Notes under the pieces: generated by a model
Told to the model about the DNA's origin: nothing
Database searches by the model: none
What the model saw: only the letters and a program-made list of their open reading frames with translations
DNA from: a virus
Length of the DNA stretch: 64,000 nt
Virus record (IMG/VR): IMGVR_UViG_3300042558_003926
Location: 124,001 to 188,000 of that record
Strand: one strand, 5' to 3'
Shown: piece after piece, positions 1-64,000 of the stretch
Layout: each line of letters starts with the position of its first letter
Position numbering within the stretch: position 1 is the stretch's first letter
Position numbers and translations under genes: made by a program

Positions 1-324
1 TTTGCGGGAGGTTACGTAAAGGAACCAACCAAAGGATTACATGAATGGATAGCTTGTTATGACTTTGCTTCTCTTTATCCAAACACCATGGTTCAATGGG
101 GAATCTCTCCAGAAGTTTACAAGGGAAAGAATCCAGCAAATCCAAAAGAAACCTGGTCTAAAACAGCATCTGGAGCATATTTTGGCGGTGAAGACGAGAA
201 CCCGATATTAAGAACAATCATTAAAGATCTTTATTCCAGAAGGAGGAAAACTAAAGACCGAATGCTAGAGCTACAGATCGAAATTGACAAGCTAGAAAAG
301 TTATTAGAAAAAGAAAAAAATTAA
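1..324 (+). CDS. Family B DNA polymerase, N-terminal half (3' end only; gene starts before the window)
   Basis: Only the last 107 codons are visible. Positions 61-81 encode DFASLYP, which is motif A of family B polymerases (the catalytic palm aspartate plus the SLYP loop). The protein continues into the start of the fingers (DLYSRRRKTKDRM) and ends in a charged helix, then stops at 322-324. Motifs B and C are missing here and are found in a separate gene at 14849-15997. The two pieces together make a full palm, so this is inferred to be the exonuclease/palm half of a two-subunit replicative polymerase (T4 gp43-like). The 5' part, including the expected exonuclease domain, lies outside the window and is not seen. 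Confidence 0.88.
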   Translation, partial: FAGGYVKEPTKGLHEWIACYDFASLYPNTMVQWGISPEVYKGKNPANPKETWSKTASGAYFGGEDENPILRTIIKDLYSRRRKTKDRMLELQIEIDKLEKLLEKEKN

Positions 325-356
325 CGCTCTAAAGCCTCCGATCTCCAGGGTCTTTT

Positions 357-367
357 GATATATAAAA
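357..367 (+). promoter_or_regulatory. GATATATAAAA motif, possible late-type promoter
   Basis: The motif lies in the 92-base gap after the polymerase half and 50 bases before the ATG at 417. The same motif recurs before many genes in the window and resembles the T4 late promoter core TATAAATA. Function is inferred from recurrence only. Confidence 0.35.
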
Positions 368-416
368 AACCCGGTGGATTTAGGCCTAGACACAAACCTA
401 GTCAAAAATCACAATT

Positions 417-896
417 ATGGCAAATATAGACAACCAATGTAAAGATCTTCTCGTTGAGAATGACTACGTAACGTCCACACACCACCTGGAGAAGTTGATG
501 TCCCTTCAGAAAAACACCCAAGAGAGGGTTTATGGTTACAAGTTTGATGACCTTACCCTCGGAGAAATTAAAGACTTTTGGCTTTGGAACACCAGAGCTA
601 TCGAAGACGAAATATCGGAGGCATATGATGCCTTAGGTGGAGTATCTAACAATGGCGAGACATCTATAGGCAACGCAGTATGGAAACCATGGAAAAGCAA
701 CCATAAGAAGGCTTATGAAATGAAAATATCGGATTTATCCGATGACGATGTAAAAGAATTAAAAATGGAGTTAGTAGACATTCAACATTTCATATTCAAC
801 ATGATGGCTTCCGTTGGCATGACCGCTGAGGAGCTTTATAATTATTACCTCTCCAAAAACAAGGAGAACATCAGAAGACAAGAAAACAATTATTAA
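417..896 (+). CDS. Dimeric dUTPase/dCTPase-like (all-alpha NTP pyrophosphatase)
   Basis: This 159-residue all-alpha protein has the metal-binding pattern of the MazG/dimeric dUTPase superfamily: a helix with EDEISEAYDAL, then KMELVDIQHFIFNM, and a C-terminal YYLSKNKENIRRQ that matches the KNxxNxxRQ end of dimeric dUTPases. The family hydrolyses dUTP or dCTP to the monophosphate and pyrophosphate; T4 gp56 is the dCTPase/dUTPase in this group. It sits just before nrdB-nrdA, which fits a role in the deoxynucleotide pool. Whether it prefers dUTP or dCTP cannot be read from the sequence. dCTP hydrolysis would fit the dCMP-hydroxymethylase-like gene at 26830. Confidence 0.78.
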   Translation: MANIDNQCKDLLVENDYVTSTHHLEKLMSLQKNTQERVYGYKFDDLTLGEIKDFWLWNTRAIEDEISEAYDALGGVSNNGETSIGNAVWKPWKSNHKKAYEMKISDLSDDDVKELKMELVDIQHFIFNMMASVGMTAEELYNYYLSKNKENIRRQENNY

Positions 897-915
897 TTAA
901 AATTAAAAGTTAACT

Positions 916-1899
916 ATGGAGGAATTATATTCTTTACCTGAGCCTATTTTACAGGAAAACAAAAATCGTTTCGTTTTATTTCCTATCGAACATCATGACA
1001 TCTGGGAAATGTATAAGAAACAACAGGCTTGCATCTGGACTGCAGAAGAGATCGATTTAGCTCAGGATTTGAATGACTGGAGAAATAAGTTAACTGACGA
1101 TGAGAGATACTTCATCAAAAATGTTTTAGCCTTCTTTGCTGCTTCTGATGGTATAGTAAATGAAAACCTAGCTGAGAATTTTGTTTCCGAAGTTCAATAC
1201 ACCGAGGCTAAGTTTTTCTATGGATTCCAAATTATGATGGAAAACATACATTCGGAAACATACTCATTACTCATAGATACGTACATCAATGACCAGGAGG
1301 AGAAAGCCAGATTATTCAATGCTATAGAAACAATTCCCGCGGTGAGAAAAAAAGCGGAATGGGCTCTTAAATGGGTAGATTCACCAAACTTCCAAGAAAG
1401 ATTAGTTGCTTTTGCTGCTGTGGAGGGTATATTTTTTAGTGGATCTTTCTGTTCTATTTTCTGGCTTAAAAAGAGAGGACTTATGCCTGGTCTTTCGTTC
1501 TCCAACGAGCTAATTTCAAGAGACGAAGGTATGCACTGCGATTTTGCAGTTATGCTACACAACAATCATCTTGTAAATAAAGTTAGCGAAGCTAGAATCC
1601 GTGAAATCATAATAAGTGCTCTTGAGATAGAGAAGGAATTTATTATCGAGTCTTTGCCTATTAGATTGATTGGGATGAATTCGGAGTTAATGAAGCAGTA
1701 TCTGGAATTCGTTGCAGACAGACTCTTAGTTGATCTAGGATGTTCTAAAATGTACAACTCTGAAAATCCATTTGATTTCATGATGAATATTTCACTTCAG
1801 GGAAAGACTAATTTCTTCGAGAAAAGAGTTGGTGAATATCAAAAAGCTGGTGTAATGAACAAGTCAGAGGACGCTTTCGATTTCGATGCTGAATTTTAA
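916..1899 (+). CDS. nrdB: Ribonucleotide reductase class Ia, beta subunit
   Basis: This 327-residue protein is the small subunit that holds the di-iron/tyrosyl radical cofactor. Typical segments are visible: an N-terminal [18 protein letters not shown], the ferritin-like helices with ExxH pairs ([10 protein letters not shown] and [10 protein letters not shown]), and an acidic C-terminal tail ending FDFDAEF, which normally docks onto the large subunit. Length and domain are complete. It is followed by nrdA after 19 bases, so the two should be co-transcribed. The start at 916 follows an AT-rich stretch without a strong Shine-Dalgarno sequence, as is usual in Bacteroidetes. Confidence 0.95.
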
Positions 1900-1918
1900 A
1901 AATAATAATCTAAATTAA

Positions 1919-4414
1919 ATGTTTGTAATAAAAAGAGACGGTTCTAAGGAACCCGTTAGGTTTGAAAAAGTTTCTAATAGAATTAAAAAAATGACTTATG
2001 GTCTAAATCCTGATCATATTGATTCTTTAGAGATTGCGCAAAAAGTTATTGCCGGAATCTACGATGGAATTTCTACACAGGAGTTAGACAATCTTGCAGC
2101 TGAAACTGCAGCATCGCTTATCCCAAATCACCCAGATTATTCAATATTAGCTTCAAGAATAGCAGTTTCTAGATTGCATAAGACAACTAAGAAGAAGTTT
2201 TCTGAAACGATAGAAGATCTTTATAGCTATATAGATCCTGAAACTAATACTCCAGCAGGTCTTATTAACGACGAGACATATAAGGTCGTTATGAAGAATA
2301 AACAGAAACTGGATGGAGCCATCATACACGAGAGGGACTTTAATTTCGAATATTTTGGATTCAAAACATTGGAGAAGAGTTATCTTTTAAAGACATATGG
2401 GGAGACAACGGAAACTCCTCAGCATATGTACATGCGAGTAGCAGTTGGTATATGGGGAGATAATCTGAAGAATGTAATTAAAACATACGAGTTACTTTCT
2501 AATCATTTAATGACCCACGCAACGCCAACATTATTTAATGCTGGAACAAAAAAACCACAGCTATCTTCTTGTTTTCTTTTAATGATGTCGGATGATTCTA
2601 TTCCCGGAATCTATAAGACGTTATCCGATGTTGCTGTTATCTCTCAGAATGCCGGAGGTATAGGACTTGCTATTCATAACGTTAGAAGTACGGGTTCTTA
2701 TATTAAAGGAACAAACGGAACTTCCAATGGAATTGTTCCTATGCTAAAAGTTTTCAACGAAACTGCAAGATATGTAGATCAAGGTGGAGGCAAAAGAAAA
2801 GGATCTTTTGCTATTTATGTAGAACCATGGCATGCTGACATTGAGTCTTTTCTAGATCTTAGAAAGAATACAGGGAAAGAAGAACTTAGAGCAAGAGATT
2901 TATTTTTGGCTTTATGGACCCCTGACTTATTTATGAAGAGGGTTAAAGAGAGCGGAGAATGGTCATTATTTTCTCCTTCTGATGTTCCTGGGCTTTGGGA
3001 ATTATACGGAGAGGATTTCGAGAAAGCTTATATCGATGCTGAACTTTCAGGAAAGGCTAGAAAGACAATAAAAGCCAGGGATTTATGGACAAAAATTATT
3101 GATTCACAAATCGAGACCGGAACTCCATATATGCTTTATAAGGATGCTGCTAACAAAAAATCAAATCAGCAAAATCTTGGTACAATAAAAAGTTCTAATC
3201 TTTGTACGGAGATCTTAGAATATACTTCTAAGGACGAGCAAGCTGTTTGTAACCTTGCATCTATCCCGGTAAATAAATTCTTAAAATCTACAGACAATAG
3301 GACTTCAAAGATAGCCAGAGGAAAATGTGAGGTTGATCATAAAGCCTTATATGATGTAGCTTACCAAACAGCTATCAACCTAAATAAGGTTATTGACGTT
3401 AACTATTACCCGACAAAAGAAACTGAGAGATCTAACATGAGACACCGTCCAATCGGTATCGGTATACAAGGTCTAGCAGATCTTTTTGCAATTATGGGTA
3501 TTCCTTTTACTTGTTTAGAGGCTAAGAAAATAAACGAGGAAGTATTTGAGACAATTTACTTTGCGTCAATGTCCGCTTCAATGGACTTAGCTAGAAGAGA
3601 CGGAAAATATGAAACATTTGACGGTTCACCACTTAGCAAAGGAGATTTCCAATTTAACCTTTGGGGATTCAAAGACGAACAACTTTCCGGAAGATGGGAT
3701 TGGGCTAAATTGAGAAAGGAAGTAATGAAACACGGAGCAAGAAACTCTTTGCTTTTAGCTCCAATGCCAACTGCTTCCACTGCACAAATAATGGGTAACA
3801 ACGAGGCTTTTGAACCTTTTACATCCAATATCTATACCAGAAGAACACTAAGTGGTGAGTTTATTCTTGTAAATAAACATCTAGTTAGGGATCTTATTTC
3901 TTTAGGTCTATGGAGCGATGATATGAAAAACATGATTATCCTACATAAGGGATCGGTTCAGAATATTCCACAAATACCAGAAGCTGTTAGAGAAACATAT
4001 AAAACTGTATGGGAAATAAAGCAGAAGGATCTAATAGATATGTCTGCTGGAAGAGGCAAATTTATTTGCCAATCACAATCACTAAATCTCTTTATAGAGA
4101 ATGTTAATGCTGCTAAATTAACTTCGGCACATTTCCATTCTTGGGAATTAGGACTAAAAACAGGAATGTACTACTTAAGGACTAAATCAGCGGTGGATGC
4201 AATTGCTGGTTTGGGTATAGACATGGAAAAGGCAAAGAAATCTTTGAAAACAACAGAGGAAAAAATTCCAACTCCAGTAAAAGAAAATACCGAGGAGAAG
4301 ATAGATATGCTTGGCATGACAAGCGAAGAACTAAGTAAGGCAGCAGAAAATATGATGTCTGATATAGTTTGTAGCTTAGACAATCCTGACGATTGTCTTG
4401 CTTGCGGATCATAA
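1919..4414 (+). CDS. nrdA: Ribonucleotide reductase class Ia, alpha subunit
   Basis: This 831-residue catalytic subunit reduces NDPs to dNDPs. The first 90 residues form an ATP-cone domain (FVIKRDGSKEPVRFEKVSNR), which suggests allosteric activity control by ATP/dATP. The core has the expected cysteine and glycyl-loop segments (SSCFLLMM, NLCTEI, and the NMRHRPIGIGIQGLAD region). The C-terminus CSLDNPDDCLACGS has the paired redox cysteines and closely follows the eukaryotic-type RNR tail. It forms the enzyme with the upstream nrdB. The thioredoxin gene at 56874 could supply electrons, though it is far away. Confidence 0.96.
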   Translation: MFVIKRDGSKEPVRFEKVSNRIKKMTYGLNPDHIDSLEIAQKVIAGIYDGISTQELDNLAAETAASLIPNHPDYSILASRIAVSRLHKTTKKKFSETIEDLYSYIDPETNTPAGLINDETYKVVMKNKQKLDGAIIHERDFNFEYFGFKTLEKSYLLKTYGETTETPQHMYMRVAVGIWGDNLKNVIKTYELLSNHLMTHATPTLFNAGTKKPQLSSCFLLMMSDDSIPGIYKTLSDVAVISQNAGGIGLAIHNVRSTGSYIKGTNGTSNGIVPMLKVFNETARYVDQGGGKRKGSFAIYVEPWHADIESFLDLRKNTGKEELRARDLFLALWTPDLFMKRVKESGEWSLFSPSDVPGLWELYGEDFEKAYIDAELSGKARKTIKARDLWTKIIDSQIETGTPYMLYKDAANKKSNQQNLGTIKSSNLCTEILEYTSKDEQAVCNLASIPVNKFLKSTDNRTSKIARGKCEVDHKALYDVAYQTAINLNKVIDVNYYPTKETERSNMRHRPIGIGIQGLADLFAIMGIPFTCLEAKKINEEVFETIYFASMSASMDLARRDGKYETFDGSPLSKGDFQFNLWGFKDEQLSGRWDWAKLRKEVMKHGARNSLLLAPMPTASTAQIMGNNEAFEPFTSNIYTRRTLSGEFILVNKHLVRDLISLGLWSDDMKNMIILHKGSVQNIPQIPEAVRETYKTVWEIKQKDLIDMSAGRGKFICQSQSLNLFIENVNAAKLTSAHFHSWELGLKTGMYYLRTKSAVDAIAGLGIDMEKAKKSLKTTEEKIPTPVKENTEEKIDMLGMTSEELSKAAENMMSDIVCSLDNPDDCLACGS

Positions 4415-4425
4415 AGATTTTTTAA

Positions 4426-5052
4426 ATGGGACAAATAAAATACTTCGAACAATTTTTAAATGAGAGAGAACTTCCCGATAACCAAGGGGAAGTTCTCGTC
4501 ATTTTAGGGGCACCTGGATCAGGGAAGGGAACACTAGCAAAAGTTCTACAAGATGACTATGGAATCAATCATATATCCACTGGTGATCTAATTAGAAAGT
4601 CGGATGACGAGGAGCTTAAAAAAATAATAGCTGGTGGTGATCTTGTACCTGACTCAATGATAGTTAAAATGCTCGTTTCCGAACTAAAGAATATAGACCC
4701 TTTAGAGGGTGTTATTTTTGATGGATTCCCAAGGACAATTAAACAAGCTAAAAAGCTTGATTCTATTCTTGGCAAGATGGGGCTTGGGTTAAATCACGCG
4801 ATATTTCTTGATCTTGATGAAAAAATAGCCAAGGAAAGGATAAAAGAAAGAGCAAAGAAAGAGGATAGAAAGGATGATTCCAGCGATGAGGTTATAGAAA
4901 ACAGATTCAAAGAATATCACAATAAGACATTCCCTTTAGTTGACTTTTATAAGAGAAGTAGAAAACTTCTAAAAATAGATGCTGAGGGGGGAAAGGATAA
5001 AGTACTCTCTAAAGTTGTTGAAAAACTGGGACTTACTAAGAAGAAAAAGTAA
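4426..5052 (+). CDS. adk: Adenylate kinase with a capsid-targeting-like N-terminal leader
   Basis: This 208-residue protein has a P-loop GAPGSGKGT near residue 27, then HISTGDLIR, the substrate-binding VIFDGFPRT, and the lid arginine region. It interconverts AMP, ADP and ATP or a related nucleoside monophosphate. The P-loop normally starts within about the first 10 residues, but here about 20 extra residues precede it: MGQIKYFEQFLNERELPDNQ. That extension matches the F-x-x-F leader seen on other genes in this window and has L-N-E at residues 11-13, a possible prohead-protease site. It lies 11 bases after nrdA, so an ordinary nucleotide-metabolism role is also possible. Confidence 0.9.
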   Translation: MGQIKYFEQFLNERELPDNQGEVLVILGAPGSGKGTLAKVLQDDYGINHISTGDLIRKSDDEELKKIIAGGDLVPDSMIVKMLVSELKNIDPLEGVIFDGFPRTIKQAKKLDSILGKMGLGLNHAIFLDLDEKIAKERIKERAKKEDRKDDSSDEVIENRFKEYHNKTFPLVDFYKRSRKLLKIDAEGGKDKVLSKVVEKLGLTKKKK

Positions 5053-5070
5053 TTCCATAAAATCATATAA

Positions 5071-5718
5071 ATGAGCACCACTAGTGGAGACTTTGTAAAT
5101 TCCGTAAGGGATATTCTAAATAAGAAAAAGACCGATGATAACCGGAGGAGAATTATCTTAAGGGATATTTTTGATAATCTTGTAAGCTATCTAAAAAATT
5201 CAGGAAAAGCTGAGATAAGAAATGTTAAAGATTTCGAGACTAACGAGATGTCTTATCTTCTGAATCTATATCTAGAATCCGATAATATCAACGAGGATTT
5301 TTATAATATTCTGAAAAACAATGGGGTTGTTCTGGATAGGCACGAAATCGATTCTAAAAATTCACTCTATGTAGCTAACTTTGGTAAAATAATGCTATCG
5401 AATTTAAATTCAGATAGTATTTGTTTTTTAGAATTGAAGATAACAGGCAAATATTTCTTCACATTAAGAATAACTCTAAAGACCGAAGCTGTTAGCTATC
5501 GAGTTTATGATACCAATTACTTTTATTTGAAATTATGGGTTTTTGATGGTATTGATTTTTCTAATCACGATATCCAGATAAGAACTCAGGATAGGAGCAA
5601 AAAGAAGATGAGGGTAGATCTAAACTCAAACTACTACTTCAATATAATGTTTGATAAGATGGGTGAAGTAGTTGAAACAAATATTTCAAAAAAAAGAGGA
5701 GCAAAACTGAATCACTAG
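5071..5718 (+). CDS. Unknown protein, 215 aa
   Basis: I do not recognise this family. The N-terminal third is helical and charged (DFVNSVRDILNKKKTDDNRRR), and the rest alternates hydrophobic and polar residues in a way that suggests beta strands (YFFTLRITLKTEAVSYRVYD, YFYLKLWVFDG). The C-terminus is basic. There is no signal peptide or membrane segment. It starts 18 bases after the adenylate kinase gene and belongs to the same run of plus-strand genes. Confidence 0.75.
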   Translation: MSTTSGDFVNSVRDILNKKKTDDNRRRIILRDIFDNLVSYLKNSGKAEIRNVKDFETNEMSYLLNLYLESDNINEDFYNILKNNGVVLDRHEIDSKNSLYVANFGKIMLSNLNSDSICFLELKITGKYFFTLRITLKTEAVSYRVYDTNYFYLKLWVFDGIDFSNHDIQIRTQDRSKKKMRVDLNSNYYFNIMFDKMGEVVETNISKKRGAKLNH

Positions 5719-5749
5719 GATATAATTATAAACAGATAAACAAAGAATA

Positions 5750-7033
5750 ATGTCAAAGAACAAAATGAAGAAAAAGAGTCCGGTTCCTATGAAGAGCATG
5801 ATTTCTCCCGTAGCTATGAAAAGTCCTTTATCTAACACAGGAAAACAAACGATTAGCTTGTGTCTTGTTATGATCGTAAAAGACGAGGAAGATACGATGG
5901 AGAGATGCTTGAGAGCTGTTGCACCTTATATAGAATACTGGGTAATCGTAGATACTGGATCCGGAGATAAAACCAAAGAGGTTATTAAAGCAACAATGGA
6001 TGATTTAGGAATCCCTGGTGAATTACACGAAAGACCTTGGGTTAACTTTGAAGTTAATAGGACCGAGAGCTTAAACCTGGCTAAGAATAAATGCGACTAC
6101 AGATGGATAATCGATGCCGATGATACATTCTTTACTGAATCACCTACAGTAAACCCGTTCGCAGGTTTGGACACCAAGCCAGATTGTTATCAGCTAATGT
6201 ATAAGCTGAACCAATTACAGTACAACAGAGCACAGATCGTAAAGTCAGATCAAAATTGGGTTTACAAGGGAGTTCTACATGAATATTTATATTTAGACGA
6301 GGAAAGAATAGAGGTGATGCAGGTTCCTATCAGGGGATGCTATGTTATGGCTGATATTTCGCCTCTAAAAAGAGCTGGTAGTTTGGAGGAGAAATATTCA
6401 AACGATGCTAAGATTCTAGAGGATGCTTTAGTTAAAGAACCAGATAATGAGAGATACATGTTCTATCTCGCTCAAAGCTATAGAGATGCAAATCAACTAG
6501 AGAAGGCCATAGAATCATATCAGAAGAGAGTTGATATGAAAGGATGGGAAGAGGAGGTTTATTATTCCATGTATATGATAGCTAAAATTAGCGAAAGAAT
6601 AGGTAAACCAGATTCAGAGATAATCGATCTATATTCCAGAGCTTGGGAGTACAGACCTGCTAGATTAGAAGCGGTCTTCCACACTATGAGAAAGTTAAGA
6701 GACCAGGGAAGACACCTTATATCTTTTGCCTATGGAGACATTGCAATAAAAACTAAGGGTACTGGAGATATACTCTTTATAGAACCAGAAATCTGGCAGT
6801 GGAGACTTCTGGATGAGTATTCGCTAGCCGCATATTATATAGGAAATCCTGAAATTTCGTTGGAAAAAACTGGTGCCATTGTAAATGCTCCTTTCTTTAA
6901 GGATATCCTACAGGAAGAACAGAAGAGACTTCTTAAGAATATGGATTTCTATAAAAGAGGTGCTGAGGAAAAGATGAAAAAACTAAAACAAATGCAGGCA
7001 CTACAGCAAATGCAAGGTTTAAAGAATGTATAG
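5750..7033 (+). CDS. GT2-family glycosyltransferase with TPR-like helices
   Basis: This 427-residue protein starts with a basic tail (about 35 residues), then a GT-A glycosyltransferase fold: ISLCLVMIVKDEEDTMERCL, VIVDTGSGDKTKE and the metal-binding WIIDADDTFF (a D-x-D motif). Residues from about 220 on contain repeated helices (DNERYMFYLAQSYRDANQLEKAIESYQKR) typical of TPR repeats, and the end is a Met/Gln/Lys-rich helix. Proteins with this layout in bacteria transfer sugars using nucleotide-sugar donors. In a phage the target could be DNA bases, a virion protein or the host surface. The sequence alone does not decide which. Confidence 0.82.
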   Translation: MSKNKMKKKSPVPMKSMISPVAMKSPLSNTGKQTISLCLVMIVKDEEDTMERCLRAVAPYIEYWVIVDTGSGDKTKEVIKATMDDLGIPGELHERPWVNFEVNRTESLNLAKNKCDYRWIIDADDTFFTESPTVNPFAGLDTKPDCYQLMYKLNQLQYNRAQIVKSDQNWVYKGVLHEYLYLDEERIEVMQVPIRGCYVMADISPLKRAGSLEEKYSNDAKILEDALVKEPDNERYMFYLAQSYRDANQLEKAIESYQKRVDMKGWEEEVYYSMYMIAKISERIGKPDSEIIDLYSRAWEYRPARLEAVFHTMRKLRDQGRHLISFAYGDIAIKTKGTGDILFIEPEIWQWRLLDEYSLAAYYIGNPEISLEKTGAIVNAPFFKDILQEEQKRLLKNMDFYKRGAEEKMKKLKQMQALQQMQGLKNV

Positions 7034-7034
7034 T

Positions 7035-7043
7035 GGATATATA
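7035..7043 (+). promoter_or_regulatory. GGATATATA motif, possible late-type promoter
   Basis: The motif lies just after the glycosyltransferase stop and 18 bases before the ATG at 7062. It is followed by a second AT-rich element (ACTATAAAAATAG). It is one of the recurring GATATATA sites that precede leader-bearing genes. Confidence 0.4.
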
Positions 7044-7061
7044 CTATAAAAATAGTATAAA

Positions 7062-7616
7062 ATGATACATCTTTTAGAATTTGAATCTTTTTCTAATTTC
7101 CTAGTAAAAGAAAATGAGGTAAAGGGAGGAATTCCTATTTATAATGAGACTGTTTTCATGCAGAGCAATAACACTAAGCCTGCTATGATGGTAAAAGCTC
7201 CTGAACTCGTTTCTACTCTAACTAGATTATTAGAGGACCAGGAAAAAGGAGATATCGAAAAAATAATCGTTATTGCTGAAATTCCGACACAAGGTAAGAA
7301 CGCTCCTCAATACGTAAGAGATGACGTTCAGATCGAAAGAGACCGAATGGCTAAAAGAAAATATGCTTTATACGGAAGTAGGGTAGAAAGAGCGGATAGA
7401 CCGGAAGAAGAGGAATACACTGATGCTATCAATATATTCGTAGATTCAGAATTTATTGTTAAGGGTGTAATTAATAAATTAGGTAAGGACTATATTATAG
7501 CAATTCCAGATTCAAAGAGAAGAAAAGCTGAAGCTAGTAAATCAGAAATGGAATACTACACGGTTTATCTAGAGCCTAAACAAGTAGATGAGGTATTTTT
7601 TACTCCCTCTAAATAA
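7062..7616 (+). CDS. Unknown protein with F-x-x-F leader, 184 aa
   Basis: I do not recognise the main domain. The N-terminus MIHLLEFESFSNFLVKENE has the spacing of the F-x-x-F leader shared with other genes here, and a late-type motif lies just upstream. This suggests, but does not prove, packaging in the head. The body is mixed alpha/beta with strongly charged stretches (VERADRPEEEEYTDA; SKRRKAEASKSE). No signal peptide or membrane segment. A terminator follows, so it ends a transcription unit. Confidence 0.78.
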   Translation: MIHLLEFESFSNFLVKENEVKGGIPIYNETVFMQSNNTKPAMMVKAPELVSTLTRLLEDQEKGDIEKIIVIAEIPTQGKNAPQYVRDDVQIERDRMAKRKYALYGSRVERADRPEEEEYTDAINIFVDSEFIVKGVINKLGKDYIIAIPDSKRRKAEASKSEMEYYTVYLEPKQVDEVFFTPSK

Positions 7617-7638
7617 ATCTAAATGAAACATAATCTAG

Positions 7639-7670
7639 AAGCTCCAATATTAGTATTGGAGCTTTTTTTT
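7639..7670 (+). terminator. Rho-independent terminator
   Basis: A hairpin with arms AGCTCCAATA and TATTGGAGCT around a short loop is followed by eight T residues. It closes the unit that ends at 7616. Confidence 0.9.
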
Positions 7671-7715
7671 ATGATATAAGATTAGCTACGAATTAAACCA
7701 AAACTGGAAATAAAA

Positions 7716-9509
7716 ATGGCTTCTAACAAGGTAAACAAAACAATTGAGGTATTAACAGACTTTGAACACATTATCAAAAGGCCCACTATGTACGTGGGAT
7801 CTGTTAAAAGAAGCGAAGAGATAATCCCAATAATAGGAGACGGATTTATAAAATCTGTAACCAAGGAACATTCTATAGGGATGTACAAATTATTCGATGA
7901 GGTTTTCGCTAATTCCGTTGATGAAGCTAAGAGAATGCAGACCCCAATGAAGAAGATAACTGTTGAGGTTTCCTCTAAGGAGAATTCAATCTCAATTACC
8001 GATACTGGTGACGGATTTACGAATGGATCTACCGTTAACAAAAAAAGCGGGATGAGCAATATAGAAACAGCGGTTTCTATGTTAAGAGCTGGATCTAACT
8101 TCGATAATGATAATATAGATGAATCTATCGTTGGTACTAATGGTATGGGGGTTAGCTTGGTTAACGCTCTTTCTTACATGTTCGAAATAGAAACAACAAA
8201 CAGCAAAGAAACGTATTACCAGATCTGGAATAATTTTAAATCAGCTAAGCCCACTATAAAGACAAAAGCAAAGAGTAAGGCTACTGGGACAAAGGTTGGA
8301 TTCGTTCCTAACTCCAGTGTTTTCGATAATTCAAAATGGGATTATGCTACTATTCGAACCTATCTCTGTTTAAGAAAAAGAGTTTTAGAAACAGAGGAAA
8401 AGACTGCATCACTGAAGATAGAATTTATCTGGGATGGAAAGACCGAAATGATTTCATCAGAATTGAAGCCAGACTGGTCCGCAAAAACTCCCATTGGTGA
8501 ATTATTGATATGGGAGAAAAAACAAGACTCTGGCTCATTTTCATTTGTTAATAGTGCTTTATGTACGGGGATACACCAAAAGATCGTATACGATAAAATA
8601 AACGGTGAATTAGAGGATTCTTTAGGACATCATTTCTATGATACCCTTCTCATATTAAATATGTCCCCTAGAATAGTTAGGTTCGGAGATCAGAACAAGA
8701 CAAAATTTGTTTCTAAAAGGGAGGAGGTAGAACCAACTATTATAAGAAACTTCGACGGATCATTAAGTAAGTTCTTTAGAAGCGAGACATATAAGAAAAT
8801 AAAAAAATCGGTTGACGACAGGAAGAAAGAAACAGCCTTAAAGAAGATAAGGAAGGAGAAGAAGTCAATTAGGATAAAGCATTCCAATAAATATTTTCCA
8901 CCTACTTCAGGAAGAGCGGAGAATCTTTTTATTGTGGAAGGACTCAGTGCGATGGGATCGATTCTTCAGAAAAGAGACCCGAAGAAGGATGGAGTCTATG
9001 CACTTAAAGGGAAAATAAAAAATGCTAGAAGCTTATCCGATCTCTCCGATAATAGGGAGATTCTCGAACTGATGCAGATATTAAATCTAGATCCCGCAGA
9101 TCAATCATTGAATTGTCCATTCGATAAAGTAGTAATAGCTACAGACCAAGATCCGGACGGAGCTCACATTACTTCTCTTTTGATAAATCTTTTCTATATG
9201 TGGTTCCCGTGGATGATTAAAGACGGAAGAGTTAGTTTTTTAGAAACACCATTAGTTACTGTTGGTGATAGATCTAAGAGATATTATTATTCATTGGAGG
9301 AATTCAAAAAGAATGTATCTAAAAGCGAAAGAGGAGCTATTAGATATCTCAAAGGACTAGGATCTTTATCTTTGGAGGACTGGGATCACGTTATGAAAAA
9401 CAAGAGGATAATATCTATAAAGGATGACACCAAAGCAAAGACGAATCTAGAAATGGCATTTGGAAAATCTTCTCTGGAAAGGAAAAAGTGGCTAAGCTCA
9501 GAGGTTTAA
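7716..9509 (+). CDS. DNA topoisomerase II large subunit (T4 gp39-like)
   Basis: This 597-residue protein has the GHKL ATPase elements of type IIA topoisomerases: RPTMYVGSVKRSEE, the helix with FANSVDEAK, DTGDGF and GTNGMGVSLVNALS. A transducer domain follows. The TOPRIM domain has the Mg-binding glutamate in FIVEGLSAMGS (about residue 408) and DQDPDG (about residue 477). It lacks the breakage-reunion domain, which is encoded separately at 12646. T4 splits the large subunit into gp39 and gp60, whereas here ATPase and TOPRIM are in one chain. It should act with the medium subunit in phage DNA replication. Confidence 0.94.
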   Translation: MASNKVNKTIEVLTDFEHIIKRPTMYVGSVKRSEEIIPIIGDGFIKSVTKEHSIGMYKLFDEVFANSVDEAKRMQTPMKKITVEVSSKENSISITDTGDGFTNGSTVNKKSGMSNIETAVSMLRAGSNFDNDNIDESIVGTNGMGVSLVNALSYMFEIETTNSKETYYQIWNNFKSAKPTIKTKAKSKATGTKVGFVPNSSVFDNSKWDYATIRTYLCLRKRVLETEEKTASLKIEFIWDGKTEMISSELKPDWSAKTPIGELLIWEKKQDSGSFSFVNSALCTGIHQKIVYDKINGELEDSLGHHFYDTLLILNMSPRIVRFGDQNKTKFVSKREEVEPTIIRNFDGSLSKFFRSETYKKIKKSVDDRKKETALKKIRKEKKSIRIKHSNKYFPPTSGRAENLFIVEGLSAMGSILQKRDPKKDGVYALKGKIKNARSLSDLSDNREILELMQILNLDPADQSLNCPFDKVVIATDQDPDGAHITSLLINLFYMWFPWMIKDGRVSFLETPLVTVGDRSKRYYYSLEEFKKNVSKSERGAIRYLKGLGSLSLEDWDHVMKNKRIISIKDDTKAKTNLEMAFGKSSLERKKWLSSEV

Positions 9510-9547
9510 TTTTTTATATCCGTGTTATTTAGTTATTTTTATAGTGC

Positions 9548-9793
9548 ATGAGATCGAAAAAATATAGAATTCCAAGGAAGAAGAAAAAGCAAATCCCGGA
9601 GGGATTCTATTGTTATACCCAAACGTCGGATTTCAAGAAACTTAAGAATGGGAAATATGGGTACACTATAAAAGAGTGTCCTTTCTATTATCAGAAATCA
9701 GAAGGCATTTTTGGTGGTTGGTGTAAACTCATCGGAGGTGAAATAATGGATCAGTGTAAATCATGCGGTGAAAAACTAGGAAAATTTAAATAG
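9548..9793 (+). CDS. Small cysteine-rich, possible zinc-binding protein, 81 aa
   Basis: The protein begins with a very basic stretch (MRSKKYRIPRKKKKQ) and has six or more cysteines, including CPFYY, WCKL and a C-terminal CKSCG pair. This pattern suggests a zinc-ribbon-like fold. No known family is recognised. It abuts the UV endonuclease gene (no gap), so the two are probably translated together. Confidence 0.72.
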   Translation: MRSKKYRIPRKKKKQIPEGFYCYTQTSDFKKLKNGKYGYTIKECPFYYQKSEGIFGGWCKLIGGEIMDQCKSCGEKLGKFK

Positions 9794-10723
9794 ATGGGAA
9801 GATACGGATATTGTTGTATAAATATGAGTCTTTCTGATAGAAAGATCTCTACTAACAGAGGAATGGTAAAGAAAACATTTCTAGAGAAAGGTATAGCATA
9901 TGCTTCAGAGCTAGCTTTAAAGAATGTAATAGATCTAAGAGAAATCTTGCAATGGAATTATGACAACGGAATACAGATGTATAGGATGTCCAGTGATATA
10001 TTTCCTTGGTGCTCCGAATATGAAATAAAGGACCTACCTGATTATGATGCAATCTCGGCCGTTTTAAAAGCATGCGGTTTTTTTGCAATAATGAATGACC
10101 AAAGAATAACATTTCATCCCTCACCATACGGAGTTCTAGCTTCCGAACGTCCCGATGTGGTGGAGAAGGCAATAAAGGAACTTTCTCAACATGCGGAGAT
10201 ATTCGATCTGATGGGACTAGACAAAAGCCATAAGTATCCGATCAATATTCACATAAATACAACGAAGCCAACAAAAGAGGATGCAGCAGACAGATTCTGT
10301 CGTAATTACGAGGTACTCCCGGATTCAGTAAAGGCTAGACTAGTCTTGGAAGTTGATGATAAGAAATCACAATTTCACGCGGAGGATCTTTACGAGATGG
10401 TCCATAAAAGAATTGGTATCCCAGTAACTTTTGATTATCTACATAACAAATGTAACCCATCCTCTCTTAGCGAGCGTGATGCACTGGCATTGTGTGTTAG
10501 CACCTGGCCAGAGGGTATTGTTCCGATAACTCATTATTCGGATTCTAGAAAAATCTTCGAGGATTCTTCTGCTAAGGAAGTAGCTCATTCCGATTGGATT
10601 TGGGAATCACCCGAAACTTATGGGCTTGAGATCGATATAGAATTTGAAGTTAAAATGAAAGATTTAGCTTTACTTAAATACATAAAAGAAAAGGAACTGC
10701 TATATGAAGTCAAAAAATTCTAA
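9794..10723 (+). CDS. uvsE: UV damage endonuclease (UvdE/UvsE family)
   Basis: This 309-residue protein matches the UVDE TIM-barrel endonucleases, which nick DNA 5' of UV photoproducts to start excision repair. Visible family features are the N-terminal RYGYCCINMSLS, the segment MYRMSSDIFPW, ITFHPSPYGVLAS with its metal-binding histidine, VLEVDDKK, and VTFDYLHNKCNP. Length is typical. It overlaps the next gene by 20 bases. In T4 the equivalent job is done by the unrelated DenV glycosylase, so this phage uses a different repair enzyme. Confidence 0.93.
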   Translation: MGRYGYCCINMSLSDRKISTNRGMVKKTFLEKGIAYASELALKNVIDLREILQWNYDNGIQMYRMSSDIFPWCSEYEIKDLPDYDAISAVLKACGFFAIMNDQRITFHPSPYGVLASERPDVVEKAIKELSQHAEIFDLMGLDKSHKYPINIHINTTKPTKEDAADRFCRNYEVLPDSVKARLVLEVDDKKSQFHAEDLYEMVHKRIGIPVTFDYLHNKCNPSSLSERDALALCVSTWPEGIVPITHYSDSRKIFEDSSAKEVAHSDWIWESPETYGLEIDIEFEVKMKDLALLKYIKEKELLYEVKKF

Positions 10724-10946
10724 AGAGCTTGAAGAATTTGAGCAGAAGGTGAATAACCAGGATATGAATGCGCAGATTAAGTATCGGATAGATCGTTCTC
10801 TGGAAGCATCTGTTAAATATGAATATCTAATTGAAACTTACGGCGAGGAAAAAGTTGATGAGTTAGTAAAGGACGTTATCGATTTATATGACGTTGATTT
10901 TTATAACTCAGTGAAGAAAAAATTAGAATCGGGAAGTAATGTTTGA
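10704..10946 (+). CDS. Unknown small helical protein, 80 aa
   Basis: I do not recognise it. It is a highly charged, mainly helical protein (KELEEFEQKVNNQD; YGEEKVDELVKDVIDLYDVD). It overlaps the end of the UV endonuclease gene and the start of the next gene, which is a usual operon layout in this window. Confidence 0.75.
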   Translation: MKSKNSKELEEFEQKVNNQDMNAQIKYRIDRSLEASVKYEYLIETYGEEKVDELVKDVIDLYDVDFYNSVKKKLESGSNV

Positions 10947-11295
10947 GAATAACGACGATGAATTCGGATTAGAAAGAGAGGAAGCCCCAGTTAGACACCC
11001 TCAATACGACATTCTAAAAAAACACATAGAGAGATCGGTCCAGGATATGTTTCTTAGTACATTAAGAAACCAGCCAATAGAACTCATTTTTATATTTGAG
11101 AATGAAAATCAAATAGATGGGTTTAGTGATAGGGTTTTAAAATATTGGGAGGGACTGGAAAAATATGAGATATGTTCGGAGGTTATTGAGTTATCTAAAC
11201 AACTAAAAGAAAAATGGAAAAATAGGGATGGTCTGGAAAAAACCGAAGGGTTTGTTAGAATACAGGATATTTTCAGATCAACATTTAAAGCTTAA
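10939..11295 (+). CDS. Unknown helical protein with a YE-x-C helix motif, 118 aa
   Basis: I do not recognise it. The central helix LEKYEICSEVIELSKQL resembles the [D/E]-x-Y/F-E-x-C motif that also occurs in three tandem genes at 28782-29554. The N-terminus is acidic. It overlaps its upstream neighbour by 8 bases, and its TAA stop shares a base with the dnaJ start. Confidence 0.75.
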   Translation: MFENNDDEFGLEREEAPVRHPQYDILKKHIERSVQDMFLSTLRNQPIELIFIFENENQIDGFSDRVLKYWEGLEKYEICSEVIELSKQLKEKWKNRDGLEKTEGFVRIQDIFRSTFKA

Positions 11296-12329
11296 TGATG
11301 TCGCAGAAAGACTACTATAACATATTGGGGATAACAAAGAATGCGACAGCGGACGAGATAAAAAAAGCATACAGAAAACTTGCTCATAAACATCACCCCG
11401 ATAAAGCAGGAAACACCTCAGAGGCAAAGGAAAAATTTCAGGAAATCTCAGAAGCATACGAGACTCTATCCAATCCGGACAAGAAAGCATCATATGATAA
11501 TCCATTCGCCGGATCAAGACAAAACTGGAACTGGCAGAATACAAACCCTTTCCAAACTGGAGATTTCTCTAGTTTCTTTACTGGTAGGCAAACCGCTAAG
11601 GAAACAATGATAAACAGAGGAAGAAATCTTAACGCATATGTTTCAGTTACACTGGAAGAAATGATGACTGGTGCAATCAAGAAGATACGCATAAATCGGA
11701 ATGTCCAATGTGATCCATGTAAAGGTACAGGAGCAGAAAACGGAGAAACTGTAAACTGCTCTACTTGCGGGGGAATGGGGAGAGTTAATAGAACAGTCCA
11801 GCACACTTTCGGAGAAATCGTAATGCAGGAGGACTGCCATACATGTAGAGGAAGCGGTAGCGTTTCCAGAACTAATTGTTCCACCTGCAGGGGAACAGGT
11901 CTAATTAGGAAAGAAGAAGAACTAGAAACCTCAATCCCAAAGGGATCGATAAGCGGTGTTTCTTATCTGGTAATAGGAAAGGGAGACTGGGCAAAATCTC
12001 CAGCAAACCCCGGAGATTTAATTATAAACGTAGAGGAATATGTACATCCAGTTTACCGAAGGGACGGTATAAACCTTATTCATGACAAGTACCTTTCATT
12101 TAAGGATGCTTGTTTAGGAACATCCGTAGACATACCAGATCTAAAGGGATCAACTCTAAGAATAAAAATACCAGCAGGAACTTCTTCTGAAAAGGTATTT
12201 AGATTACAGGGTAAAGGAATTCCTGAATTTAATGGAATTGGAAACGGGGACATCCTTGTTAAAACCTATATAAAGATCCCTAAGGATCTAAGTGATGAAC
12301 AAATGAAAGCACTAGAATTATTTGAATGA
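11295..12329 (+). CDS. dnaJ: DnaJ-type co-chaperone
   Basis: This 344-residue protein is a type I DnaJ. The J-domain (residues 1-70) has the HPD motif in HKHHPDKAG, which stimulates DnaK ATPase. A Gly/Phe/Asn-rich linker follows, then four zinc-binding CxxCxGxG-type repeats (CDPCKGTG, CSTCGGMG, CHTCRGSG, CSTCRGTG) and a C-terminal substrate-binding domain. There are two adjacent ATG codons (11295 and 11298), and either could be the start. No DnaK is in the window, so it presumably works with host DnaK in replication-complex or capsid assembly. Confidence 0.94.
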   Translation: MMSQKDYYNILGITKNATADEIKKAYRKLAHKHHPDKAGNTSEAKEKFQEISEAYETLSNPDKKASYDNPFAGSRQNWNWQNTNPFQTGDFSSFFTGRQTAKETMINRGRNLNAYVSVTLEEMMTGAIKKIRINRNVQCDPCKGTGAENGETVNCSTCGGMGRVNRTVQHTFGEIVMQEDCHTCRGSGSVSRTNCSTCRGTGLIRKEEELETSIPKGSISGVSYLVIGKGDWAKSPANPGDLIINVEEYVHPVYRRDGINLIHDKYLSFKDACLGTSVDIPDLKGSTLRIKIPAGTSSEKVFRLQGKGIPEFNGIGNGDILVKTYIKIPKDLSDEQMKALELFE

Positions 12330-12637
12330 TGGAATTTATTATCTTAATGTTATTTTTTGGATTCTGTATAACTACCACTGTAGTTAATGGATCCATATTC
12401 GAGAAATTTAGAAACTGGACGGGCGTAAAAGTACCACTGCTTTACAAACTAATAACCTGTGTAATGTGTTTTGGTTTTTGGGTAGGCGCGTCTATTTTCT
12501 GGACATTGACCTTCATTGGTAAGATTGGACCTATTGGTGAAATGCCAATCTGGTTTAATCTAATCTTTTATCCATTTATCCAAAGCACTCTTGGCGTATT
12601 CATGGAGTCAATTATAATATTCTTGAGAAAAGCATAA
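12326..12637 (+). CDS. Small membrane protein with CVMCFGFWVG motif, 103 aa
   Basis: The protein has an N-terminal transmembrane helix (FIILMLFFGFCITTTVV), a second around ITCVMCFGFWVGASIFW and a third near the end. The CxxCxGFWVG motif is typical of a widespread family of small phage and bacterial membrane proteins of unknown function (DUF1360-like). It overlaps the dnaJ stop by four bases. Confidence 0.8.
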   Translation: MMEFIILMLFFGFCITTTVVNGSIFEKFRNWTGVKVPLLYKLITCVMCFGFWVGASIFWTLTFIGKIGPIGEMPIWFNLIFYPFIQSTLGVFMESIIIFLRKA

Positions 12638-12645
12638 TCATAAAA

Positions 12646-14043
12646 ATGAGTCACATTAATATATCGGATCAAATAAACCGACAGTATCGGACGTACGCAC
12701 TGTATGTTTTACAAAGTAGAGGAATCCCAAATTTCTATGATGGATTAACTCCAGTCCAGAGATTAATATTAGAAAATTCCCCATCTCGGTTTAATAAAAC
12801 GATTGGATTAGTCGGGGAAGTAATTAAAACTGGATTATATCACCACGGTGACTCATCTTTAGCTGGAGCGATATCCAAGTTAGCTAGACCTTTTGGTTGT
12901 TCATATGGAGTACTAGAAGGGGATGGTTTTTTCGGATCCCCAGTAAATCCCAGTCCTTCGGCTCCCAGATACACGTCAGTAAGAATAAACCAAAGGATTA
13001 AGGATATCATTTCAAAAAACTCAGATCTTAATATCAAGAATGAGGAGGGAGGTCATGATTGGATCCATGTAGAATTCCCCGTTGGATTATTAACACATGT
13101 CGTTGGTATAGCGGTCGGATATAGAAGTAATATACTTCCAAGAAAGATGGAGGACGTTTTAGAATATCTCCAGGGATCACCTAAATTACTGAAGCCTTAC
13201 TTTAAGGACTTTTCTGGAAAAATAACCAGATGGATGAACGAGGAAAGTTCATGGTTAATAGAAAGTGGATTTGAGGTTGATAAGAACAAGAAGTTGATTC
13301 GTATTTTCGATCTACCGCCAGTTATGAGATATGACAGTTTTATCAATAAGCTAGACGATAAACTGGATAGAATGGGTCACGACTATAGGATCGAAAATAG
13401 ATCTCAGAGTAAATGTGATCTAATAGTTTCCTTTAGAGGGATGAGCCCGGAAATATTTGAAGAGACGGTTTCTTCAGTTTCTAAATTAACTAAGATTATA
13501 GTTAAGGAGGATGTTATTTTTGTTAAGGACGGGAACGTTATGGATTTCCCGTCGGTTAAGGATTATCTGGACCACTTCAAGGCTCACCTAGAGTTGGTTA
13601 AGCTAAAGAGAATAATAAAAGACGAGCAGGACTTCTCACGAGAATTGGCTTTCTTAGAAGCTAAGTTGAAGTTTTTAAATTTCATGATAGCGAAGAAAAG
13701 GAACAATAATGAGATAGTAGATTTTGTTTCTCAGTTCGAAAATTGGATATCTATTAGACTTCAGAAGATAGAAATAGTTAAGCTAAGTGTTGAACACATA
13801 AAGCAAACCGAGGAAGACATAAAGGAGATAAAAAAGAAAATAGCACAACTAAAGAAGGACATAAAGGAGCAGGAGAAAAATTACAAGCAGGTGTGTAAAA
13901 ATCTGGAAAAGATCTCAAAAACAAAGCAGACTAAAATATCGAATAGTCTTTTTGAGGAAAGCCAAATTAATGGGATAGAAATATTCCAGGTAGAGGAAGA
14001 AGAGGAAAAAATCGAAGAAATAGAACAGGAAGATGAAATTTAA
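12646..14043 (+). CDS. DNA topoisomerase II medium subunit (T4 gp52-like)
   Basis: This 465-residue protein is the breakage-reunion subunit of a type IIA topoisomerase. It begins like GyrA/gp52 (RQYRTYALYVLQSRGIPNFYDGLTPVQR) and has the catalytic tyrosine in SAPRYTSVRI (Y109). It then has a tower-like region and a long coiled coil (residues about 310-430) before an acidic Glu-rich tail. It pairs with the ATPase/TOPRIM subunit at 7716. The acidic C-terminal tail could be a docking segment. Confidence 0.93.
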   Translation: MSHINISDQINRQYRTYALYVLQSRGIPNFYDGLTPVQRLILENSPSRFNKTIGLVGEVIKTGLYHHGDSSLAGAISKLARPFGCSYGVLEGDGFFGSPVNPSPSAPRYTSVRINQRIKDIISKNSDLNIKNEEGGHDWIHVEFPVGLLTHVVGIAVGYRSNILPRKMEDVLEYLQGSPKLLKPYFKDFSGKITRWMNEESSWLIESGFEVDKNKKLIRIFDLPPVMRYDSFINKLDDKLDRMGHDYRIENRSQSKCDLIVSFRGMSPEIFEETVSSVSKLTKIIVKEDVIFVKDGNVMDFPSVKDYLDHFKAHLELVKLKRIIKDEQDFSRELAFLEAKLKFLNFMIAKKRNNNEIVDFVSQFENWISIRLQKIEIVKLSVEHIKQTEEDIKEIKKKIAQLKKDIKEQEKNYKQVCKNLEKISKTKQTKISNSLFEESQINGIEIFQVEEEEEKIEEIEQEDEI

Positions 14044-14079
14044 AAAAGAAACAGCAGTAAAACTTAGAAAAGATAAAAT

Positions 14080-14844
14080 ATGAGACTTAGAATCACAAGT
14101 ACCGCAAACCTAATTACACTTTTGCGAAGATTGAAAACGGTAGAAAGGAGCGTTATCCTTGAATTAAAAAAGGATGGAATTTTTTGTAAAGTTCATACAC
14201 CGGATAAGTCGGTAATGAAATATTCTTCCGTTAAATTCGACGATATTCTAGAAGGAGAAATAGATTGGAAAAAAATTAAATGTGATCGTATAAAAATCGG
14301 GATAATTGATGTTACCCGTTTAATAGATGCCTTTAAACACTTCAGACCAGAGGAAGAGATCTTTATGGAGATTGAAACTGATAATTTGGAAGGATCTTGT
14401 GTTTCTACTGAGGTTAAATTAATTTCTGCTTCACTTAGCATTAGACTAAAATGTGCGGATCTTTCACTACTTTCTTATGTTGAGGATAATATATTAGATC
14501 TTGTTCATAGCAGGGAAGATGCTTTATTAAGATTTAAAATCTACCAATCTGACTTCACCACGATTACATCCCTATGTGGATTAGAAACAAACTCCGAGGA
14601 GATTTTATGCTTCAATGTGAAGGACACAAATGTTTATGCTATAGGGGATTCATTCAATTATAAGCTGAACATAGGATCTTCCGAGATAATTTTAGAAGAC
14701 GGTGAGAGTTCACCAAATATCTATAAAAAGGAATTATCTTACATGGAACCAGAAACTTGCGAGGTTTATGTTCATGACAACAGAATGGTTATGGTATCTG
14801 AACAATCTTCTACGTCTATAGCTATGGGATTAGTTGAAAAATAA
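14080..14844 (+). CDS. Probable sliding clamp (T4 gp45/PCNA-like)
   Basis: The 254-residue protein lacks a decisive motif but has the duplicated beta-alpha-beta pattern expected for a DNA clamp: an N-terminal strand-helix (MRLRITSTANLITLLRRLKTVERSVILELKKDGIF), a middle connector, and a second similar half (LLRFKIYQSDFTTITSLCGL...EILCFNVKD). It ends in strands like clamp C-termini (RMVMVSEQSSTSIAMGL). The adjacent downstream gene is the polymerase C-terminal half, as expected for a processivity factor. Structure prediction would settle it. Confidence 0.6.
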   Translation: MRLRITSTANLITLLRRLKTVERSVILELKKDGIFCKVHTPDKSVMKYSSVKFDDILEGEIDWKKIKCDRIKIGIIDVTRLIDAFKHFRPEEEIFMEIETDNLEGSCVSTEVKLISASLSIRLKCADLSLLSYVEDNILDLVHSREDALLRFKIYQSDFTTITSLCGLETNSEEILCFNVKDTNVYAIGDSFNYKLNIGSSEIILEDGESSPNIYKKELSYMEPETCEVYVHDNRMVMVSEQSSTSIAMGLVEK

Positions 14845-14848
14845 AAAT

Positions 14849-15997
14849 ATGACACAGGAAGAAATCCTAGAAATAAAACAAAAAATAGAGAGGCTTACTG
14901 AAGTTAAGAACGAACTTAAGAACGAGGAGCAGGCTATTAAATTAACAATGAACTCCATCTATGGAGCGATTGGTAATAACTGGTTTGTGTGTTTCAATCC
15001 TGATGTTGCTGAATCTGTAACCCTACAGGGACAGGACCTAATAAAGTATTCGGAGAAGATTCTCCATAAATACTTCCATGAGCACTGGCACCTAGATAAG
15101 GAGCTCCATGAAAAATTAGGGCTTACCGCCGTGAAGAAGGTTTCTAGACCCCTGGTTGTTTATGGTGATACTGATTCTAATTACGTGACGTTTCAGGAGG
15201 TGGTAGATTCATGTGACTATAAAGGAGACCCAAAGGATTTAATTCTTAAGATAAATGAATATAGACTGAATGATTATCTGAAGAAGTGTTTTGATATCTA
15301 CTCCAAAAAATGGAATACAGACAATTACCAGGACTTTGAGTTAGAGACACTTTCTTTTAACGCCATATTCTTAGGTAAGAAGAAATATGTTGCTAACCTG
15401 GCTTATGATTCAGGTATCCACACAGATCCTCTATCTCAGTTGAAGTTTACTGGAGTTGAGATGATTAAAGGAGGTACACCTCCATTTGTAAGAGAGAAGC
15501 TTGTTTATCTAACAAAATTCATTTTCTCAAAAGGTAGAAATTTTAATATCAGGGACTTTGTTAAGGAACTTAAGGATATAAAGAAGGAATTCAAAGTCCA
15601 GGAACCTAAAAACATATCAGCATCCGTAAATATTAACAATTACGAGAAATTCATTCTGAATGATACCACCGCTTTCGAAGTGGCAAAGGCTTGTCCAATC
15701 CACGTTAGAGCTTCTGGTTATCACAACTACCTTCTAAATTCGTCTAAATATAAGAGTAAATATTCCCTAATAAGAAGCGCTGAGAAGGTTAACTATTACT
15801 TTGTTAAAACAAAATCTATAGCTGACAATAATGTCTTTGCATATCCTCAGGGAACATTTCCCTATGAATTTGCTCCGCCTATAGATTATGATGAGCAGTT
15901 TACTAAGACTATTTTGGATCCTATAAATAGGTTTATTGAAGTTATGGGGTACAATAAAATAAGTCCTAACTTGTTTATGATTAACGCACTTTTTTAA
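14849..15997 (+). CDS. Family B DNA polymerase, C-terminal half
   Basis: The 382-residue protein begins with a charged helix (MTQEEILEIKQKIERLTEVK) and then polymerase motif B, KLTMNSIYGAIGN, near 14939-14975. Motif C, YGDTDS, is at 15161-15178 and supplies the catalytic aspartates. LGKKKYVAN near 15370 is the KKxY element of the palm/thumb. It lacks motif A and the exonuclease, which are in the gene that ends at 324. I chose ATG 14849 over TTG 14834 because the latter lies inside the preceding gene. The break falls in the fingers, and both ends carry charged helices that may pair. Confidence 0.93.
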   Translation: MTQEEILEIKQKIERLTEVKNELKNEEQAIKLTMNSIYGAIGNNWFVCFNPDVAESVTLQGQDLIKYSEKILHKYFHEHWHLDKELHEKLGLTAVKKVSRPLVVYGDTDSNYVTFQEVVDSCDYKGDPKDLILKINEYRLNDYLKKCFDIYSKKWNTDNYQDFELETLSFNAIFLGKKKYVANLAYDSGIHTDPLSQLKFTGVEMIKGGTPPFVREKLVYLTKFIFSKGRNFNIRDFVKELKDIKKEFKVQEPKNISASVNINNYEKFILNDTTAFEVAKACPIHVRASGYHNYLLNSSKYKSKYSLIRSAEKVNYYFVKTKSIADNNVFAYPQGTFPYEFAPPIDYDEQFTKTILDPINRFIEVMGYNKISPNLFMINALF

Positions 15998-16002
15998 ATA
16001 AT

Positions 16003-16209
16003 ATGGGATTCCACAGAAGGCATATACCTGATCTAGAACGATTAAAAGAAATAAGAACATCTTGCAATAGCGATGAAGAATTTTTGGAAAAAATCCTGGG
16101 TAAGGCGGACGCTATTATCGGTTCTGTCGAGTCTGTCCGTTATATGGATGAAGTTTACGAGAACCACAAAAAAACAGGAGAGCAAAATGATGACGGAGGA
16201 AGAGATTAA
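16003..16209 (+). CDS. Unknown small protein, 68 aa
   Basis: I do not recognise it. It is charged and helical (RLKEIRTSCNSDEEFLEKILGKADAI). It starts five bases after the polymerase C-half and overlaps the next gene by 23 bases, so it is probably translated as part of that operon. Confidence 0.65.
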   Translation: MGFHRRHIPDLERLKEIRTSCNSDEEFLEKILGKADAIIGSVESVRYMDEVYENHKKTGEQNDDGGRD

Positions 16210-16477
16210 AGAATATCTCGGGTCGCTTAATTCAATGGCATTTACCCGAAGCGAATATGATGAATACAAGCTTCTGATGATAGAAGAGGCAGAAGAAATT
16301 CTATGCAACAAAGAGAAATACATAAATTTCGACGATCTCCCTATAATGACACGTATTTCTAGATTAAATGACCTAATAGACTTCTTTACAATGGAGGAGG
16401 AAAAAGAAATAGTTAGAGATCTAAACTTAGTTAAGACATCAATTAAGCTCAGGTTCTATTTTAAGGAGTTCGTATGA
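16187..16477 (+). CDS. Unknown helical acidic protein, 96 aa
   Basis: I do not recognise it. The start is taken at ATG 16187 (a second ATG follows at once), preceded by AGGAG. A longer reading back to 16073 would lie fully inside the preceding gene. The protein is helical and acidic (EEEIKEYLGSLNS; LIDFFTMEEEKEIVRDL). It overlaps the next gene by four bases. Confidence 0.68.
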   Translation: MMTEEEIKEYLGSLNSMAFTRSEYDEYKLLMIEEAEEILCNKEKYINFDDLPIMTRISRLNDLIDFFTMEEEKEIVRDLNLVKTSIKLRFYFKEFV

Positions 16478-16722
16478 AGAAATATCTGATCATAGGATTT
16501 TCCTCATTCATTATAGAAGTAGCTAGCACGATGTACATCGCTACGGTAGCTGATCGTTCTGTTTTTATGATATTCTGGGCATTCGTCGGTCCTTTCCTGT
16601 CTCTTCCTTTTGTTGGGTATCTAGTAGAGACTAAATGCTGGAGAGAGAGATCGAAATTAGCTCTTTCTTCTGCTATAGGATATACTATAGGAGCTTATAT
16701 GGTTTATTTATTTGGGATTTAA
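16474..16722 (+). CDS. Small multi-pass membrane protein, 82 aa
   Basis: Three hydrophobic segments are visible (LIIGFSSFIIEVASTMYIATVA, VFMIFWAFVGPFLSLPFVGYLV, SAIGYTIGAYMVYLFGI). It has no recognised family. Size and topology would fit a holin-like protein, but no lysis gene is adjacent, so this is only a possibility. It ends the replication-gene run. Confidence 0.72.
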   Translation: MKKYLIIGFSSFIIEVASTMYIATVADRSVFMIFWAFVGPFLSLPFVGYLVETKCWRERSKLALSSAIGYTIGAYMVYLFGI

Positions 16723-16756
16723 ATCCCAATGAGTAAGTAGTTAATCCTTTACTTTA

Positions 16757-16766
16757 GATATATAAG
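16757..16766 (+). promoter_or_regulatory. GATATATAAG motif, possible late-type promoter
   Basis: It lies in the 63-base gap before the RimK-RimB-like gene, 19 bases before its ATG at 16786. It matches the recurring motif found before other leader-bearing genes. Confidence 0.42.
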
Positions 16767-16785
16767 AAGCAAAATAATTTAAGAT

Positions 16786-18243
16786 ATGCCATCAAATAGA
16801 GTTCTCGATTTTTTCTCCTATATTAATGAGGCTAAGGTAGACACCACAAAAATAGTGGTTCTGACCGGTAACGTTAAGGGAAGTAAGACTTCATCGTCTT
16901 TTGAGAAAGAGTGTAAGAAAAGAAAAATAGAATGCTATATAGTAGACGTAAACGATGCTATTATAGAGAAAACATACAATGGACACACATTTAAGACGGG
17001 GGACAAGGAAATCCAAATAGACCCGAACTCTACTGTAATTGTACCAAGAAGAGGAGTTTTAGAAAACTCATACACTAAGCAGATCCTTTCATATCTGGAG
17101 GATTCCAGATATTTTACAGTAAACACTTTGGAATCTATGGAAGTGTGCGAGAATAAGTATTTAACTTCTCAGATATTGGAGGAGAGTGGTTTACCAGTTC
17201 CTAAATGTGCTTTAGTTCCCAATGAGGATTTTCTAGATTCCGCTCTAAAACAAATAGGTGGTAAATTCCCAGTAGTTATGAAGCTGCTTGCAGGAACTCA
17301 GGGAATAGGAGTTTCTATAGTTGATTCGTACTCTTCATTGAAATCTGTCTACCAAACCATCAGAAAGCTAGATGGAGATAATGAGATTTTAATCCAAGAA
17401 AAAATAGATTCCAACTTTGATCTTAGAATTCAAGTTATAATCAAGAAATTCGACCCTTTACAGCCAGATCCTGATAACTGCATTATCCTGGGATCGATGA
17501 AAAGACAGGCGGTTAAGAAAGACTTTAGAACCAACTATTCTTTAGGTGGATCTGTTTCGAAATACAACATATCTAAAGAAATAGAAGAAATTGCATGTAA
17601 AGCGGCAAATGCAGTAGGTTGCCATTGGTGTGGGGTTGATATTATGATAGATTCTAAAACTAAGAAGCCTTATATACTGGAAGTTAATTCCTCTCCTGGT
17701 ACGGAAGGAATATCGCAAGCAATCGGAAAGCCTATAGTTGATGACGTTATAAATTATCTTGTTGAAAAGAGCAACTGGTCTTATTCCAATTTAGAAATAG
17801 GATACTTAGAAACTATAGAGATACCAGGAATTGGTAATATAGTAGCTAAGTTTGATACCGGAAACGGAGCAAAATCATGCAGTATGCACTGTGATGAGGT
17901 TGAAGAGGTTGACGGTAAGCTAAAATGGAAAATCGGTAAGAAGAATTTTGTTAGCGATATCGTGGGATATTCGGATGCCGAAGTAGGTAGGGATATACAC
18001 ACTAGACCAATAATAGAGATGGACATAATGTTCCACGGTGTTCTGGTACCTGCAGTTAAGATTTCTCCAGTCGACAGGACAGAGAAAAGCACACCATTCT
18101 TAGCAAATAGAGGATTTATGAGAAGACTTGGTCTAATTGTTAATCCATATAAAGCCTTTGTGGTTTCAGAAGAACCTAAAGGAGGATATCAGGTTGGGGC
18201 TTCTAAGGGTAAATCCCACGCAGGAATTAAATTCGAAAAATAA
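16786..18243 (+). CDS. RimK-like ATP-grasp ligase fused to RimB-like retropepsin domain, with leader
   Basis: This 485-residue fusion has three parts. Residues 1-15 (MPSNRVLDFFSYINE) form an F-x-x-F leader with I-N-E followed by A, which fits the T4 prohead-protease cleavage rule. Residues about 110-330 are an ATP-grasp ligase (FPVVMKLLAGTQGIGVSIV, RRLDLR-type segment NFDLRIQVI, ILEVNSSPGTEGI), most like RimK, which adds glutamates to ribosomal protein S6. Residues about 345-485 match the RimB/ATP-dependent zinc protease family with a retropepsin-like fold: AKFDTGNGAKSCSMH with D357, and PFLANRGFMRR. Ligase and protease in one chain suggest reversible tagging of a host protein. The target is unknown. 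Confidence 0.85.
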   Translation: MPSNRVLDFFSYINEAKVDTTKIVVLTGNVKGSKTSSSFEKECKKRKIECYIVDVNDAIIEKTYNGHTFKTGDKEIQIDPNSTVIVPRRGVLENSYTKQILSYLEDSRYFTVNTLESMEVCENKYLTSQILEESGLPVPKCALVPNEDFLDSALKQIGGKFPVVMKLLAGTQGIGVSIVDSYSSLKSVYQTIRKLDGDNEILIQEKIDSNFDLRIQVIIKKFDPLQPDPDNCIILGSMKRQAVKKDFRTNYSLGGSVSKYNISKEIEEIACKAANAVGCHWCGVDIMIDSKTKKPYILEVNSSPGTEGISQAIGKPIVDDVINYLVEKSNWSYSNLEIGYLETIEIPGIGNIVAKFDTGNGAKSCSMHCDEVEEVDGKLKWKIGKKNFVSDIVGYSDAEVGRDIHTRPIIEMDIMFHGVLVPAVKISPVDRTEKSTPFLANRGFMRRLGLIVNPYKAFVVSEEPKGGYQVGASKGKSHAGIKFEK

Positions 18244-18254
18244 CAAAATATAAA

Positions 18255-18467
18255 ATGGAAAACTTAAGAGAGTTTGGTAATCTTAGCGAATCTGCTCAGG
18301 ATGAAAAAACAGAAAAAATCCAAGTTCTTCTTTCCAAAGAAGATTTAACAGATTTAAGCAGAAAGATCTCTAAAGAGGCTTTAGCTAAGGGTGAAGCACC
18401 TGTTTCTATTTCACACTATGTAAGAAAGCTAATCAGAAGAAATCTAGGAAAAACTACCGAAGATTAA
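18255..18467 (+). CDS. Ribbon-helix-helix-like protein with leader-like N-terminus, 70 aa
   Basis: The C-terminal part (IQVLLSKEDLTDLSRKI...ISHYVRKLIRRNL) has the strand-helix-helix pattern of Arc/MetJ/CopG DNA-binding proteins. The first 13 residues MENLREFGNLSES resemble the leader of the gene at 55379 (MENIISFSTFSSINES) and contain L-S-E followed by S, a plausible prohead-protease site. It begins 11 bases after the RimK-RimB-like gene and may share its promoter. A packaged DNA-binding protein is one reading; an ordinary repressor is another. Confidence 0.72.
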   Translation: MENLREFGNLSESAQDEKTEKIQVLLSKEDLTDLSRKISKEALAKGEAPVSISHYVRKLIRRNLGKTTED

Positions 18468-18469
18468 TA

Positions 18470-18790
18470 ATGAGGCTTATAATAGAGTTTGATGATTATC
18501 TGGAGGATGACCTAGAACTAGGTGAGCCAGAGAAGGCAATGATCCGGAACTGGATACAGAAATATGAGAAGTACTTTAATTTCCACAATAGCGGAGAATT
18601 TGTAGATTCAATCGAACAGGTAACAAAAGACTGTGTGGAACAGCTCGGTCTAGATAAATCAAAAACAGATGCGGTTCAGGATTACCTAGAAAGTCTCTAT
18701 ACATTAGCGGATGGTCTTTCTGTGGTAATGTCTCCTGGACCAGAATTTCAATACACTAATATAGATCAAGTTCAAAGATTTCAATATTAA
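18470..18790 (+). CDS. Unknown protein, 106 aa
   Basis: I do not recognise it. It is acidic and helical (DDYLEDDLELGEPEKAMIRNWIQKYEKYF) and lacks signal or membrane segments. It starts two bases after the RHH-like gene and ends a short group. The following 49 bases are AT-rich without a clear hairpin. Confidence 0.72.
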   Translation: MRLIIEFDDYLEDDLELGEPEKAMIRNWIQKYEKYFNFHNSGEFVDSIEQVTKDCVEQLGLDKSKTDAVQDYLESLYTLADGLSVVMSPGPEFQYTNIDQVQRFQY

Positions 18791-18839
18791 TTGAAACTTT
18801 TTTTAAATCCTATCCTAGAACAATTAAAATAATCGTTTT

Positions 18840-20270
18840 ATGGATCTAGTTTCAGCTTTACAACAATCTAATACAACTACCGAGAATGGAATGGTAACAA
18901 ATTCTAGCTCTCTTGATAACTGCGTTGATATGTTTTTTAAAATCGGAGCTTTTAGATCTGCGGAAGAAGCTGATGTGATTAGAGTTTTTTCTCTTGCCTT
19001 TTCAGAGGATCCGGTTTCCGCTTTAAGAATTCTTTTCTGGGCTAGAGACATCAGAGGTGGTGCTGGAGAGAGAAGAGTTTTTAGAATATGCCTGGAATAT
19101 CTTTCCAAAGCTAATAGAGAGGCTATAGTTAGGAACATGCCTCTTATCTCTGAATATGGAAGATGGGATGATTTGCTTGTATTTTTCGGTACGGATCTTC
19201 AGGACGAGGCAGCAAAGTTAATTAAGGGTGCTCTGGATTCTGAGAATGGTCTTTGTGCTAAATGGATGCCTAGAAAGGGATTTGTTGCTAACGAGCTTAG
19301 AAAGTTCATGGGAATGACACCGAAGGATTATCGTAAGACCCTTGTTTCTCTTACTAATGTGGTTGAGCAGAATATGTGTTCCGGTAAATGGGAAGACATT
19401 AACTATTCGCAGGTTCCTTCTGTAGCTGCTGCCAGATACCAGAGAGCTTTCTATAAAAGAGACACAGAAAGGTATGCAGAATACATTAGACTCTTATCTC
19501 TTCCTGCAGAATCTAGACCGGAAGGAGTAAAGATAAATGCGCAAGCCGTTTATCCATACGATGTTCTAAAATCAATCAGAAAAGGTAACGAAGACGTAGC
19601 AACCGCCCAGTGGAACGAACTTCCCGATTATATGGAGGGAAGCTCAGATATGATATTACCTGTAGTGGACGTATCCGGATCTATGACAACCGGGATTTCT
19701 AGCGGATCATCTTTAACCTGTATGGATGTTGCAATTTCTCTTGGACTTTACATCTCCGAAAGAAATGTGGGGCCTTTCCAGGATCACTTCATCACATTTA
19801 GTGAAAGACCTGAACTCCAAAAACTAAAGGGTAATCTTTACGAGAGATATCACCAATTAGAATCTTCTGAGTGGGGGATGTCTACTAATTTAGAATCGGT
19901 GTTTGATTTAGTTTTGCGTCAGGCTATTAAACATAACGTGGGTAAAGAATCGATGCCAACTAAGATATTGATTCTTTCCGATATGGAATTCAACCAGGCC
20001 ATTCGTGGAGGAGAAAGCGTTTCAGCTATAGAGATGATCAGAGGAAAGTACGAGAAAGCTGGATATGATATGCCATCTATTATATTCTGGAACATTCAGA
20101 GTAGGAGTGGAGGAAATAATGTTCCGGTTAGATTCGATGAGTCGGGAACTGCTTTAATCTCCGGATTTTCGCCTTCCATTTTGAAATCGATACTCTCAGG
20201 GAATAACATTACTCCTATTGATATTATGCAAGAGACGATAAATTCGGAAAGATATAAAAATATATCATAA
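18840..20270 (+). CDS. TROVE/Ro60-like protein with vWA domain (DUF2828-like)
   Basis: This 476-residue protein has an alpha-helical repeat region (SALRILFWARDIRGGAGERRVFRICLEYL; ISEYGRWDDLLVFFG) typical of TROVE/DUF2828 proteins, then a C-terminal von Willebrand A domain with a MIDAS motif DVSGSM (D277) and later ILSDMEF. Ro60 and its bacterial relatives bind misfolded RNAs and Y RNAs. Here the RNA ligand is unknown, but a tmRNA gene lies 2.3 kb downstream. It could act in RNA quality control during infection. Full-length, no frameshift. Confidence 0.85.
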   Translation: MDLVSALQQSNTTTENGMVTNSSSLDNCVDMFFKIGAFRSAEEADVIRVFSLAFSEDPVSALRILFWARDIRGGAGERRVFRICLEYLSKANREAIVRNMPLISEYGRWDDLLVFFGTDLQDEAAKLIKGALDSENGLCAKWMPRKGFVANELRKFMGMTPKDYRKTLVSLTNVVEQNMCSGKWEDINYSQVPSVAAARYQRAFYKRDTERYAEYIRLLSLPAESRPEGVKINAQAVYPYDVLKSIRKGNEDVATAQWNELPDYMEGSSDMILPVVDVSGSMTTGISSGSSLTCMDVAISLGLYISERNVGPFQDHFITFSERPELQKLKGNLYERYHQLESSEWGMSTNLESVFDLVLRQAIKHNVGKESMPTKILILSDMEFNQAIRGGESVSAIEMIRGKYEKAGYDMPSIIFWNIQSRSGGNNVPVRFDESGTALISGFSPSILKSILSGNNITPIDIMQETINSERYKNIS

Positions 20271-20294
20271 TCAATGAAACATTATCTTCAGACC

Positions 20295-20308
20295 AATATA
20301 TAAAAATA
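20295..20308 (+). promoter_or_regulatory. AATATATAAAAATA motif, possible late-type promoter
   Basis: This AT-rich element is near the recurring motif and lies 39 bases before the short ORF at 20347. Confidence 0.32.
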
Positions 20309-20346
20309 AAATAAGGAATCTTTTCAGCAAAACTAACTTACAATTT

Positions 20347-20448
20347 ATGAATATCGATCAGTCTGGTTCTACGGTTCCAGTCGTAAAAAAAGAGATTCCG
20401 TTAACATTAAAGGATTGTTACAGCAAAACATATTCTACGCAACTATAG
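20347..20448 (+). CDS. Possible 33-residue peptide gene
   Basis: A short ORF begins MNIDQSGSTVPVVKKEIP and ends CYSKTYSTQL. It is the only plausible coding unit in the 289-base space between 20270 and 20560, with a late-type motif upstream and a strong terminator downstream, so it could be a small independent transcription unit. Coding is not proven, and the transcript could instead be a small RNA. Confidence 0.4.
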   Translation: MNIDQSGSTVPVVKKEIPLTLKDCYSKTYSTQL

Positions 20449-20475
20449 GAAAGAAAAAGCAATCCTGAAACATTA

Positions 20476-20508
20476 AAAGTCCGAGTGAAAGCTCGGACTT
20501 TTTTTTTC
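20476..20508 (+). terminator. Rho-independent terminator
   Basis: A hairpin with arms AAGTCCGAG and CTCGGACTT and a short loop is followed by a run of T residues. Confidence 0.9.
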
Positions 20509-20559
20509 TCCCGAGATTATTCCATATGTTTACCAAGCAAACCAATAAAAATATAAGTT

Positions 20560-20892
20560 ATGGAAGAACAAAAAAGAATTAATTGGAACGAAGCTCGCAA
20601 CAAGGCTTTAGATTTTTTCAAAGCCTCAATTAAAGTGATTTTCATTCTGGTAGCTATTGCTTCTGGATATGCTATCTCGGAAATACACCATAGGTATTCT
20701 GAGAAAAATAGTCAGAAAGAGGGAGCACCGATGGAAACCAGAAATTCATCGGAAATCTCTGTTGCTATTAACGAGAGAAACGAGCTAATGATAATAGATC
20801 GTAGAAATGGAGAATATGAGATCTATCAGGATTCTACTGGGATTCAGATATTCAATCTCTATGCAAATAAAATGTATAATGATAACAAATAG
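20560..20892 (+). CDS. Single-pass membrane protein, 110 aa
   Basis: A cytoplasmic N-terminus (MEEQKRINWNEARNKALDFF) is followed by one transmembrane helix (VIFILVAIASGYAISEI) and a likely periplasmic domain of about 65 residues with beta-like pattern (ELMIIDRRNGEYEIYQD). No known family. It lies five bases before the transglycosylase, so it may help lysis or cell entry, but this is inference from position. Confidence 0.72.
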   Translation: MEEQKRINWNEARNKALDFFKASIKVIFILVAIASGYAISEIHHRYSEKNSQKEGAPMETRNSSEISVAINERNELMIIDRRNGEYEIYQDSTGIQIFNLYANKMYNDNK

Positions 20893-20897
20893 AAATC

Positions 20898-21410
20898 ATG
20901 AAAAACCGTATTTACATGATCGCTATGAGCGTTCTTTTGCTACCGATATTCTTTCTACTTCTTAGTAGCTCTACGTCTCCTAAAAACGAAGTACCGATAT
21001 CTTCTCCTAAGACATCTATGAAAGTACCACCTTGTATAGAGATGCACAATTGCATAGAAAAATACTCCGAAATATATCATATCCCCAAAAAATACGCTTA
21101 TGGTGTAGCCTGGAAGGAAACGAGATATTCTGGTGCATTTCACTGGGAATATGATCCAGGACAGACTAGTTGTGTAGGAGCAGTAGGTCCGATGCAGGTA
21201 ATGTATTCAACGGCCCAGATGATGTGGAAGAATAAGGAATTTACTAGGGAAGAATTGAGGAATGATATAGAATTCAACGTGGAAACTAGTATGAAGTTAC
21301 TTAGACATCTACATGACAGATACGGCGATTGGAAAATAGTTTTCGGGTGTTATAACACAGGAAAGCCTATCGTTAACCAGTACGCCATAGATGTTTATAA
21401 TTTTAACTAA
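20898..21410 (+). CDS. SLT-type lytic transglycosylase
   Basis: This 170-residue protein has an N-terminal hydrophobic signal or anchor (MIAMSVLLLPIFFLLL) and an SLT domain. The catalytic glutamate is E74 in AWKETRYSG; AVGPMQVMYSTAQM and FGCYNTG are the next family motifs. The enzyme cleaves the MurNAc-GlcNAc bond in peptidoglycan in the periplasm. With the signal segment it probably acts in lysis from within. It is also of a size found in virion-associated enzymes. Confidence 0.88.
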   Translation: MKNRIYMIAMSVLLLPIFFLLLSSSTSPKNEVPISSPKTSMKVPPCIEMHNCIEKYSEIYHIPKKYAYGVAWKETRYSGAFHWEYDPGQTSCVGAVGPMQVMYSTAQMMWKNKEFTREELRNDIEFNVETSMKLLRHLHDRYGDWKIVFGCYNTGKPIVNQYAIDVYNFN

Positions 21411-21429
21411 ATAAGGGAATAATAATGAA

Positions 21430-21462
21430 ATGCTCGGCTATAAAGGTCGAGCATTTTTTTTT
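21430..21462 (+). terminator. Rho-independent terminator
   Basis: A hairpin with arms ATGCTCG and CGAGCAT is followed by nine T residues. It lies just after the transglycosylase and decides that the next gene starts at 21467 and not at an upstream ATG. Confidence 0.85.
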
Positions 21463-21466
21463 GACA

Positions 21467-22387
21467 ATGAAAGCTGTTTATGTAGATTGGCACCTTCCCA
21501 GAAAAATGAAGGGAGTAGAAATACCAGTAAAAAAACACTGGGAAGTGGTTATGATAATTAGAACGACTTATTTCTCTAGGGAAATAAATGGATTCTCTCC
21601 GGTTCTTTATTGCGATCAAGCGACATATGATTACTATGAAAGCTTAGATCTGATCAAGCATTTTGATGAGGTTTTTCCAGTTTTGCCTAATGACCCCGAA
21701 GAGATAGATTTCGACCCTACAGTTTTTTGGGCAGCTGCAAAATTCTTAGCTATAGAGAAATGCGATTCCCCTTTTATTATGATAGATCTGGATGCAGAGA
21801 TAAGGTTTAAAATAAATCCGGAAAATCACGAGGCATTCTTTGCACACTATGAAATGGTTCGTGAAGATGATATTAATTTTTATCCTCCACCAGAATTCTT
21901 GGATAAGAGTGGTTTTTTAGAATCTCGACATGGAATAGAATGGAGCGATGTAGCAATAAATACATCTATAATATATTTTAAAGATCTTTCACTAGCAAAG
22001 GAGTTTGCTACTTCAGCTTTGGAATTCATGAAAAATATAGAGGAGATTGATCTATCCTTCGATTCGGTTTCTTATATCCTATTAGTAGAACAAAGATTAG
22101 CTTATGAGCTTTGTAAAATGAGAGGAATAGACGTTGGAACACTAATATCCGGTATTTATATACCTAGAGAGGCAAGAGATGGGAAGGAACCGGAGTTTAT
22201 TGATTCCGATGTTAATGAAGTATCCGAAAGAGGATTCCTGCATATATGGGGATATAAGAAAGCATTAAATGCTGATCCCCGATTGGAGGAGAAACTCTTA
22301 GGAGATCTGATATCATCGAGATTGGAGCTCAAGGAAGATATTATAGGATCGATATCTAAAAATTTCGAGATCTATATGAATAAATAG
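21467..22387 (+). CDS. Glycosyltransferase-like protein (GT-A-like, DUF6734-like)
   Basis: This 306-residue protein has MIIRTTYFSREINGFSPVLYCDQATYDYY near the start and FIMIDLDAEIRF in the middle, with a D-x-D-type motif used for metal and nucleotide-sugar binding. INTSIIYFKDLSLAKEF matches the usual motif after it. Similar unassigned proteins occur in Bacteroidetes. It may be the fourth glycosyltransferase-type gene in the window. The start was placed after the terminator hairpin at 21430-21462. The donor and acceptor cannot be told. Confidence 0.62.
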   Translation: MKAVYVDWHLPRKMKGVEIPVKKHWEVVMIIRTTYFSREINGFSPVLYCDQATYDYYESLDLIKHFDEVFPVLPNDPEEIDFDPTVFWAAAKFLAIEKCDSPFIMIDLDAEIRFKINPENHEAFFAHYEMVREDDINFYPPPEFLDKSGFLESRHGIEWSDVAINTSIIYFKDLSLAKEFATSALEFMKNIEEIDLSFDSVSYILLVEQRLAYELCKMRGIDVGTLISGIYIPREARDGKEPEFIDSDVNEVSERGFLHIWGYKKALNADPRLEEKLLGDLISSRLELKEDIIGSISKNFEIYMNK

Positions 22388-22390
22388 TGG

Positions 22391-22570
22391 ATGGAAGGAG
22401 ATAAGGAAATAGAGAAAGATTTTTACAACTATCTTAGGGATTTTGCAGAGTCCAATGGGATAAGTGTTACTAAGGTTATTAAAATGCCAAAGTTAGTAGA
22501 AGATCTTAGAAATCTTTATCTCGCTAAAAAAAATACAACTGACTCTTCGAGTAAGAAAGAAGATAAGTGA
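22391..22570 (+). CDS. Unknown small protein, 59 aa
   Basis: This short charged protein (MEGDKEIEKDFYNYLRDF... KKEDK) starts three bases after the previous stop and ends four bases before the tmRNA 5' end. The tight spacing supports a real gene. No family is recognised. Confidence 0.6.
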   Translation: MEGDKEIEKDFYNYLRDFAESNGISVTKVIKMPKLVEDLRNLYLAKKNTTDSSSKKEDK

Positions 22571-22573
22571 TAT

Positions 22574-23062
22574 GGGCCCGCTTTGGATTTGACAGGCGGA
22601 GGTAGTTCTTTGAGATGCAGGCAGTCTTAGATTGGAAAGACTTTAATTACCTATCAAACAATAAACGCAAACGTTTACAATTCTGAGGATATCATGAGTA
22701 TCCCAACTTCACTTACTCGTTCGGTAGTAACTGAAGAGGTTGAGCTAGCTGTTGCAGCCTAACCAATTGGCGGCAACTGCCAATCATAAAAGAAAGTTGC
22801 AAGCTGGCAAGAAAAAAGGTTCGTAGTATTGCCTATTTGACATTGAGTGGAACCTTGAGGATTAGTCCAATACCCATTTAGATCGTCACTATCAATGTCA
22901 GTGAAACTTGGCTAATACCTGGGAGTAGACCAGACTGAGCGTTAAGTCTGAAAGAAAAAAGAAACGCACCCAAAGTTTGTTGATGTCAAACAATCAACTA
23001 AGCCTGTGAATGAGTCCAATGGACATTCGATCTGGACGAGGGTTCGACCCCCTCCGGGTCCA
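22574..23062 (+). ncRNA. ssrA: Phage-encoded tmRNA (transfer-messenger RNA)
   Basis: The 5' end GGGCCCGCTTTGGATTTGAC has the tmRNA acceptor strand plus the conserved TGGATTYGAC. The 3' end has a T-arm (GAGGGTTCGACCCCCTC) and CGGGTCC, which pairs with GGGCCCG over all seven positions (one G-U), followed by discriminator A. The sequence then reads CTA instead of CCA. Inside, TAAACGCAAAC closely matches the resume-codon region of bacterial tmRNAs. At about 489 nt it is longer than usual. tmRNA with SmpB rescues stalled ribosomes and tags the nascent chain for proteolysis. No smpB is in the window. Confidence 0.93.
22667..22762 (+). other. tmRNA tag-peptide reading frame (31 codons plus stop)
   Basis: Reading from the resume codon GCA the tag begins ANVYNSEDIM and ends TEEVELAVAA before TAA. 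The Ala-Asn start and the hydrophobic AVAA end match the general form of bacterial tags (which usually end ALAA). At 31 residues it is much longer than the 8-15 usual in most bacteria. Confidence 0.75.
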
Positions 23063-23070
23063 CTAAATTA

Positions 23071-23099
23071 ATCCCATCCTCTACCGGATGGGATTTTTT
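23071..23099 (+). terminator. Rho-independent terminator of the tmRNA gene
   Basis: A hairpin with arms ATCCCATCC and GGATGGGAT and a six-base loop is followed by six T residues, starting nine bases after the tmRNA 3' end. Confidence 0.92.
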
Positions 23100-23101
23100 G
23101 T

Positions 23102-23110
23102 GATATATAG
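23102..23110 (+). promoter_or_regulatory. GATATATAG motif, possible late-type promoter
   Basis: It lies directly after the tmRNA terminator and four bases before the ATG at 23115. If it is a promoter the mRNA would be almost leaderless, which is tolerated better in Bacteroidetes than in Shine-Dalgarno-dependent bacteria. Confidence 0.35.
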
Positions 23111-23113
23111 GAA

Positions 23114-23179
23114 TATGAAACACATTAAATTATTTGAAGATTTCATGAATCTAGATAATCTTAAGGGATTACAAATGAT
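23114..23179 (+). repeat. 66-bp perfect direct repeat, copy 1 (leader-coding)
   Basis: These 66 bases are identical to 23861-23926. They encode the first 21-22 residues of two otherwise unrelated proteins, MKHIKLFEDFMNLDNLKGLQ then MI. Identity stops at the proposed I-x-E cleavage site. Confidence 0.97.
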
Positions 23180-23729
23180 TGATGAGGATATTTTTGATTT
23201 AATTGGTAAACATCCAAATTACTTTAACAGTTCTTACGTTTCAAAAATAGCTAATAAGTTAGGATATAAACTAAAAATAAATTTAGATTCAGGTAATAAT
23301 GGTGTTGCCTATATATTAGATGGCGGTAAAGTATTAAAAATAACTACGGATAAAACAGAATTTTTAGTAGCTAATAAATTAAAAGGTAAAAATTTAAAAA
23401 GAATAAGTAACATATATGAAACTTACAAAATTAAAGACCAAGGCGTTTATATAATAGTTTTGGAATATTTAGATAGTTTACCAGAAGAATTGTTTGAATT
23501 AGTGAAAAATTATAACGGATCCTTTGGTTGGGGGCCAGAATTTGATTGGTTGATAATACAATTGAATGATATTGAAACCGAATTAAAGAATAACGGTATA
23601 TCAGATCCAAAAGATTTTGATTGGGGGATGAATATGGGATTAAAAAATGGAAATTTAGCGGTATTCGATGTTGGTGATCAAACTATTAATTATGGTGATT
23701 ATCCAGAATTAGATATTTCAAATTTATAA
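23115..23729 (+). CDS. Protein-kinase-like protein with F-x-x-F leader, 204 aa
   Basis: Residues 1-24 are the leader shared with the gene at 23862 and end in I-D-E. The body resembles a minimal protein kinase: a glycine-rich loop and strand (DSGNNGVAYILDGGKVLKIT, with a candidate ATP-binding lysine), a hinge-like IIVLEYLDSLP, and a late segment DFDWGMNMGLKNGNLAVFDVGD that could be catalytic N plus DFG-like DVG. It is shorter than a normal kinase and lacks a clear HRD. Start 23115 was chosen over 23088, which lies in the tmRNA terminator. Target and activity are unknown. Confidence 0.68.
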   Translation: MKHIKLFEDFMNLDNLKGLQMIDEDIFDLIGKHPNYFNSSYVSKIANKLGYKLKINLDSGNNGVAYILDGGKVLKITTDKTEFLVANKLKGKNLKRISNIYETYKIKDQGVYIIVLEYLDSLPEELFELVKNYNGSFGWGPEFDWLIIQLNDIETELKNNGISDPKDFDWGMNMGLKNGNLAVFDVGDQTINYGDYPELDISNL

Positions 23730-23861
23730 CGCGGGTGGGATTTTTCTTTTAAAATTTTCAACCGAAATTTTGATTAGAACGATGAACGGAACACTTACAC
23801 ATAACTTTTTAATCCCCTCCGGTCCTAGGGCATTTGGGACTCCGTACGGATAAATAGTATT
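23730..23861 (+). other. Intergenic 132 bp between the two shared-leader genes
   Basis: No ORF is seen. It begins with GGGTGGGATTTTT, similar to the 3' arm of the tmRNA terminator, and a partly complementary AATCCCCTCC lies near 23814. TCCGTACGGA near 23841-23850 is a perfect palindrome and overlaps the promoter-like GGATAAATAG at 23849-23858. It may be a remnant of the event that duplicated the leader. Confidence 0.5.
23849..23858 (+). promoter_or_regulatory. GGATAAATAG motif, possible late-type promoter
   Basis: It is close to the T4 late consensus TATAAATA and lies three bases before the ATG at 23862, the same very short spacing seen at 23102 and 55365. Confidence 0.38.
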
Positions 23862-23926
23862 ATGAAACACATTAAATTATTTGAAGATTTCATGAATCTA
23901 GATAATCTTAAGGGATTACAAATGAT
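23861..23926 (+). repeat. 66-bp perfect direct repeat, copy 2 (leader-coding)
   Basis: It is identical to 23114-23179. It encodes the same leader in front of a different protein body. Confidence 0.97.
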
Positions 23927-24689
23927 AAATGAATACTTAGTAAATGATGTAATAAGGTTTAAGAAATATCTCGAATCCCCAAAATCTTTAAAGAAGAAAT
24001 CTCTTCCTCATAAATACTACTATCTCTTTGATGATTTTATTTTAGAAACCGGGTATAAATTTAAGGGGTCTAAAGAAATTGATGGAGATAAAATAATATC
24101 ATGGATAGAGAATAATGATAAGAAAGCCTACGAAGAATTTGCAGAATATCTGTACAATAAGATAGAAGATGAAACCCTCCCGATAGAAAAACGTAAGTAT
24201 CCTGCTTGGAGGTGGCTTAAATCCCCTGAGATAATTAAAAACCAATGGCTCATACATTTTACTGATTATGCGAAAGAGATCAGTAAAGATGGATTCAAAT
24301 ATGGAGCTAAAAATCTTGATGATCTGGCAGCTACTACAAGATTATCTAAAGCTGATAAAGAGGCAGGAGGATATAATTTTGCATTTTCAATCGATGATTT
24401 TCCTAAGTACTATAGCTATTATACTAATTACGGTCTTTTACCAAAATATGGACCTCTTGCTGTGTTATTTAAAGCTTCAGGTATTAGGGTTTGGCATGAA
24501 AAGGATCAGGAGTATCAGGTGATTTTTTATGGGAGAGAGGCTACTGATATAATACCTATAGTGTTCGGAGAAAAGAATTGGGCAATATTTGATAAAGATG
24601 GAAGAGTATTATTTGAGAATGATGACTTGGATAGGGTTGTTAAATGGGCGATAGATAACTATAATCAATATCGCAAAAAAATTGATTGA
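23862..24689 (+). CDS. ADP-ribosyltransferase-like protein with F-x-x-F leader, 275 aa
   Basis: The first 24 residues match the leader of the gene at 23115 and end in I-N-E. The body has three segments that fit the H-Y-E triad of diphtheria-toxin/PARP-type ADP-ribosyltransferases: WLIHFTDYAKEISKDGFKYG (H), PKYYSYYTNYG (Y), and KDQEYQVIFYGREATDIIPI (E), where EYQV resembles the NEYVVY strand of PARPs. T4 Alt is also an ADP-ribosyltransferase that is packaged in the head and injected. The match here is by motif only; an RNA 2'-phosphotransferase-like or DUF952-like relative is also possible. No signal peptide. Confidence 0.6.
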   Translation: MKHIKLFEDFMNLDNLKGLQMINEYLVNDVIRFKKYLESPKSLKKKSLPHKYYYLFDDFILETGYKFKGSKEIDGDKIISWIENNDKKAYEEFAEYLYNKIEDETLPIEKRKYPAWRWLKSPEIIKNQWLIHFTDYAKEISKDGFKYGAKNLDDLAATTRLSKADKEAGGYNFAFSIDDFPKYYSYYTNYGLLPKYGPLAVLFKASGIRVWHEKDQEYQVIFYGREATDIIPIVFGEKNWAIFDKDGRVLFENDDLDRVVKWAIDNYNQYRKKID

Positions 24690-24763
24690 TAAAAATCAAT
24701 ACTTACAGTTTTATTTGACCCCCTACCAGGAGGATAATGCTAAGCAATTTTTGAAACTTTTTA

Positions 24764-24771
24764 GATAAATA
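24764..24771 (+). promoter_or_regulatory. GATAAATA motif, possible late-type promoter
   Basis: It lies 26 bases before the ATG at 24798 and close to the T4 late consensus, followed by a second AT-rich block. Confidence 0.38.
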
Positions 24772-24797
24772 CTAATATAAAAATTAAACAAATTATT

Positions 24798-25142
24798 ATG
24801 ACACTTACTATTACTACAATTTTATTGGTTGCATTGATCCTTGGATTTTGGTACCTATATTCTAGAAATTCGTCTACCAACACAACAGGATCTATCGATG
24901 TTGATCTTGACATTAAATTAGATGGAACTGATGAAAGCTCCGAAGAAAACTCAGCTACAGTTTCTGTTGGATTCAGCGGAACTACTGGTGAACCTGAAGC
25001 TAATGAAATTAAAGAACCAATTATCAAGGAAACAGTTTCTGAGGGTAAAAAATCAGCAAAAGCTAAAGCACCAAAGAAAGGACCTTCCAAAAAAGGGAGA
25101 AAACCAAAAAAGGATAAAGGAAACGATCTACTACTAAGCTAA
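24798..25142 (+). CDS. Membrane-anchored protein with basic Lys/Pro-rich tail, 114 aa
   Basis: An N-terminal transmembrane helix (TITTILLVALILGFWYLYS) is followed by an acidic Ser/Thr/Glu region and a very basic C-terminal tail (KAKAPKKGPSKKGRKPKKDK). The basic tail could bind nucleic acid or membranes. No known family. It is a single-gene unit with a promoter-like motif before it and a terminator after it, which suggests independent and perhaps strong expression. Confidence 0.75.
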   Translation: MTLTITTILLVALILGFWYLYSRNSSTNTTGSIDVDLDIKLDGTDESSEENSATVSVGFSGTTGEPEANEIKEPIIKETVSEGKKSAKAKAPKKGPSKKGRKPKKDKGNDLLLS

Positions 25143-25146
25143 ATAA

Positions 25147-25176
25147 AAACTCCTTCAGAAAGAAGGAGTTTTTTTT
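25147..25176 (+). terminator. Rho-independent terminator
   Basis: A hairpin with arms AACTCCTTC and GAAGGAGTT and a five-base loop is followed by a T run. Confidence 0.92.
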
Positions 25177-25240
25177 GCTATTTAATTTTTTATTCCCGTT
25201 ATAGAAATCTAATTTTAGGCAACTTCTAAAAAAAATACCA

Positions 25241-25717
25241 ATGATACTAAGAACTATCAAAAACAAAGTCTTATTAAGATTCTACAAGATGTCCAGATTC
25301 TTTAAAAGAGGACACTATAACAAAACCAAGCTATCCAAGAAAGAAAGGACGCTCAAAAAAATACTAAGAGAGATCCTTGAAAATCCAGATAGCAGAATCT
25401 ACTACTCTCCTGAGAGTTACCGGATATTCACTCACAATAAAGAGAAAACCTACATAATATCATTTGATGATAGGGAGGTAAGAATCACGAACCATAAATC
25501 ATTTTCGAGGTTTGATATACATCCAGATTTTGGTAAATCAATCATCCGAGATGCTTTTGCTAGAATAGAATCTGATATGCAAAAGCTGGAAAGCGAAGCG
25601 GTTTCAAATGAGGATCTTTTTCTAGATGGGGTTTACGATAATTTCAAAAATCCAGAATCCGGTGAGAATGGAATTCCTGAAAAGTACTTTCAATCAATTC
25701 TAGAGGAAGCTAATTAA
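25241..25717 (+). CDS. Unknown protein, 158 aa
   Basis: I do not recognise it. The N-terminal 45 residues are strongly basic (KNKVLLRFYKMSRFFKRGHYNK), and the rest is mixed and acidic with a beta-like centre (KTYIISFDDREVRIT). It ends two bases before the methylglyoxal synthase gene, so it leads that operon. Confidence 0.72.
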   Translation: MILRTIKNKVLLRFYKMSRFFKRGHYNKTKLSKKERTLKKILREILENPDSRIYYSPESYRIFTHNKEKTYIISFDDREVRITNHKSFSRFDIHPDFGKSIIRDAFARIESDMQKLESEAVSNEDLFLDGVYDNFKNPESGENGIPEKYFQSILEEAN

Positions 25718-25719
25718 GT

Positions 25720-26088
25720 ATGAGAATAGCTGTAATTGCACACGATAACAAGAAAGCTGATCTCGTTGCTTTTATTCTGAAGAGACTTGATTTTTTTAAA
25801 AAACACGAGATCGTAGCAACTGGGACCACAGGTAAGCATATAGAGCACGCCGGCATAGAGGTAACAAAAAAGCTTTCCGGTCCTAAAGGAGGAGATGCAC
25901 AGATAGCAGCGGAACTTGTTGAAGGTCGAATAGATGGGGTTCTTTTTTTCATTGATCCCTTAACATCTCATCCACATGAGGTTGACGTCCAGATGTTGCT
26001 AAGACTTTGTAATGTGTGGAATATTCCAATAGCAACAAACTATTCTACGGCTAAGCTTCTAGTAGAAGCTATAATTAAAGAGAAGTAA
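25720..26088 (+). CDS. mgsA: Methylglyoxal synthase
   Basis: This 122-residue protein has the full MgsA motif set: AVIAHDNKKADL, ATGTTGKHIE, LSGPKGGDAQIAAEL with the catalytic aspartate D59, and FFIDPLTSHPHEVDVQMLLRL. The enzyme converts dihydroxyacetone phosphate to methylglyoxal and phosphate in the cytoplasm. It is shorter than E. coli MgsA but includes the core. It is placed between an unknown gene and a phosphoesterase with 1-2 base gaps. As a phage gene it would shunt triose phosphate and release phosphate. Confidence 0.93.
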   Translation: MRIAVIAHDNKKADLVAFILKRLDFFKKHEIVATGTTGKHIEHAGIEVTKKLSGPKGGDAQIAAELVEGRIDGVLFFIDPLTSHPHEVDVQMLLRLCNVWNIPIATNYSTAKLLVEAIIKEK

Positions 26089-26089
26089 A

Positions 26090-26782
26090 ATGATACTGTG
26101 CTTTATATCAGATACTCATGGCCAGCACGAGAATCTTAAATTAAACCTATTCCTAGAGAAAATTCTTGGCAAATATCCTGATTCGGTTTTGATCCACTGT
26201 GGGGATATTTCAAATAGAGGCAGAGATTATGAGGTAGTGGATTTTATTTCCTGGTACGATAGTTTAGGGTTTAAAAAAAAGATACTGGTAGCAGGAAATC
26301 ATGATTTTCTTTTCGAAACTAATCCTGAAAGATGTAACGAAATACTAGACGGAAAGACGATAATATATCTGAATGATTCTGGTGTAGAGATAGATGGTAT
26401 TAAATTTTGGGGAAGTCCAGTAACTCCCTGGTTCTATGACTGGGCTTTTAACAGGAGAGGCGAAATTGTTGATCACTGGGATCTAATACCTTCGGATATA
26501 AATATACTCATTACACACGGTCCTCCAAAAGATATTCTTGATTACACTTTCAATGGACACAAAAATGTTGGTTGTCCAGAGCTTTCCAGAAAGATTGGGG
26601 ATCTAAAGAATCTTATAGCACATTCCTTCGGTCACATCCACGAATCATTTGGAACAGATATCATAGATGGGGTTACCTATATTAACGCCTCTTTTCTGAA
26701 TCTTTCCTATTATCCAGCCAACTATCCCATCATATTTGATACCGAGGAAAAAAAATCCTATATTTTTTCAGACCTAGACTGA
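26090..26782 (+). CDS. Calcineurin-like metallophosphoesterase
   Basis: The 230-residue protein has the metal-ligand motifs of the family in order: CFISDTHGQ, LIHCGDISNRG, VAGNHDFLF, ILITHGPP and SFGHIHESFG. These hydrolases act on phosphodiesters such as cyclic nucleotides, nucleotide or nucleic acid substrates. The exact substrate cannot be told. It begins one base after mgsA and should be co-translated. Confidence 0.9.
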   Translation: MILCFISDTHGQHENLKLNLFLEKILGKYPDSVLIHCGDISNRGRDYEVVDFISWYDSLGFKKKILVAGNHDFLFETNPERCNEILDGKTIIYLNDSGVEIDGIKFWGSPVTPWFYDWAFNRRGEIVDHWDLIPSDINILITHGPPKDILDYTFNGHKNVGCPELSRKIGDLKNLIAHSFGHIHESFGTDIIDGVTYINASFLNLSYYPANYPIIFDTEEKKSYIFSDLD

Positions 26783-26829
26783 AATCTTATTGATATTTGT
26801 TCATAGAAAAATAAAACAATAAATTTTAA

Positions 26830-27606
26830 ATGAGAACTTTCCAAAAACCATCCGATGCTATAAAATGGACTAAGGAGCGGTTGTCTGATTGTGGGTATGT
26901 AGTTAAAACGGAAAAATGGCAGGGTATAGAAGCACCCGACGATATGTTTGAGATTATGAACCATTCTTTCCAAATGTTTATCCCACATTCTTTGGAAGAA
27001 CTTATTGATGAGGTAAAACCGAATCTTGACTGGGCGGATGAGCACTTCTTTGAAAGAGTTGGGGGTCTTCCCCTTAATCCACCTCCTTCCCATGTTAACT
27101 GGCCATTTGCTCAAAAGAATAACGAGAAGTTTGGTGGGAATAGTAGATTTTCCCACACCTATCCGGAAAGGATATGGCCTAAATACGCATCAGAAGAACC
27201 CAATACCAAATTATCAGGAATACGTTTCGATTACGGAGATCTTGCTGATGTTGTTGATTTATTAGAGAAGGAGCCATTTACCAGACAGGCTTTTTTGCCC
27301 ATATGGTTTCCTGAGGATACCGGAGTAACCCACGGAGAAAGAGTACCGTGTACTATAGGGTATCATTTTATGCGGAGAGGAAATTGGTTCCATATAGCTT
27401 ACTTTATTAGATCATGTGATTATATAAGACACTTTAGAGATGACATATATCTAGCGATAAGAAAACTTATGTGGATATTAGATGAGCTTAAAAAGAGAAA
27501 TCCGGATACATGGAACGATGTTGTTCCTGGGTATTTTTCTATGCACATAATATCTTTGCATTGCTTTAATAGCGAGAAGGGATTATTAAAATTAAGTAAT
27601 AAGTAG
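26830..27606 (+). CDS. dCMP hydroxymethylase-like protein (thymidylate synthase fold, T4 gp42-like)
   Basis: The N-terminal 110 residues are divergent, but the C-terminal half aligns with the thymidylate synthase/T4 gp42 core: the nucleophile C174 in RVPCTIGYHF, then FIRSCDYIRHFRDDI, and SMHIISLHCF near the end. In T4 gp42 the matching stretch is RSNDVVFGFRND. Thymidylate synthase has Asn at the base-recognising position, while here D205 falls there, as in T4 dCMP hydroxymethylase. That suggests a cytosine substrate and a 5-hydroxymethyl product. A separate canonical ThyA is at 50061, so this is not the dTMP enzyme. Confidence 0.72.
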   Translation: MRTFQKPSDAIKWTKERLSDCGYVVKTEKWQGIEAPDDMFEIMNHSFQMFIPHSLEELIDEVKPNLDWADEHFFERVGGLPLNPPPSHVNWPFAQKNNEKFGGNSRFSHTYPERIWPKYASEEPNTKLSGIRFDYGDLADVVDLLEKEPFTRQAFLPIWFPEDTGVTHGERVPCTIGYHFMRRGNWFHIAYFIRSCDYIRHFRDDIYLAIRKLMWILDELKKRNPDTWNDVVPGYFSMHIISLHCFNSEKGLLKLSNK

Positions 27607-27607
27607 C

Positions 27608-27787
27608 ATGAACGAGATCTTAATGAAAGCGGTAAAAGAACTAGCTGATCAATATCAGGAAATAGTAAATTTAGCTAGAAAATATCCCAATGACGCCGAA
27701 TTAGGAAAGCAGGTTAGAATTTCTATCAGAGATTATATTTCTAATAAAGAGACTGATAAAAAAGTTGAATCCCAAGATAAAAAATAG
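27608..27787 (+). CDS. Unknown small protein, 59 aa
   Basis: A charged helical protein (MNEILMKAVKELADQYQEIV...) begins one base after the hydroxymethylase-like gene and ends three bases before the next. No family recognised; the tight spacing supports it. Confidence 0.6.
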   Translation: MNEILMKAVKELADQYQEIVNLARKYPNDAELGKQVRISIRDYISNKETDKKVESQDKK

Positions 27788-27790
27788 AAA

Positions 27791-28069
27791 ATGGATCTAA
27801 AATCAAGTTATTTCAAAGAGATAAAAAAGCCAACGGACAACATGTTATCTTTTTATGAAAAAATGTTTAAAAGAAACCAATCTAAGTTTATTAGAAGATC
27901 CAGTCTAGAGGTTTCCCATTTGGGTGTCGAGTTTGATTATGACGATAAAAAAATGAAGTTACTGGGATCAATGGACGCCAATCTCATGGTAGCTGAGGAT
28001 ATAAATGACGGAAAATGTTATATAATACATTGTGACAGCGTTACAAACTCGGTTTTAAAAAAAGATTAG
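27791..28069 (+). CDS. Unknown protein, 92 aa
   Basis: I do not recognise it. The N-terminus is basic (FYEKMFKRNQSKFIRRSS), and the C-terminal half is a mixed domain (VAEDINDGKCYIIHCD). It has no membrane or signal segment. Confidence 0.68.
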   Translation: MDLKSSYFKEIKKPTDNMLSFYEKMFKRNQSKFIRRSSLEVSHLGVEFDYDDKKMKLLGSMDANLMVAEDINDGKCYIIHCDSVTNSVLKKD

Positions 28070-28071
28070 TC

Positions 28072-28293
28072 TTGTTAGAATTCTACATTAAAACATATAG
28101 CCCGGAGGTACACATTCAGATATGTGAGCTAATTTCTTTGACATTATCCAAGATTCTTTCGGATAAGATGGGTGATGAATCTGACGATTTTTATGGGATG
28201 TTCCTATTGAGAAGCAGCGATGAAATTTATGAGATTTTTTCTGAGTTTAGAGATATAACTTTAGAAATGCCAGAAGGAAAAGTTATCAGATAG
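28072..28293 (+). CDS. Unknown small protein, 73 aa (TTG start)
   Basis: The frame opens at TTG directly after the previous stop, and there is no earlier ATG, so TTG is likely the start. The protein is helical and acidic (ICELISLTLSKILSDKMGDESDDF). No family recognised. Confidence 0.55.
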   Translation: MLEFYIKTYSPEVHIQICELISLTLSKILSDKMGDESDDFYGMFLLRSSDEIYEIFSEFRDITLEMPEGKVIR

Positions 28294-28315
28294 ATCTCTT
28301 ATCCATATTCTTGTC

Positions 28316-28324
28316 GATATATAG
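28316..28324 (+). promoter_or_regulatory. GATATATAG motif, possible late-type promoter
   Basis: It lies in the 78-base gap before the gene at 28372. A second AT-rich element lies about 10 bases downstream. Confidence 0.35.
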
Positions 28325-28371
28325 TCCGTATCTATATCTTTTTGAAATCGGGCAATAAAACAAATTGATAT

Positions 28372-28755
28372 ATGGACGAGAATAACATAAACCAAGCGTT
28401 CTTAATGAAGCAAATATTGGACGAGCTTACCAAACTCAAGTCCAATATGCCTAATGGGGAGCTAAAGCACCTCCAAGACAGCATAGAAGATTTGAAAAGG
28501 GACCAAAAGTCCTTAAAGGATGACATATCTGATATTAAGAAAAAGCTTCTTGATCCAGAAACTGGTGTAATTGTGAAGGTTAACGAAAACACAAAATTTA
28601 GAGTGCAGGAGGAGGGAAGATATGAGGACTATTTGGAGTTCAACGCGGATCTTCAGAACCTAAAAAAATGGCAGGGCGGAATAAATAAGGCAATGTGGAT
28701 AATTTTTACAGCCATTGCAGCTATTGCGCTTAAAGTTATTTTCGACGTGGGGTAA
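28372..28755 (+). CDS. Coiled-coil protein with C-terminal membrane helix (XhlA/holin-associated-like), 127 aa
   Basis: A coiled-coil segment (LKHLQDSIEDLKRDQKSLKD) is followed by a C-terminal transmembrane helix (AMWIIFTAIAAIALKVIFDVG). This tail-anchored layout is common among phage lysis-cassette proteins such as XhlA-like holin partners. No lysin is adjacent, so the role is only suggested. Confidence 0.68.
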   Translation: MDENNINQAFLMKQILDELTKLKSNMPNGELKHLQDSIEDLKRDQKSLKDDISDIKKKLLDPETGVIVKVNENTKFRVQEEGRYEDYLEFNADLQNLKKWQGGINKAMWIIFTAIAAIALKVIFDVG

Positions 28756-28781
28756 ACCCCACATAAAAAAAAGATTGGACC

Positions 28782-29075
28782 ATGGAATCAGGAAGCTTCA
28801 AAGAATTCATGGATATGCAGGACAACGAAGGTCCTTTCCTAGGGGATTTAATTTACCCCAAAGTTAAGGAGGCGATTCTAGAGAACTATGAGGAGGCTTC
28901 TTTATTTACACTGATTCCCACAGACAACAAGGAATATCCCGAGGGTATTGTTTTTACGTTAGATCGAGCTCAATTTTCAATATTTCTGGAAAATTATTTA
29001 AAGCTGTGCGAAGATGAGGAGCAGTATGAAAGATGTTTGGAAATATTGGATCTACAGGAGCTCATTACAGAATGA
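28782..29075 (+). CDS. Unknown protein with leader-like N-terminus and YE-x-C helix, 97 aa
   Basis: The N-terminus MESGSFKEFMDMQDNEGPF has the F-x-x-F spacing, and a possible cleavage is less clear. The C-terminal helix EEQYERCLEILDLQE matches the [D/E]-x-Y/F-E-x-C motif of the next two genes. It overlaps the next gene by four bases (ATGA). Function unknown. Confidence 0.66.
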   Translation: MESGSFKEFMDMQDNEGPFLGDLIYPKVKEAILENYEEASLFTLIPTDNKEYPEGIVFTLDRAQFSIFLENYLKLCEDEEQYERCLEILDLQELITE

Positions 29076-29266
29076 CGTTAAGCATGAACGGGGAGGAGAA
29101 GAAAATATATGATAAGGCACTCGCAAAGTATTCCATAATTGTGAGATGCGGAGGAAATTCGATAGAAGAAATCAAAGAATGTATTAGCATATTTGAAGAA
29201 TTTGAAGATTATGAAAAATGTGCCGACCTACTCGAAATATTAAAGGCTTACGAGACTAAAAAGTAG
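29072..29266 (+). CDS. Unknown small protein with YE-x-C helix, 64 aa
   Basis: The start at 29072 overlaps the previous stop as ATGA; a longer reading would lie inside the previous gene. The helix FEDYEKCADLLEIL is similar to those in both neighbours, so the three look like diverged tandem copies. Confidence 0.65.
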   Translation: MTLSMNGEEKKIYDKALAKYSIIVRCGGNSIEEIKECISIFEEFEDYEKCADLLEILKAYETKK

Positions 29267-29287
29267 TGAGAATAGAGAAATTAAAAG

Positions 29288-29554
29288 GTGAAGATAATCA
29301 ATAGACAGATTTTTGAGAATGCTCTGAAGAGCATGGAGGTTTATGGACTAGATGGGATGAGCTCTCCTAGAATATTAGCTAAGAGAAATATTATAAAAGA
29401 TTCACTCATCAGATATTATGAATCTACCGAAGAATTCGAGAAGTGTAAGTACATAGTTGGCTTTTTCGAGGATCTAGAAAAAGAGATAGCTCTAAATAAC
29501 AAAAAAGTCAAGGCTCTAAAAGCCAGAAAAAACAAATCCGATAAGGATAGTTGA
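29288..29554 (+). CDS. Unknown small protein with FE-x-C helix, 88 aa (GTG start)
   Basis: GTG at 29288 opens the frame and no ATG precedes it. The helix STEEFEKCKYIVGFFEDLEK repeats the motif of the two preceding genes, and the C-terminus is lysine-rich. Third member of the tandem set. Confidence 0.62.
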   Translation: MKIINRQIFENALKSMEVYGLDGMSSPRILAKRNIIKDSLIRYYESTEEFEKCKYIVGFFEDLEKEIALNNKKVKALKARKNKSDKDS

Positions 29555-29629
29555 TGCCTAATCAGCCAGTTATTGAAACCTTTAGTTCTAAATTAGGTAT
29601 AATTGTTATCAAAAACAAACAACTAATCA

Positions 29630-31204
29630 ATGAAGTTTTCAGAATTATCGTCAGAGCAAGTATTTGAGATTTCCAAAATATATTGGGATCGAAAGATGGG
29701 ATGGGACGAAAGAATGGAGGCTCTCAGTCAGTATCTAGGTAAATCCGAAAGAACTGTTCAGAAGTGGATATCAAAATTAGGTATCACAGAGAAATCCATA
29801 CAAGAATCCCCTCAGCTAATTAGAGCAAAGGAAAAAAAATTCAATAAGAGAAAAAGAAGATTCATTGTAACTTGGGCTCAAAATGATACCCCAGTTCATG
29901 ATAACTTTATTCTTAATATAGAGACATACGCTAATCATATTAACGCTGACATTCACGTCATAGCAGGAAGATATAAAAATCCAACATCAGTTTTTACTGA
30001 TAAAAAATACGAGCAGTGGCCGGATAGGATTATAAAGTATTTAGATGCAAACAGACACGAGATCCATAAATATATGTGGATAATGTCCGATGTTAAAATA
30101 CAGCCTACTGCGGTTGATCCTATGACTGGGCTTCAGGGTATGACCGGGATAAATTCATGTATATTCGGATCACCCAAGGTTCAGATGGAAACAATTCCAG
30201 TGCTTGAAGGAAATCTACCCAAGATTATGATGACTACCGGCGCATGCACGGTGAAAAATTATACAGATTCAAAATCGGGTAAAAAAGGAGAATTCCATCA
30301 CACATTGGGATTTGTCGTAGTTGAAATTAAAGATGATGAAACATTTTTTGCCCGACAGGTAACAGCAAATGAAGCTGGTGATTTTACCGACCTTTACTAC
30401 AGGGTAGAATATGATCCGGACTCAGATCAAAGCACAGTAAAAACAATAGATAGAGTCTCTGCAATTATCCTGGGAGATGTCCATTATGGACAACATGACC
30501 AGGAGGTTCTTGATAATACTCTGGGAATGTTTAAAAACATCAAGCCTGATTATGTGGTACTTCATGATGTTTTCGATGGTCTTTCTATAAATCATCACGA
30601 ATCCAATGATCCTTTCGTTCAGTATCATCGTGAGATAGAAGGCACTAATTCTCTTAGAAATGAGATAGATGCCATGCTAAATGGTCTGGAGGAGTTCAGA
30701 AACTATAAAACAGTTATAGTAAGAAGTAACCATGATGATTTCTTAGATCGATGGTTAAAGAACACCGACTGGAGAAAGGCAACTACAATGAAGAATTCCA
30801 TAGAATACATGGAGTTTAGTACGTTGCTTCTTAAAGGGGAAGCACCAAATGGGATCATTCCGTACCTCATAAAGCAAAAATTCCCAGATTTTATTACTCT
30901 AGGAAGAAGCGACAGTTTTGTTATAAAAGACTGGGAGTTGGGACAGCACGGTGATATTGGTTCAAATGGAGCCAGAGGTTCTCTTTTACAATTCAGAAAA
31001 TTGAATAGAAAATTAGTGGTAGGACATTATCATTCACCAGGAAGAAAGGACGGAGCACTTGCTGTTGGTACCTCTACTAAACTAAGAGTAAATTACAATC
31101 TAGGACCTAGCGGATGGCTACATTCACATGTGATTATACATGATGATGGTAAGGCACAGCACATAAACTTCATAAAGGGTGGATTTACCACTCTAAAGAA
31201 TTAA
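29630..31204 (+). CDS. Calcineurin-like phosphoesterase related to phage T5 A1 protein
   Basis: This 524-residue protein has an N-terminal helix-turn-helix-like segment (YLGKSERTVQKWISKLGI) and a C-terminal metallophosphatase domain: AIILGDVHYGQHDQ, VLHDVFDGLS, VIVRSNHDDFLDRWL and KLVVGHYHSPGRK. The layout matches the A1 protein of T5, which is needed for host DNA degradation and completion of DNA transfer, and its relatives in other large phages. The metal ligands are intact. It is the second phosphoesterase in this region. Confidence 0.82.
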   Translation: MKFSELSSEQVFEISKIYWDRKMGWDERMEALSQYLGKSERTVQKWISKLGITEKSIQESPQLIRAKEKKFNKRKRRFIVTWAQNDTPVHDNFILNIETYANHINADIHVIAGRYKNPTSVFTDKKYEQWPDRIIKYLDANRHEIHKYMWIMSDVKIQPTAVDPMTGLQGMTGINSCIFGSPKVQMETIPVLEGNLPKIMMTTGACTVKNYTDSKSGKKGEFHHTLGFVVVEIKDDETFFARQVTANEAGDFTDLYYRVEYDPDSDQSTVKTIDRVSAIILGDVHYGQHDQEVLDNTLGMFKNIKPDYVVLHDVFDGLSINHHESNDPFVQYHREIEGTNSLRNEIDAMLNGLEEFRNYKTVIVRSNHDDFLDRWLKNTDWRKATTMKNSIEYMEFSTLLLKGEAPNGIIPYLIKQKFPDFITLGRSDSFVIKDWELGQHGDIGSNGARGSLLQFRKLNRKLVVGHYHSPGRKDGALAVGTSTKLRVNYNLGPSGWLHSHVIIHDDGKAQHINFIKGGFTTLKN

Positions 31205-31232
31205 TATAGGGTCCAGGTAGACATGCTAATTT

Positions 31233-31242
31233 GGATATATAA
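31233..31242 (+). promoter_or_regulatory. GGATATATAA motif, possible late-type promoter
   Basis: It lies 18 bases before the homing endonuclease start at 31261. Confidence 0.4.
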
Positions 31243-31260
31243 TTTAAAAAAATCTAAATT

Positions 31261-31932
31261 ATGATAATCTACAAAACTACCAATTTGATAAACGGGAAGA
31301 TATACATAGGGCAAGACACCAATAACGATCCGAATTATATGGGTTCAGGAAAAATAATTAAGGAAGCAATTAAAAAATACGGAAAGTCTAGCTTTGTTAA
31401 GGAAATTCTGGAAGAATGTAAAACTATAGATCAACTGAACGAGAGGGAGATTTATTGGATCTCTTTATTTAATTCAACCGATAATAAGATAGGCTATAAT
31501 ATACTAAGGGGTGGTCTGGGATCTAAAGGATTTAAACAATCACCTGATGTTATAGAAAAGATAAGAGAAAATAGCAATTCCGATAAATTTAAGGAAATTA
31601 TGTCTTCTCCAGAAGTTTCTTCTAGGATATCTGAGGGACAATTAAAATCGGAAAAAAAGAAGGAGTTACATTCTTCTGAGGAATACAGAGAAAAAATGAG
31701 CAAAGCTCTTAAGGGTAGGACTTTTACCGACGAGCAGAGAAAAAAAATATCAGAAAGCCTGAAGGGAAAGAAAAAAACCGAGGAACACATAAAAAATCTA
31801 TCGGATTCTCTGAAAAACAGCGAAAAAATAAAAGGAGAAAAAAACCCATTCTATGGAATGAAACATTCTGAGGAAACAAAGGATAAAATAAGAAAATCAA
31901 TCCAAAGTAAAAATAATGATAGAAAAAAATAA
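31261..31932 (+). CDS. GIY-YIG homing endonuclease with NUMOD-type repeats
   Basis: The N-terminal domain has the GIY-YIG signature as IIYKTTNLINGKIYIGQD, then the conserved Arg/Glu region (LNEREIYWISLFNS). The remainder has NUMOD3-like basic repeats (RGGLGSKGFKQSPD; GRTFTDEQRKKISESLKGKK; NPFYGMKHSEETKDKIR), which bind DNA. Such free-standing (Seg-like) enzymes copy themselves into related genomes. It overlaps the start of the RNase HII gene by 17 bases, and that gene carries a 7-base frame disruption 52 bases downstream. Confidence 0.92.
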   Translation: MIIYKTTNLINGKIYIGQDTNNDPNYMGSGKIIKEAIKKYGKSSFVKEILEECKTIDQLNEREIYWISLFNSTDNKIGYNILRGGLGSKGFKQSPDVIEKIRENSNSDKFKEIMSSPEVSSRISEGQLKSEKKKELHSSEEYREKMSKALKGRTFTDEQRKKISESLKGKKKTEEHIKNLSDSLKNSEKIKGEKNPFYGMKHSEETKDKIRKSIQSKNNDRKK

Positions 31933-32522
31933 TCCACCTCTTCTTCGCGAGCTAAAGTTTATTGCTGGCGTTGATGAGGTGGGCTGAAGGCCGAGGATGT
32001 CTTTCTGGTCCAGTGGTAGCTGCTGCTGTGATACTACCCGATGGATTTTACGATCCGAGAATTAAAGACAGCAAATTAATTAAAAGTCAAAAGAAAAGAG
32101 AGGAAGTAGAACTAATCATAAAGGAGAATGCAATATCATGGGGAATAGGAGCTAGTTCACCTCAAGAGATTGATCAGATGAATATACTTCAGGCAACATT
32201 CTTGGCTATGAAAAGAGCCATAGATTCTTGCTCAAAAAAGCCCGATTTTCTATATGTGGACGGAGATAAATTCCCAGGACATAACGGAATTCCCTACGAG
32301 TGTGTCATAAAGGGTGATTCCAAGATACATTCAATTTCAGCAGCATCTATTCTGGCTAAGGTACACCGGGATAAGCTTATGAGACAGATAGGAATTGAAT
32401 ATCCAGCATATAAATGGGAAACCAATGTTGGGTACGGTACTGCTGACCACATTAATGAGATAAGAAGATCTGGATTAACAAAGCACCACAGAAAAACTTT
32501 TTGTTTAAATTTTATAAAATGA
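31916..32522 (+). CDS. rnhB: Ribonuclease HII, needs recoding (31916-31984 joined to 31992-32522)
   Basis: The first frame gives an RNase HII N-terminus (FIAGVDEVG) and stops at TGA 31985-31987. The second frame carries the rest (RGCLSGPVVAAAVILPDG, KDSKLI, YVDGDKFP, SISAASILAKVHRD). Skipping the seven bases TGAAGGC at 31985-31991 restores the perfect consensus GVDEVG-RGCLSGPV. Without that skip, initiation at ATG 31974 or TTG 31962 gives a protein without the DE catalytic pair. The gap is flanked by GGC on both sides (GGC TGAAGGC CGA), as a ribosomal hop would require. The alternatives are a +1 shift at GGC-TGA, a decaying gene, or a sequencing error. Confidence 0.78.
31982..31994 (+). other. 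Candidate translational bypass or frameshift site in the RNase HII gene
   Basis: Take-off codon GGC (31982-31984) is followed at once by TGA; landing codon GGC is at 31989-31991; translation would resume at CGA. T4 gene 60 has the same logic (matched Gly codons, stop codon after take-off) over a 50-nt gap. Confidence 0.5.
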
Positions 32523-32866
32523 ATACTATGGAATCGCAAGAAATCAACCAACCTATGTCAGAATCGGAAGAAATGAAAATCCTTGGTATAGAGGAATTCG
32601 ATAGAGCCGAGTGGGTTTTCCAATTTGATGATGAGGAACCTATTGTTATTGCTTGGAGCAATAGTAAAGAAGAGCCAGGCGAATTATCTTTTATTCTTAA
32701 GGCTAATAGCGAGAGCAATCTAACTTTTAGATCTGCTAATGGATCTAAGAAAATGCAAATATTTGCCCGAAGAATGCCGGATGAAAGAAGAGCTGAACTA
32801 GATGAACTTAGCAGGATAGAGGAAGAAAATATAGAAAAGATAAACCAAACCGAGGTTAAAGAATAA
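32519..32866 (+). CDS. Unknown acidic protein, 115 aa
   Basis: The start is taken at ATG 32519, which overlaps the RNase HII stop as ATGA. The protein is acidic with a beta-like centre (EWVFQFDDEEPIVIAWS; GELSFILKANSESNLTFR) and a helical, charged end. No family recognised. Confidence 0.72.
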   Translation: MNTMESQEINQPMSESEEMKILGIEEFDRAEWVFQFDDEEPIVIAWSNSKEEPGELSFILKANSESNLTFRSANGSKKMQIFARRMPDERRAELDELSRIEEENIEKINQTEVKE

Positions 32867-32871
32867 TTATT

Positions 32872-33942
32872 ATGAATAAAACTAAATTCGATTTCGATGA
32901 TATCCTGATTCAACCTTCTATAGTTAGCGATATATCTTCTCGTAGTGAGGTTACCGTTACATATAATGATGGGTACCTCCCTCTATTTACTGCTCCTATG
33001 GATACTGTAGTTAGCGAGAATAATATTGAACTTTTTCAGGCTAAAGGGATAAGAGTTGTGAAGCCAAGAACCCTGAATACACCATACAGTGGTTATGGAA
33101 CGGATTTCAATGAATTCATTTCTCTTGGTTTAGACGAATTCATTAAAATTTATCTAGGTAAAAAAAAGAATGAATATGATGACCAGATGTTTATTCTCAT
33201 CGACATTGCAAATGGGCATATGAGAAAGCTTATTGATTCTGTTAAGAAAGCTAAAGAAACATACGGTGATTCTTTAATTCTCATGGTGGGTAATATAGCC
33301 AATCCTAAGACATACTCCGATCTTTCCGAAGCAGGAGCTGATTTTGTAAGAGTTGGGATAGGAAACGGCGGAGGTTGCTTAACGACGGTTCAAACTGGAG
33401 TTGGCTATCCTATGGCATCTTTAATTAAAGAATGTTACATCGAAAGCTGTTTGATGAATACCCCCGCGAAGATTGTTGCTGATGGCGGATTTAAAAGCTA
33501 TTCTGATATTATAAAAGCTCTTGGACTAGGAGCAGATTATGTTATGCTTGGTTCAATATTGAATAAAGCTTTGGAGAGCGCAGGTGACACATACTTAGCT
33601 AATACTAAAGGTGAGGGATGGACTGAGCCGGGTGAAAGGATCAATCAATATGCTGCTGAGACAGAGAATCTGTTCAAGTACGGTACTAAGATGTTTAAGA
33701 AGTTTAGAGGGATGAGTACCAAGGAGGCTCAGAAGGCTATGGGTAAGACAGAGTTGAAAACTAGCGAAGGAGTTAGTCGAATGCAACCAGTAGAATACAC
33801 ATTAGAAGGATGGACTGAAAACTTTAGAAGCTACCTTTCCTCCGCAATGAGCTATTCCGATGCAGCCGATCTTAAGAGCTTTATAGGTCTTGCTAAGTTC
33901 AACTACGTAACTCCAAATTCTTTAAACAGATATAAAAAATGA
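32872..33942 (+). CDS. GMP reductase/IMP dehydrogenase-like enzyme
   Basis: This 356-residue TIM-barrel protein has FDFDDILIQPS, PLFTAPMDTVVS, ILIDIANGH, MVGNIANP, and the catalytic loop RVGIGNGGGCLTTVQTGVGYP with the active cysteine, then ADGGFKSYSDI and ADYVMLGS. These are IMPDH/GMP reductase motifs. No CBS domains are present, which is closer to GuaC-type GMP reductase. It would convert GMP to IMP or IMP to XMP and so affect purine pools in infected cells. Sequence alone does not settle the direction. Confidence 0.85.
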   Translation: MNKTKFDFDDILIQPSIVSDISSRSEVTVTYNDGYLPLFTAPMDTVVSENNIELFQAKGIRVVKPRTLNTPYSGYGTDFNEFISLGLDEFIKIYLGKKKNEYDDQMFILIDIANGHMRKLIDSVKKAKETYGDSLILMVGNIANPKTYSDLSEAGADFVRVGIGNGGGCLTTVQTGVGYPMASLIKECYIESCLMNTPAKIVADGGFKSYSDIIKALGLGADYVMLGSILNKALESAGDTYLANTKGEGWTEPGERINQYAAETENLFKYGTKMFKKFRGMSTKEAQKAMGKTELKTSEGVSRMQPVEYTLEGWTENFRSYLSSAMSYSDAADLKSFIGLAKFNYVTPNSLNRYKK

Positions 33943-34247
33943 GAAAGGGAGATTTCTGCTTACTTAATTCGGAGGGATGCCTATTGTACTGCAAGAGGCA
34001 TAATGAATATGTAACTAAAAACTCTGAAGAGGAAATATGTCACCATGTGTTTGTTATCTACGATATGGAAGACTGTATAGTTGATATTTTAGATTCCGAT
34101 AAAATGAAGGAATTCATCCACGGTGATTTGGAACTACATGGCCAATTAAAAAGCTACAAATATTCAGAATTTCCGGGGAGCATGAAACCAGACCTTAGAA
34201 GCCTGGATGAATTTATAGGTATAGATACTACGGGAAAAATATATTAA
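33939..34247 (+). CDS. Unknown protein, 102 aa
   Basis: I do not recognise it. It has four or more cysteines (GDFCLLNSEGCLLYCKRH; EEICHHVFV), which may bind a metal, and an acidic C-terminal half. It overlaps the preceding gene by four bases. Confidence 0.7.
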   Translation: MRKGDFCLLNSEGCLLYCKRHNEYVTKNSEEEICHHVFVIYDMEDCIVDILDSDKMKEFIHGDLELHGQLKSYKYSEFPGSMKPDLRSLDEFIGIDTTGKIY

Positions 34248-34256
34248 AATTTTTTT

Positions 34257-34266
34257 GGTATATAAA
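34257..34266 (+). promoter_or_regulatory. GGTATATAAA motif, possible late-type promoter
   Basis: It lies 17 bases before the ATG at 34284 and is preceded by a T-rich tract. Confidence 0.38.
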
Positions 34267-34283
34267 GCAAAAAAAAAATTTTA

Positions 34284-34733
34284 ATGAAATCTAGCTATTA
34301 TTTAAACATAGATCTCGTATCGAAAAGAAAATTTACTCAGGAGGATTTAGAAAAAATAAAAAATTCTCTGGAGCTAAATGAGGATTTCTTCGATCTTTGC
34401 TCCATACTTGCAGAATCTATATCAATGAACTTTAGCAGCCACATAGAAATATATGTGGAGGATGCAGAATTCGATTCCGATAAATTAAATGAGGTTGAGG
34501 AATTCGTAAATATTCTCGATTCGACTATATCAGGTGGATGGGGTAACGATTCTAAAATAGAGTGGACATCCGAATATCCAAATGTCTCTTATTTGTGGTT
34601 TAAGAATGACGATTCTTGGGATCTGGTAACAAAGGATCATGATAGAGGCGTATGGGGTGAGGAGGAAGAATGGGATTCCAAAGATTCCGGTTATGGATAC
34701 GGTGGAGATTTAGATCCCGATGATAATTGGTAA
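34284..34733 (+). CDS. Unknown acidic protein, 149 aa
   Basis: The protein is strongly acidic, with a helical middle and a Gly/Asp/Trp-rich end (WGEEEEWDSKDSGYGYGG). It has no signal or membrane segment. Function unknown. It sits alone between two promoter-like motifs. Confidence 0.7.
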   Translation: MKSSYYLNIDLVSKRKFTQEDLEKIKNSLELNEDFFDLCSILAESISMNFSSHIEIYVEDAEFDSDKLNEVEEFVNILDSTISGGWGNDSKIEWTSEYPNVSYLWFKNDDSWDLVTKDHDRGVWGEEEEWDSKDSGYGYGGDLDPDDNW

Positions 34734-34866
34734 ATACGGAACATTCTAGAAAATCAAATATATAATAACTGAGGAAAGAGCCTTTAGCACTTATCGTCTC
34801 GGGTCATTTGGCCTTAGAGTTGTTTTAAAAGAGCAACGAAGAGATATTAAAAAAACAAAAGGTAAT
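34734..34866 (+). promoter_or_regulatory. Intergenic 133 bp with promoter-like motif and two hairpins
   Basis: AAATATATAATA near 34757 could be a promoter. Downstream, AAGAGCC (34776-34782) can pair with GGCCTT (34810-34815), and GTTGTTTT (34819-34826) with the stretch ending GCAAC at 34837. The leader of the next gene would thus be about 90 nt and structured, unlike the short leaders elsewhere. It could be a regulatory leader or a small RNA; no ORF is present. Confidence 0.4.
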
Positions 34867-35712
34867 ATGAAAAAAAGCAGATCGGGAGTGGATATCTCCC
34901 AAAGACCCCAAGCATGGATCGCCGTATCCAACAACAGGCAAAAACTCTACGGCGAAGATCAGGATAAGATCTATTTGGAAGATGGACAAGAATTCCAAAT
35001 AGAATTATACAATCCAACATCAACCACTTATCTTTCTAAGATTTACATCAACGGGAAACTAATGTCTAGTTCTGGATTGGTTTTAAAACCAGGACAGAGG
35101 TATTTTCTAGACAGACACATAGATGTAAAGAAGAAGTTAGTTTTCTCAACTTATGATGTTGAGAACAGCGAGGAGGTGAAAAAGGCAATTGAAAAAAATG
35201 GTCTAGTTAAGGTTGAATTTTACGCCGAGACAACACCTAACGATTGGCATGGGCAAAAAATAACTTGGGACACATACACATCGTATCCAACTTATACTTC
35301 GCCAACTTATAATCCACCAACTTATAATCCTACGATAACTTTTGGTGGATCCACAATTAACACTCTTTTCACGACAACGAATACCTCAAATCAGATAGTA
35401 GGAAATTCTAGCTACACAACTAATCTAGTTAATTGCTCAGCAGCTGGATCTTTATCCACTACATCTATTTTATCCACTACACCTATTGAAACAGGAAGAG
35501 TAGAGGAAGGAAGTAAATCGGACCAGAATTTTGGAAAAGATAATGGTACGTATTCAATCTTTAAATCTTATGAATCTGAGTATCAGATTCTACCAAGATC
35601 TACTAAACCTGTAGAGATCAGCGAGATTAGAGAGTACTGCACTGAGTGTGGAACAAGAATAAAGAAAAAAAGCTGGAAATTCTGCCCATCTTGCGGCGGA
35701 AATCTAGAATAA
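34867..35712 (+). CDS. Protein with C-terminal zinc ribbon and Ser/Thr/Tyr/Pro-rich linker, 281 aa
   Basis: The N-terminal 130 residues look like a beta-rich domain (FQIELYNPTSTTYLSKIYING; PGQRYFLDRHIDV). The middle is a low-complexity linker (YPTYTSPTYNPPTYNPT). The C-terminus is a zinc ribbon (EYCTECGTRIKKKSWKFCPSCG). Similar layouts occur in many phage proteins of unknown function. It may be structural, but nothing in the sequence proves that. Confidence 0.72.
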   Translation: MKKSRSGVDISQRPQAWIAVSNNRQKLYGEDQDKIYLEDGQEFQIELYNPTSTTYLSKIYINGKLMSSSGLVLKPGQRYFLDRHIDVKKKLVFSTYDVENSEEVKKAIEKNGLVKVEFYAETTPNDWHGQKITWDTYTSYPTYTSPTYNPPTYNPTITFGGSTINTLFTTTNTSNQIVGNSSYTTNLVNCSAAGSLSTTSILSTTPIETGRVEEGSKSDQNFGKDNGTYSIFKSYESEYQILPRSTKPVEISEIREYCTECGTRIKKKSWKFCPSCGGNLE

Positions 35713-35786
35713 ATTAAATTGCGGGGCTCTTTCCTTTTTTATAGAGAACTATTCTCAAAATCCGCATATAATTAAAAAAGATCTAG

Positions 35787-37724
35787 GTGAAAGTATTTTT
35801 TATTGTACCACATTTGTCTACCGGAGGAATGCCGGAATACCTAAAGAACAAGATAGAAAAAATTAAGGACTCCTGCGATATCTGGGTTTTAGAAAAATCA
35901 CATGAGAGAACTTATAATACCATCCGAAAAAGAATAGAATCATTAATAGGCGAGGATCGAATTGTAACATGGGGGGTTAAGAAAAAGATGATTCTTGACA
36001 TGATAGAATCTATCAAGCCCGATGTAATACATTTCGAAGAACCCTGTGAACACTTCCTATCGGATGACATTCTGATGAGGATATTCAGTAAGGATAGAAA
36101 TTACAGAATTATAGAGACTTTCCACGACTCGTCAATGGAAGCAGAGGAGAAAAGATTTCTCCCAGATAAATTTATTGTAGTTAGCCCTTGGCAAGTAAAG
36201 TTACTCCAGAAATTAAAAGTACCAATGGAAGTTATAGAACATAAATTAGAAGAGAAACCAGTTAGAGATAGTTCTCTTGCTAAAAAGAAACTTGGAATGG
36301 ATCCATCTAGGAAACACATTGTCCAGGTAGGAATATTCACCCCAAGAAAAAACCAATCAGAAACAATCAATATAGCCAGAATCCTTCCGGATTGTGATTT
36401 CTATTTAATAGGAACTTTGGCTGATAATTTTAAATGGTACTGGACTCCACTCATGGAAAATTTACCTTCAAATTGTAAAGTCCTGGGGGAAAGAGACGAC
36501 GTAGATCTTTTTTACGAAGCCGCTGATCTTATTATATTCCCATCGGTAGAGAACTTTAATGATAAGGAAACAAGTCCATTAGTTCTTAAAGAAGCAACTT
36601 CTTGGAAAGCACCTCTTCTTATGAAAAATACACCGGTCTACTCTGACATGTATCAGGAATCTGATCGGATTCATTTTATGGGAGATTCTATTAACTATAA
36701 TGCAAATAAAATTTTAAAAATATTCGGAAATATGGAAAACACGGCTCAGAAATTTTTTGCCAGATTTGAATCAGAAGAAAACAAGATAATAATAAATCTG
36801 ATGGAGAATAATGTTGGTGATGTTAATGTGTCAATTAAAGATCGTGATTCAAACACCTGCGTATACTCATTTTCTCTAAATGCAGATCACTCTGGATCCG
36901 AATGGTGGACTATTCCGATTCCTAAACCATACTTTGATTTTCAGGAAGATCGTAACTTTAGCGGGTTTCTTATTGAATTTTACAGCTCACAGACTGGCGA
37001 AATTATACAATCGATAACGATTGATCTTGGTAAAAAACCAATCATGAAGAAAAGAATAGTTGCTAATGGACCAATTAATTTTGATCCTATATTTGTTAAC
37101 TATACGCAGTTCTTTGTAGATGGAATATACAACCAGTTTTTTGCTGGATCTAGAATCAGCACAGCTATAGACATCGGAGCTAACGTTGGACTTTTCACTG
37201 AATGGGTTTTGGATAGGTTTGGTAGTGATACAAGAGTAATTTCGGTAGAGCCTAACTCTAAGGCTTGTTTATCTTTTGAGTCCATGCACTCCGGAAAAGA
37301 AAATGTTACATTGGATAAGCTGGCGGTAACATCCACAGATGGTGAAACTATTAGACTCATGGTAAATCCAGAAAACACCCTGATATCTAGTGTAGAGGGA
37401 ACCGGCGATGGTTATTCTGAATTCGAAGAAGTTGGAACAATATCTCTCATTGGACTTATGAAGAAATACGATCTTGAGGAAGTAGATCTTTTAAAAGTTG
37501 ATGTCGAGGGAGCTGAGTATGATATATTTAGTTCTGTTGAAGAGAATGATCTTAGAAGATTTAAACATCTTCTGATAGAATTTCACAATAATCAGGGAAG
37601 AGCTTCTTCTCTTATTTCTAAGATAGTTTCGGCTGGGTTTGAAATAGATCTTAGAGACGATGATACCAGATACGCAGTGGATCAAAATAACGACAGAGGA
37701 ACAATATTTGCTACAAGGAAATGA
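35787..37724 (+). CDS. Fused GT4 glycosyltransferase and FkbM-type methyltransferase, 645 aa (GTG start)
   Basis: The N-terminal 310 residues are a GT-B fold glycosyltransferase: MKVFFIVPHLSTGGMPEYLK, VQVGIFTPRKNQSETI, DLFYEAADLIIFPSV and PLVLKEATSWKAPLL. After a beta-rich linker (residues about 330-420), residues about 450-640 form a FkbM-family SAM-dependent methyltransferase: AIDIGANVGLFTEWVLDRFG, VISVEPNSKA and LLKVDVEGAEYDIF. So one chain could both add and methylate a sugar. The start is GTG at 35787. It overlaps the next glycosyltransferase by four bases, so the two should act together. Confidence 0.88.
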   Translation: MKVFFIVPHLSTGGMPEYLKNKIEKIKDSCDIWVLEKSHERTYNTIRKRIESLIGEDRIVTWGVKKKMILDMIESIKPDVIHFEEPCEHFLSDDILMRIFSKDRNYRIIETFHDSSMEAEEKRFLPDKFIVVSPWQVKLLQKLKVPMEVIEHKLEEKPVRDSSLAKKKLGMDPSRKHIVQVGIFTPRKNQSETINIARILPDCDFYLIGTLADNFKWYWTPLMENLPSNCKVLGERDDVDLFYEAADLIIFPSVENFNDKETSPLVLKEATSWKAPLLMKNTPVYSDMYQESDRIHFMGDSINYNANKILKIFGNMENTAQKFFARFESEENKIIINLMENNVGDVNVSIKDRDSNTCVYSFSLNADHSGSEWWTIPIPKPYFDFQEDRNFSGFLIEFYSSQTGEIIQSITIDLGKKPIMKKRIVANGPINFDPIFVNYTQFFVDGIYNQFFAGSRISTAIDIGANVGLFTEWVLDRFGSDTRVISVEPNSKACLSFESMHSGKENVTLDKLAVTSTDGETIRLMVNPENTLISSVEGTGDGYSEFEEVGTISLIGLMKKYDLEEVDLLKVDVEGAEYDIFSSVEENDLRRFKHLLIEFHNNQGRASSLISKIVSAGFEIDLRDDDTRYAVDQNNDRGTIFATRK

Positions 37725-40036
37725 GAATAGCACAAATAACTCCAGGTGTAATTCCAATCCCTCCAAATGGATGGGGTGCGGTCGAGAAAATAATATGGGA
37801 ATACACGAAGGTGCTGAGATCTTTGGGCCACGAGGTAGAAATACTTTATGCTAATGAGGTAAACCTGGATGATTGGGATATCGTTCATGTGCATATGGCT
37901 AACCTTGCCTTGAACCTAAAAGAAAGAGGAATACCCTACGTCTTTTCCCACCACGATCACCACGCATATCATTTTGGAAAGGATTCCCACGTTTATAAGG
38001 AAAATCTTGAAGCTATAGAGGGATCTGTCGTTTCGTTTGTCCATGCTAAATACCTAGTTGAATATTTTGGCGGTGGAGATAAGATAAGGTATCTAAGCCA
38101 CGGAGTTAATATTAGGGATTACCAGTTTTCTGATAGAACCCAGGAGGTTAGATCTGGGAAATTCTCTTTGCTAATGTTGGCAAATAACGGGTTAGGTGGA
38201 GATAAGTTATACGATCGGAAGGGATTCAGATACGGTATAGAATCTGCTAGAAAGTTGGATCTCCCAATAACCATAATATGCCCCGGGACAAATTCAGATC
38301 TAATTAACTCCATAGATCCATACGAAAATCTGACGGTTAAATATGATCTGGATTATGCAGACACACTGAATGAAATTAGGAATCATCACATTTTTCTAAA
38401 TCCTTCTATGTTGGAAGCTGGACACCCAAATTTAACTGTTACGGAGATGGTAGCACTGGGAATACCGGTGGTCGGAACATCCGAATCAGAAATGCTGGGA
38501 TTGAAAAGAATAGAGCTGGGAAGCGATTTGAAAATTGATGAATCTAGTCTAGTTTCTAGTATTTATGAGGTGATGAGCAAATACCCCCAAATGGTTTTGG
38601 AATGCAAACAGGCTCGCGAATCCATATCATGGGAGGTCATAGTTTCCAAAATGCTAATGGATTATGCAAACTATTCTAAAATAGATCAAAGGGAGCTAAT
38701 TTTAAGCTCATATAGAGCTCCTATCAGGAAAGACTTATTATCCGATGGGAAAGGCTTCGATTGTTCGTTTAGCGGCTCTATTTATGCTTACAAGTCCATA
38801 AATACACCATCCATTGTCTCGGTTTTGTTTAAAGACAGGAGAACCAATAGAATAATTCACAGGAATAATTTCGCTAAAAGCTCTAAGTCCTGGGTAATGT
38901 ATGCGGATTCGCCAGATATTTTTATTGATTGGGAGGTTATATTTAAGTTAGGCGACAGAGTTCTTTTTAGTAAAAATGCAGATCTGAATAACAACCACGT
39001 TCTCGTTTATGGAAATCTGGACCACGGTCATTCCGAAATCCTCAGAAAATTTGAGGAAAGTACCGGATGTGTGATATCTATTTCTGATTCAGGGATACCA
39101 GGATTCTTTAAATGCGATGGGTCTTACGATCTCTATTACAGAAAATTAAATATTAATCAGATCCTAGATTATTTTATGTCACCAAAGCAGATCCAGGATA
39201 GAACTCTAATTAAGTTAGAGACAGGATCGCTAGGAGATAATATTGCTTTTGTTCCCTATGCTAATGAATACGGTAGAATTAGAGGTAGTGTAGTTGATGT
39301 TATGATGGCACATAAATCTCTCTTTCTAAAGGAATATGAGTGGATAAACTTCGTAGAATCGGATAGCCTATATGATTATACCAACTATATTGCGGTTGAT
39401 TATATTTTCGAAAAGCCCCTGCAGGAGGGGGTAGCCTACCAGCTAAATCTAGGATACGAAGAAATAAGACCCAAAATAAGGAGGAGGGATTCGAAAAACA
39501 CACCCAAGGGGAAATACGTTTGTTTTTCTATGCACAGTACAGCACAGGCTAAACACTGGAACTATCCGAAGGGATGGGAAAAATTGTGCAATGAATTAAA
39601 GATAAGGGGGCTAGAACCAGTCTGTATAGACAGATATGAATCATTTGGGACCGAAGGAAACTGGAATCATGTTCCTCCAAATTGCACTAATATGACGGGA
39701 GGAGATCTGGAAAGAATGAGAGAGATAATTAGCGGATGTGAATTTTTCATTGGCCTTTCTAGCGGTCTATCCTGGTTAGCTCATGCTCTAGGAAAAAGAG
39801 TTGTTATGATATCAGGAGTAACCTTACCCGAGAATGAATTTACAATCGACTGTTTAAGAATACATTCGGAATCATCTTGCAATTCTTGCTTCAATAAAAC
39901 CACAGATTATGAGTTTGATGCGGGGGATTGGATGTGGTGTCCGGAGTTCAGAGGGACTGAGAGACAGTTTGAATGTACTAGAAGTATCTCTCATTTATCC
40001 ATATTATCAAGGATAAAGGAAATTGGATGGATTTAA
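37721..40036 (+). CDS. Fused GT4 and GT9/heptosyltransferase-like glycosyltransferase, 771 aa
   Basis: Residues 1-310 are a GT4 domain (ITPGVIPIPPNGWGAVEKII, FLNPSMLEAGHPNLTVTEMV, ALGIPVVGTSES). A beta-rich middle follows. Residues about 490-771 match GT9/heptosyltransferases (LIKLETGSLGDNIAFVPYA, SMHSTAQAKHWNYPKGW, FFIGLSSGLSWLAHALGK). The end has four cysteines (SSCNSC, WCPEF, FECTRS), spaced much like the iron-binding finger of the TibC-type autotransporter heptosyltransferases, which glycosylate proteins. It shares an operon with the GT4-FkbM gene. Target could be a virion or envelope protein. Confidence 0.85.
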   Translation: MRIAQITPGVIPIPPNGWGAVEKIIWEYTKVLRSLGHEVEILYANEVNLDDWDIVHVHMANLALNLKERGIPYVFSHHDHHAYHFGKDSHVYKENLEAIEGSVVSFVHAKYLVEYFGGGDKIRYLSHGVNIRDYQFSDRTQEVRSGKFSLLMLANNGLGGDKLYDRKGFRYGIESARKLDLPITIICPGTNSDLINSIDPYENLTVKYDLDYADTLNEIRNHHIFLNPSMLEAGHPNLTVTEMVALGIPVVGTSESEMLGLKRIELGSDLKIDESSLVSSIYEVMSKYPQMVLECKQARESISWEVIVSKMLMDYANYSKIDQRELILSSYRAPIRKDLLSDGKGFDCSFSGSIYAYKSINTPSIVSVLFKDRRTNRIIHRNNFAKSSKSWVMYADSPDIFIDWEVIFKLGDRVLFSKNADLNNNHVLVYGNLDHGHSEILRKFEESTGCVISISDSGIPGFFKCDGSYDLYYRKLNINQILDYFMSPKQIQDRTLIKLETGSLGDNIAFVPYANEYGRIRGSVVDVMMAHKSLFLKEYEWINFVESDSLYDYTNYIAVDYIFEKPLQEGVAYQLNLGYEEIRPKIRRRDSKNTPKGKYVCFSMHSTAQAKHWNYPKGWEKLCNELKIRGLEPVCIDRYESFGTEGNWNHVPPNCTNMTGGDLERMREIISGCEFFIGLSSGLSWLAHALGKRVVMISGVTLPENEFTIDCLRIHSESSCNSCFNKTTDYEFDAGDWMWCPEFRGTERQFECTRSISHLSILSRIKEIGWI

Positions 40037-40062
40037 AGATACGGAGAAACATTATTAAAAAA

Positions 40063-40072
40063 GGATATATAA
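40063..40072 (+). promoter_or_regulatory. GGATATATAA motif, possible late-type promoter
   Basis: It lies 17 bases before the ATG at 40090 and overlaps nothing else after the glycosyltransferase stop. Confidence 0.42.
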
Positions 40073-40089
40073 CTAAAAAAGAAAATAAA

Positions 40090-40650
40090 ATGTCAAGAAT
40101 AGTTTCATTTGATCAGTTCAAAACAACATCAGATAAAATGAGCGGAAAATCACGTTCATACAGCTCTTCTAAAAACGAAGGGCACGAAGAGCACGAAGAG
40201 CATGATAACCGTGGAGGACATCAGCACTATATGTTTTTCCAAAATCTAATTTCAATTAAGCATCACATTGAGGAGATACTAAATATGAATCCGGATCAGG
40301 TTGATGATCTACTTCAAAATGGACACGATTGGGCTTGCGATCATATTGCAACATCTAAAGATGATATCCAAGAGGTAGGGGAATGGCTAAGAAACGAAAT
40401 GGAAATGTCAGGAGAAGGTGGAGAGCACCACGAAGAGGAAGAAGAGGAAGAGCCAGAAAACGTTGTCGTTGACATCGAAGGAGATAATGACGAAGTTGAG
40501 GTAGCTGACAACGGTGAAGAATCCGGGGAAGATGAGGAAGAGGAGGAAGACGATGACGAGGAAGAAGAGGAAGAAGAGGAGCAACCTTATAATGAGGATG
40601 ACGATTACAACCTCGGTGAAGGTTTTGATGACGATGATTACGAAGAGTAA
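40090..40650 (+). CDS. Acidic protein with leader-like N-terminus and poly-Glu/Asp tail, 186 aa
   Basis: The N-terminus MSRIVSFDQFKTTSDKM follows the F-x-x-F leader spacing, though no clear I/L-x-E follows. A His/Glu region and a short helical domain (residues about 45-105) precede a 75-residue tail that is nearly all Glu and Asp. Such tails can mimic DNA or act as scaffolding; T4 prohead core proteins are also very charged. I chose ATG 40090 over 40027 because the earlier start overlaps the previous gene. Single-gene unit with promoter-like motif and terminator. Confidence 0.75.
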   Translation: MSRIVSFDQFKTTSDKMSGKSRSYSSSKNEGHEEHEEHDNRGGHQHYMFFQNLISIKHHIEEILNMNPDQVDDLLQNGHDWACDHIATSKDDIQEVGEWLRNEMEMSGEGGEHHEEEEEEEPENVVVDIEGDNDEVEVADNGEESGEDEEEEEDDDEEEEEEEEQPYNEDDDYNLGEGFDDDDYEE

Positions 40651-40670
40651 ATAGCACAACAAAATATTAA

Positions 40671-40695
40671 AAAGCCGTCAATGACGGCTTTTTTT
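40671..40695 (+). terminator. Rho-independent terminator
   Basis: A hairpin with arms AAAGCCGTCA and TGACGGCTTT is followed by a T run. Confidence 0.92.
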
Positions 40696-40730
40696 GTGAA
40701 ACAAAGTTTGGGTTAAGCGATAATACTTTC

Positions 40731-41378
40731 ATGGAAATAAAATTTGCTGACAGTTTCGAACAGAGTCTAAAAAGATTAATTAGACAGAACACCTGGTGGT
40801 ATAAAACATATTCACTATTCCGATATGATATACCTAGATTTTTAAAGAACACCTGGAAATTCAGAAAGGCATTATGGAACCATTACTGGTTCGATCATCA
40901 TGGAACTCTAAGATTTATGGAAATTTCACTTAGAGATATGGCCGAAAAGATAGAAAAATATGGACTGGAAGTAGATCACTCTAGACTAAAAAAAGTTTCT
41001 GCTATGAGGAGGGCTGCTGATCTTATAAAGAACTACAACGAAGATCTTTATCTGGATATGGCAGAGTCAGAATTAGGTGAGATCACTTACAGAAAACCCC
41101 TATTTGAGAAGGATCCGAATAATCCAGATTACTATACAATGGTAGATCAGGATACACAGGAAGAGAGCGAGCATAAGGAAAAAGTTTATGCTAGAACAAG
41201 GGAAATAGAGGAGCAAGAATGGAATGAACTCTGGACTATTATAAGAGGCCAAGATATGAATCAATTCAGAGCATTCTACAAGAAAGTAAAAGTGGGTGAA
41301 GCTGACGATTTCGAGAAGGAGCAAGGGGAGTGGGACAATTGGTTTGATGGGACCGGAATGAAGGGATGGTGGGATTAA
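40731..41378 (+). CDS. Unknown protein rich in Trp and charged residues, 215 aa
   Basis: I do not recognise it. It is helical with many aromatic residues in the first 65 positions (NTWWYKTYSLFRYDIPRFLKN) and acidic later (QDTQEESEHKEKVYARTRE), ending in GMKGWWD. It has no signal peptide. It starts 35 bases after a terminator and leads a series of small genes. Confidence 0.74.
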   Translation: MEIKFADSFEQSLKRLIRQNTWWYKTYSLFRYDIPRFLKNTWKFRKALWNHYWFDHHGTLRFMEISLRDMAEKIEKYGLEVDHSRLKKVSAMRRAADLIKNYNEDLYLDMAESELGEITYRKPLFEKDPNNPDYYTMVDQDTQEESEHKEKVYARTREIEEQEWNELWTIIRGQDMNQFRAFYKKVKVGEADDFEKEQGEWDNWFDGTGMKGWWD

Positions 41379-41388
41379 AAAATTTATC

Positions 41389-41502
41389 ATGAAATTTTTA
41401 TCAAAAATCAAAAGAATCATTTCTTCCTGGATATCAAGGCACATCATAGCAGAATTACCTCCTGATGAAGATGAGGAGTTCTCAGAAAAATATCGAAAAT
41501 AA
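41389..41502 (+). CDS. Small basic-amphipathic peptide, 37 aa
   Basis: The ORF starts MKFLSKIKRIISSWISR and ends with an acidic stretch. The first half would form an amphipathic helix that could sit on membranes. It is spaced 10 bases after the previous gene and 23 before the next. Confidence 0.5.
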   Translation: MKFLSKIKRIISSWISRHIIAELPPDEDEEFSEKYRK

Positions 41503-41525
41503 ATTTAACACTTAAAATCCACAAG

Positions 41526-41798
41526 ATGAACTACACAAATCCAAATAATCTAGATCATAACGATACACCGGAAGACTGGTTAAACTCCTCTTTAATTTTT
41601 GCAAGATCCCTGAGTCTAATTTTTAAAGAAAATGAAGGTGTGGTTGTAGATCTTATGGGCGATATGAGGTTTGGTGATGAGGGAAATATAAAAAAAGTTA
41701 TAGTTTTTAAATCTAACGATATGGTTAGGGTTATTGAGTGCGAGGAGGATCTGAAAGAGGGTTCTTGGGTTATTGTTCATGACATAAACCCTAATTAA
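41526..41798 (+). CDS. Unknown acidic protein, 90 aa
   Basis: I do not recognise it. It has a helical N-terminus (DTPEDWLNSSLIFARSLSLIF) and a beta-like C-terminal half (KKVIVFKSNDMVRVIECEED). Acidic overall. Confidence 0.66.
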   Translation: MNYTNPNNLDHNDTPEDWLNSSLIFARSLSLIFKENEGVVVDLMGDMRFGDEGNIKKVIVFKSNDMVRVIECEEDLKEGSWVIVHDINPN

Positions 41799-41853
41799 TT
41801 TTTTATACCCGAATAATCATAATATCTTTATACTAATTTTTTAATAGTTAAGG

Positions 41854-42240
41854 ATGAATAAACTGTCTAAGAATGATCTAAAAGCCCGCCACCATGGGTT
41901 AACAGTGGGAGGCCTCCGAAAGTTCCTTATGGATCATCCAGAGATCTCAGATGACCAACCGGTTCTGATAGAAAGAGTGGAGGATATCTACTTTAAAAAA
42001 CACGGATGGAGTGTTTATCTAAAGGAAGGGGAGATGTACCACAATATGCTTTCTTTTAACGAAAACATGAGGAAGGAAATAGACAGAAGAGCCAGAGGAG
42101 AAGAACCAGAGTATGGTATGAAGGATCCTTCCGTGTACATCAAAGAGCCAAGCGAAGAAGATATGAATCAATACGTTCCTGCTTGGTGCTGTGTTAAATA
42201 TAAAGACGACGAAGCACTATTCATAGATCTGCACTATTAA
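41854..42240 (+). CDS. Unknown protein with phage-type TVGGLRKFL domain, 128 aa
   Basis: The segment TVGGLRKFLMDHPEISDDQPVLIERVED resembles the small domain (T-x-x-L-R-x-x-L then D-D-x-P-V) that is common in phage proteins of unknown function. The remainder is charged. It ends one base before the next gene. Confidence 0.7.
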   Translation: MNKLSKNDLKARHHGLTVGGLRKFLMDHPEISDDQPVLIERVEDIYFKKHGWSVYLKEGEMYHNMLSFNENMRKEIDRRARGEEPEYGMKDPSVYIKEPSEEDMNQYVPAWCCVKYKDDEALFIDLHY

Positions 42241-42241
42241 G

Positions 42242-42772
42242 ATGGAGGAGAAAGACAAACAAACAAAAAATAGACCATGTAATCCCGATCACAATGGGGA
42301 ATGCCTGGTGTGTGATTGCTGGCTAGATAACTGCGCATACGACAGATATCTAAATAAGGACTATAAGTGGGAAACGGAAGAAGAATTGAACAAGATGTTC
42401 GGAGAAGATAAGCAGGACGACGACCTATACAATGGGGTTTCTGAAACACCCCACAAATGGGTGGTTGTTAAAATAGAAAAGGACGGTAATGTGTATTACA
42501 AAGTCTACGGATCGTGGATGGGCGGATATTTGGATGGAGACAGATGGAAAATGAATAGCGGGATTTCTTCTATCCAGGAAGATGAGAAGGCATTTTTCTT
42601 CTCCGGCCTATCTGGATCTAAATACCTGTGTCTTAAAGGACATTATGGTATAGCATCGGCCTACACAGAGTCGGTATTGGAAAACGTAATCTCCAATTCA
42701 CATAAGGTGGATGCCAAAATGGAGATAATGGATGCTGAGACCAATTGGATGGAATTATTTAGTAAGAAATAA
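42242..42772 (+). CDS. Unknown protein with cysteine-rich N-terminus, 176 aa
   Basis: The first 40 residues have a cysteine cluster (RPCNPDHNGECLVCDCWLDNCAYDR) that could bind zinc. The rest looks like a compact beta-rich domain (VVVKIEKDGNVYYKVYGSW) and a helical end. No family recognised. Confidence 0.7.
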   Translation: MEEKDKQTKNRPCNPDHNGECLVCDCWLDNCAYDRYLNKDYKWETEEELNKMFGEDKQDDDLYNGVSETPHKWVVVKIEKDGNVYYKVYGSWMGGYLDGDRWKMNSGISSIQEDEKAFFFSGLSGSKYLCLKGHYGIASAYTESVLENVISNSHKVDAKMEIMDAETNWMELFSKK

Positions 42773-42802
42773 AGAATCTAAAAACTTAAATTAATAATAA
42801 AA

Positions 42803-42964
42803 ATGAGCAAAGAAGAAGCAAAGGACCAACTTATAGATTTATTGATGGGACAAGTCGCTGACTTAAGTATGATGTCTAAGATTGAATTAGGGAACGATGT
42901 GATCGAAGAAATTAATAGACTAAGATCGATAATTAACGAAGAAAAGAAAATTAAAGATGAATAG
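42803..42964 (+). CDS. Unknown small helical protein, 53 aa
   Basis: The ORF begins MSKEEAKDQLIDLLMGQVAD and overlaps the next gene by eight bases. Charged and helical; no family recognised. Confidence 0.58.
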   Translation: MSKEEAKDQLIDLLMGQVADLSMMSKIELGNDVIEEINRLRSIINEEKKIKDE

Positions 42965-43208
42965 TCCCAGGAAAAGAGTCCTTTTCGTTTCGATAGTATT
43001 CTCAATCATATTTATCCCTCTTGCCTTTATGTTAATCCAGGAGAAGTCGTGCGATGAACACGTGGTTCTGGAGGATGGTACCGAATACGACTGCACCAGA
43101 GTCCTTTCTTATGTAAACGGGATGAGTACAATAAACACATGCGAGGGAGAAAGAATAAATGTTCCCACACATAGAATTAAGAGAGTAACAAAAATAAAAA
43201 ACCGATAG
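42957..43208 (+). CDS. Small membrane-anchored protein with periplasmic cysteines, 83 aa
   Basis: A transmembrane helix (VLFVSIVFSIIFIPLAFML) is followed by an external domain with three cysteines (SCDEHVV; DCTRVL; TCEGER) that could form a disulfide in the periplasm. Function unknown. Confidence 0.68.
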   Translation: MNSPRKRVLFVSIVFSIIFIPLAFMLIQEKSCDEHVVLEDGTEYDCTRVLSYVNGMSTINTCEGERINVPTHRIKRVTKIKNR

Positions 43209-43210
43209 TT

Positions 43211-43483
43211 ATGGCAATAAGTCCAAACATGCTAAGTAGTCAATTTATGAAGGAAGTTGATCACTATGAAAAACTAATAGACCAGATTTTAATAGAGAAG
43301 ACCCTTTCACCGGGATCTTCCATATCTCTGGATGTACCAACTTCTATGACACATCAGCATTTTAAAATCATCAGAGAAAGATACATGTCCGCTGGATGGT
43401 GCAATGTCATCTGGCATTCAGATCAAAGAGATGGTGATTACTTATCTTTTATTATGACGAATAAGTCAGCGAAGAACAATTGA
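43211..43483 (+). CDS. Unknown protein, 90 aa
   Basis: I do not recognise it. It has a helical N-terminus and a C-terminal mixed domain (HQHFKIIRERYMSAGWCNVIWH). It ends two bases before the next likely start. Confidence 0.66.
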   Translation: MAISPNMLSSQFMKEVDHYEKLIDQILIEKTLSPGSSISLDVPTSMTHQHFKIIRERYMSAGWCNVIWHSDQRDGDYLSFIMTNKSAKNN

Positions 43484-43485
43484 TA

Positions 43486-43803
43486 ATGGAAGATTGGTTA
43501 CTAAATTGGACTGCATTTGTTACACGAAATACACATGCAGTAATGGACGGGATATCACATGATGATGGTCCTGAGTGGTACGATAAGATGTGGGAGTCTT
43601 GGAAGAGAAATTCAGATCATGGACAGAAGTTAAATGAGATACGCTACCGGGACATAGATCCGGATTCTGGTGACATTTCATCTGATAAGATCATATGCAC
43701 ATGCCACGGCGTTTCTATAACTAATTGGGTTTATGGTGCGATTAGTACCAAGTCAATAGAATTAGATGACCCAAATAGGGAAATCTATATAAAAGAAAAT
43801 TAA
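43486..43803 (+). CDS. Unknown protein, 105 aa
   Basis: The start is taken at ATG 43486 (TTG 43480 is the alternative). The protein is rich in Asp, Trp and Ser (MEDWLLNWTAFVTRNTHAVM; GPEWYDKMWESWKRN) and has two cysteines in CTCHG. No family recognised. Confidence 0.66.
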   Translation: MEDWLLNWTAFVTRNTHAVMDGISHDDGPEWYDKMWESWKRNSDHGQKLNEIRYRDIDPDSGDISSDKIICTCHGVSITNWVYGAISTKSIELDDPNREIYIKEN

Positions 43804-43828
43804 AGAGTAACAATTAAAAACAAATAAG

Positions 43829-44224
43829 ATGAATGAGTACAGAGAGGAAGAGAGATTCTTCAAAAGAATGGTTTATTGGGTGATTGGTTTAGTAATCGTC
43901 CTATCAGTCGGTGGATTTGTAATCCACAAATTTAGAGAGGCAACACGGGTTGATACTGCTGTTCAGAACTACGAGGAGTATCAGGAGATCTACAACACTT
44001 GTGTTAAGATCAATATGGATATCTGCAACATGAAAGATGTCCCAGAAACAGATCCTATGTTTAGCCAGTTTAGTAAAGCACAAAGAATCCTGACTTTAAG
44101 AACAAACCTTAACCGATGGATCGAGGAATATAATGCTAAGTCAAAGATGTGGGGCAGAGCATTATGGAAGTCAAATAGTTTACCATATCAATTAAGTAAC
44201 CAAGAGTTTAATTGTAACAATTAA
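43829..44224 (+). CDS. Single-pass membrane protein, 131 aa
   Basis: An N-terminal cytoplasmic segment is followed by one transmembrane helix (MVYWVIGLVIVLSVGGFVIH) and a helical periplasmic domain with several cysteines. It lies four bases before the lipoprotein gene, so they may work together at the envelope. Confidence 0.72.
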   Translation: MNEYREEERFFKRMVYWVIGLVIVLSVGGFVIHKFREATRVDTAVQNYEEYQEIYNTCVKINMDICNMKDVPETDPMFSQFSKAQRILTLRTNLNRWIEEYNAKSKMWGRALWKSNSLPYQLSNQEFNCNN

Positions 44225-44228
44225 GAAA

Positions 44229-44801
44229 ATGAAAAAATTATTAGCAATTTTAGTATTGATGTTTGCGATAACATCATGTGACCGAGAATTAGAAAATACT
44301 TCTGCTTTAGACGAGCAAAAGAAAACTGAAGCAAACCAAAGAGATCTGAATGCGATCCAGCCCGCACCAAAAATTTCATGGTCATTAGAAAGGGATAACC
44401 TAATCAAAAGATTTAAGTTGCAAAACGATAGATCGATTTCTTTCTATATGTATGTATTCGTAGAAGGTGTGGGGGAGCCTATTGGCTATTACCAAGTTAA
44501 TAAGGTATCTTCAGTAAATTCTCAACTTACTAATACTGAGCAAATTGTAACTTATACATCTCCACATTCTGGTGATGGTTGGGGTCAACATGTGTTACCA
44601 AGTCCTGCTGAAGATGGTTCTTATGGTACTAACGGAGATGCTGTTTTTGGGTTTACTCCAGAAGATATTTACATCGAACACAACATGCACTACATGGTTT
44701 CTACAGTTCCTTTATCATTCACCAAACCTGTGAATAGATTAACTATCATTAATGTTGAGACGGAGAAACAGTTGAAAGATATAATGGCTAAAATTAGATA
44801 G
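44229..44801 (+). CDS. Predicted lipoprotein, 190 aa
   Basis: The signal peptide MKKLLAILVLMFAITSC ends in a lipobox (ITSC), so the mature protein is predicted to be anchored by a lipidated cysteine. The mature domain is beta-rich (FYMYVFVEGVGEPIGYYQVN; QIVTYTSPHSGDGWGQHVL). Phages often use surface lipoproteins for superinfection exclusion, but no such family is recognised here. It is preceded by a membrane-protein gene and followed by tRNA-Lys. Confidence 0.78.
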   Translation: MKKLLAILVLMFAITSCDRELENTSALDEQKKTEANQRDLNAIQPAPKISWSLERDNLIKRFKLQNDRSISFYMYVFVEGVGEPIGYYQVNKVSSVNSQLTNTEQIVTYTSPHSGDGWGQHVLPSPAEDGSYGTNGDAVFGFTPEDIYIEHNMHYMVSTVPLSFTKPVNRLTIINVETEKQLKDIMAKIR

Positions 44802-44810
44802 CATTGGATT

Positions 44811-44881
44811 AGTCAGGTGGCTTAGTGGTAAAGCCCGACCTTTTAAGTCGGAGTACGTAGGTTCGATTCCTGCCCTGACTA
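44811..44881 (+). tRNA. tRNA-Lys (anticodon TTT)
   Basis: Acceptor arms AGTCAGG and CCTGACT pair fully. The anticodon arm is CCGAC-CTTTTAA-GTCGG with anticodon TTT. The T-arm is GTAGG-TTCGATT-CCTGC. Discriminator is A at 44881; CCA is not encoded (CTA follows). It reads AAA and AAG; lysine AAA/AAG codons are very common in this AT-rich genome. Confidence 0.95.
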
Positions 44882-44894
44882 CTAAAAACAAAAT

Positions 44895-45494
44895 ATGAAT
44901 AAACTTGAATTAACTGACGAGCAACTTTGGATAGTACAGAAGGCTTTAGATTTCTACTCTAGAGTGGGTATAGGTCAATTCTGGACAATCAAGGAGCATC
45001 CAACTTTTGAGAATCATCTAATAGATGAATTTACGCCAAAGAGGGGGATTCCACTAGAAGTCGGGGACAAGACAGTTAGAGGCGAAGTTGTTGAGATTGG
45101 CAAGAAATGGGTAAAAACCAAGGGATCCTGGGGTGAGGGAGAAGAGATTAAAAAATGGACTGATGTTGATAAGATAAGAAGATCGCCAGATTATCGTAGA
45201 TATCATGAAGTTAGAGAATCCGTAGATGCTTCCCTGATTCAACCCCGAAACATGCTGATCAACGATCCGCTCATGTCTAAACATGGATCGTGGGGAATAC
45301 ACAACAAGTCGGTCGACGATTCATGTAGGATAGCCTTTGATATAATCCAAGTAATCCGACACGAGAGATGGAAACTAAATCCAGAAAGGTCTCAAGCAAC
45401 AGTGGATTCACACATACACTTTACCCACTCTAAAGATGGATCTTCTAATAAGATCAAATGCCAACTTAATATCGAAGACGATGAAAACAATTAA
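44895..45494 (+). CDS. Unknown phage protein, 199 aa
   Basis: The start (LTDEQLWIVQKALDFYSRVGIGQFWTI) resembles a domain seen in many phage proteins of unknown role. The middle has a small beta-rich insert (GDKTVRGEVVEIGKKWVKTKG). It starts 13 bases after the tRNA and overlaps the next gene by 14 bases. Confidence 0.74.
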   Translation: MNKLELTDEQLWIVQKALDFYSRVGIGQFWTIKEHPTFENHLIDEFTPKRGIPLEVGDKTVRGEVVEIGKKWVKTKGSWGEGEEIKKWTDVDKIRRSPDYRRYHEVRESVDASLIQPRNMLINDPLMSKHGSWGIHNKSVDDSCRIAFDIIQVIRHERWKLNPERSQATVDSHIHFTHSKDGSSNKIKCQLNIEDDENN

Positions 45495-45720
45495 AATAAG
45501 ATTTGTAAAAAGAACCAGCGATTATCTTATCCAAAGAAAAACGTGGCTAGGTAGATGGAAATATATTGGATATACCGTTGATATGGGGTATGGGGGTTAC
45601 TATCAACTTTATTGTAAAGACACTAAGAATGAATTACTTGAGGAAGTTTTGGATAGACATTATCAGGTATGTAGAAAACACGTTGAAATTGTAGAATATC
45701 CCGGGATAAAAATTTATTAG
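45481..45720 (+). CDS. Unknown small basic protein, 79 aa
   Basis: The start is taken at ATG 45481 (MKTIKIRFVKRTSDYLIQRK). It is a basic protein with many aromatic residues (YGGYYQLYCKD). It overlaps the previous gene. No family recognised. Confidence 0.68.
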   Translation: MKTIKIRFVKRTSDYLIQRKTWLGRWKYIGYTVDMGYGGYYQLYCKDTKNELLEEVLDRHYQVCRKHVEIVEYPGIKIY

Positions 45721-45723
45721 TAT

Positions 45724-45942
45724 ATGGAAGACACAAATAGGGAGATAGATTTTAAAAGAGTTTCTAAATCCATATCGGATCACATGTCGAATCTAAAATA
45801 CGATAATGGGGATTTATCTGATATTGGAAATGAAATAGGATTTTCTATAGGTCAGTCATTAAAGAATATGAGTCAGGACGAGATCGACGATTTTATATCC
45901 GGATTTAAACATGGAGTTAGTCTAACAAACGGAACACACTAA
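45724..45942 (+). CDS. Unknown small acidic protein, 72 aa
   Basis: An acidic protein, helical at both ends (MEDTNREIDFKRVSKSISDH; SLKNMSQDEIDDFISGF). No family recognised. It lies three bases after its neighbour. Confidence 0.64.
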   Translation: MEDTNREIDFKRVSKSISDHMSNLKYDNGDLSDIGNEIGFSIGQSLKNMSQDEIDDFISGFKHGVSLTNGTH

Positions 45943-45952
45943 AATATAAATT

Positions 45953-46504
45953 ATGGTAAGAGAAGAATTAACAAAGGAAGAGATCTTAGAGATCGAAAGA
46001 TTAACCGGAGGAAAAATAGGAACTCACACGTTCGGACCGAATAACGAGCATGTGTTGGAAAACTCATTTTTATCACCAGATGGAACTTATATCGGTAACA
46101 TAGACAATGCCAAATGGTACGTCAATAACCAAATGATGGTTGATGAGGAATATCCTCATGGTGTTGCCGCAGTCATCACCAAGGAGACTTATGGAACTGA
46201 TGCTCCAGTAATCGAGGGGATGTATGGATACACCCATAGAGGTGGTAATCTTTTTAGAATCGGGGATAGGTTGTTTGATGAATCTTACAAACCAAAGAAG
46301 GAAGATTACGAGGAGAGCCAATGGAATGAATGGGAGTTAAAATTTGCCCAGTCATATGACGAGGGTGATGAGCTTGATAAGAAATGGATGGACGAGTCTG
46401 GAATATCCCACGTTATTCCATTCAAGTTAAGAGGCAGCAAAACCATAGAAAATATGAGAGAGGCATTTGTTGCTGCAAAAAATATGTCTAACTATTTAAG
46501 TTAA
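45953..46504 (+). CDS. Unknown protein, 183 aa
   Basis: I do not recognise it. It has an N-terminal helix (REELTKEEILEIERLTGGKI) and a mixed, acidic core with many Gly and Tyr residues. It ends five bases before the next gene. Confidence 0.7.
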   Translation: MVREELTKEEILEIERLTGGKIGTHTFGPNNEHVLENSFLSPDGTYIGNIDNAKWYVNNQMMVDEEYPHGVAAVITKETYGTDAPVIEGMYGYTHRGGNLFRIGDRLFDESYKPKKEDYEESQWNEWELKFAQSYDEGDELDKKWMDESGISHVIPFKLRGSKTIENMREAFVAAKNMSNYLS

Positions 46505-46509
46505 TAACC

Positions 46510-47421
46510 ATGGCTCAAAGTATATTAGAAACAGCTTATAATAATAAAATCCGAAACATGGTTGGATCTCTTCCTTATCTGGAATTTGGATTCCCCTATA
46601 TGGAATCCTTCGAGCCTTACCATAATTTATCTGAGGAAAGAATTATGCAAGCCCACGTCAGGCATTTCAATTTGGAAAGATACCAAGTATCGTCCACTAT
46701 AGCTATAGAAACCGTAAATTCTTTAAAACATTTTCATGGCGTAGATGCGGGAGAGACGATCAAGGAGGTATTATTTAATGAGTTTAAAAGATTAAAGGAG
46801 AAGAATTTATATAAGATTTATGTGGAGAATTCTACCAACGAGCTTAAACCATCTGATACCAAACTAGGTTCTTGGATTAAACGAAATTTATTTAAGACCA
46901 AGAGTTTTCCCCATTATATAGACAATGATCCTACTCGATTGCTTTCAATCATAAGGGAAGCTTCATATAAAATAGCAGAATCATGCAAATTCGGTCCAGG
47001 AGATTTCGTAATCGGTTCTCCCTCTGTGGTTTCAATCATAAAAGCACACCCCCTATTTAGACCAACGATGTCAGAATATGAAGGATCGATAGAGAAGGAG
47101 GGATGTTTTGATGCAATTATCCCTATTGATGTCTACATAAACCCTGCACTTTCTTGGGACGACACTAAAATAATTGTTGGTAGATCGAATAATGCTAATT
47201 TAGAAAATGGATTCTTTGTTATTAGCGCTGAGGACTATCCCACATTGGAGACGATAGCTACTGTATCACCAACGGGGGAAAAAATTACAAGAGCGGTGGA
47301 TCATATTTCCATAGGGAAGCTTTCCCCTGAAAATTCACACAAGAGATTAATCAGCATCCAAATTGATCTAGGAAAGAAACCTTTGTGGAGAAGAATTCTA
47401 GAATTACTTGGAGCTAGATAG
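46510..47421 (+). CDS. Unknown protein, possibly capsid-protein-like (gp23/gp24-like) fold, 303 aa
   Basis: The C-terminal half has the order seen in T4-type major head proteins: FVIGSPSVVSIIKAHPLF, then a beta segment IPIDVYINPALSWDDTKIIVGR, and FFVISAEDYPTLETIATVS. That is reminiscent of gp23 strands near the C-terminus, but the N-terminal arm and other parts do not obviously match. A host-derived or unrelated protein is also possible. Structure prediction would test this. Confidence 0.6.
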   Translation: MAQSILETAYNNKIRNMVGSLPYLEFGFPYMESFEPYHNLSEERIMQAHVRHFNLERYQVSSTIAIETVNSLKHFHGVDAGETIKEVLFNEFKRLKEKNLYKIYVENSTNELKPSDTKLGSWIKRNLFKTKSFPHYIDNDPTRLLSIIREASYKIAESCKFGPGDFVIGSPSVVSIIKAHPLFRPTMSEYEGSIEKEGCFDAIIPIDVYINPALSWDDTKIIVGRSNNANLENGFFVISAEDYPTLETIATVSPTGEKITRAVDHISIGKLSPENSHKRLISIQIDLGKKPLWRRILELLGAR

Positions 47422-47431
47422 GATTAATATT

Positions 47432-47671
47432 ATGGAGGAGAAAAAAGAAATCATAGTTAAGTGCGTGGACAACTGTTCATGTCTTTCTGTTGATAAAGAC
47501 ATAACAGGAGATACGACTGATTATTATGTTACATTGTACAGAAGTTATTCAGGGAAGAGTTTTTGGTTTAGATTAAGGGATGCCTGGATGATATTGACGG
47601 GAAAGGACATAAGTACCTGGGATATGGTGCTAACGGAGGAAGAGTTTAACAGATTAAGAAATTTCGAATGA
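47432..47671 (+). CDS. Unknown small protein, 79 aa
   Basis: The start is taken at MEEKKEIIVKCVDNCSCLSV (47432). The protein has a beta-like N-terminal half with cysteines, then aromatic residues (SFWFRLRDAWMILTG). It overlaps the next gene by four bases. Confidence 0.66.
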   Translation: MEEKKEIIVKCVDNCSCLSVDKDITGDTTDYYVTLYRSYSGKSFWFRLRDAWMILTGKDISTWDMVLTEEEFNRLRNFE

Positions 47672-48012
47672 GCAAATTAATTTATCTAGCATCACCTTAT
47701 TCACATCCAGAGGATAGCGTAAGACGTGAGAACTATCTCATAGTAACTAAGATCGCAGCTGATTTAGTTTATAGAGGCTATGTTGCAATATCACCAATAA
47801 CATATGGACACATGCTACTAGAGCATGCAAAGATGCCAACTGATTGGGAATTTTGGGAAAATTTCTGCATTACTCTTCTGGAGAAATGCGAGAAGATTAT
47901 AGTTTGCAACAACATGGTGGGATGGGATAAATCCCGAGGTGTTTCAGCTGAGATCGAGTTCGCAAAAAACAACGGGATAGAAATTGAATATCTAGTTAAA
48001 CCTAAGACATAG
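47668..48012 (+). CDS. Nucleoside 2-deoxyribosyltransferase-like protein (DUF1937/DUF4406-like)
   Basis: LIYLASPYSHPEDSVRRENY and the later CEKIIVCNNMVGWDKSRGVSAEIEFAKNNG match the N-deoxyribosyltransferase-like fold (first strand with SPY, then the W-x-x-S-x-G-x-x-x-E motif). Related enzymes cleave or transfer the base of a deoxynucleoside or nucleotide. It is 114 residues, typical for the group. Role in salvage is inferred. Confidence 0.78.
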   Translation: MSKLIYLASPYSHPEDSVRRENYLIVTKIAADLVYRGYVAISPITYGHMLLEHAKMPTDWEFWENFCITLLEKCEKIIVCNNMVGWDKSRGVSAEIEFAKNNGIEIEYLVKPKT

Positions 48013-48015
48013 ATT

Positions 48016-48723
48016 ATGGATGGTAGATTTACATGGTGCGGACATGAATGGATAACATCAGAGAGATGGGGATTGATCCATCAGGATAAGCCATATTGCT
48101 GGTACGACAACTCCGCGATTCATATGAATACGGACAAATCAATAATTTTAAAGACGCATAAGAATCCGAGATATTTTGATAATCTAAAAATATCATCTCC
48201 GGTAGGTATAGGACTGATATCATGCACAACTAAATTCGGTCACGGTAGATTTTCTCTAGAAGCAAAGATGCCATCCGGACCTAACCTATGGCCAGCATTT
48301 TGGATGTGGAGCTGGGATTCATGGCCTCCGGAAATAGATGTATTTGAAGGATACACTAACTCTAAAGGAAGCTACTTTAAACCTAGATTTCCTGAGATTC
48401 TTGGGTTCTGGAATATCCAGAGTAACGTTCATTACAAGAAAGAAGGAGATAATAAGATGCTGGGAGCAAAGAACCACTGGCTGGGAACGAAAAGTCCAGA
48501 TAAGCTATTTATGGAATATGCTGTGGAGTGGAGACCTGACAGAATAGATTTCTTTTGGAATGGTAAAAAGATCAGAACGGTAAAAGACAGAACTATTCTG
48601 GATCAGTTGAATTCCACAACGATGAACGTGATAATAAATAACAGCATCACAGCAGAGGCAGATCTGGAAAATCCTCCTTACTCTGAATTTACTGTTAGAA
48701 ATTTTAGCTACTACAAATTATAG
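48016..48723 (+). CDS. Glycoside hydrolase family 16 enzyme
   Basis: This 235-residue protein has the family signature WPPEIDVFEGYTN: the catalytic nucleophile E106, D108 and acid/base E111 (ExDxxE). The surrounding beta-sandwich strands are present (ISCTTKFGHGRFSLEAKMPSG; NLWPAFWMWSW; FMEYAVEWRPDRIDFFWNGK). GH16 enzymes cut beta-glucans, agar or carrageenan-type polymers. There is no signal peptide, so it may be a virion depolymerase or be released at lysis. The substrate is not predictable. Confidence 0.9.
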   Translation: MDGRFTWCGHEWITSERWGLIHQDKPYCWYDNSAIHMNTDKSIILKTHKNPRYFDNLKISSPVGIGLISCTTKFGHGRFSLEAKMPSGPNLWPAFWMWSWDSWPPEIDVFEGYTNSKGSYFKPRFPEILGFWNIQSNVHYKKEGDNKMLGAKNHWLGTKSPDKLFMEYAVEWRPDRIDFFWNGKKIRTVKDRTILDQLNSTTMNVIINNSITAEADLENPPYSEFTVRNFSYYKL

Positions 48724-48725
48724 AA

Positions 48726-48941
48726 ATGGAAAAAGAAAACAATAACCATAGGAAGATAACTTGGGAATGTGAGCTTTGTAATTCAGTTCAGACTTCATAT
48801 TCTAATAAAAGATGGGATATGGACATTTGTGAATGTGGTAATTCAGGATACGATTTAGAGGAATGGTACTCAAGAACAATGGGAAAAATTAAAATAATCT
48901 CAGAGGAAAAAATAGATGCGACAATCAGGGAGAACAACTAG
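48726..48941 (+). CDS. Small zinc-ribbon-like protein, 71 aa
   Basis: Two cysteine pairs, WECELCNS and DICECGNS, fit a zinc ribbon. The remainder is charged. It begins two bases after the GH16 gene and overlaps the next gene by 26 bases. Confidence 0.68.
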   Translation: MEKENNNHRKITWECELCNSVQTSYSNKRWDMDICECGNSGYDLEEWYSRTMGKIKIISEEKIDATIRENN

Positions 48942-49206
48942 GATAGCAAATTTTGTTGTTGATCAGCTATACACCTGCGGAAAGTGTATAGCGACAGACC
49001 ATGTCGCATATGATTTACGAGGAGATTCTTTCCGAATGTTAACTCACCTAATAGATAAAGTAAAAGAGCAAATTAGAATTAACTCAAACGGAAGATTGCA
49101 GTGCAATCACAGAATAGTTAGACTTGAAGGAACCGGTATTCCTGTTGTTTATTTTGAGCTAATACATGTTGGCGAGGACAATCTAGAATTCATTCAGATT
49201 AGATAG
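48916..49206 (+). CDS. Unknown protein, 96 aa
   Basis: SGRTTRIANFVVDQL near the start looks like a loop-helix similar to a P-loop, but key residues of Walker A (GxxxxGKT) are missing. The end is beta-rich (IPVVYFELIHVGEDNLEFIQI). Function unknown. Confidence 0.64.
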   Translation: MRQSGRTTRIANFVVDQLYTCGKCIATDHVAYDLRGDSFRMLTHLIDKVKEQIRINSNGRLQCNHRIVRLEGTGIPVVYFELIHVGEDNLEFIQIR

Positions 49207-49240
49207 GGATATTTGTGTTTCCGTAATATCTTATTTTTTG

Positions 49241-49250
49241 GGTATATAGC
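49241..49250 (+). promoter_or_regulatory. GGTATATAGC motif, possible late-type promoter
   Basis: It lies 24 bases before the speD-like ATG at 49275, after a T-rich tract, the same layout as at 34257. Confidence 0.38.
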
Positions 49251-49274
49251 ATAAAAATAAGAAGACAGAGGAGA

Positions 49275-49610
49275 ATGAAAGCACAAATGTTTAACCACTC
49301 AGAATGGGTAACAGAGACTAATCCATTTAAATTAAGAAACAAGTACACCGAACTACTCAAAGATAGCGGATTTGGTATACTTAGCTTCGTTGAGTATAAT
49401 TTCGAACCACAAGGATACACAGCTCTCTGGCTTCTTTCTGAAAGCCATTTTGCAATACACACTTTCCCGGAGGAAAATAAATCTTATATAGAACTCTCCT
49501 CCTGCATAGAAAAGCAGTATTTAAAGTTTATGGATCTTAATGACTCCTCACTGGAGGCAGAGGTATCTTCTATTAAGGAAGATCTAGAATCCGTTCAATT
49601 TTCTAAGTAA
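49275..49610 (+). CDS. speD: S-adenosylmethionine decarboxylase-like (SpeD)
   Basis: The 111-residue protein has the prokaryotic AdoMet decarboxylase core: LSESHFAIHTFPE, where E56-S57-H58 marks the self-cleavage site that makes the pyruvoyl cofactor, and SYIELSSC with the catalytic cysteine. Decarboxylated SAM is the aminopropyl donor for spermidine. Polyamines can neutralise packaged DNA. No spermidine synthase is in the window. It follows a promoter-like motif. Confidence 0.85.
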   Translation: MKAQMFNHSEWVTETNPFKLRNKYTELLKDSGFGILSFVEYNFEPQGYTALWLLSESHFAIHTFPEENKSYIELSSCIEKQYLKFMDLNDSSLEAEVSSIKEDLESVQFSK

Positions 49611-49679
49611 TTTTTCTGATATTCAAATCCCTGTGAGAACATTTTTGTGTTCGTAGAATACAATTAGAAAGTATTAAAG

Positions 49680-49835
49680 ATGAGAGGAATAAGAATTATC
49701 TATGATTTCTTTAGATTGTGGATCCTATGGGGAGACAGAAAAGAAGCATGGCAAGATGCTAAAATTAAAAACGACCCACATTTCCAGAATGAAATGAAGA
49801 AATTTGATGAGAACTATTCCGATAAATTGAACTGA
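49680..49835 (+). CDS. Unknown small protein, 51 aa
   Basis: The ORF begins MRGIRIIYDFFRLWILWGDR and ends in a charged tail. The aromatic first half could be amphipathic. It shares a TGATG junction with the next gene. Confidence 0.58.
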   Translation: MRGIRIIYDFFRLWILWGDRKEAWQDAKIKNDPHFQNEMKKFDENYSDKLN

Positions 49836-50050
49836 TGGAAACTAAAGGAAAAAATTATTCGTTGTCGTTTGAATTGAATGACAAGCAGCAAAAAAAGTAT
49901 GATGGGTGGAAATCACACATTAAAGCATTATATGGGGAGTATGGATCATTCACTTGGACAATAACCCCTACAGGAATTGGTTTAGGAATTTCCGTTTTTA
50001 GCGAACTTGCAAAAGTTGAATTAGATTTAACCGACGTTGATAGCTGGTAA
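49835..50050 (+). CDS. Unknown small protein, 71 aa
   Basis: A compact alpha/beta-like protein (SLSFELNDKQQKKYDGWKSH; FTWTITPTGIGLGISVF). It ends ten bases before thyA. No family recognised. Confidence 0.64.
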   Translation: METKGKNYSLSFELNDKQQKKYDGWKSHIKALYGEYGSFTWTITPTGIGLGISVFSELAKVELDLTDVDSW

Positions 50051-50060
50051 AAATAAAAGT

Positions 50061-51179
50061 ATGAATAGCATAGATAAACAATATCAAACTCTCCTTCAGG
50101 ACATACTAGACAATGGAGTAGAAAAGAAGGATAGAACCGGGACAGGGACAATATCCGTGTTTGGTAGGCAGATCAGACATAATATGTCGGAAGGATTCCC
50201 TTTGCTCACCACAAAGAAGATGTACTGGAAAGGAATAGTAACTGAGCTACTATGGTTTTTAAGAGGTGACACCAATATTAAATTTCTTATTGATAATGAT
50301 TGTCATATTTGGGATGGTGATGCTTACAAGAACTACGAGAGAACGGTAAAACAATCGATCGATAAGGCTGTTCAGGACGGAATCTTAAAAGGTGACGATT
50401 CTGAAGGATATAGCTATCTGGATAAGGAATCATTTATACACAGGATTAAAACAGATTCAGTTTTTTCTGAAAAATGGGGAGATCTTGGACCTATCTACGG
50501 AAAACAATGGAGAGCATTTGGACAGTCTGAAGAATACCACGATGGATCTGTGTATTTTTTATACCCTCCGATAGATCAAATATCTCAGGTAATAAAAACC
50601 CTCCAGGAAGATCCGGATTCGAGAAGATTGATGGTAACCGCATGGAATCCATCTGAACTGCATCTTTCAGTCCTTCCGCCATGCCACTATGGTTTCCAAT
50701 TATATACGAGAGAATTCAGCTTATCTGAAAGGTGTAAGCTATGGTCGGATTCAAGAGGGAAAAGTTTAACCTTTACGGAGGATTTCACGCACAAGCATCT
50801 CGATTCCCTTAAGTTTCCCTCGAGAGGAATTTCTCTAATGTATAATGCTAGAAGCCAGGACGTTCCTCTAGGTACCCCTTTTAATATAGCATCATATGCC
50901 CTACTTCTATCTATAATAGCAAAAGTTGTAGGTATGATACCCGACGAGGTAGTAGCAAACATGGGAGATTGCCACATATATCTAAACCAGATAGAGGGAG
51001 TAAAAGAACAATTAGGCAGGGATTCTTATCCTTTACCCGATTTAAAACAAATGAAGAGTGATGATTTCTACAAGTCAGTTCGGGAAAATTTCAATCTAAT
51101 CACTCATTTAGATAATACCGATTTTATTATAGAAAACTACCAATCCCACGCACCTATAAAAATGCCATTAAGTAATTAA
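50061..51179 (+). CDS. thyA: Thymidylate synthase
   Basis: This 372-residue enzyme makes dTMP from dUMP with methylene-tetrahydrofolate. It has DRTGTGT, the nucleophile C208 in LPPCHYGFQ, RSQDVPLGTPFNIASYALL with the uracil-recognising Asn, and the end GDCHIYLNQ. It is longer than E. coli ThyA (about 264): two insertions are visible, one near residues 85-135 and one of about 40 residues after the catalytic cysteine. Start ATG 50061 was chosen over the upstream in-frame codon that overlaps the previous gene. Confidence 0.95.
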   Translation: MNSIDKQYQTLLQDILDNGVEKKDRTGTGTISVFGRQIRHNMSEGFPLLTTKKMYWKGIVTELLWFLRGDTNIKFLIDNDCHIWDGDAYKNYERTVKQSIDKAVQDGILKGDDSEGYSYLDKESFIHRIKTDSVFSEKWGDLGPIYGKQWRAFGQSEEYHDGSVYFLYPPIDQISQVIKTLQEDPDSRRLMVTAWNPSELHLSVLPPCHYGFQLYTREFSLSERCKLWSDSRGKSLTFTEDFTHKHLDSLKFPSRGISLMYNARSQDVPLGTPFNIASYALLLSIIAKVVGMIPDEVVANMGDCHIYLNQIEGVKEQLGRDSYPLPDLKQMKSDDFYKSVRENFNLITHLDNTDFIIENYQSHAPIKMPLSN

Positions 51180-51190
51180 AACAACATTAA

Positions 51191-51616
51191 ATGAAGACAG
51201 GAATAATAGCAGGAAATTTTGATGTCATCCATCCGGGATACATTAATATGTTTGATCAATGTAAAGAACATTGCGATTCTTTAGTTGTTTTGTTGCACGA
51301 AGATCCTAGTGTCGAGAGACCGGAGAAAATTAAACCAATCCTACCAGTAATAGACAGGATGAGAATGCTTAAAGCTCTAAATCACGTGGATGGGGTAATG
51401 GTTTATAAATTGGAGAAAGATCTGCATGATATAATAAGTACGGGGTTTAGGATGAACATCTTCCACGTTAGGTTTTTAGGAGATGATTACATAGATAAAT
51501 CCTTTACCGGGGACGATATAGGAATTCCTGTACACTATCTAAATAGAGATCATGGATGGTCGACAACAAAATACAAAAGGATGATTGCGGAATCGATATC
51601 TGCTAAATATAACTAG
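51191..51616 (+). CDS. Cytidylyltransferase-like nucleotidyltransferase
   Basis: The 141-residue protein has the nucleotidyltransferase motif GNFDVIHPGYINMFDQCKEH (HxGH-like, here HPGY) and a C-terminal HGWSTTKYK similar to the ISTT motif of glycerol-3-phosphate cytidylyltransferases. It would make a CDP-linked alcohol or sugar. The activated product might feed the glycosyltransferases in this genome, but no direct link is visible. Confidence 0.84.
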   Translation: MKTGIIAGNFDVIHPGYINMFDQCKEHCDSLVVLLHEDPSVERPEKIKPILPVIDRMRMLKALNHVDGVMVYKLEKDLHDIISTGFRMNIFHVRFLGDDYIDKSFTGDDIGIPVHYLNRDHGWSTTKYKRMIAESISAKYN

Positions 51617-51620
51617 GATT

Positions 51621-51833
51621 CTAGTTCCTATTAGGAAATAATGGATCTGGCTCTATTACAACATCTTTCTTATTGTTAAGATAATGTAATGCTGTTTGCC
51701 CCATTTGATCCATGATCGAAGGCATCGAAAATGGCTCTTGACAACTGGATCCATTTACTTGGTTTGCACTGGGGTTCATTGCTTCCAATCTCTTAGAGAT
51801 GTAATCAAGATATTCCTTACTTGGTCTCGTCAT
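51621..51833 (-). CDS. Unknown small protein on the minus strand, 70 aa
   Basis: The frame starts at CAT 51831-51833 (MTRPSKEYLDYISKRLEAM) and ends at 51621. It lies between plus-strand genes and has its own upstream GATATATAAA motif on the minus strand, so it looks like a real, separately expressed gene. The middle is helical, and the end is DPLFPNRN. No family recognised. Confidence 0.6.
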   Translation of the reverse strand: MTRPSKEYLDYISKRLEAMNPSANQVNGSSCQEPFSMPSIMDQMGQTALHYLNNKKDVVIEPDPLFPNRN

Positions 51834-51837
51834 AATT

Positions 51838-51847
51838 TTATATATCG
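51838..51847 (-). promoter_or_regulatory. GATATATAAA motif on the minus strand
   Basis: It reads toward the minus-strand gene that starts at 51833, with a 4-base spacing similar to that at 55365 and 23102. Confidence 0.4.
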
Positions 51848-51900
51848 GTAATTTTTTTTTATCGGCTCTTTTTATTATCTTTAGGATCAAACCAATCAAA

Positions 51901-52371
51901 ATGACATTCGATAAATTTTCAGACATTATAGAGAGATTAAAAAGGCATTCGGAGATAGTAAATCAGGCATACTCTTTAAAAATAGATCTAATAGATTTTA
52001 GCGATGATCTTCATCGAATAATAGATGATCTAGTTAGAGAAATATACGGTGAAACCGGGTATGATTGGTTTTCTTGGTTTTGCTGCGAGAATGATTTTGG
52101 TAGAAAGGATTGGTCATCACTTCCTATCTTGGGATCTTCTAGAGAAATAGATGGTAAAACAGCTAGTGTAGGAAAAATAAACGGCGGAGAGATTGGAATA
52201 GGTGCATGGGATGAGAACGGGGATCCTATCTGTTACGACGTAAGATCAACCTGGACGTTTCTTGAAAAAAATTATTCGAGAATTCAAAAGAATGATGAAA
52301 TAGATCCTTCCCTGTGGGAAACAATCAAAGACAGCGGAGATAAAATTAAAAATAGAAAAAATAACAAATAA
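51901..52371 (+). CDS. Unknown protein, 156 aa
   Basis: The N-terminus is helical and charged (MTFDKFSDIIERLKRHSEI); the middle is rich in Trp, Phe and Gly (YDWFSWFCCENDFGRKDWSS); the end is charged. It has a leader-like F-x-x-F start (FDKFSDII), but no I/L-x-E, so I do not count it with the leader set. Confidence 0.68.
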   Translation: MTFDKFSDIIERLKRHSEIVNQAYSLKIDLIDFSDDLHRIIDDLVREIYGETGYDWFSWFCCENDFGRKDWSSLPILGSSREIDGKTASVGKINGGEIGIGAWDENGDPICYDVRSTWTFLEKNYSRIQKNDEIDPSLWETIKDSGDKIKNRKNNK

Positions 52372-52384
52372 TAAATTTTAAAAA

Positions 52385-52711
52385 ATGAAAAATCTTTATC
52401 TTCCTCTAGTCTTATTTTTTGCTTCAGGCAGTATAGTAGCTCAAACATCCTATAAGTCGGATATAATAAATCCGGTTTATGCAGACTTTGCATACGCTAA
52501 CCCAAGTCGGGATACATTATTTCTTTCTATAGATGGAAATGAGATGGGGAGAAGAACGTATCTTATATGGGAGGGAGATCCTAACTGGGATAGAAAAAAT
52601 CCGATTGTTTTGCTTGTTCCTCAGGAATTCATAGATCAAAGAAAATCGATATACCTAAATACCGATTCAGAATCTAATAATAGATCTAGAACAAAGAGAA
52701 ATAGAAAATAA
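52385..52711 (+). CDS. Secreted small protein, 108 aa
   Basis: A signal peptide MKNLYLPLVLFFASGSIVAQ ends in the AQ form common in Bacteroidetes. The mature part has a beta-like core (DTLFLSIDGNEMGRRTYLIW) and a basic C-terminus (RSRTKRNRK). It resembles the secreted proteins of the minus-strand block only in its signal. Function unknown. Confidence 0.72.
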   Translation: MKNLYLPLVLFFASGSIVAQTSYKSDIINPVYADFAYANPSRDTLFLSIDGNEMGRRTYLIWEGDPNWDRKNPIVLLVPQEFIDQRKSIYLNTDSESNNRSRTKRNRK

Positions 52712-52719
52712 ATTATAGA

Positions 52720-53697
52720 ATGGTGAGAAATACAAGGATACGTAAAAGAATTTTGGATATGGTGGAAAGAACAGAAGAACTCTCTTACCCTCAGAGTAAC
52801 GAGGATAACGAAAACATTGACGTTAAAAACGACTTCGTACAGTGGTCAATAGTGGGAGACGGCAGTTTCTGTCCATCTTCTAAAACCATGGATATGCTAG
52901 ATCCAGGTTTATACGAGCCTTGTTATAATAACCGTATGGGTGAATGGACATTACTGAAGATGACCGTTAACACAGACGAGCTTTTTGAACTTCCAACTCC
53001 GGAAATAAGCGAGATATTAGATGATCTAAAAAAGTTCTGGCAGAAGAAAGATGAATATAAAAGCTTCGGTGTTCTCCATAAAAGAGGTATTTTATTATAT
53101 GGAGATCCAGGATGTGGTAAATCTGGTATACTCCAGCTTTGCATGAAGCACATAATAAAGGATCTCAATGGTTTAGTTATAAATCTAAAGGACGAGGATA
53201 CAGTTAGAGGTTACATTTCCATAGTGGATAAACTCAGACAAATAGAGCCAAGAAGACCGATTATAGTTATACTCGAAGATATTGATTCCATAGCTTCCGA
53301 GGGAAATTTTGTAACTTCTCAGCTGCTAAATATGCTGGACGGGATTAAGCAAACGGAGAATGTTGCTTATATAGCAACGACTAACTATCCGGAGAGATTG
53401 GAAGAAAGAATAACTAATAGGCCATCTCGATTTGATAGAAGATATTATGTTTCGCCTCCTTGTGAAAATGTGAGAAGATCCTATCTTGAAAGAAAAACAA
53501 AAGGAAACATGGAACAAGAGGAGATTGAAGTGTGGATCAAAGATACTGAAGGTATGTCTCTTTCTCATCTTAAAGAACTCCTAATATCTGTTAAAGTTTT
53601 AGAAACACCTTATCAACAGGCAATAAACCATCTTAGAGGTTTAGAAACCAAACCAAGAGGAAAGGGGCAGAAAAGAGTAGGATTTAGCGGAAATTAG
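52720..53697 (+). CDS. AAA ATPase, 325 aa
   Basis: A single AAA domain is visible: Walker A GDPGCGKSG, Walker B IIVILEDIDSIA, sensor-1 YIATTNYPERL, and the arginine-finger region NRPSRFDRRYYV. The N-terminal 115 residues are unusual and may bind a partner. The family remodels proteins or complexes with ATP. No partner is obvious nearby. Confidence 0.9.
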   Translation: MVRNTRIRKRILDMVERTEELSYPQSNEDNENIDVKNDFVQWSIVGDGSFCPSSKTMDMLDPGLYEPCYNNRMGEWTLLKMTVNTDELFELPTPEISEILDDLKKFWQKKDEYKSFGVLHKRGILLYGDPGCGKSGILQLCMKHIIKDLNGLVINLKDEDTVRGYISIVDKLRQIEPRRPIIVILEDIDSIASEGNFVTSQLLNMLDGIKQTENVAYIATTNYPERLEERITNRPSRFDRRYYVSPPCENVRRSYLERKTKGNMEQEEIEVWIKDTEGMSLSHLKELLISVKVLETPYQQAINHLRGLETKPRGKGQKRVGFSGN

Positions 53698-53698
53698 C

Positions 53699-53926
53699 AT
53701 GGAACTTAATAAAGATCAGAAAAAACACATCGAGGAAGCTCTGGACTTTTATCCGGAGCTTACCTATGAAAACTTAGAAGAAATTCACGAGGAGATTCTC
53801 CATAACATGATAGACGATTTTATCATAGATCTTTCAGATGACGAGGAGGGGGATTTGCATATGACTTACTCAAACCTAGTCTATGATGATCTGGAGGAAA
53901 GAATAAAAAAAATAAAAGCAAAATGA
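53699..53926 (+). CDS. Unknown small acidic protein, 75 aa
   Basis: A helical acidic protein (KKHIEEALDFYPELTYENLEE; DLSDDEEGDL) directly after the AAA gene and overlapping the next gene. No family recognised; possibly a partner of the AAA ATPase. Confidence 0.64.
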   Translation: MELNKDQKKHIEEALDFYPELTYENLEEIHEEILHNMIDDFIIDLSDDEEGDLHMTYSNLVYDDLEERIKKIKAK

Positions 53927-54780
53927 AAGATGCGCTAGGCGACAGAATGAAGGACTTCTATGAAGACCGAACACGTTACAAGTTGGGACGTCGCACCAAC
54001 ACAATCATCCGTATCGACGGAAAAGCATTCCATACTTACACACGAGGACTTAAACGTCCATTCGACGAAGGGTTAATGGAAGACATGAATCGTACAACTG
54101 AGTACCTATGTCAGAATATCCAAGGAGCAAAATTTGGATACGTTCAATCAGATGAGATTTCAATTCTCATCACTGATTACGATGACATTTCTACACATGC
54201 TTGGTTTGACGGAAACTTGCAGAAAATGGCAAGTATTGCTGCTTCATTGGCAACTGCTGAATTTAATAGACTAAGATTGGCAAGAATTCTTTATGAAGAC
54301 CCGACCAAAGTTTGGGGTGAGATAATCTCATCATATAAACTTGCAATGTTTGATGCACGAGTATTTCAAATCCCTTACCAAGAGGAAGTGATTAACTACT
54401 TTATTTGGAGACAACAAGATGCTACAAGAAATTCTATTTCTTCTGTTGCTCAAGCTTATTTTTCTTCAAAGGAGTTGCACGGTAAGAAAACCAATCAGAT
54501 GCAAGATATGCTAATGTTGGAAAAAGGGATTAACTGGAATGACTTTACCCCTCGTGAAAAAAGAGGAAGTTTGATTCGTAAAGTAGAAAAGAAATTTATC
54601 AAATCGGATTCTATCGAAGATGTAGCAAAAACACCAAACACTGAGAGAATTGATGATAAACACATTTATACTAGATCAAAATTTGAAGCCGATCCGGAAA
54701 CTCCAATCTTTACCCAAGATAAAGACTATCTTAGATTGATGATGCCTCAAGAAAGAGTGACTACAGAATCACTAGTTTGA
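53923..54780 (+). CDS. Thg1-like tRNA 3'-5' nucleotidyltransferase
   Basis: The 285-residue protein matches the Thg1/TLP family: TIIRIDGKAFHTYTRGLKRPFD with the metal-binding aspartate, FGYVQSDEISILITD with the second catalytic pair, and YFIWRQQDATRNSISSVAQ. These enzymes add nucleotides to the 5' end of tRNA in the 3'-5' direction, either G-1 of tRNA-His or repair of truncated tRNAs. The first half uses many CGT/CGC/ACA-type codons unlike neighbours that use AGA, which suggests recent acquisition. It could repair tRNAs damaged during infection. Confidence 0.93.
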   Translation: MKDALGDRMKDFYEDRTRYKLGRRTNTIIRIDGKAFHTYTRGLKRPFDEGLMEDMNRTTEYLCQNIQGAKFGYVQSDEISILITDYDDISTHAWFDGNLQKMASIAASLATAEFNRLRLARILYEDPTKVWGEIISSYKLAMFDARVFQIPYQEEVINYFIWRQQDATRNSISSVAQAYFSSKELHGKKTNQMQDMLMLEKGINWNDFTPREKRGSLIRKVEKKFIKSDSIEDVAKTPNTERIDDKHIYTRSKFEADPETPIFTQDKDYLRLMMPQERVTTESLV

Positions 54781-54785
54781 TAACC

Positions 54786-55340
54786 ATGGAGGGGAAAAAG
54801 ATATTATTTCTGGATCACGATGGAGTTATCTGCTTATGTGATCAATGGGGAAGTAGATATAAGAAAAAAGGATACGACAGTAATCCAGAAACCCCTATGG
54901 ACATAAGAATGGATAACTTCGACAGAAAAGCAGTTAAAGTTCTAAATGAAATCGTAGATGTTACTGGATGTGACATAGTGATTTCTTCAGATTGGAAAAG
55001 ATGGGGAACCCTGGAACAAATACAGGAAATGTATCGAACCAGGGGTATCAAACCCCCTATAGATACTACCCCCTTCTTCTCCGCTTTACTCAAAGAAAAA
55101 AAGATTCCGTCTTTTCTAGAATACACCAGGGAAGATTCTCTTGAAATAGAGAGAAGTTATGAGATAAATTACTGGTTAGAAACACACCCGGAAGTGACAC
55201 ATTGGGTTGCTCTTGATGATCTGGATATGTCGAAAAGAGAAGCATGGGGTCTCGATAATTTCGTTCATTGTAAAAGATCATACAGGGAAGGCATAAAACA
55301 ATCAGGGCTTAAAGATAAAATAATAAAGCACCTGATTTAA
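54786..55340 (+). CDS. HAD-like hydrolase, 184 aa
   Basis: The start is taken at ATG 54786 (a TTG lies nine bases upstream). HAD motifs are seen: LFLDHDGVICL (nucleophile Asp), VISSDWKR (Ser/Thr motif), and VALDDLDM (acidic motif). The family hydrolyses phosphate esters, or acts as polynucleotide or nucleotide 5'/3' phosphatase. The neighbour is the Thg1-like gene, so RNA-end processing is one option. Confidence 0.82.
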   Translation: MEGKKILFLDHDGVICLCDQWGSRYKKKGYDSNPETPMDIRMDNFDRKAVKVLNEIVDVTGCDIVISSDWKRWGTLEQIQEMYRTRGIKPPIDTTPFFSALLKEKKIPSFLEYTREDSLEIERSYEINYWLETHPEVTHWVALDDLDMSKREAWGLDNFVHCKRSYREGIKQSGLKDKIIKHLI

Positions 55341-55364
55341 ATCCATCCATCAATTATATTTTTT

Positions 55365-55374
55365 GGATATATAA
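55365..55374 (+). promoter_or_regulatory. GGATATATAA motif, possible late-type promoter
   Basis: It lies four bases before the ATG at 55379 and is the only obvious control element there. Confidence 0.4.
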
Positions 55375-55378
55375 TAGT

Positions 55379-56872
55379 ATGGAAAATATCATATCTTTTA
55401 GCACATTTTCATCGATTAATGAATCGGTGGATCCTAATGCTACTAATATCATTATAGGAGATTCTGCATCCCCTCTGATGGCTTTAAATATCAAAAATGC
55501 TAGTCTTTTGTCTAATCAACAGGGAGAAGGTTCTCTTTGGAAAGGTGGGAAGGGAGTTAAATGGTTAAAATCTGCAGTTTCTAAATATCCAATTTCTCCG
55601 AGAATACAGAACGTTGTCATCAACATTGGCACCAACGGAGGTTTTAATAAGAAGGATGACATAAAGGGACTATACACCGAACTTAAGAGAGTATTCCCTA
55701 ATGCTAGATTCCTACAATTACAGGGAAGCTGGGGATGGGGAGGAAATAGGAATGTAACAGAGGCACAGGTTAAGGAATACTACAAAGGGTACGAAAAGGA
55801 GGGAGCTATCATAGTTTATCCAGCAAAGGGATATGTTGCAACCGATAGAGAAGCACACACCAATAGACCAGTCTTGGCTAAGATCGGTGCTGAAGTAGAC
55901 CGTTTAATAAATACACCAGGTAAAGTCGTTTCTTCTGAAGTTTCGTATTCTACTACATCCTCAGGACAGGGAGAAAATACACAACAGTATTCTACCGGAT
56001 CTTCTAATGTTATAGGAGGAATTATATCCAGAAAAGGAGATCCATATAAATACAAGGTGGAAAATGATCACTGGATGGCAAAAAGAGACGATCACACTAG
56101 ATGGTATGAAATAACAGGGAAGGACTTTAAACCGGCATATCAAGTTTCAATTGATATATTAGATACAGAAAATCCTACCTCTAGAACAGAAAAAGCTCCA
56201 AAAAGAACTGTTAAAAATCCAGGGACTAGTACCAATACCAATACAAACACGGTCACTAACACCCAAGACGATATAGATCAGGTTATTCTTCCTTTAGAGA
56301 AGGGAGCGGATCCGGAAAAGCTAGATCCTAAGATCTCCAAGGAATTCAATTTTCATTTAATTCCCGACGGGAAAGAAACCAACTACAGAAGTGCTCAATT
56401 ACCTATGAAGCACATGAAGAACATGTATATTAAATACGGTATTAAGAGAGTTATCAGATTAAACGGCGACGGGAAGGACGCAAAACATCATATGCTAAAC
56501 AAAGCAGTTACCATAGAGGAAGAAAAAGCTCTATGTAAGGAGATAGGATGTGAATTCCATAAGTTATCATCAGTTAAAGATCAAGCGAAAGTAAACGAGC
56601 TTCTAGCTAAGGGAAACACACTTATACACTGTGCCCACGGAGCTGATAGGACTGGGGGTAACGTCGGAGGATATTTATATGACACCAAAGTCAATTCTTC
56701 TTTAATCACACCGGAAGCAATCTGGAAATACACAACACAATACAACAACTGGAACTCAATGGCTAAGAATAGGCCAAAGAAATTTGCAGATGGGGGATAT
56801 TTAACGCAGGCACAAAAATTTGGAGTAGAGGATTTAGAATCTGCCAACGCTCTAGCTAAAAAATACAAATAA
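55379..56872 (+). CDS. SGNH-like hydrolase fused to tyrosine/dual-specificity phosphatase, with leader
   Basis: This 497-residue protein has residues 1-15 MENIISFSTFSSINE as an F-x-x-F leader, followed by S (I-N-E then S fits a prohead-protease site). Residues about 20-180 look like an SGNH hydrolase (IIIGDSAS and VVINIGTNG), and a Ser/Thr-rich linker follows (residues about 185-300). Residues about 325-497 form a cysteine phosphatase with YRSAQLPM and the C-x5-R signature HCAHGADRTGG (C418, R424). This would act on phosphoprotein, RNA or lipid. The leader suggests it is packaged and injected. Substrates unknown. Confidence 0.82.
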   Translation: MENIISFSTFSSINESVDPNATNIIIGDSASPLMALNIKNASLLSNQQGEGSLWKGGKGVKWLKSAVSKYPISPRIQNVVINIGTNGGFNKKDDIKGLYTELKRVFPNARFLQLQGSWGWGGNRNVTEAQVKEYYKGYEKEGAIIVYPAKGYVATDREAHTNRPVLAKIGAEVDRLINTPGKVVSSEVSYSTTSSGQGENTQQYSTGSSNVIGGIISRKGDPYKYKVENDHWMAKRDDHTRWYEITGKDFKPAYQVSIDILDTENPTSRTEKAPKRTVKNPGTSTNTNTNTVTNTQDDIDQVILPLEKGADPEKLDPKISKEFNFHLIPDGKETNYRSAQLPMKHMKNMYIKYGIKRVIRLNGDGKDAKHHMLNKAVTIEEEKALCKEIGCEFHKLSSVKDQAKVNELLAKGNTLIHCAHGADRTGGNVGGYLYDTKVNSSLITPEAIWKYTTQYNNWNSMAKNRPKKFADGGYLTQAQKFGVEDLESANALAKKYK

Positions 56873-56873
56873 G

Positions 56874-57161
56874 ATGAATATAGAGATTATCGATTTTTAC
56901 GCTGAATGGTGTGGACCTTGCAAGGCAATGTCACCCATGATTGAATCAATGCAGAAGCAATTTCCTGAGGGAAATGAATCGGGGGTTACCATTAGAAAGG
57001 TTAACGTGGACTCCGATCCAGAACTTGCTAGAAAGTACAACATAAGAAGCATACCAACCCTGGTTTTTCTTAAAAATGGAGTCGAAAAAGAAAGAGCCTC
57101 GGGTCTAAAAAATAAAGCATTTATGGACGAGAAAATAAATGAAATGATACTAAACAACTAA
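56874..57161 (+). CDS. Thioredoxin
   Basis: A 95-residue single-domain thioredoxin with the active site WCGPC in FYAEWCGPCKAMSP and the cis-Pro loop SIPTLVFLKNG. It lacks a signal peptide, so it is cytoplasmic and could reduce the phage ribonucleotide reductase at 916-4414. It begins one base after the phosphatase fusion. Confidence 0.94.
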   Translation: MNIEIIDFYAEWCGPCKAMSPMIESMQKQFPEGNESGVTIRKVNVDSDPELARKYNIRSIPTLVFLKNGVEKERASGLKNKAFMDEKINEMILNN

Positions 57162-57182
57162 AAATCCAATATAATTTAACGT

Positions 57183-57219
57183 AGTCCCGGAGTTATTAAC
57201 AACTTCGGGATTTTTTTTT
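57183..57219 (+). terminator. Rho-independent terminator
   Basis: A hairpin with arms TCCCGGAGTT and AACTTCGGGA is followed by nine T residues. Confidence 0.92.
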
Positions 57220-57295
57220 GATTTTTTTCCAAATTTCTTAAACTTTTCCAAAACCTTTGCATATAAACTAGTATAAAATAAAAAAAAAACAAATT

Positions 57296-57769
57296 ATGGA
57301 AAACTTAATGATTAAAACAGAATTAATTAAAGCTCTTAACAACGACACAAGAGCTAAGGCATGGATTGCTCCAAATCTAGCATTATTTGCTAACAGCGAA
57401 AAAAATCAGGATATGTTTCTAACAACATACCGGATCAGAAATTCTTACGAGTATCTTCTTGATAAGCTAGAGGTTGGCGAGGAAATCACCGAGGATAAGG
57501 ATATGGTATTGATCCAAAGGTTATTTGATATGGACTTTTATCCACCAAGAAAGATGAGTCTTACTGATTGGAAAAATGGAAAGGATCCGAAAGTATCTAT
57601 AAAGAAAGCATACAAGGATAGAAGATGGAAAGGCAATCGCCGTAGAAAGTTTGAAATAACATTGGAGTTAGATAATGGAGATATTTATCAGATAAACCCA
57701 AACGACATTATGAATAAATTCTTAAACATAACATCGTCCCTCCCGTCACTTCTACAATCAAATCTTTAA
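57296..57769 (+). CDS. Unknown protein, 157 aa
   Basis: I do not recognise it. It is helical at the N-terminus, with a basic central stretch (KKAYKDRRWKGNRRRKFEITLE). The start follows a Bacteroidetes-like AT-rich region (TTTGCATATAAACTAG near 57257). It has no signal or membrane segment. It ends at a bidirectional terminator facing the minus-strand block. Confidence 0.7.
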   Translation: MENLMIKTELIKALNNDTRAKAWIAPNLALFANSEKNQDMFLTTYRIRNSYEYLLDKLEVGEEITEDKDMVLIQRLFDMDFYPPRKMSLTDWKNGKDPKVSIKKAYKDRRWKGNRRRKFEITLELDNGDIYQINPNDIMNKFLNITSSLPSLLQSNL

Positions 57770-57770
57770 C

Positions 57771-57802
57771 AAAAAAGCCAATCGTAAGATTGGCTTTTTT
57801 TT
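57771..57802. terminator. Bidirectional Rho-independent terminator
   Basis: A hairpin with arms AAAGCCAATC and GATTGGCTTT has A residues before and T residues after, so it can end transcripts from both sides. It separates the plus-strand genes from the minus-strand block. Confidence 0.92.
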
Positions 57803-57942
57803 TATTTCCCTTGTCCTCTATACCCTTTTACGTATTTCTTGGACCTTTTATTGTTAGAAGTTTTGCTCTTAGCGTGTCGATCACAGGAGCTTCTGTTTTT
57901 CTTAACGAAGTTATTAGTTGATTGTACTTTTGCCTTTGCCAT
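57802..57942 (-). CDS. Small very basic protein, 46 aa
   Basis: The protein begins MAKAKVQSTNNFVKKN and has the central HAKSKTSNNKRSKKYVKGY and a C-terminal RGQGK. Short proteins with this HAKSKTS...KxYKKxYRGQG-like pattern are common in tailed phages, but their function is unknown. It is likely nucleic-acid binding by charge. Last gene of the minus-strand block, ending at the bidirectional terminator. Confidence 0.75.
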   Translation of the reverse strand: MAKAKVQSTNNFVKKNRSSCDRHAKSKTSNNKRSKKYVKGYRGQGK

Positions 57943-57959
57943 TTTTTGGTTTGTTATTT

Positions 57960-58568
57960 TTAAGCTATGTCAGTTGACTCTATTAGAGTGTAAGAAAAAG
58001 CGTTACCGTGTATCTTAGCAGCTTTCTTACATATCGACATGAATTGATCAAAATCTTTAACTCTTTTAAAAACCTGGCATCCTTCGCTCCAGTTTTCTAC
58101 CCACATTGAATCCTGTCCAGCTTTATGTATATTAATACCGAACATACCAGTGTCCGTTACTTTCTCCTCGTATATCATATCCCTATTTGCATCTCTCCAT
58201 ACAGTGACATTACCCTTTCTTTGGCAAAGAGCTTCATATTTACCCTGGTGCTTATCGATCATCCAAACACCTCGGTATTGTCCAGGAACTAATCTAGCAA
58301 CACCTTTCTTATTATGGAATTCCATGACACCTTTTTTGCCAGGATCACATGTACCTGCCCAGCAGAAGTATTGCCAATTTCCAGACTCATCCTTATACGA
58401 TATAGTTAAATGATCATCAAAAACGTTTGTTACCTTATCTGCAACACTGGGAGCGTTATTTCTAACACCAACAATGTTTACATCATAAGTCTTATTTGAA
58501 GCGTCTTCGAACCATTTATAGCCTTTACCTTTAATGGCTTTTTCAATCTGTTCCCTTGTGTAACTCAT
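57960..58568 (-). CDS. L,D-transpeptidase-like (YkuD-type) protein, 202 aa
   Basis: The C-terminal half has FGINIHKAG and then NWSEGCQVFKR, which fit the H-x-x...[S/T]-x-G-C-x pattern of the YkuD/L,D-transpeptidase fold (catalytic cysteine). Earlier segments (QYRGVWMIDKHQGKYEALCQR) are beta-rich. Such domains act on peptidoglycan peptides; related phage proteins are suspected endolysins. There is no signal peptide. It lies between the 46-aa gene and a promoter-like AAAGATAAATATATC at 58606-58620 on the minus strand. Confidence 0.7.
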   Translation of the reverse strand: MSYTREQIEKAIKGKGYKWFEDASNKTYDVNIVGVRNNAPSVADKVTNVFDDHLTISYKDESGNWQYFCWAGTCDPGKKGVMEFHNKKGVARLVPGQYRGVWMIDKHQGKYEALCQRKGNVTVWRDANRDMIYEEKVTDTGMFGINIHKAGQDSMWVENWSEGCQVFKRVKDFDQFMSICKKAAKIHGNAFSYTLIESTDIA

Positions 58569-58607
58569 AGTTTATTTTTCTTATTTTTAGTAGGATTCAT
58601 GATCCGA

Positions 58608-58617
58608 TATATTTATC
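58608..58617 (-). promoter_or_regulatory. GATAAATATA motif on the minus strand
   Basis: It lies 39 bases before the start of the L,D-transpeptidase-like gene at 58568 and resembles the T4 late core. Confidence 0.4.
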
Positions 58618-58627
58618 TTTTCCTGAC

Positions 58628-59080
58628 CTAATTTTTGTAATACTCTATCATTTTTAGAGCATTTTGAATTAACCAAGGATCTACTCCTGGTATTTTATTT
58701 AGAAAGTGAAGTTCGTACGTATAGCAGAGAACTTCTTCATTTCTAGGATCTAATTTAGAGCATAGCTGTTTGATGTATAGGTGCATGGATTCATGCACTA
58801 AAATAGCTGCTATATTGTAAATATTAGATCCTTTTATGTCATTAACAGATATGGTTATCATGGTGTCGCCTTCAGTTGTGGAAAATCCCCCATTCCAGTA
58901 TCCTATCGATTGACATGTCTCCAACAACATATTATACTTTTCAAGATCGTATTTTTTGATAATACTAATAGCGCTATCAACTTTATCTTTCCATCCATCA
59001 CCAACGTCTGCCACTTTAATCTGACCAAACGAATATGTTAGTGAAAGAGAGAATAGTATGGTTATAATTACATTCTTCAT
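58628..59080 (-). CDS. Secreted HExxH metallopeptidase-like protein, 150 aa
   Basis: A signal peptide MKNVIITILFSLSLTYSFGQ is followed by a small domain with AAILVHESMHLYIKQL, a zinc-protease-like HExxH motif. The third ligand could be a later Glu or His in EVLCYTYELHFL. It would act in the periplasm or outside. It overlaps the upstream gene by four bases. Confidence 0.72.
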   Translation of the reverse strand: MKNVIITILFSLSLTYSFGQIKVADVGDGWKDKVDSAISIIKKYDLEKYNMLLETCQSIGYWNGGFSTTEGDTMITISVNDIKGSNIYNIAAILVHESMHLYIKQLCSKLDPRNEEVLCYTYELHFLNKIPGVDPWLIQNALKMIEYYKN

Positions 59081-59529
59081 AGCTTCATTACTGCTTCATG
59101 TATTGCTTTTTTTAGAGCTGATGATACAGTCATTTTTTCGAATGGGATTCCTCCTTCTTTAACCTCAATCATTATCGCTCTAATCTCTGTTTCAGATTCT
59201 CCTATACCTTCGTAGCATTTCCCATTATAGTATAGTCTAACACCAACCTGAGTAACCGATTCTGTTTTTTCTACACCAACTATCCTTATTGTGGTCTTAG
59301 GTAATCCAAAGTAAAATACTTCAACATCGATGTCGTTTCCTTCATCGGATAAACAAAACTTTTGAGACACCTCATCTTCAACAATTTGTCTTATGCCAAA
59401 TCGGATGTCCCTGTTTCCCATCTCTTTTAGTTTTGCAGTATTGTAAACCGAATCAACATAAACACACTGCTGTGCTTGTAGGTTCAGACTAAATAGGGTT
59501 AGTCCGAAAAGTAAAATCACATTTTTCAT
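59077..59529 (-). CDS. Secreted protein of unknown function, 150 aa
   Basis: Signal peptide MKNVILLFGLTLFSLNLQAQ, then a beta-rich domain (DIDVEVFYFGLPKTTIRIVG; VTQVGVRLYYNGKCYEGIG) and a helical end (ALKKAIHEAVMKL). The sheet-helix alternation is slightly like CsgG-type proteins, but no motif is decisive. It lies in the same operon as the nuclease. Confidence 0.66.
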   Translation of the reverse strand: MKNVILLFGLTLFSLNLQAQQCVYVDSVYNTAKLKEMGNRDIRFGIRQIVEDEVSQKFCLSDEGNDIDVEVFYFGLPKTTIRIVGVEKTESVTQVGVRLYYNGKCYEGIGESETEIRAIMIEVKEGGIPFEKMTVSSALKKAIHEAVMKL

Positions 59530-60116
59530 TTTATTAGATATTTATTGTAATCTGTAGATGCTGGCTTTTCATTCTTGAAATAATATCTTTCAACTTTATC
59601 TCCATATCTTATTGTTTTGTAATATCCGTCAGGAACTGTTGCACCTGTTGGAAGTACTATTGACTTGGCTGTATATACACATCTGATCTCAACCACAACG
59701 GATTTGTTTGTTTTCGCTAATTCTCTTTCCCTTGCTTCCAATAACCTCCAGGTAGTTCTATTTAGATTCTCTTGCTGGAGTGAGCAATTTAAATATGTGA
59801 AAGTTCTGAATAACATCTCTTTGGTGCAGTTAAAATCTGCTGCCGGGGCAAGATGTCCCTTATCGTAGGGATTTCCCTCGTAATCTTTATTATCGGATGT
59901 CACAATCGAATCACAGATATAAAAGTCCATACCTGTTCTTGGTGCAGATCCATTTGGACACTGTACTGTATATCTGATAAATTTAGGTTGTTGTAGTTTC
60001 TCCGAATATACAATTTCAAACATGTCGGTTTTGATGTAGACCGAATCTCTCAATGACTCTTGCGAAAAAGAAAATAGTGGAAAAATGATAATTAAAGTAA
60101 GTAGTAGTTTTTTCAT
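59526..60116 (-). CDS. Secreted DNA/RNA non-specific endonuclease
   Basis: The 196-residue protein has a signal peptide (MKKLLLTLIIIFPLFSFSQ) and a beta-beta-alpha-metal nuclease domain of the NUC1/Serratia type: YDKGHLAPAADF (the DRGH-like motif with the catalytic His), then YLNCSLQQENLNRTTWRLLE with the metal-binding Asn. Family members cut both DNA and RNA and are usually exported. It may degrade extracellular or periplasmic nucleic acid. It sits between the large lectin gene and the small secreted genes. Confidence 0.88.
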   Translation of the reverse strand: MKKLLLTLIIIFPLFSFSQESLRDSVYIKTDMFEIVYSEKLQQPKFIRYTVQCPNGSAPRTGMDFYICDSIVTSDNKDYEGNPYDKGHLAPAADFNCTKEMLFRTFTYLNCSLQQENLNRTTWRLLEARERELAKTNKSVVVEIRCVYTAKSIVLPTGATVPDGYYKTIRYGDKVERYYFKNEKPASTDYNKYLIK

Positions 60117-61793
60117 TTAGTAATTTACTGTTGTTTTATAAGCTGGAGCGATGAGATAATAATTAGTACTCCCCCCACTCAAGGGTGAGTTTATTGTTAT
60201 CGATGATACACCCGGGATAGCTAATCTCATATCGGATGTATTTGCTATCAATGTGTTATATTGTGCTGTTGTATATAATTTTGATGGTGTCATACCTATC
60301 CAATTTGGCAGAAACCCAAATCTTCTTAAATTGATATATGTTTCATCAGCGACGTTTATCTTACCGTCGTAGTTAACGTCATATCTATTGTAATGAATAC
60401 TCTTAAGCGGGGTTGTACCTAAAATCAGCTTAGATACTTCAACCATATCATTTATATTTAAAGATGTGATTGGAGTTAAAGCATCTATTTGTATGTACCA
60501 TTCAGTTGCTGGGTTTGTAGGTTGGGAAAAACTATAATATCCGGAAGAATTAGTATATACTATTTGGTGTAATGCCCATGGTGTAAAATCATTGATATAA
60601 TCAAACTCTATAACATAAGGTAATGAGGTGTTTGCTAAATCGTTCCACTTGCCACCACCAACAAATTGGGTATAATCCTCAGTTCCTGAGTTGTTTGGTT
60701 CTCCTGGGTTCCAATTGGTATATTGGTTTGTCCTATATCTGTATGCGTACAGGTTAAATGTTCTATCAATTTCATCCACTGTAATTGCTCTATCGAAAAA
60801 CTGGATGAGACCTAATCTAAACGCTCCGAACCCGCCATGGCCCATATTGGTAGCATCATTCAGACCAAAAGCAAAATGTTGTTGTCCGTTACCACCATGT
60901 ATAAATGCGGCTTGGCGAGAAAAGTTAACACTACCAAAGCTTACATTATTAAGATATCCTCTCATAGTGGTTCCATCGTAAGTAATGCAGACCATATTCC
61001 AAGTATTAAGAGTGATAGCAGTACTCAATTGAACAATTCCGCTAGCGCTCCAAAAACCAACTCGTAATGTGTTAGATCCAGTAATCTCCATAATTGACTC
61101 GTGCCAACCTGACGATGGATTCGCAACATTTAATTCTGAAGCTATCACTCCATTTCCAGTAGGATAAACCCAAGCAACTACTGATATTGCTGTTGATGAG
61201 AACTGCGAAGATAAGTTATTAGTTATTGCATACTGATTAGACCCATTAAAGGCTAAGTATTTACCGCCCGTACTTGTATAGACTGGAGAATTGTATAGTG
61301 TTGCATTTACGGATGATTTTATATCCACTAAAGTTGATCCCGATGTGTAGGATGACACATCATAATCCGTCTTCAATCCACTAGTAACCTGTGTTTCTGT
61401 CCAACGATATCCCCCAACCGGTTCGGAATAAGTATATCCAGCAACTTTATCCTGATAGTATCCAATCCAACCCGATGGCCATGTATTAAACAAGAAGTTA
61501 TTTTCAGAAACATTAGAAACAGTTGCTAAGTGACCTCCCATGTTTTCACAAGCAGTTTTTGCGCTTGTCCAAGTCATCGATCCAGTAGAACGATAATATG
61601 AATGCCCGTTATAATTTGTTTGTGATGTAAATCCTACTAATGTCGGAGTGGTTCTTCTATATAATTTAATTGGCACATTTACAGCACCAGTTCCATCCGC
61701 GTTGTAGATATAACCGGAATGTGTAAAAGTTTGTGCATCTAGCGGTAACACACAAAATAATATTATTGCCCAACTAATAATCTTGTTCCACAT
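60117..61793 (-). CDS. Secreted C-type-lectin-like protein with a LamG insertion and dockerin-like end, 558 aa
   Basis: The signal peptide MWNKIISWAIILFCVLPLDAQ is followed by a C-type lectin segment (GHSYYRSTGSMTWTSAKTAC; WIGYYQDK; WTETQ). Next, residues about 145-345 look like a laminin-G/concanavalin domain (KYLAFNGSNQYAITNNL; ISVVAWVYPTG; WNMVCITYDGTTMRGYLN). The lectin then resumes (YTNWNPGEPNNSGTEDYTQF; GKWNDLA). A dockerin-like repeat follows (YDVNYDGKINVADETYINL). These parts suggest sugar binding outside the cell. The start overlaps the upstream gene's end. Confidence 0.84.
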   Translation of the reverse strand: MWNKIISWAIILFCVLPLDAQTFTHSGYIYNADGTGAVNVPIKLYRRTTPTLVGFTSQTNYNGHSYYRSTGSMTWTSAKTACENMGGHLATVSNVSENNFLFNTWPSGWIGYYQDKVAGYTYSEPVGGYRWTETQVTSGLKTDYDVSSYTSGSTLVDIKSSVNATLYNSPVYTSTGGKYLAFNGSNQYAITNNLSSQFSSTAISVVAWVYPTGNGVIASELNVANPSSGWHESIMEITGSNTLRVGFWSASGIVQLSTAITLNTWNMVCITYDGTTMRGYLNNVSFGSVNFSRQAAFIHGGNGQQHFAFGLNDATNMGHGGFGAFRLGLIQFFDRAITVDEIDRTFNLYAYRYRTNQYTNWNPGEPNNSGTEDYTQFVGGGKWNDLANTSLPYVIEFDYINDFTPWALHQIVYTNSSGYYSFSQPTNPATEWYIQIDALTPITSLNINDMVEVSKLILGTTPLKSIHYNRYDVNYDGKINVADETYINLRRFGFLPNWIGMTPSKLYTTAQYNTLIANTSDMRLAIPGVSSITINSPLSGGSTNYYLIAPAYKTTVNY

Positions 61794-63592
61794 GTTATTG
61801 TATAATTTAGAGTGTTTACTTTTATAGCCCAGGCTCCCCCTGCATTTATGTTAAATTTAAATCTTTTGGTTATGTTTATGTTAGTACCAAGACTAGGTAG
61901 AACAACATAAGGTGACTTTAATACCAAATCATTATAGTAACTTACATATGGAGAATAAACGAACAGTGCCATTATCTTCATGTCTATTCTTCTTCCGAAT
62001 TTTAGATCATACATACCACCAGCGATTAAAGCAGATCCTAGGAAAGGTGTTTTATAAACTTGCCCATATGATATTGTCCCCATATAAACTGCCTTCAGAT
62101 TCGGTATCTTCGGGAACATAAACATTTGACCTCCTGCTAATGTTCCGTAAATAGAACCTCTTCCTTCAAATCCTACCGATAATGTTCCAGATAAAAGACC
62201 AACACTTTTCTTATTTATCCATGCATGATATCCAGTTAGATTTGGCCCTTTCTGAGCAGATACGTAGTCTAGTAAACCCCCACGAGCAGTTTCTCCATCC
62301 CATCTCATATTGTGATACCCACCTGTTAATTTTAGTCCTGTTCTGACTTCAGAATTTTGAAAATTAAATCCAACAAAATCACTTGATGCTATTACAGTAG
62401 GCTTACCCCCATCCTTATTTTGATTTATAGTCTTCGTAGCTCCCTGTGTAATATTTGTTTGCCCACCTTGTTCTTCTTGAGGTTTCGTCGTTTCCTCCGA
62501 ATTTGTAGTGTTTCCATTTTCATTAGGAGATCCACTATTTGAATTTCCACCGGAGTTAGAGTTGCTATTTGTTGAATTGGTAGGAGTAGGAGTAGGAGTA
62601 GGATTACCGTTAGTTATTCCCTGATTCGTTTCTCCTTTTTCCCCTTGCCCGGAAGTACTAGACCCCATATTGCCATTCCCGACAGAGCCGCTAGGATTAT
62701 TATTGACAGTGCTATTGATATTAGTTCCATTGGTATTTGAATTTTGATTATTTACAGACGGCAAAGTCTGTGTATTTCCATTTTCATTTGATCCATTTTG
62801 AGCTGCATTGCTTCCTGTTGGTGTCTCACCTTGAGCTCCAGCATTTGAACCAGAGGTTCCAATTCCTCCATTGTTTGAGCCTCCTTCATTTGATCCAGAA
62901 GTGGCTTGATTTCCTCCATTAGTGTTACCTGTTCCATTAGTTCCATTTTGATTATTTGATGCGGTGCTATTGGAGATTCCCCCTGAATTTGAATTTGTAC
63001 CGGTGCTATTGCTTGTACTGGTCTCTGAGTTATTATTAGGATTTAAGTTACTGTTTGAACTTCCCGCATTATTTGTAGATCCGCCGGCATTAGTTCCACT
63101 ATTTACAGTTCCTGAAGCCGTCTGCTGAGAATTAGCATTCCCACCGTTATTATTCTTTTTATCCCCTTTTTTTTCCCGTGTATTTGATGAATTTGATGCT
63201 GCTGTTAAAGTTCCACTTAAAAAATCAGTAGCACCATTAGATAAATCCATGAGGGAAGAAAGAGAGTTAATTATACTTATAGTATTAAGAGCAACATCCT
63301 GAGCCATGTTTATCTGGCCGCCAAGTCCAATTATCTCAGAGCATGGAGATCCATTATATTGGGAAAATATATTATTAGCCCATGATTCAAAATTCCCATT
63401 GGAGAAGTCCTGCTGTGAAAAATTACCAATAAATCCATAGTATCCCACAGTAACAGTACCGTTTATTGGTACTATTAGATTTTTAATATTGCCAGTACAT
63501 GGATCAGTGTAAGAATAATTATACGTTTGCGCATTTGTTTTTAAAAAAGCAAACACCAAAAAAAATAAAGATATAGAAATTCTTATTCTCAC
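61763..63592 (-). CDS. Secreted Asn/Ser/Gly/Thr-rich protein with C-terminal barrel-like domain, 609 aa
   Basis: Signal peptide MRIRISISLFFLVFAFLKTN then AQ. Residues about 20-120 are a small domain; about 145-395 is a low-complexity region (Asn, Ser, Gly, Thr, with PTPTPTPT); about 400-609 has alternating hydrophobic strands (RTGLKLTGGYHNMRW; GTLSVGFEGRGSIYGTLAGG; MYDLKFGRRIDMKIMALFVY), as in outer-membrane barrels. The long repeat region could be a flexible exposed passenger. It overlaps both neighbours in the operon. Confidence 0.8.
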   Translation of the reverse strand: MRIRISISLFFLVFAFLKTNAQTYNYSYTDPCTGNIKNLIVPINGTVTVGYYGFIGNFSQQDFSNGNFESWANNIFSQYNGSPCSEIIGLGGQINMAQDVALNTISIINSLSSLMDLSNGATDFLSGTLTAASNSSNTREKKGDKKNNNGGNANSQQTASGTVNSGTNAGGSTNNAGSSNSNLNPNNNSETSTSNSTGTNSNSGGISNSTASNNQNGTNGTGNTNGGNQATSGSNEGGSNNGGIGTSGSNAGAQGETPTGSNAAQNGSNENGNTQTLPSVNNQNSNTNGTNINSTVNNNPSGSVGNGNMGSSTSGQGEKGETNQGITNGNPTPTPTPTNSTNSNSNSGGNSNSGSPNENGNTTNSEETTKPQEEQGGQTNITQGATKTINQNKDGGKPTVIASSDFVGFNFQNSEVRTGLKLTGGYHNMRWDGETARGGLLDYVSAQKGPNLTGYHAWINKKSVGLLSGTLSVGFEGRGSIYGTLAGGQMFMFPKIPNLKAVYMGTISYGQVYKTPFLGSALIAGGMYDLKFGRRIDMKIMALFVYSPYVSYYNDLVLKSPYVVLPSLGTNINITKRFKFNINAGGAWAIKVNTLNYTITCGTRLLVGQ

Positions 63593-64000
63593 CTTGGAAA
63601 TATCCCTTTCGATATAAGCCTAGTTACAACTCTTGATGAAGCTGTTTCTAAAGCTTTCTTTGTTGATATACCAACAGTAGATTGATTAAACTTCACATCA
63701 TCGCTAATGTCACCCAATATAGAAGATGTCTTGATTGTTACAGCTTCTCCCAGACCAGATCCAACTATAACCTGACTTGTTTCTGCATCAACGAATTTAA
63801 TCTGCAATCCTAATCTTGTAGTCTGATTTACTGTTTGCTGTCCATTTACCTTAATTATCTCATCTTCAGATACACTAAAGTCATAAACCTCTATATAAAC
63901 AAAATATTTAGCTAAAACCACATTACCTTTAACTTCAATCTTGTTCGAAGACACACCTTTATCTGAAGCCTTGTCCTGTGCGATCATCCTCTGCTTGATG
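63589..64000 (-). CDS. CsgG-like protein (partial, 5' end outside the window)
   Basis: About 136 codons are visible, and the frame stays open past 64000. Segments FVYIEVYDFSVS and LGLQIKFVDAETSQVIVGSGLGEA, with KALETASSRVVTRLIS at the end, resemble the CsgG family of outer-membrane pores. In curli systems CsgG exports amyloid subunits. It is the most upstream visible gene of the minus-strand secreted operon and overlaps the next gene by four bases. The fold assignment rests on weak motifs. Confidence 0.6.
   Translation of the reverse strand, partial: IKQRMIAQDKASDKGVSSNKIEVKGNVVLAKYFVYIEVYDFSVSEDEIIKVNGQQTVNQTTRLGLQIKFVDAETSQVIVGSGLGEAVTIKTSSILGDISDDVKFNQSTVGISTKKALETASSRVVTRLISKGIFPR

Follow-up and report, generated by a model that had tools for sequence, protein, structure and literature searches.

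An apparently mobile homing-endonuclease cassette in phage rnhB genes with a putative translational bypass of its own

What becomes of a phage gene whose reading frame is closed by a stop codon inside the active-site motif of its product? The question was raised by the RNase HII gene (rnhB) in the window, a stretch of 64,000 nucleotides from the 289,651-bp virus record IMGVR_UViG_3300042558_003926. The answer proposed here, on sequence evidence alone, is that rnhB has very probably received a mobile homing-endonuclease cassette that carries its own programmed translational bypass. The hop of the ribosome over the stop is inferred, as no protein, ribosome-profiling or reporter data are available.

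The coordinates of the locus were checked and are collected in the table. The rnhB gene starts with ATG at 31916-31918, and its first frame runs to GGC and then TGA. When TGAAGGC is left out, GVDEVG-RGCLSGP is obtained, as the original prediction had stated, and both the coordinates and the RNase_HII profile agree with it. The codon after the landing site is CGA (Arg, 31992-31994), and the downstream frame stays open until TGA at 32520-32522. The split thus separates the catalytic Asp-Glu pair from the GRG-motif Arg. The joined protein matched Pfam RNase_HII from position 1 to 197 with 123.6 bits, compared with 7-197 and 107.8 bits for the downstream part alone, and it aligned with solved RNase HII through D-E-x-G-R-G. 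The first-strand D-E and the GRG motif are present together only with the frames joined. A search of the virus record for a second RNase H (PF00075) gave no match, so that dispensability of rnhB by that route is not supported. The GIY-YIG gene that had been said to overlap the rnhB start was also found; it ends about 50 nt before the stop. An intron or known RNA at the site was considered and dismissed, with no match in Rfam.

Table. Positions of the features of the rnhB cassette in the window
Feature	Position	Strand	Remarks
Cassette left end and 5' leader (TATAGGGTCCAG...)	31205..31260	+	Partly conserved with L005, L020, L029 and L050; the phosphoesterase-like gene upstream ends immediately before it; L050 (occupied) compared with L059 (empty); weak leader fold (z -1.7)
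Free-standing GIY-YIG homing endonuclease with NUMOD3 motif, 223 aa	31261..31932	+	Pfam NUMOD3 2.4e-15, GIY-YIG 2.7e-4; PHROG homing endonuclease 4e-44
rnhB first frame, 23 sense codons MIEKNNPPLLRELKFIAGVDEVG to take-off GGC, then TGA	31916..31987	+	Holds catalytic Asp20 and Glu21; pN/pS 0.12-0.15 across cassettes
Predicted take-off hairpin, 5' arm 31933-31940 (UCCACCUC), 3' arm 31976-31983 (GAGGUGGG)	31933..31983	+	3' arm covers bases 1 and 2 of the take-off codon
Putative take-off codon GGC (Gly23)	31982..31984	+	
Stop and spacer, TGA A (TGA 31985-31987, A 31988)	31985..31988	+	Other carriers: TGA, TAA, TAGA, TAAT, TAATT, TGAATTT
Putative landing codon GGC, native Gly codon of rnhB	31989..31991	+	
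rnhB second frame, RGCLSGP... to C terminus and stop	31992..32522	+	Pfam RNase_HII

Further carriers of the stop were found by DNA pattern scans and by scans of viral contigs with the downstream protein, two of the latter restricted to the portion beyond the landing codon. Thirteen distinct phage rnhB genes with GAY-GAG-GTG-GGC-stop were obtained (the window, L029, L005, L013, L014, L020, L053, L044, L050, L051, L144, L189 and L173), plus one arginine version (L313). Carriers with the same gene were grouped: L002 and L003 with the window, L023 with L013, and L045 and L166 with L044; L314 has a stretch identical to that of L313. A read error, which had been named as a possible refutation, was ruled out, as was chance, by L002 and L003, contigs from two other samples with the same stop site as the window, and by a stop at the exact codon in twelve further distinct rnhB genes. 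A scan for the pattern, which covered about 85,000 bacterial and archaeal species or genomes, revealed no GGC-stop at this place of rnhB. Among the INPHARED phages no close relative of the window rnhB was found; the nearest has 48% identity, and consequently no isolate is at hand. Six other viral contigs (L146, L152, L155, L162, L151 and L153) encode RNase HII-like genes with DEVG-W-G in place of DEVG-R-G, and thus an altered GRG motif.

In 14 of 14 carriers the stop directly follows the take-off codon, and a landing codon that encodes the take-off amino acid restores DEVG-RG. All 13 GGC carriers have a GGN codon and R-G directly after the gap. Stop and spacer together read TGAA, TGA, TAA, TAGA, TAAT, TAATT or TGAATTT, so that the stop may be TGA, TAA or TAG, the gap before the landing codon 3, 4, 5 or 7 nt, and the frame relation between the two parts 0, +1 or +2. 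The arginine version in L313 (L314) reads CGA-TGA-CGT and lies one codon later than in the GGC carriers; it and GGC-TAA-GGC in L020 are each an in-frame stop-hop site. The landing codon is identical to the take-off codon in the window, L029, L020, L044, L050 and L053 and is GGA or GGT in the other Gly carriers. The resulting mismatch at the third base in several carriers is a caveat, as is the common cassette ancestry of most carriers, which limits their independence.

None of readthrough, a +1 shift and stop reassignment can cover all carriers, given frames that differ by 0, +1 and +2 and the presence of each of the three stops, whereas re-pairing of the Gly- (or Arg-) tRNA with the native codon covers every one and restores the exact DEVG-RG. 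To judge from the sequences, the normal motif would result throughout only if the ribosome hopped from GGC to the native GGN (or from CGA to CGU). The endonuclease-linked GGC-to-GGC hop with the logic of T4 gene 60, as first proposed, is therefore the best fit to the stops, gaps and landing codons of all relatives, with expression of the product still inferred. The fallback offered with it, a +1 shift at GGC-TGA, fared less well, since relatives with gaps of 3, 5 or 7 nt have other frame relations or spacing. The joined protein might still be made by recoding specific to each lineage: in the window, a +1 shift would add two residues to an otherwise full-length protein, and L005 and L020 are in frame, as stop readthrough would need. 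We give this reading only a very slight chance. It requires a mechanism of its own for each gap length (3, 4, 5 and 7 nt) and for each of TGA, TAA and TAG, and it adds residues inside the GRG motif, which does not vary among these relatives. In addition, a glycine tRNA re-pairs poorly with GCU in the +1 frame. Reassignment of the stop was rejected, as TGA, TAA and TAG each end genes in the window and all three are found at the hop site. A phage glycine tRNA was rejected too; a tRNA-Lys(UUU) at 44811-44882 was the sole tRNA found in the record. As a separate observation, the window has a tmRNA gene (22574-23063, + strand) with the tag EEVELAVAA, in a phage.

Hardly any weight is left for two polypeptides, a 23-residue peptide and a re-initiated C-terminal part, that assemble as in other genes split by homing endonucleases. 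The window has an ATG at -15 and TTG at -18/-27 upstream of the landing codon in the landing frame, but no landing-frame start precedes the landing codon in L005, L013, L014, L020, L050 and L189, and the first start after it would remove the GRG motif in all six.

A single product made by a hop is also in keeping with the predicted structure of the mRNA. The fold of 31916-31987 in the window had an MFE of -27.4 and a z of -5.2 (0 of 200 shuffles). Its outer stem has 8 bp, compared with 11-18 pairs in some other carriers, and z ranged from -4.2 to -8.3 over the carriers (L144 -6.8, L189 -5.5, L173 -6.5, L005 -6.1, L014 -8.3, L313 -4.2, and -4.6 to -6.1 in L013, L020, L044, L050, L051 and L053). 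A strong hairpin was absent from the seven empty relatives folded (z -1.1 to +1.8). The median energy of the stem upstream of and in the take-off region was -15.3 in carriers compared with -5.4 in 51 stop-free genes (p 2e-8, not corrected for kinship). On alignment A5, five base pairs were changed on both sides (2 of 500 shuffles), and 84% of the alignment cells pair compared with at most 51% for slid partners. When synonymous recoding served as the null, the observed strength was reached in 0-12 of 2000 recodings (7 of 2000 for the window). The arms of the L313 hairpin differ in sequence but not in where they end relative to take-off, which we read as an independent line of support. The stem would also account for the invariance of GAGGUGGGC, even though this phage seldom uses the codons GTG and GGC. 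One rnhB gene without stop, gap or adjoining endonuclease (L320, 2929-3534; same site in L319 and L321) has the same strong hairpin (z -6.1), so the hairpin alone is no proof of bypass; L320 may be a carrier revertant or the ancestral state.

Two further signals at the take-off site were considered. The residues PPxLxEL are kept in most cassettes; their bases are also those of the stem, empty relatives have similar residues, and a nascent-peptide signal cannot be separated from the stem. GAGGUG directly 5' of GGC could suggest a hop driven by Shine-Dalgarno pairing, but the phage genes lack Shine-Dalgarno sequences (5 of 58, control 18%) and GAGGUG is the hairpin 3' arm, which leaves this as a minor possibility. 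The phage gene starts are A-rich at -12 and without Shine-Dalgarno sequence, as in Bacteroidota; Bacteroidia ribosomes do not recognize such sequences, according to PMC9976891. Of the criteria for a bypass, a stop after the take-off codon, disjoined frames and a 5' mRNA structure are met in rnhB, and codon identity is met in part.

Two disjoined frames encode one conserved protein, in that the joined product fits the whole RNase_HII profile and both parts are under purifying selection. In the cassette-borne 19 codons that immediately precede the stop, pN/pS was 0.15 overall (bootstrap 0.06-0.31) and 0.12 where the endonuclease is lost or being lost (bootstrap 0.03-0.28). The catalytic D and E are retained in all carriers. 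Beyond codon 30, in the downstream part, carrier branches showed 159 synonymous compared with 40 nonsynonymous codon changes. Compared with the branches of empty sisters, the nonsynonymous share was slightly higher (40/199 vs 26/220, Fisher p 0.02), which may reflect a modest relaxation of constraint. The carrier branches include time before acquisition, and selection under the stop is not isolated for the downstream part. These data bear on the simplest alternative, a broken gene, with translation terminated at the stop and the downstream part decaying as the remnant of a recent insertion. Some insertions are indeed recent (L050 vs L059), relaxation on the carrier branches is slight but present, and the host cell owns RNases H. 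Even so, decay is decidedly unlikely: the N-terminal pN/pS is far below 1, downstream changes are mainly synonymous, and a specific covarying hairpin is not expected to persist in a dead gene. Moreover, seven carriers without an intact nuclease at the site, some with a remnant (L013, L014, L053, L044, L051, L189 and L313), keep both frames open and the catalytic residues.

The cassette that we infer to carry the bypass consists of the leader, the endonuclease gene and a replacement rnhB 5' end (about the first 23 residues, to the first Gly of GRG, then the stop). The window nuclease scored above the cut-off for NUMOD3; for GIY-YIG it reached 21.6 bits on the protein, below the cut-off of 22.6, and 24.1 bits, above the cut-off, in the genome search. 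Half of the carriers adjoin a homing endonuclease, which may be GIY-YIG, Vsr-like or DUF559-like, and the other half have lost it. In L173 a Vsr/NUMOD3 nuclease lies on the opposite strand. The nuclease of L144 is of another kind (weak DUF559 match; PHROG 22677) and lies between the replacement rnhB 5' end and a native-type one, MIKEKKLLIEWPDYKYVAGLDEVG, whose survival upstream of the endonuclease places the insertion point at DEVG. L313 has a truncated native-like start, MKTLTKLKPYFNDCY, upstream. Three side observations concern the surroundings. The endonuclease leader of the window (31205-31275) has AATTTGGAT...ATCTAAATT complementarity around TATATAA, reminiscent of phage homing-endonuclease control hairpins, with a fold of only z -1.7. 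The phosphoesterase-like gene (29630-31204, + strand; PHROG 'DNA transfer protein', 3e-149) lies upstream of rnhB in most relatives. An ORF near rnhB in L014 (1784-3085) resembles a TnpB/OrfB-type protein.

The position of the arms inside the cassette allows another reading, in which they are a DNA feature, such as a recognition or protection site of the endonuclease, unrelated to translation, and any bypass is driven otherwise. The arms without a stop in L320 would fit this as well. We consider it unlikely, because the arms persist without an endonuclease and beside three kinds of endonuclease, because L313 has different arms at the same place, and because G-U pairs and two-sided changes fit RNA.

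The cassette is, as far as sequence comparison can tell, patchy and mobile. On the rnhB tree, 13 changes of carrier state were required for 14 carriers, equal to shuffled labels, and at least 10 are forced by supported branches. Insertion of the GIY-YIG element is patchy, with empty sites in relatives; occupied L050 and empty L059 are 99.4% identical downstream. The window and L029 share 99.2% identity in the endonuclease and 100% in the N-terminal part and then 77% in the first 100 nt past the landing codon, which sets the right edge of the cassette at the hop site. Intact genes in related phages, which had been listed as a possible refutation, thus do exist, but they are taken as empty sites of a mobile element and not as counter-evidence to recoding. 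The take-off hairpin, the mobility and the endonuclease-less carriers were not part of the original prediction and are added here.

In the proposed mechanism, the ribosome would translate rnhB to GGC, with the stop then in the A site. The hairpin, its 3' arm just out of the P and E sites, would re-form behind the ribosome and pull the mRNA back through it. The peptidyl-tRNA-Gly would release GGC, skip the stop and 0-4 nt, and re-pair with the native GGN 6-10 nt downstream, and translation would resume at Arg. That the hairpin powers the hop is inferred by analogy with the stem-loops of T4 gene 60. By the same analogy, the endonuclease probably cuts at the DEVG/RG codons, which are hard for the host gene to change, although its target has not been shown. 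Most likely the insert confers homing resistance, shielding the donor's own site from cleavage, while the bypass would keep RNase HII active; this is inferred without cleavage data. With a site in active-site codons that the phage cannot change freely, insert plus bypass would be a route to protection.

To our knowledge, programmed bypassing has so far meant essentially one phage case, T4 gene 60, and yeast mitochondria. The rnhB set would supply short, natural and comparable hop sites that vary in stop, gap, codon and stem, so that the roles of hairpin, codon match and stop become directly testable with small constructs. It would also mean that a selfish endonuclease can target codons that the host gene cannot mutate while the gene still works, and it is a warning that such bypassed genes get annotated as truncated. 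No convincing case of the same hairpin and stop in other genes was found among viral stretches outside rnhB.

By profile search the window nuclease belongs to the free-standing phage GIY-YIG/NUMOD3 homing endonucleases, a family to which a linked recoding element is foreign. The putative bypass in the terminase of Streptomyces phage Hau3 likewise has a short gap in a phage gene; it differs in its UUA codon context and a Shine-Dalgarno proposal, and no endonuclease link is mentioned in PMC5009743. Magnusiomyces capitatus mitochondria, cited in the same source, resemble the rnhB set in their many bypassed inserts and sometimes imperfectly matched take-off and landing codons, but there many genes are concerned and the process is seemingly independent of mRNA context. 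The stop-hops obtained in laboratory E. coli (Weiss et al. 1987, as reviewed in PMC5009743) are a further likeness, which includes the CGA-TGA-CGT of L313; those constructs were synthetic, whereas the rnhB sites are natural. According to the recoding review no natural in-frame stop-hops are known, and short natural ones are expected (PMC5009743). We think it likely that the rnhB genes represent a recurrent class of mobile phage cassettes that targets the RNase HII active site and brings a hairpin-driven stop-hop of 6-10 nt in any frame, including the first natural in-frame stop-hops (GGC-UAA-GGC and CGA-UGA-CGU) and an independent Arg version, in phages whose starts lack Shine-Dalgarno pairing.

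The closest likeness in layout is to T4 gene 60, where a stop likewise comes immediately after a Gly codon at take-off, the landing codon also encodes Gly and a homing endonuclease adjoins (PMC5009743, PMC11194080). In gene 60, forward sliding is favoured by stem-loops that form behind the ribosome (PMC11194080, PMC5009743), and the insert beside the homing endonuclease may have protected against cleavage (PMC5009743); both are inferred for rnhB. The rnhB cassettes differ in that 6-10 nt instead of 50 would be skipped, in an RNase HII instead of a topoisomerase gene, from GGC instead of GGA, often to a synonymous landing codon, and in many phages with several endonuclease types. We therefore file the rnhB cassette as a variant of programmed bypassing and not as a homologue of T4 gene 60.
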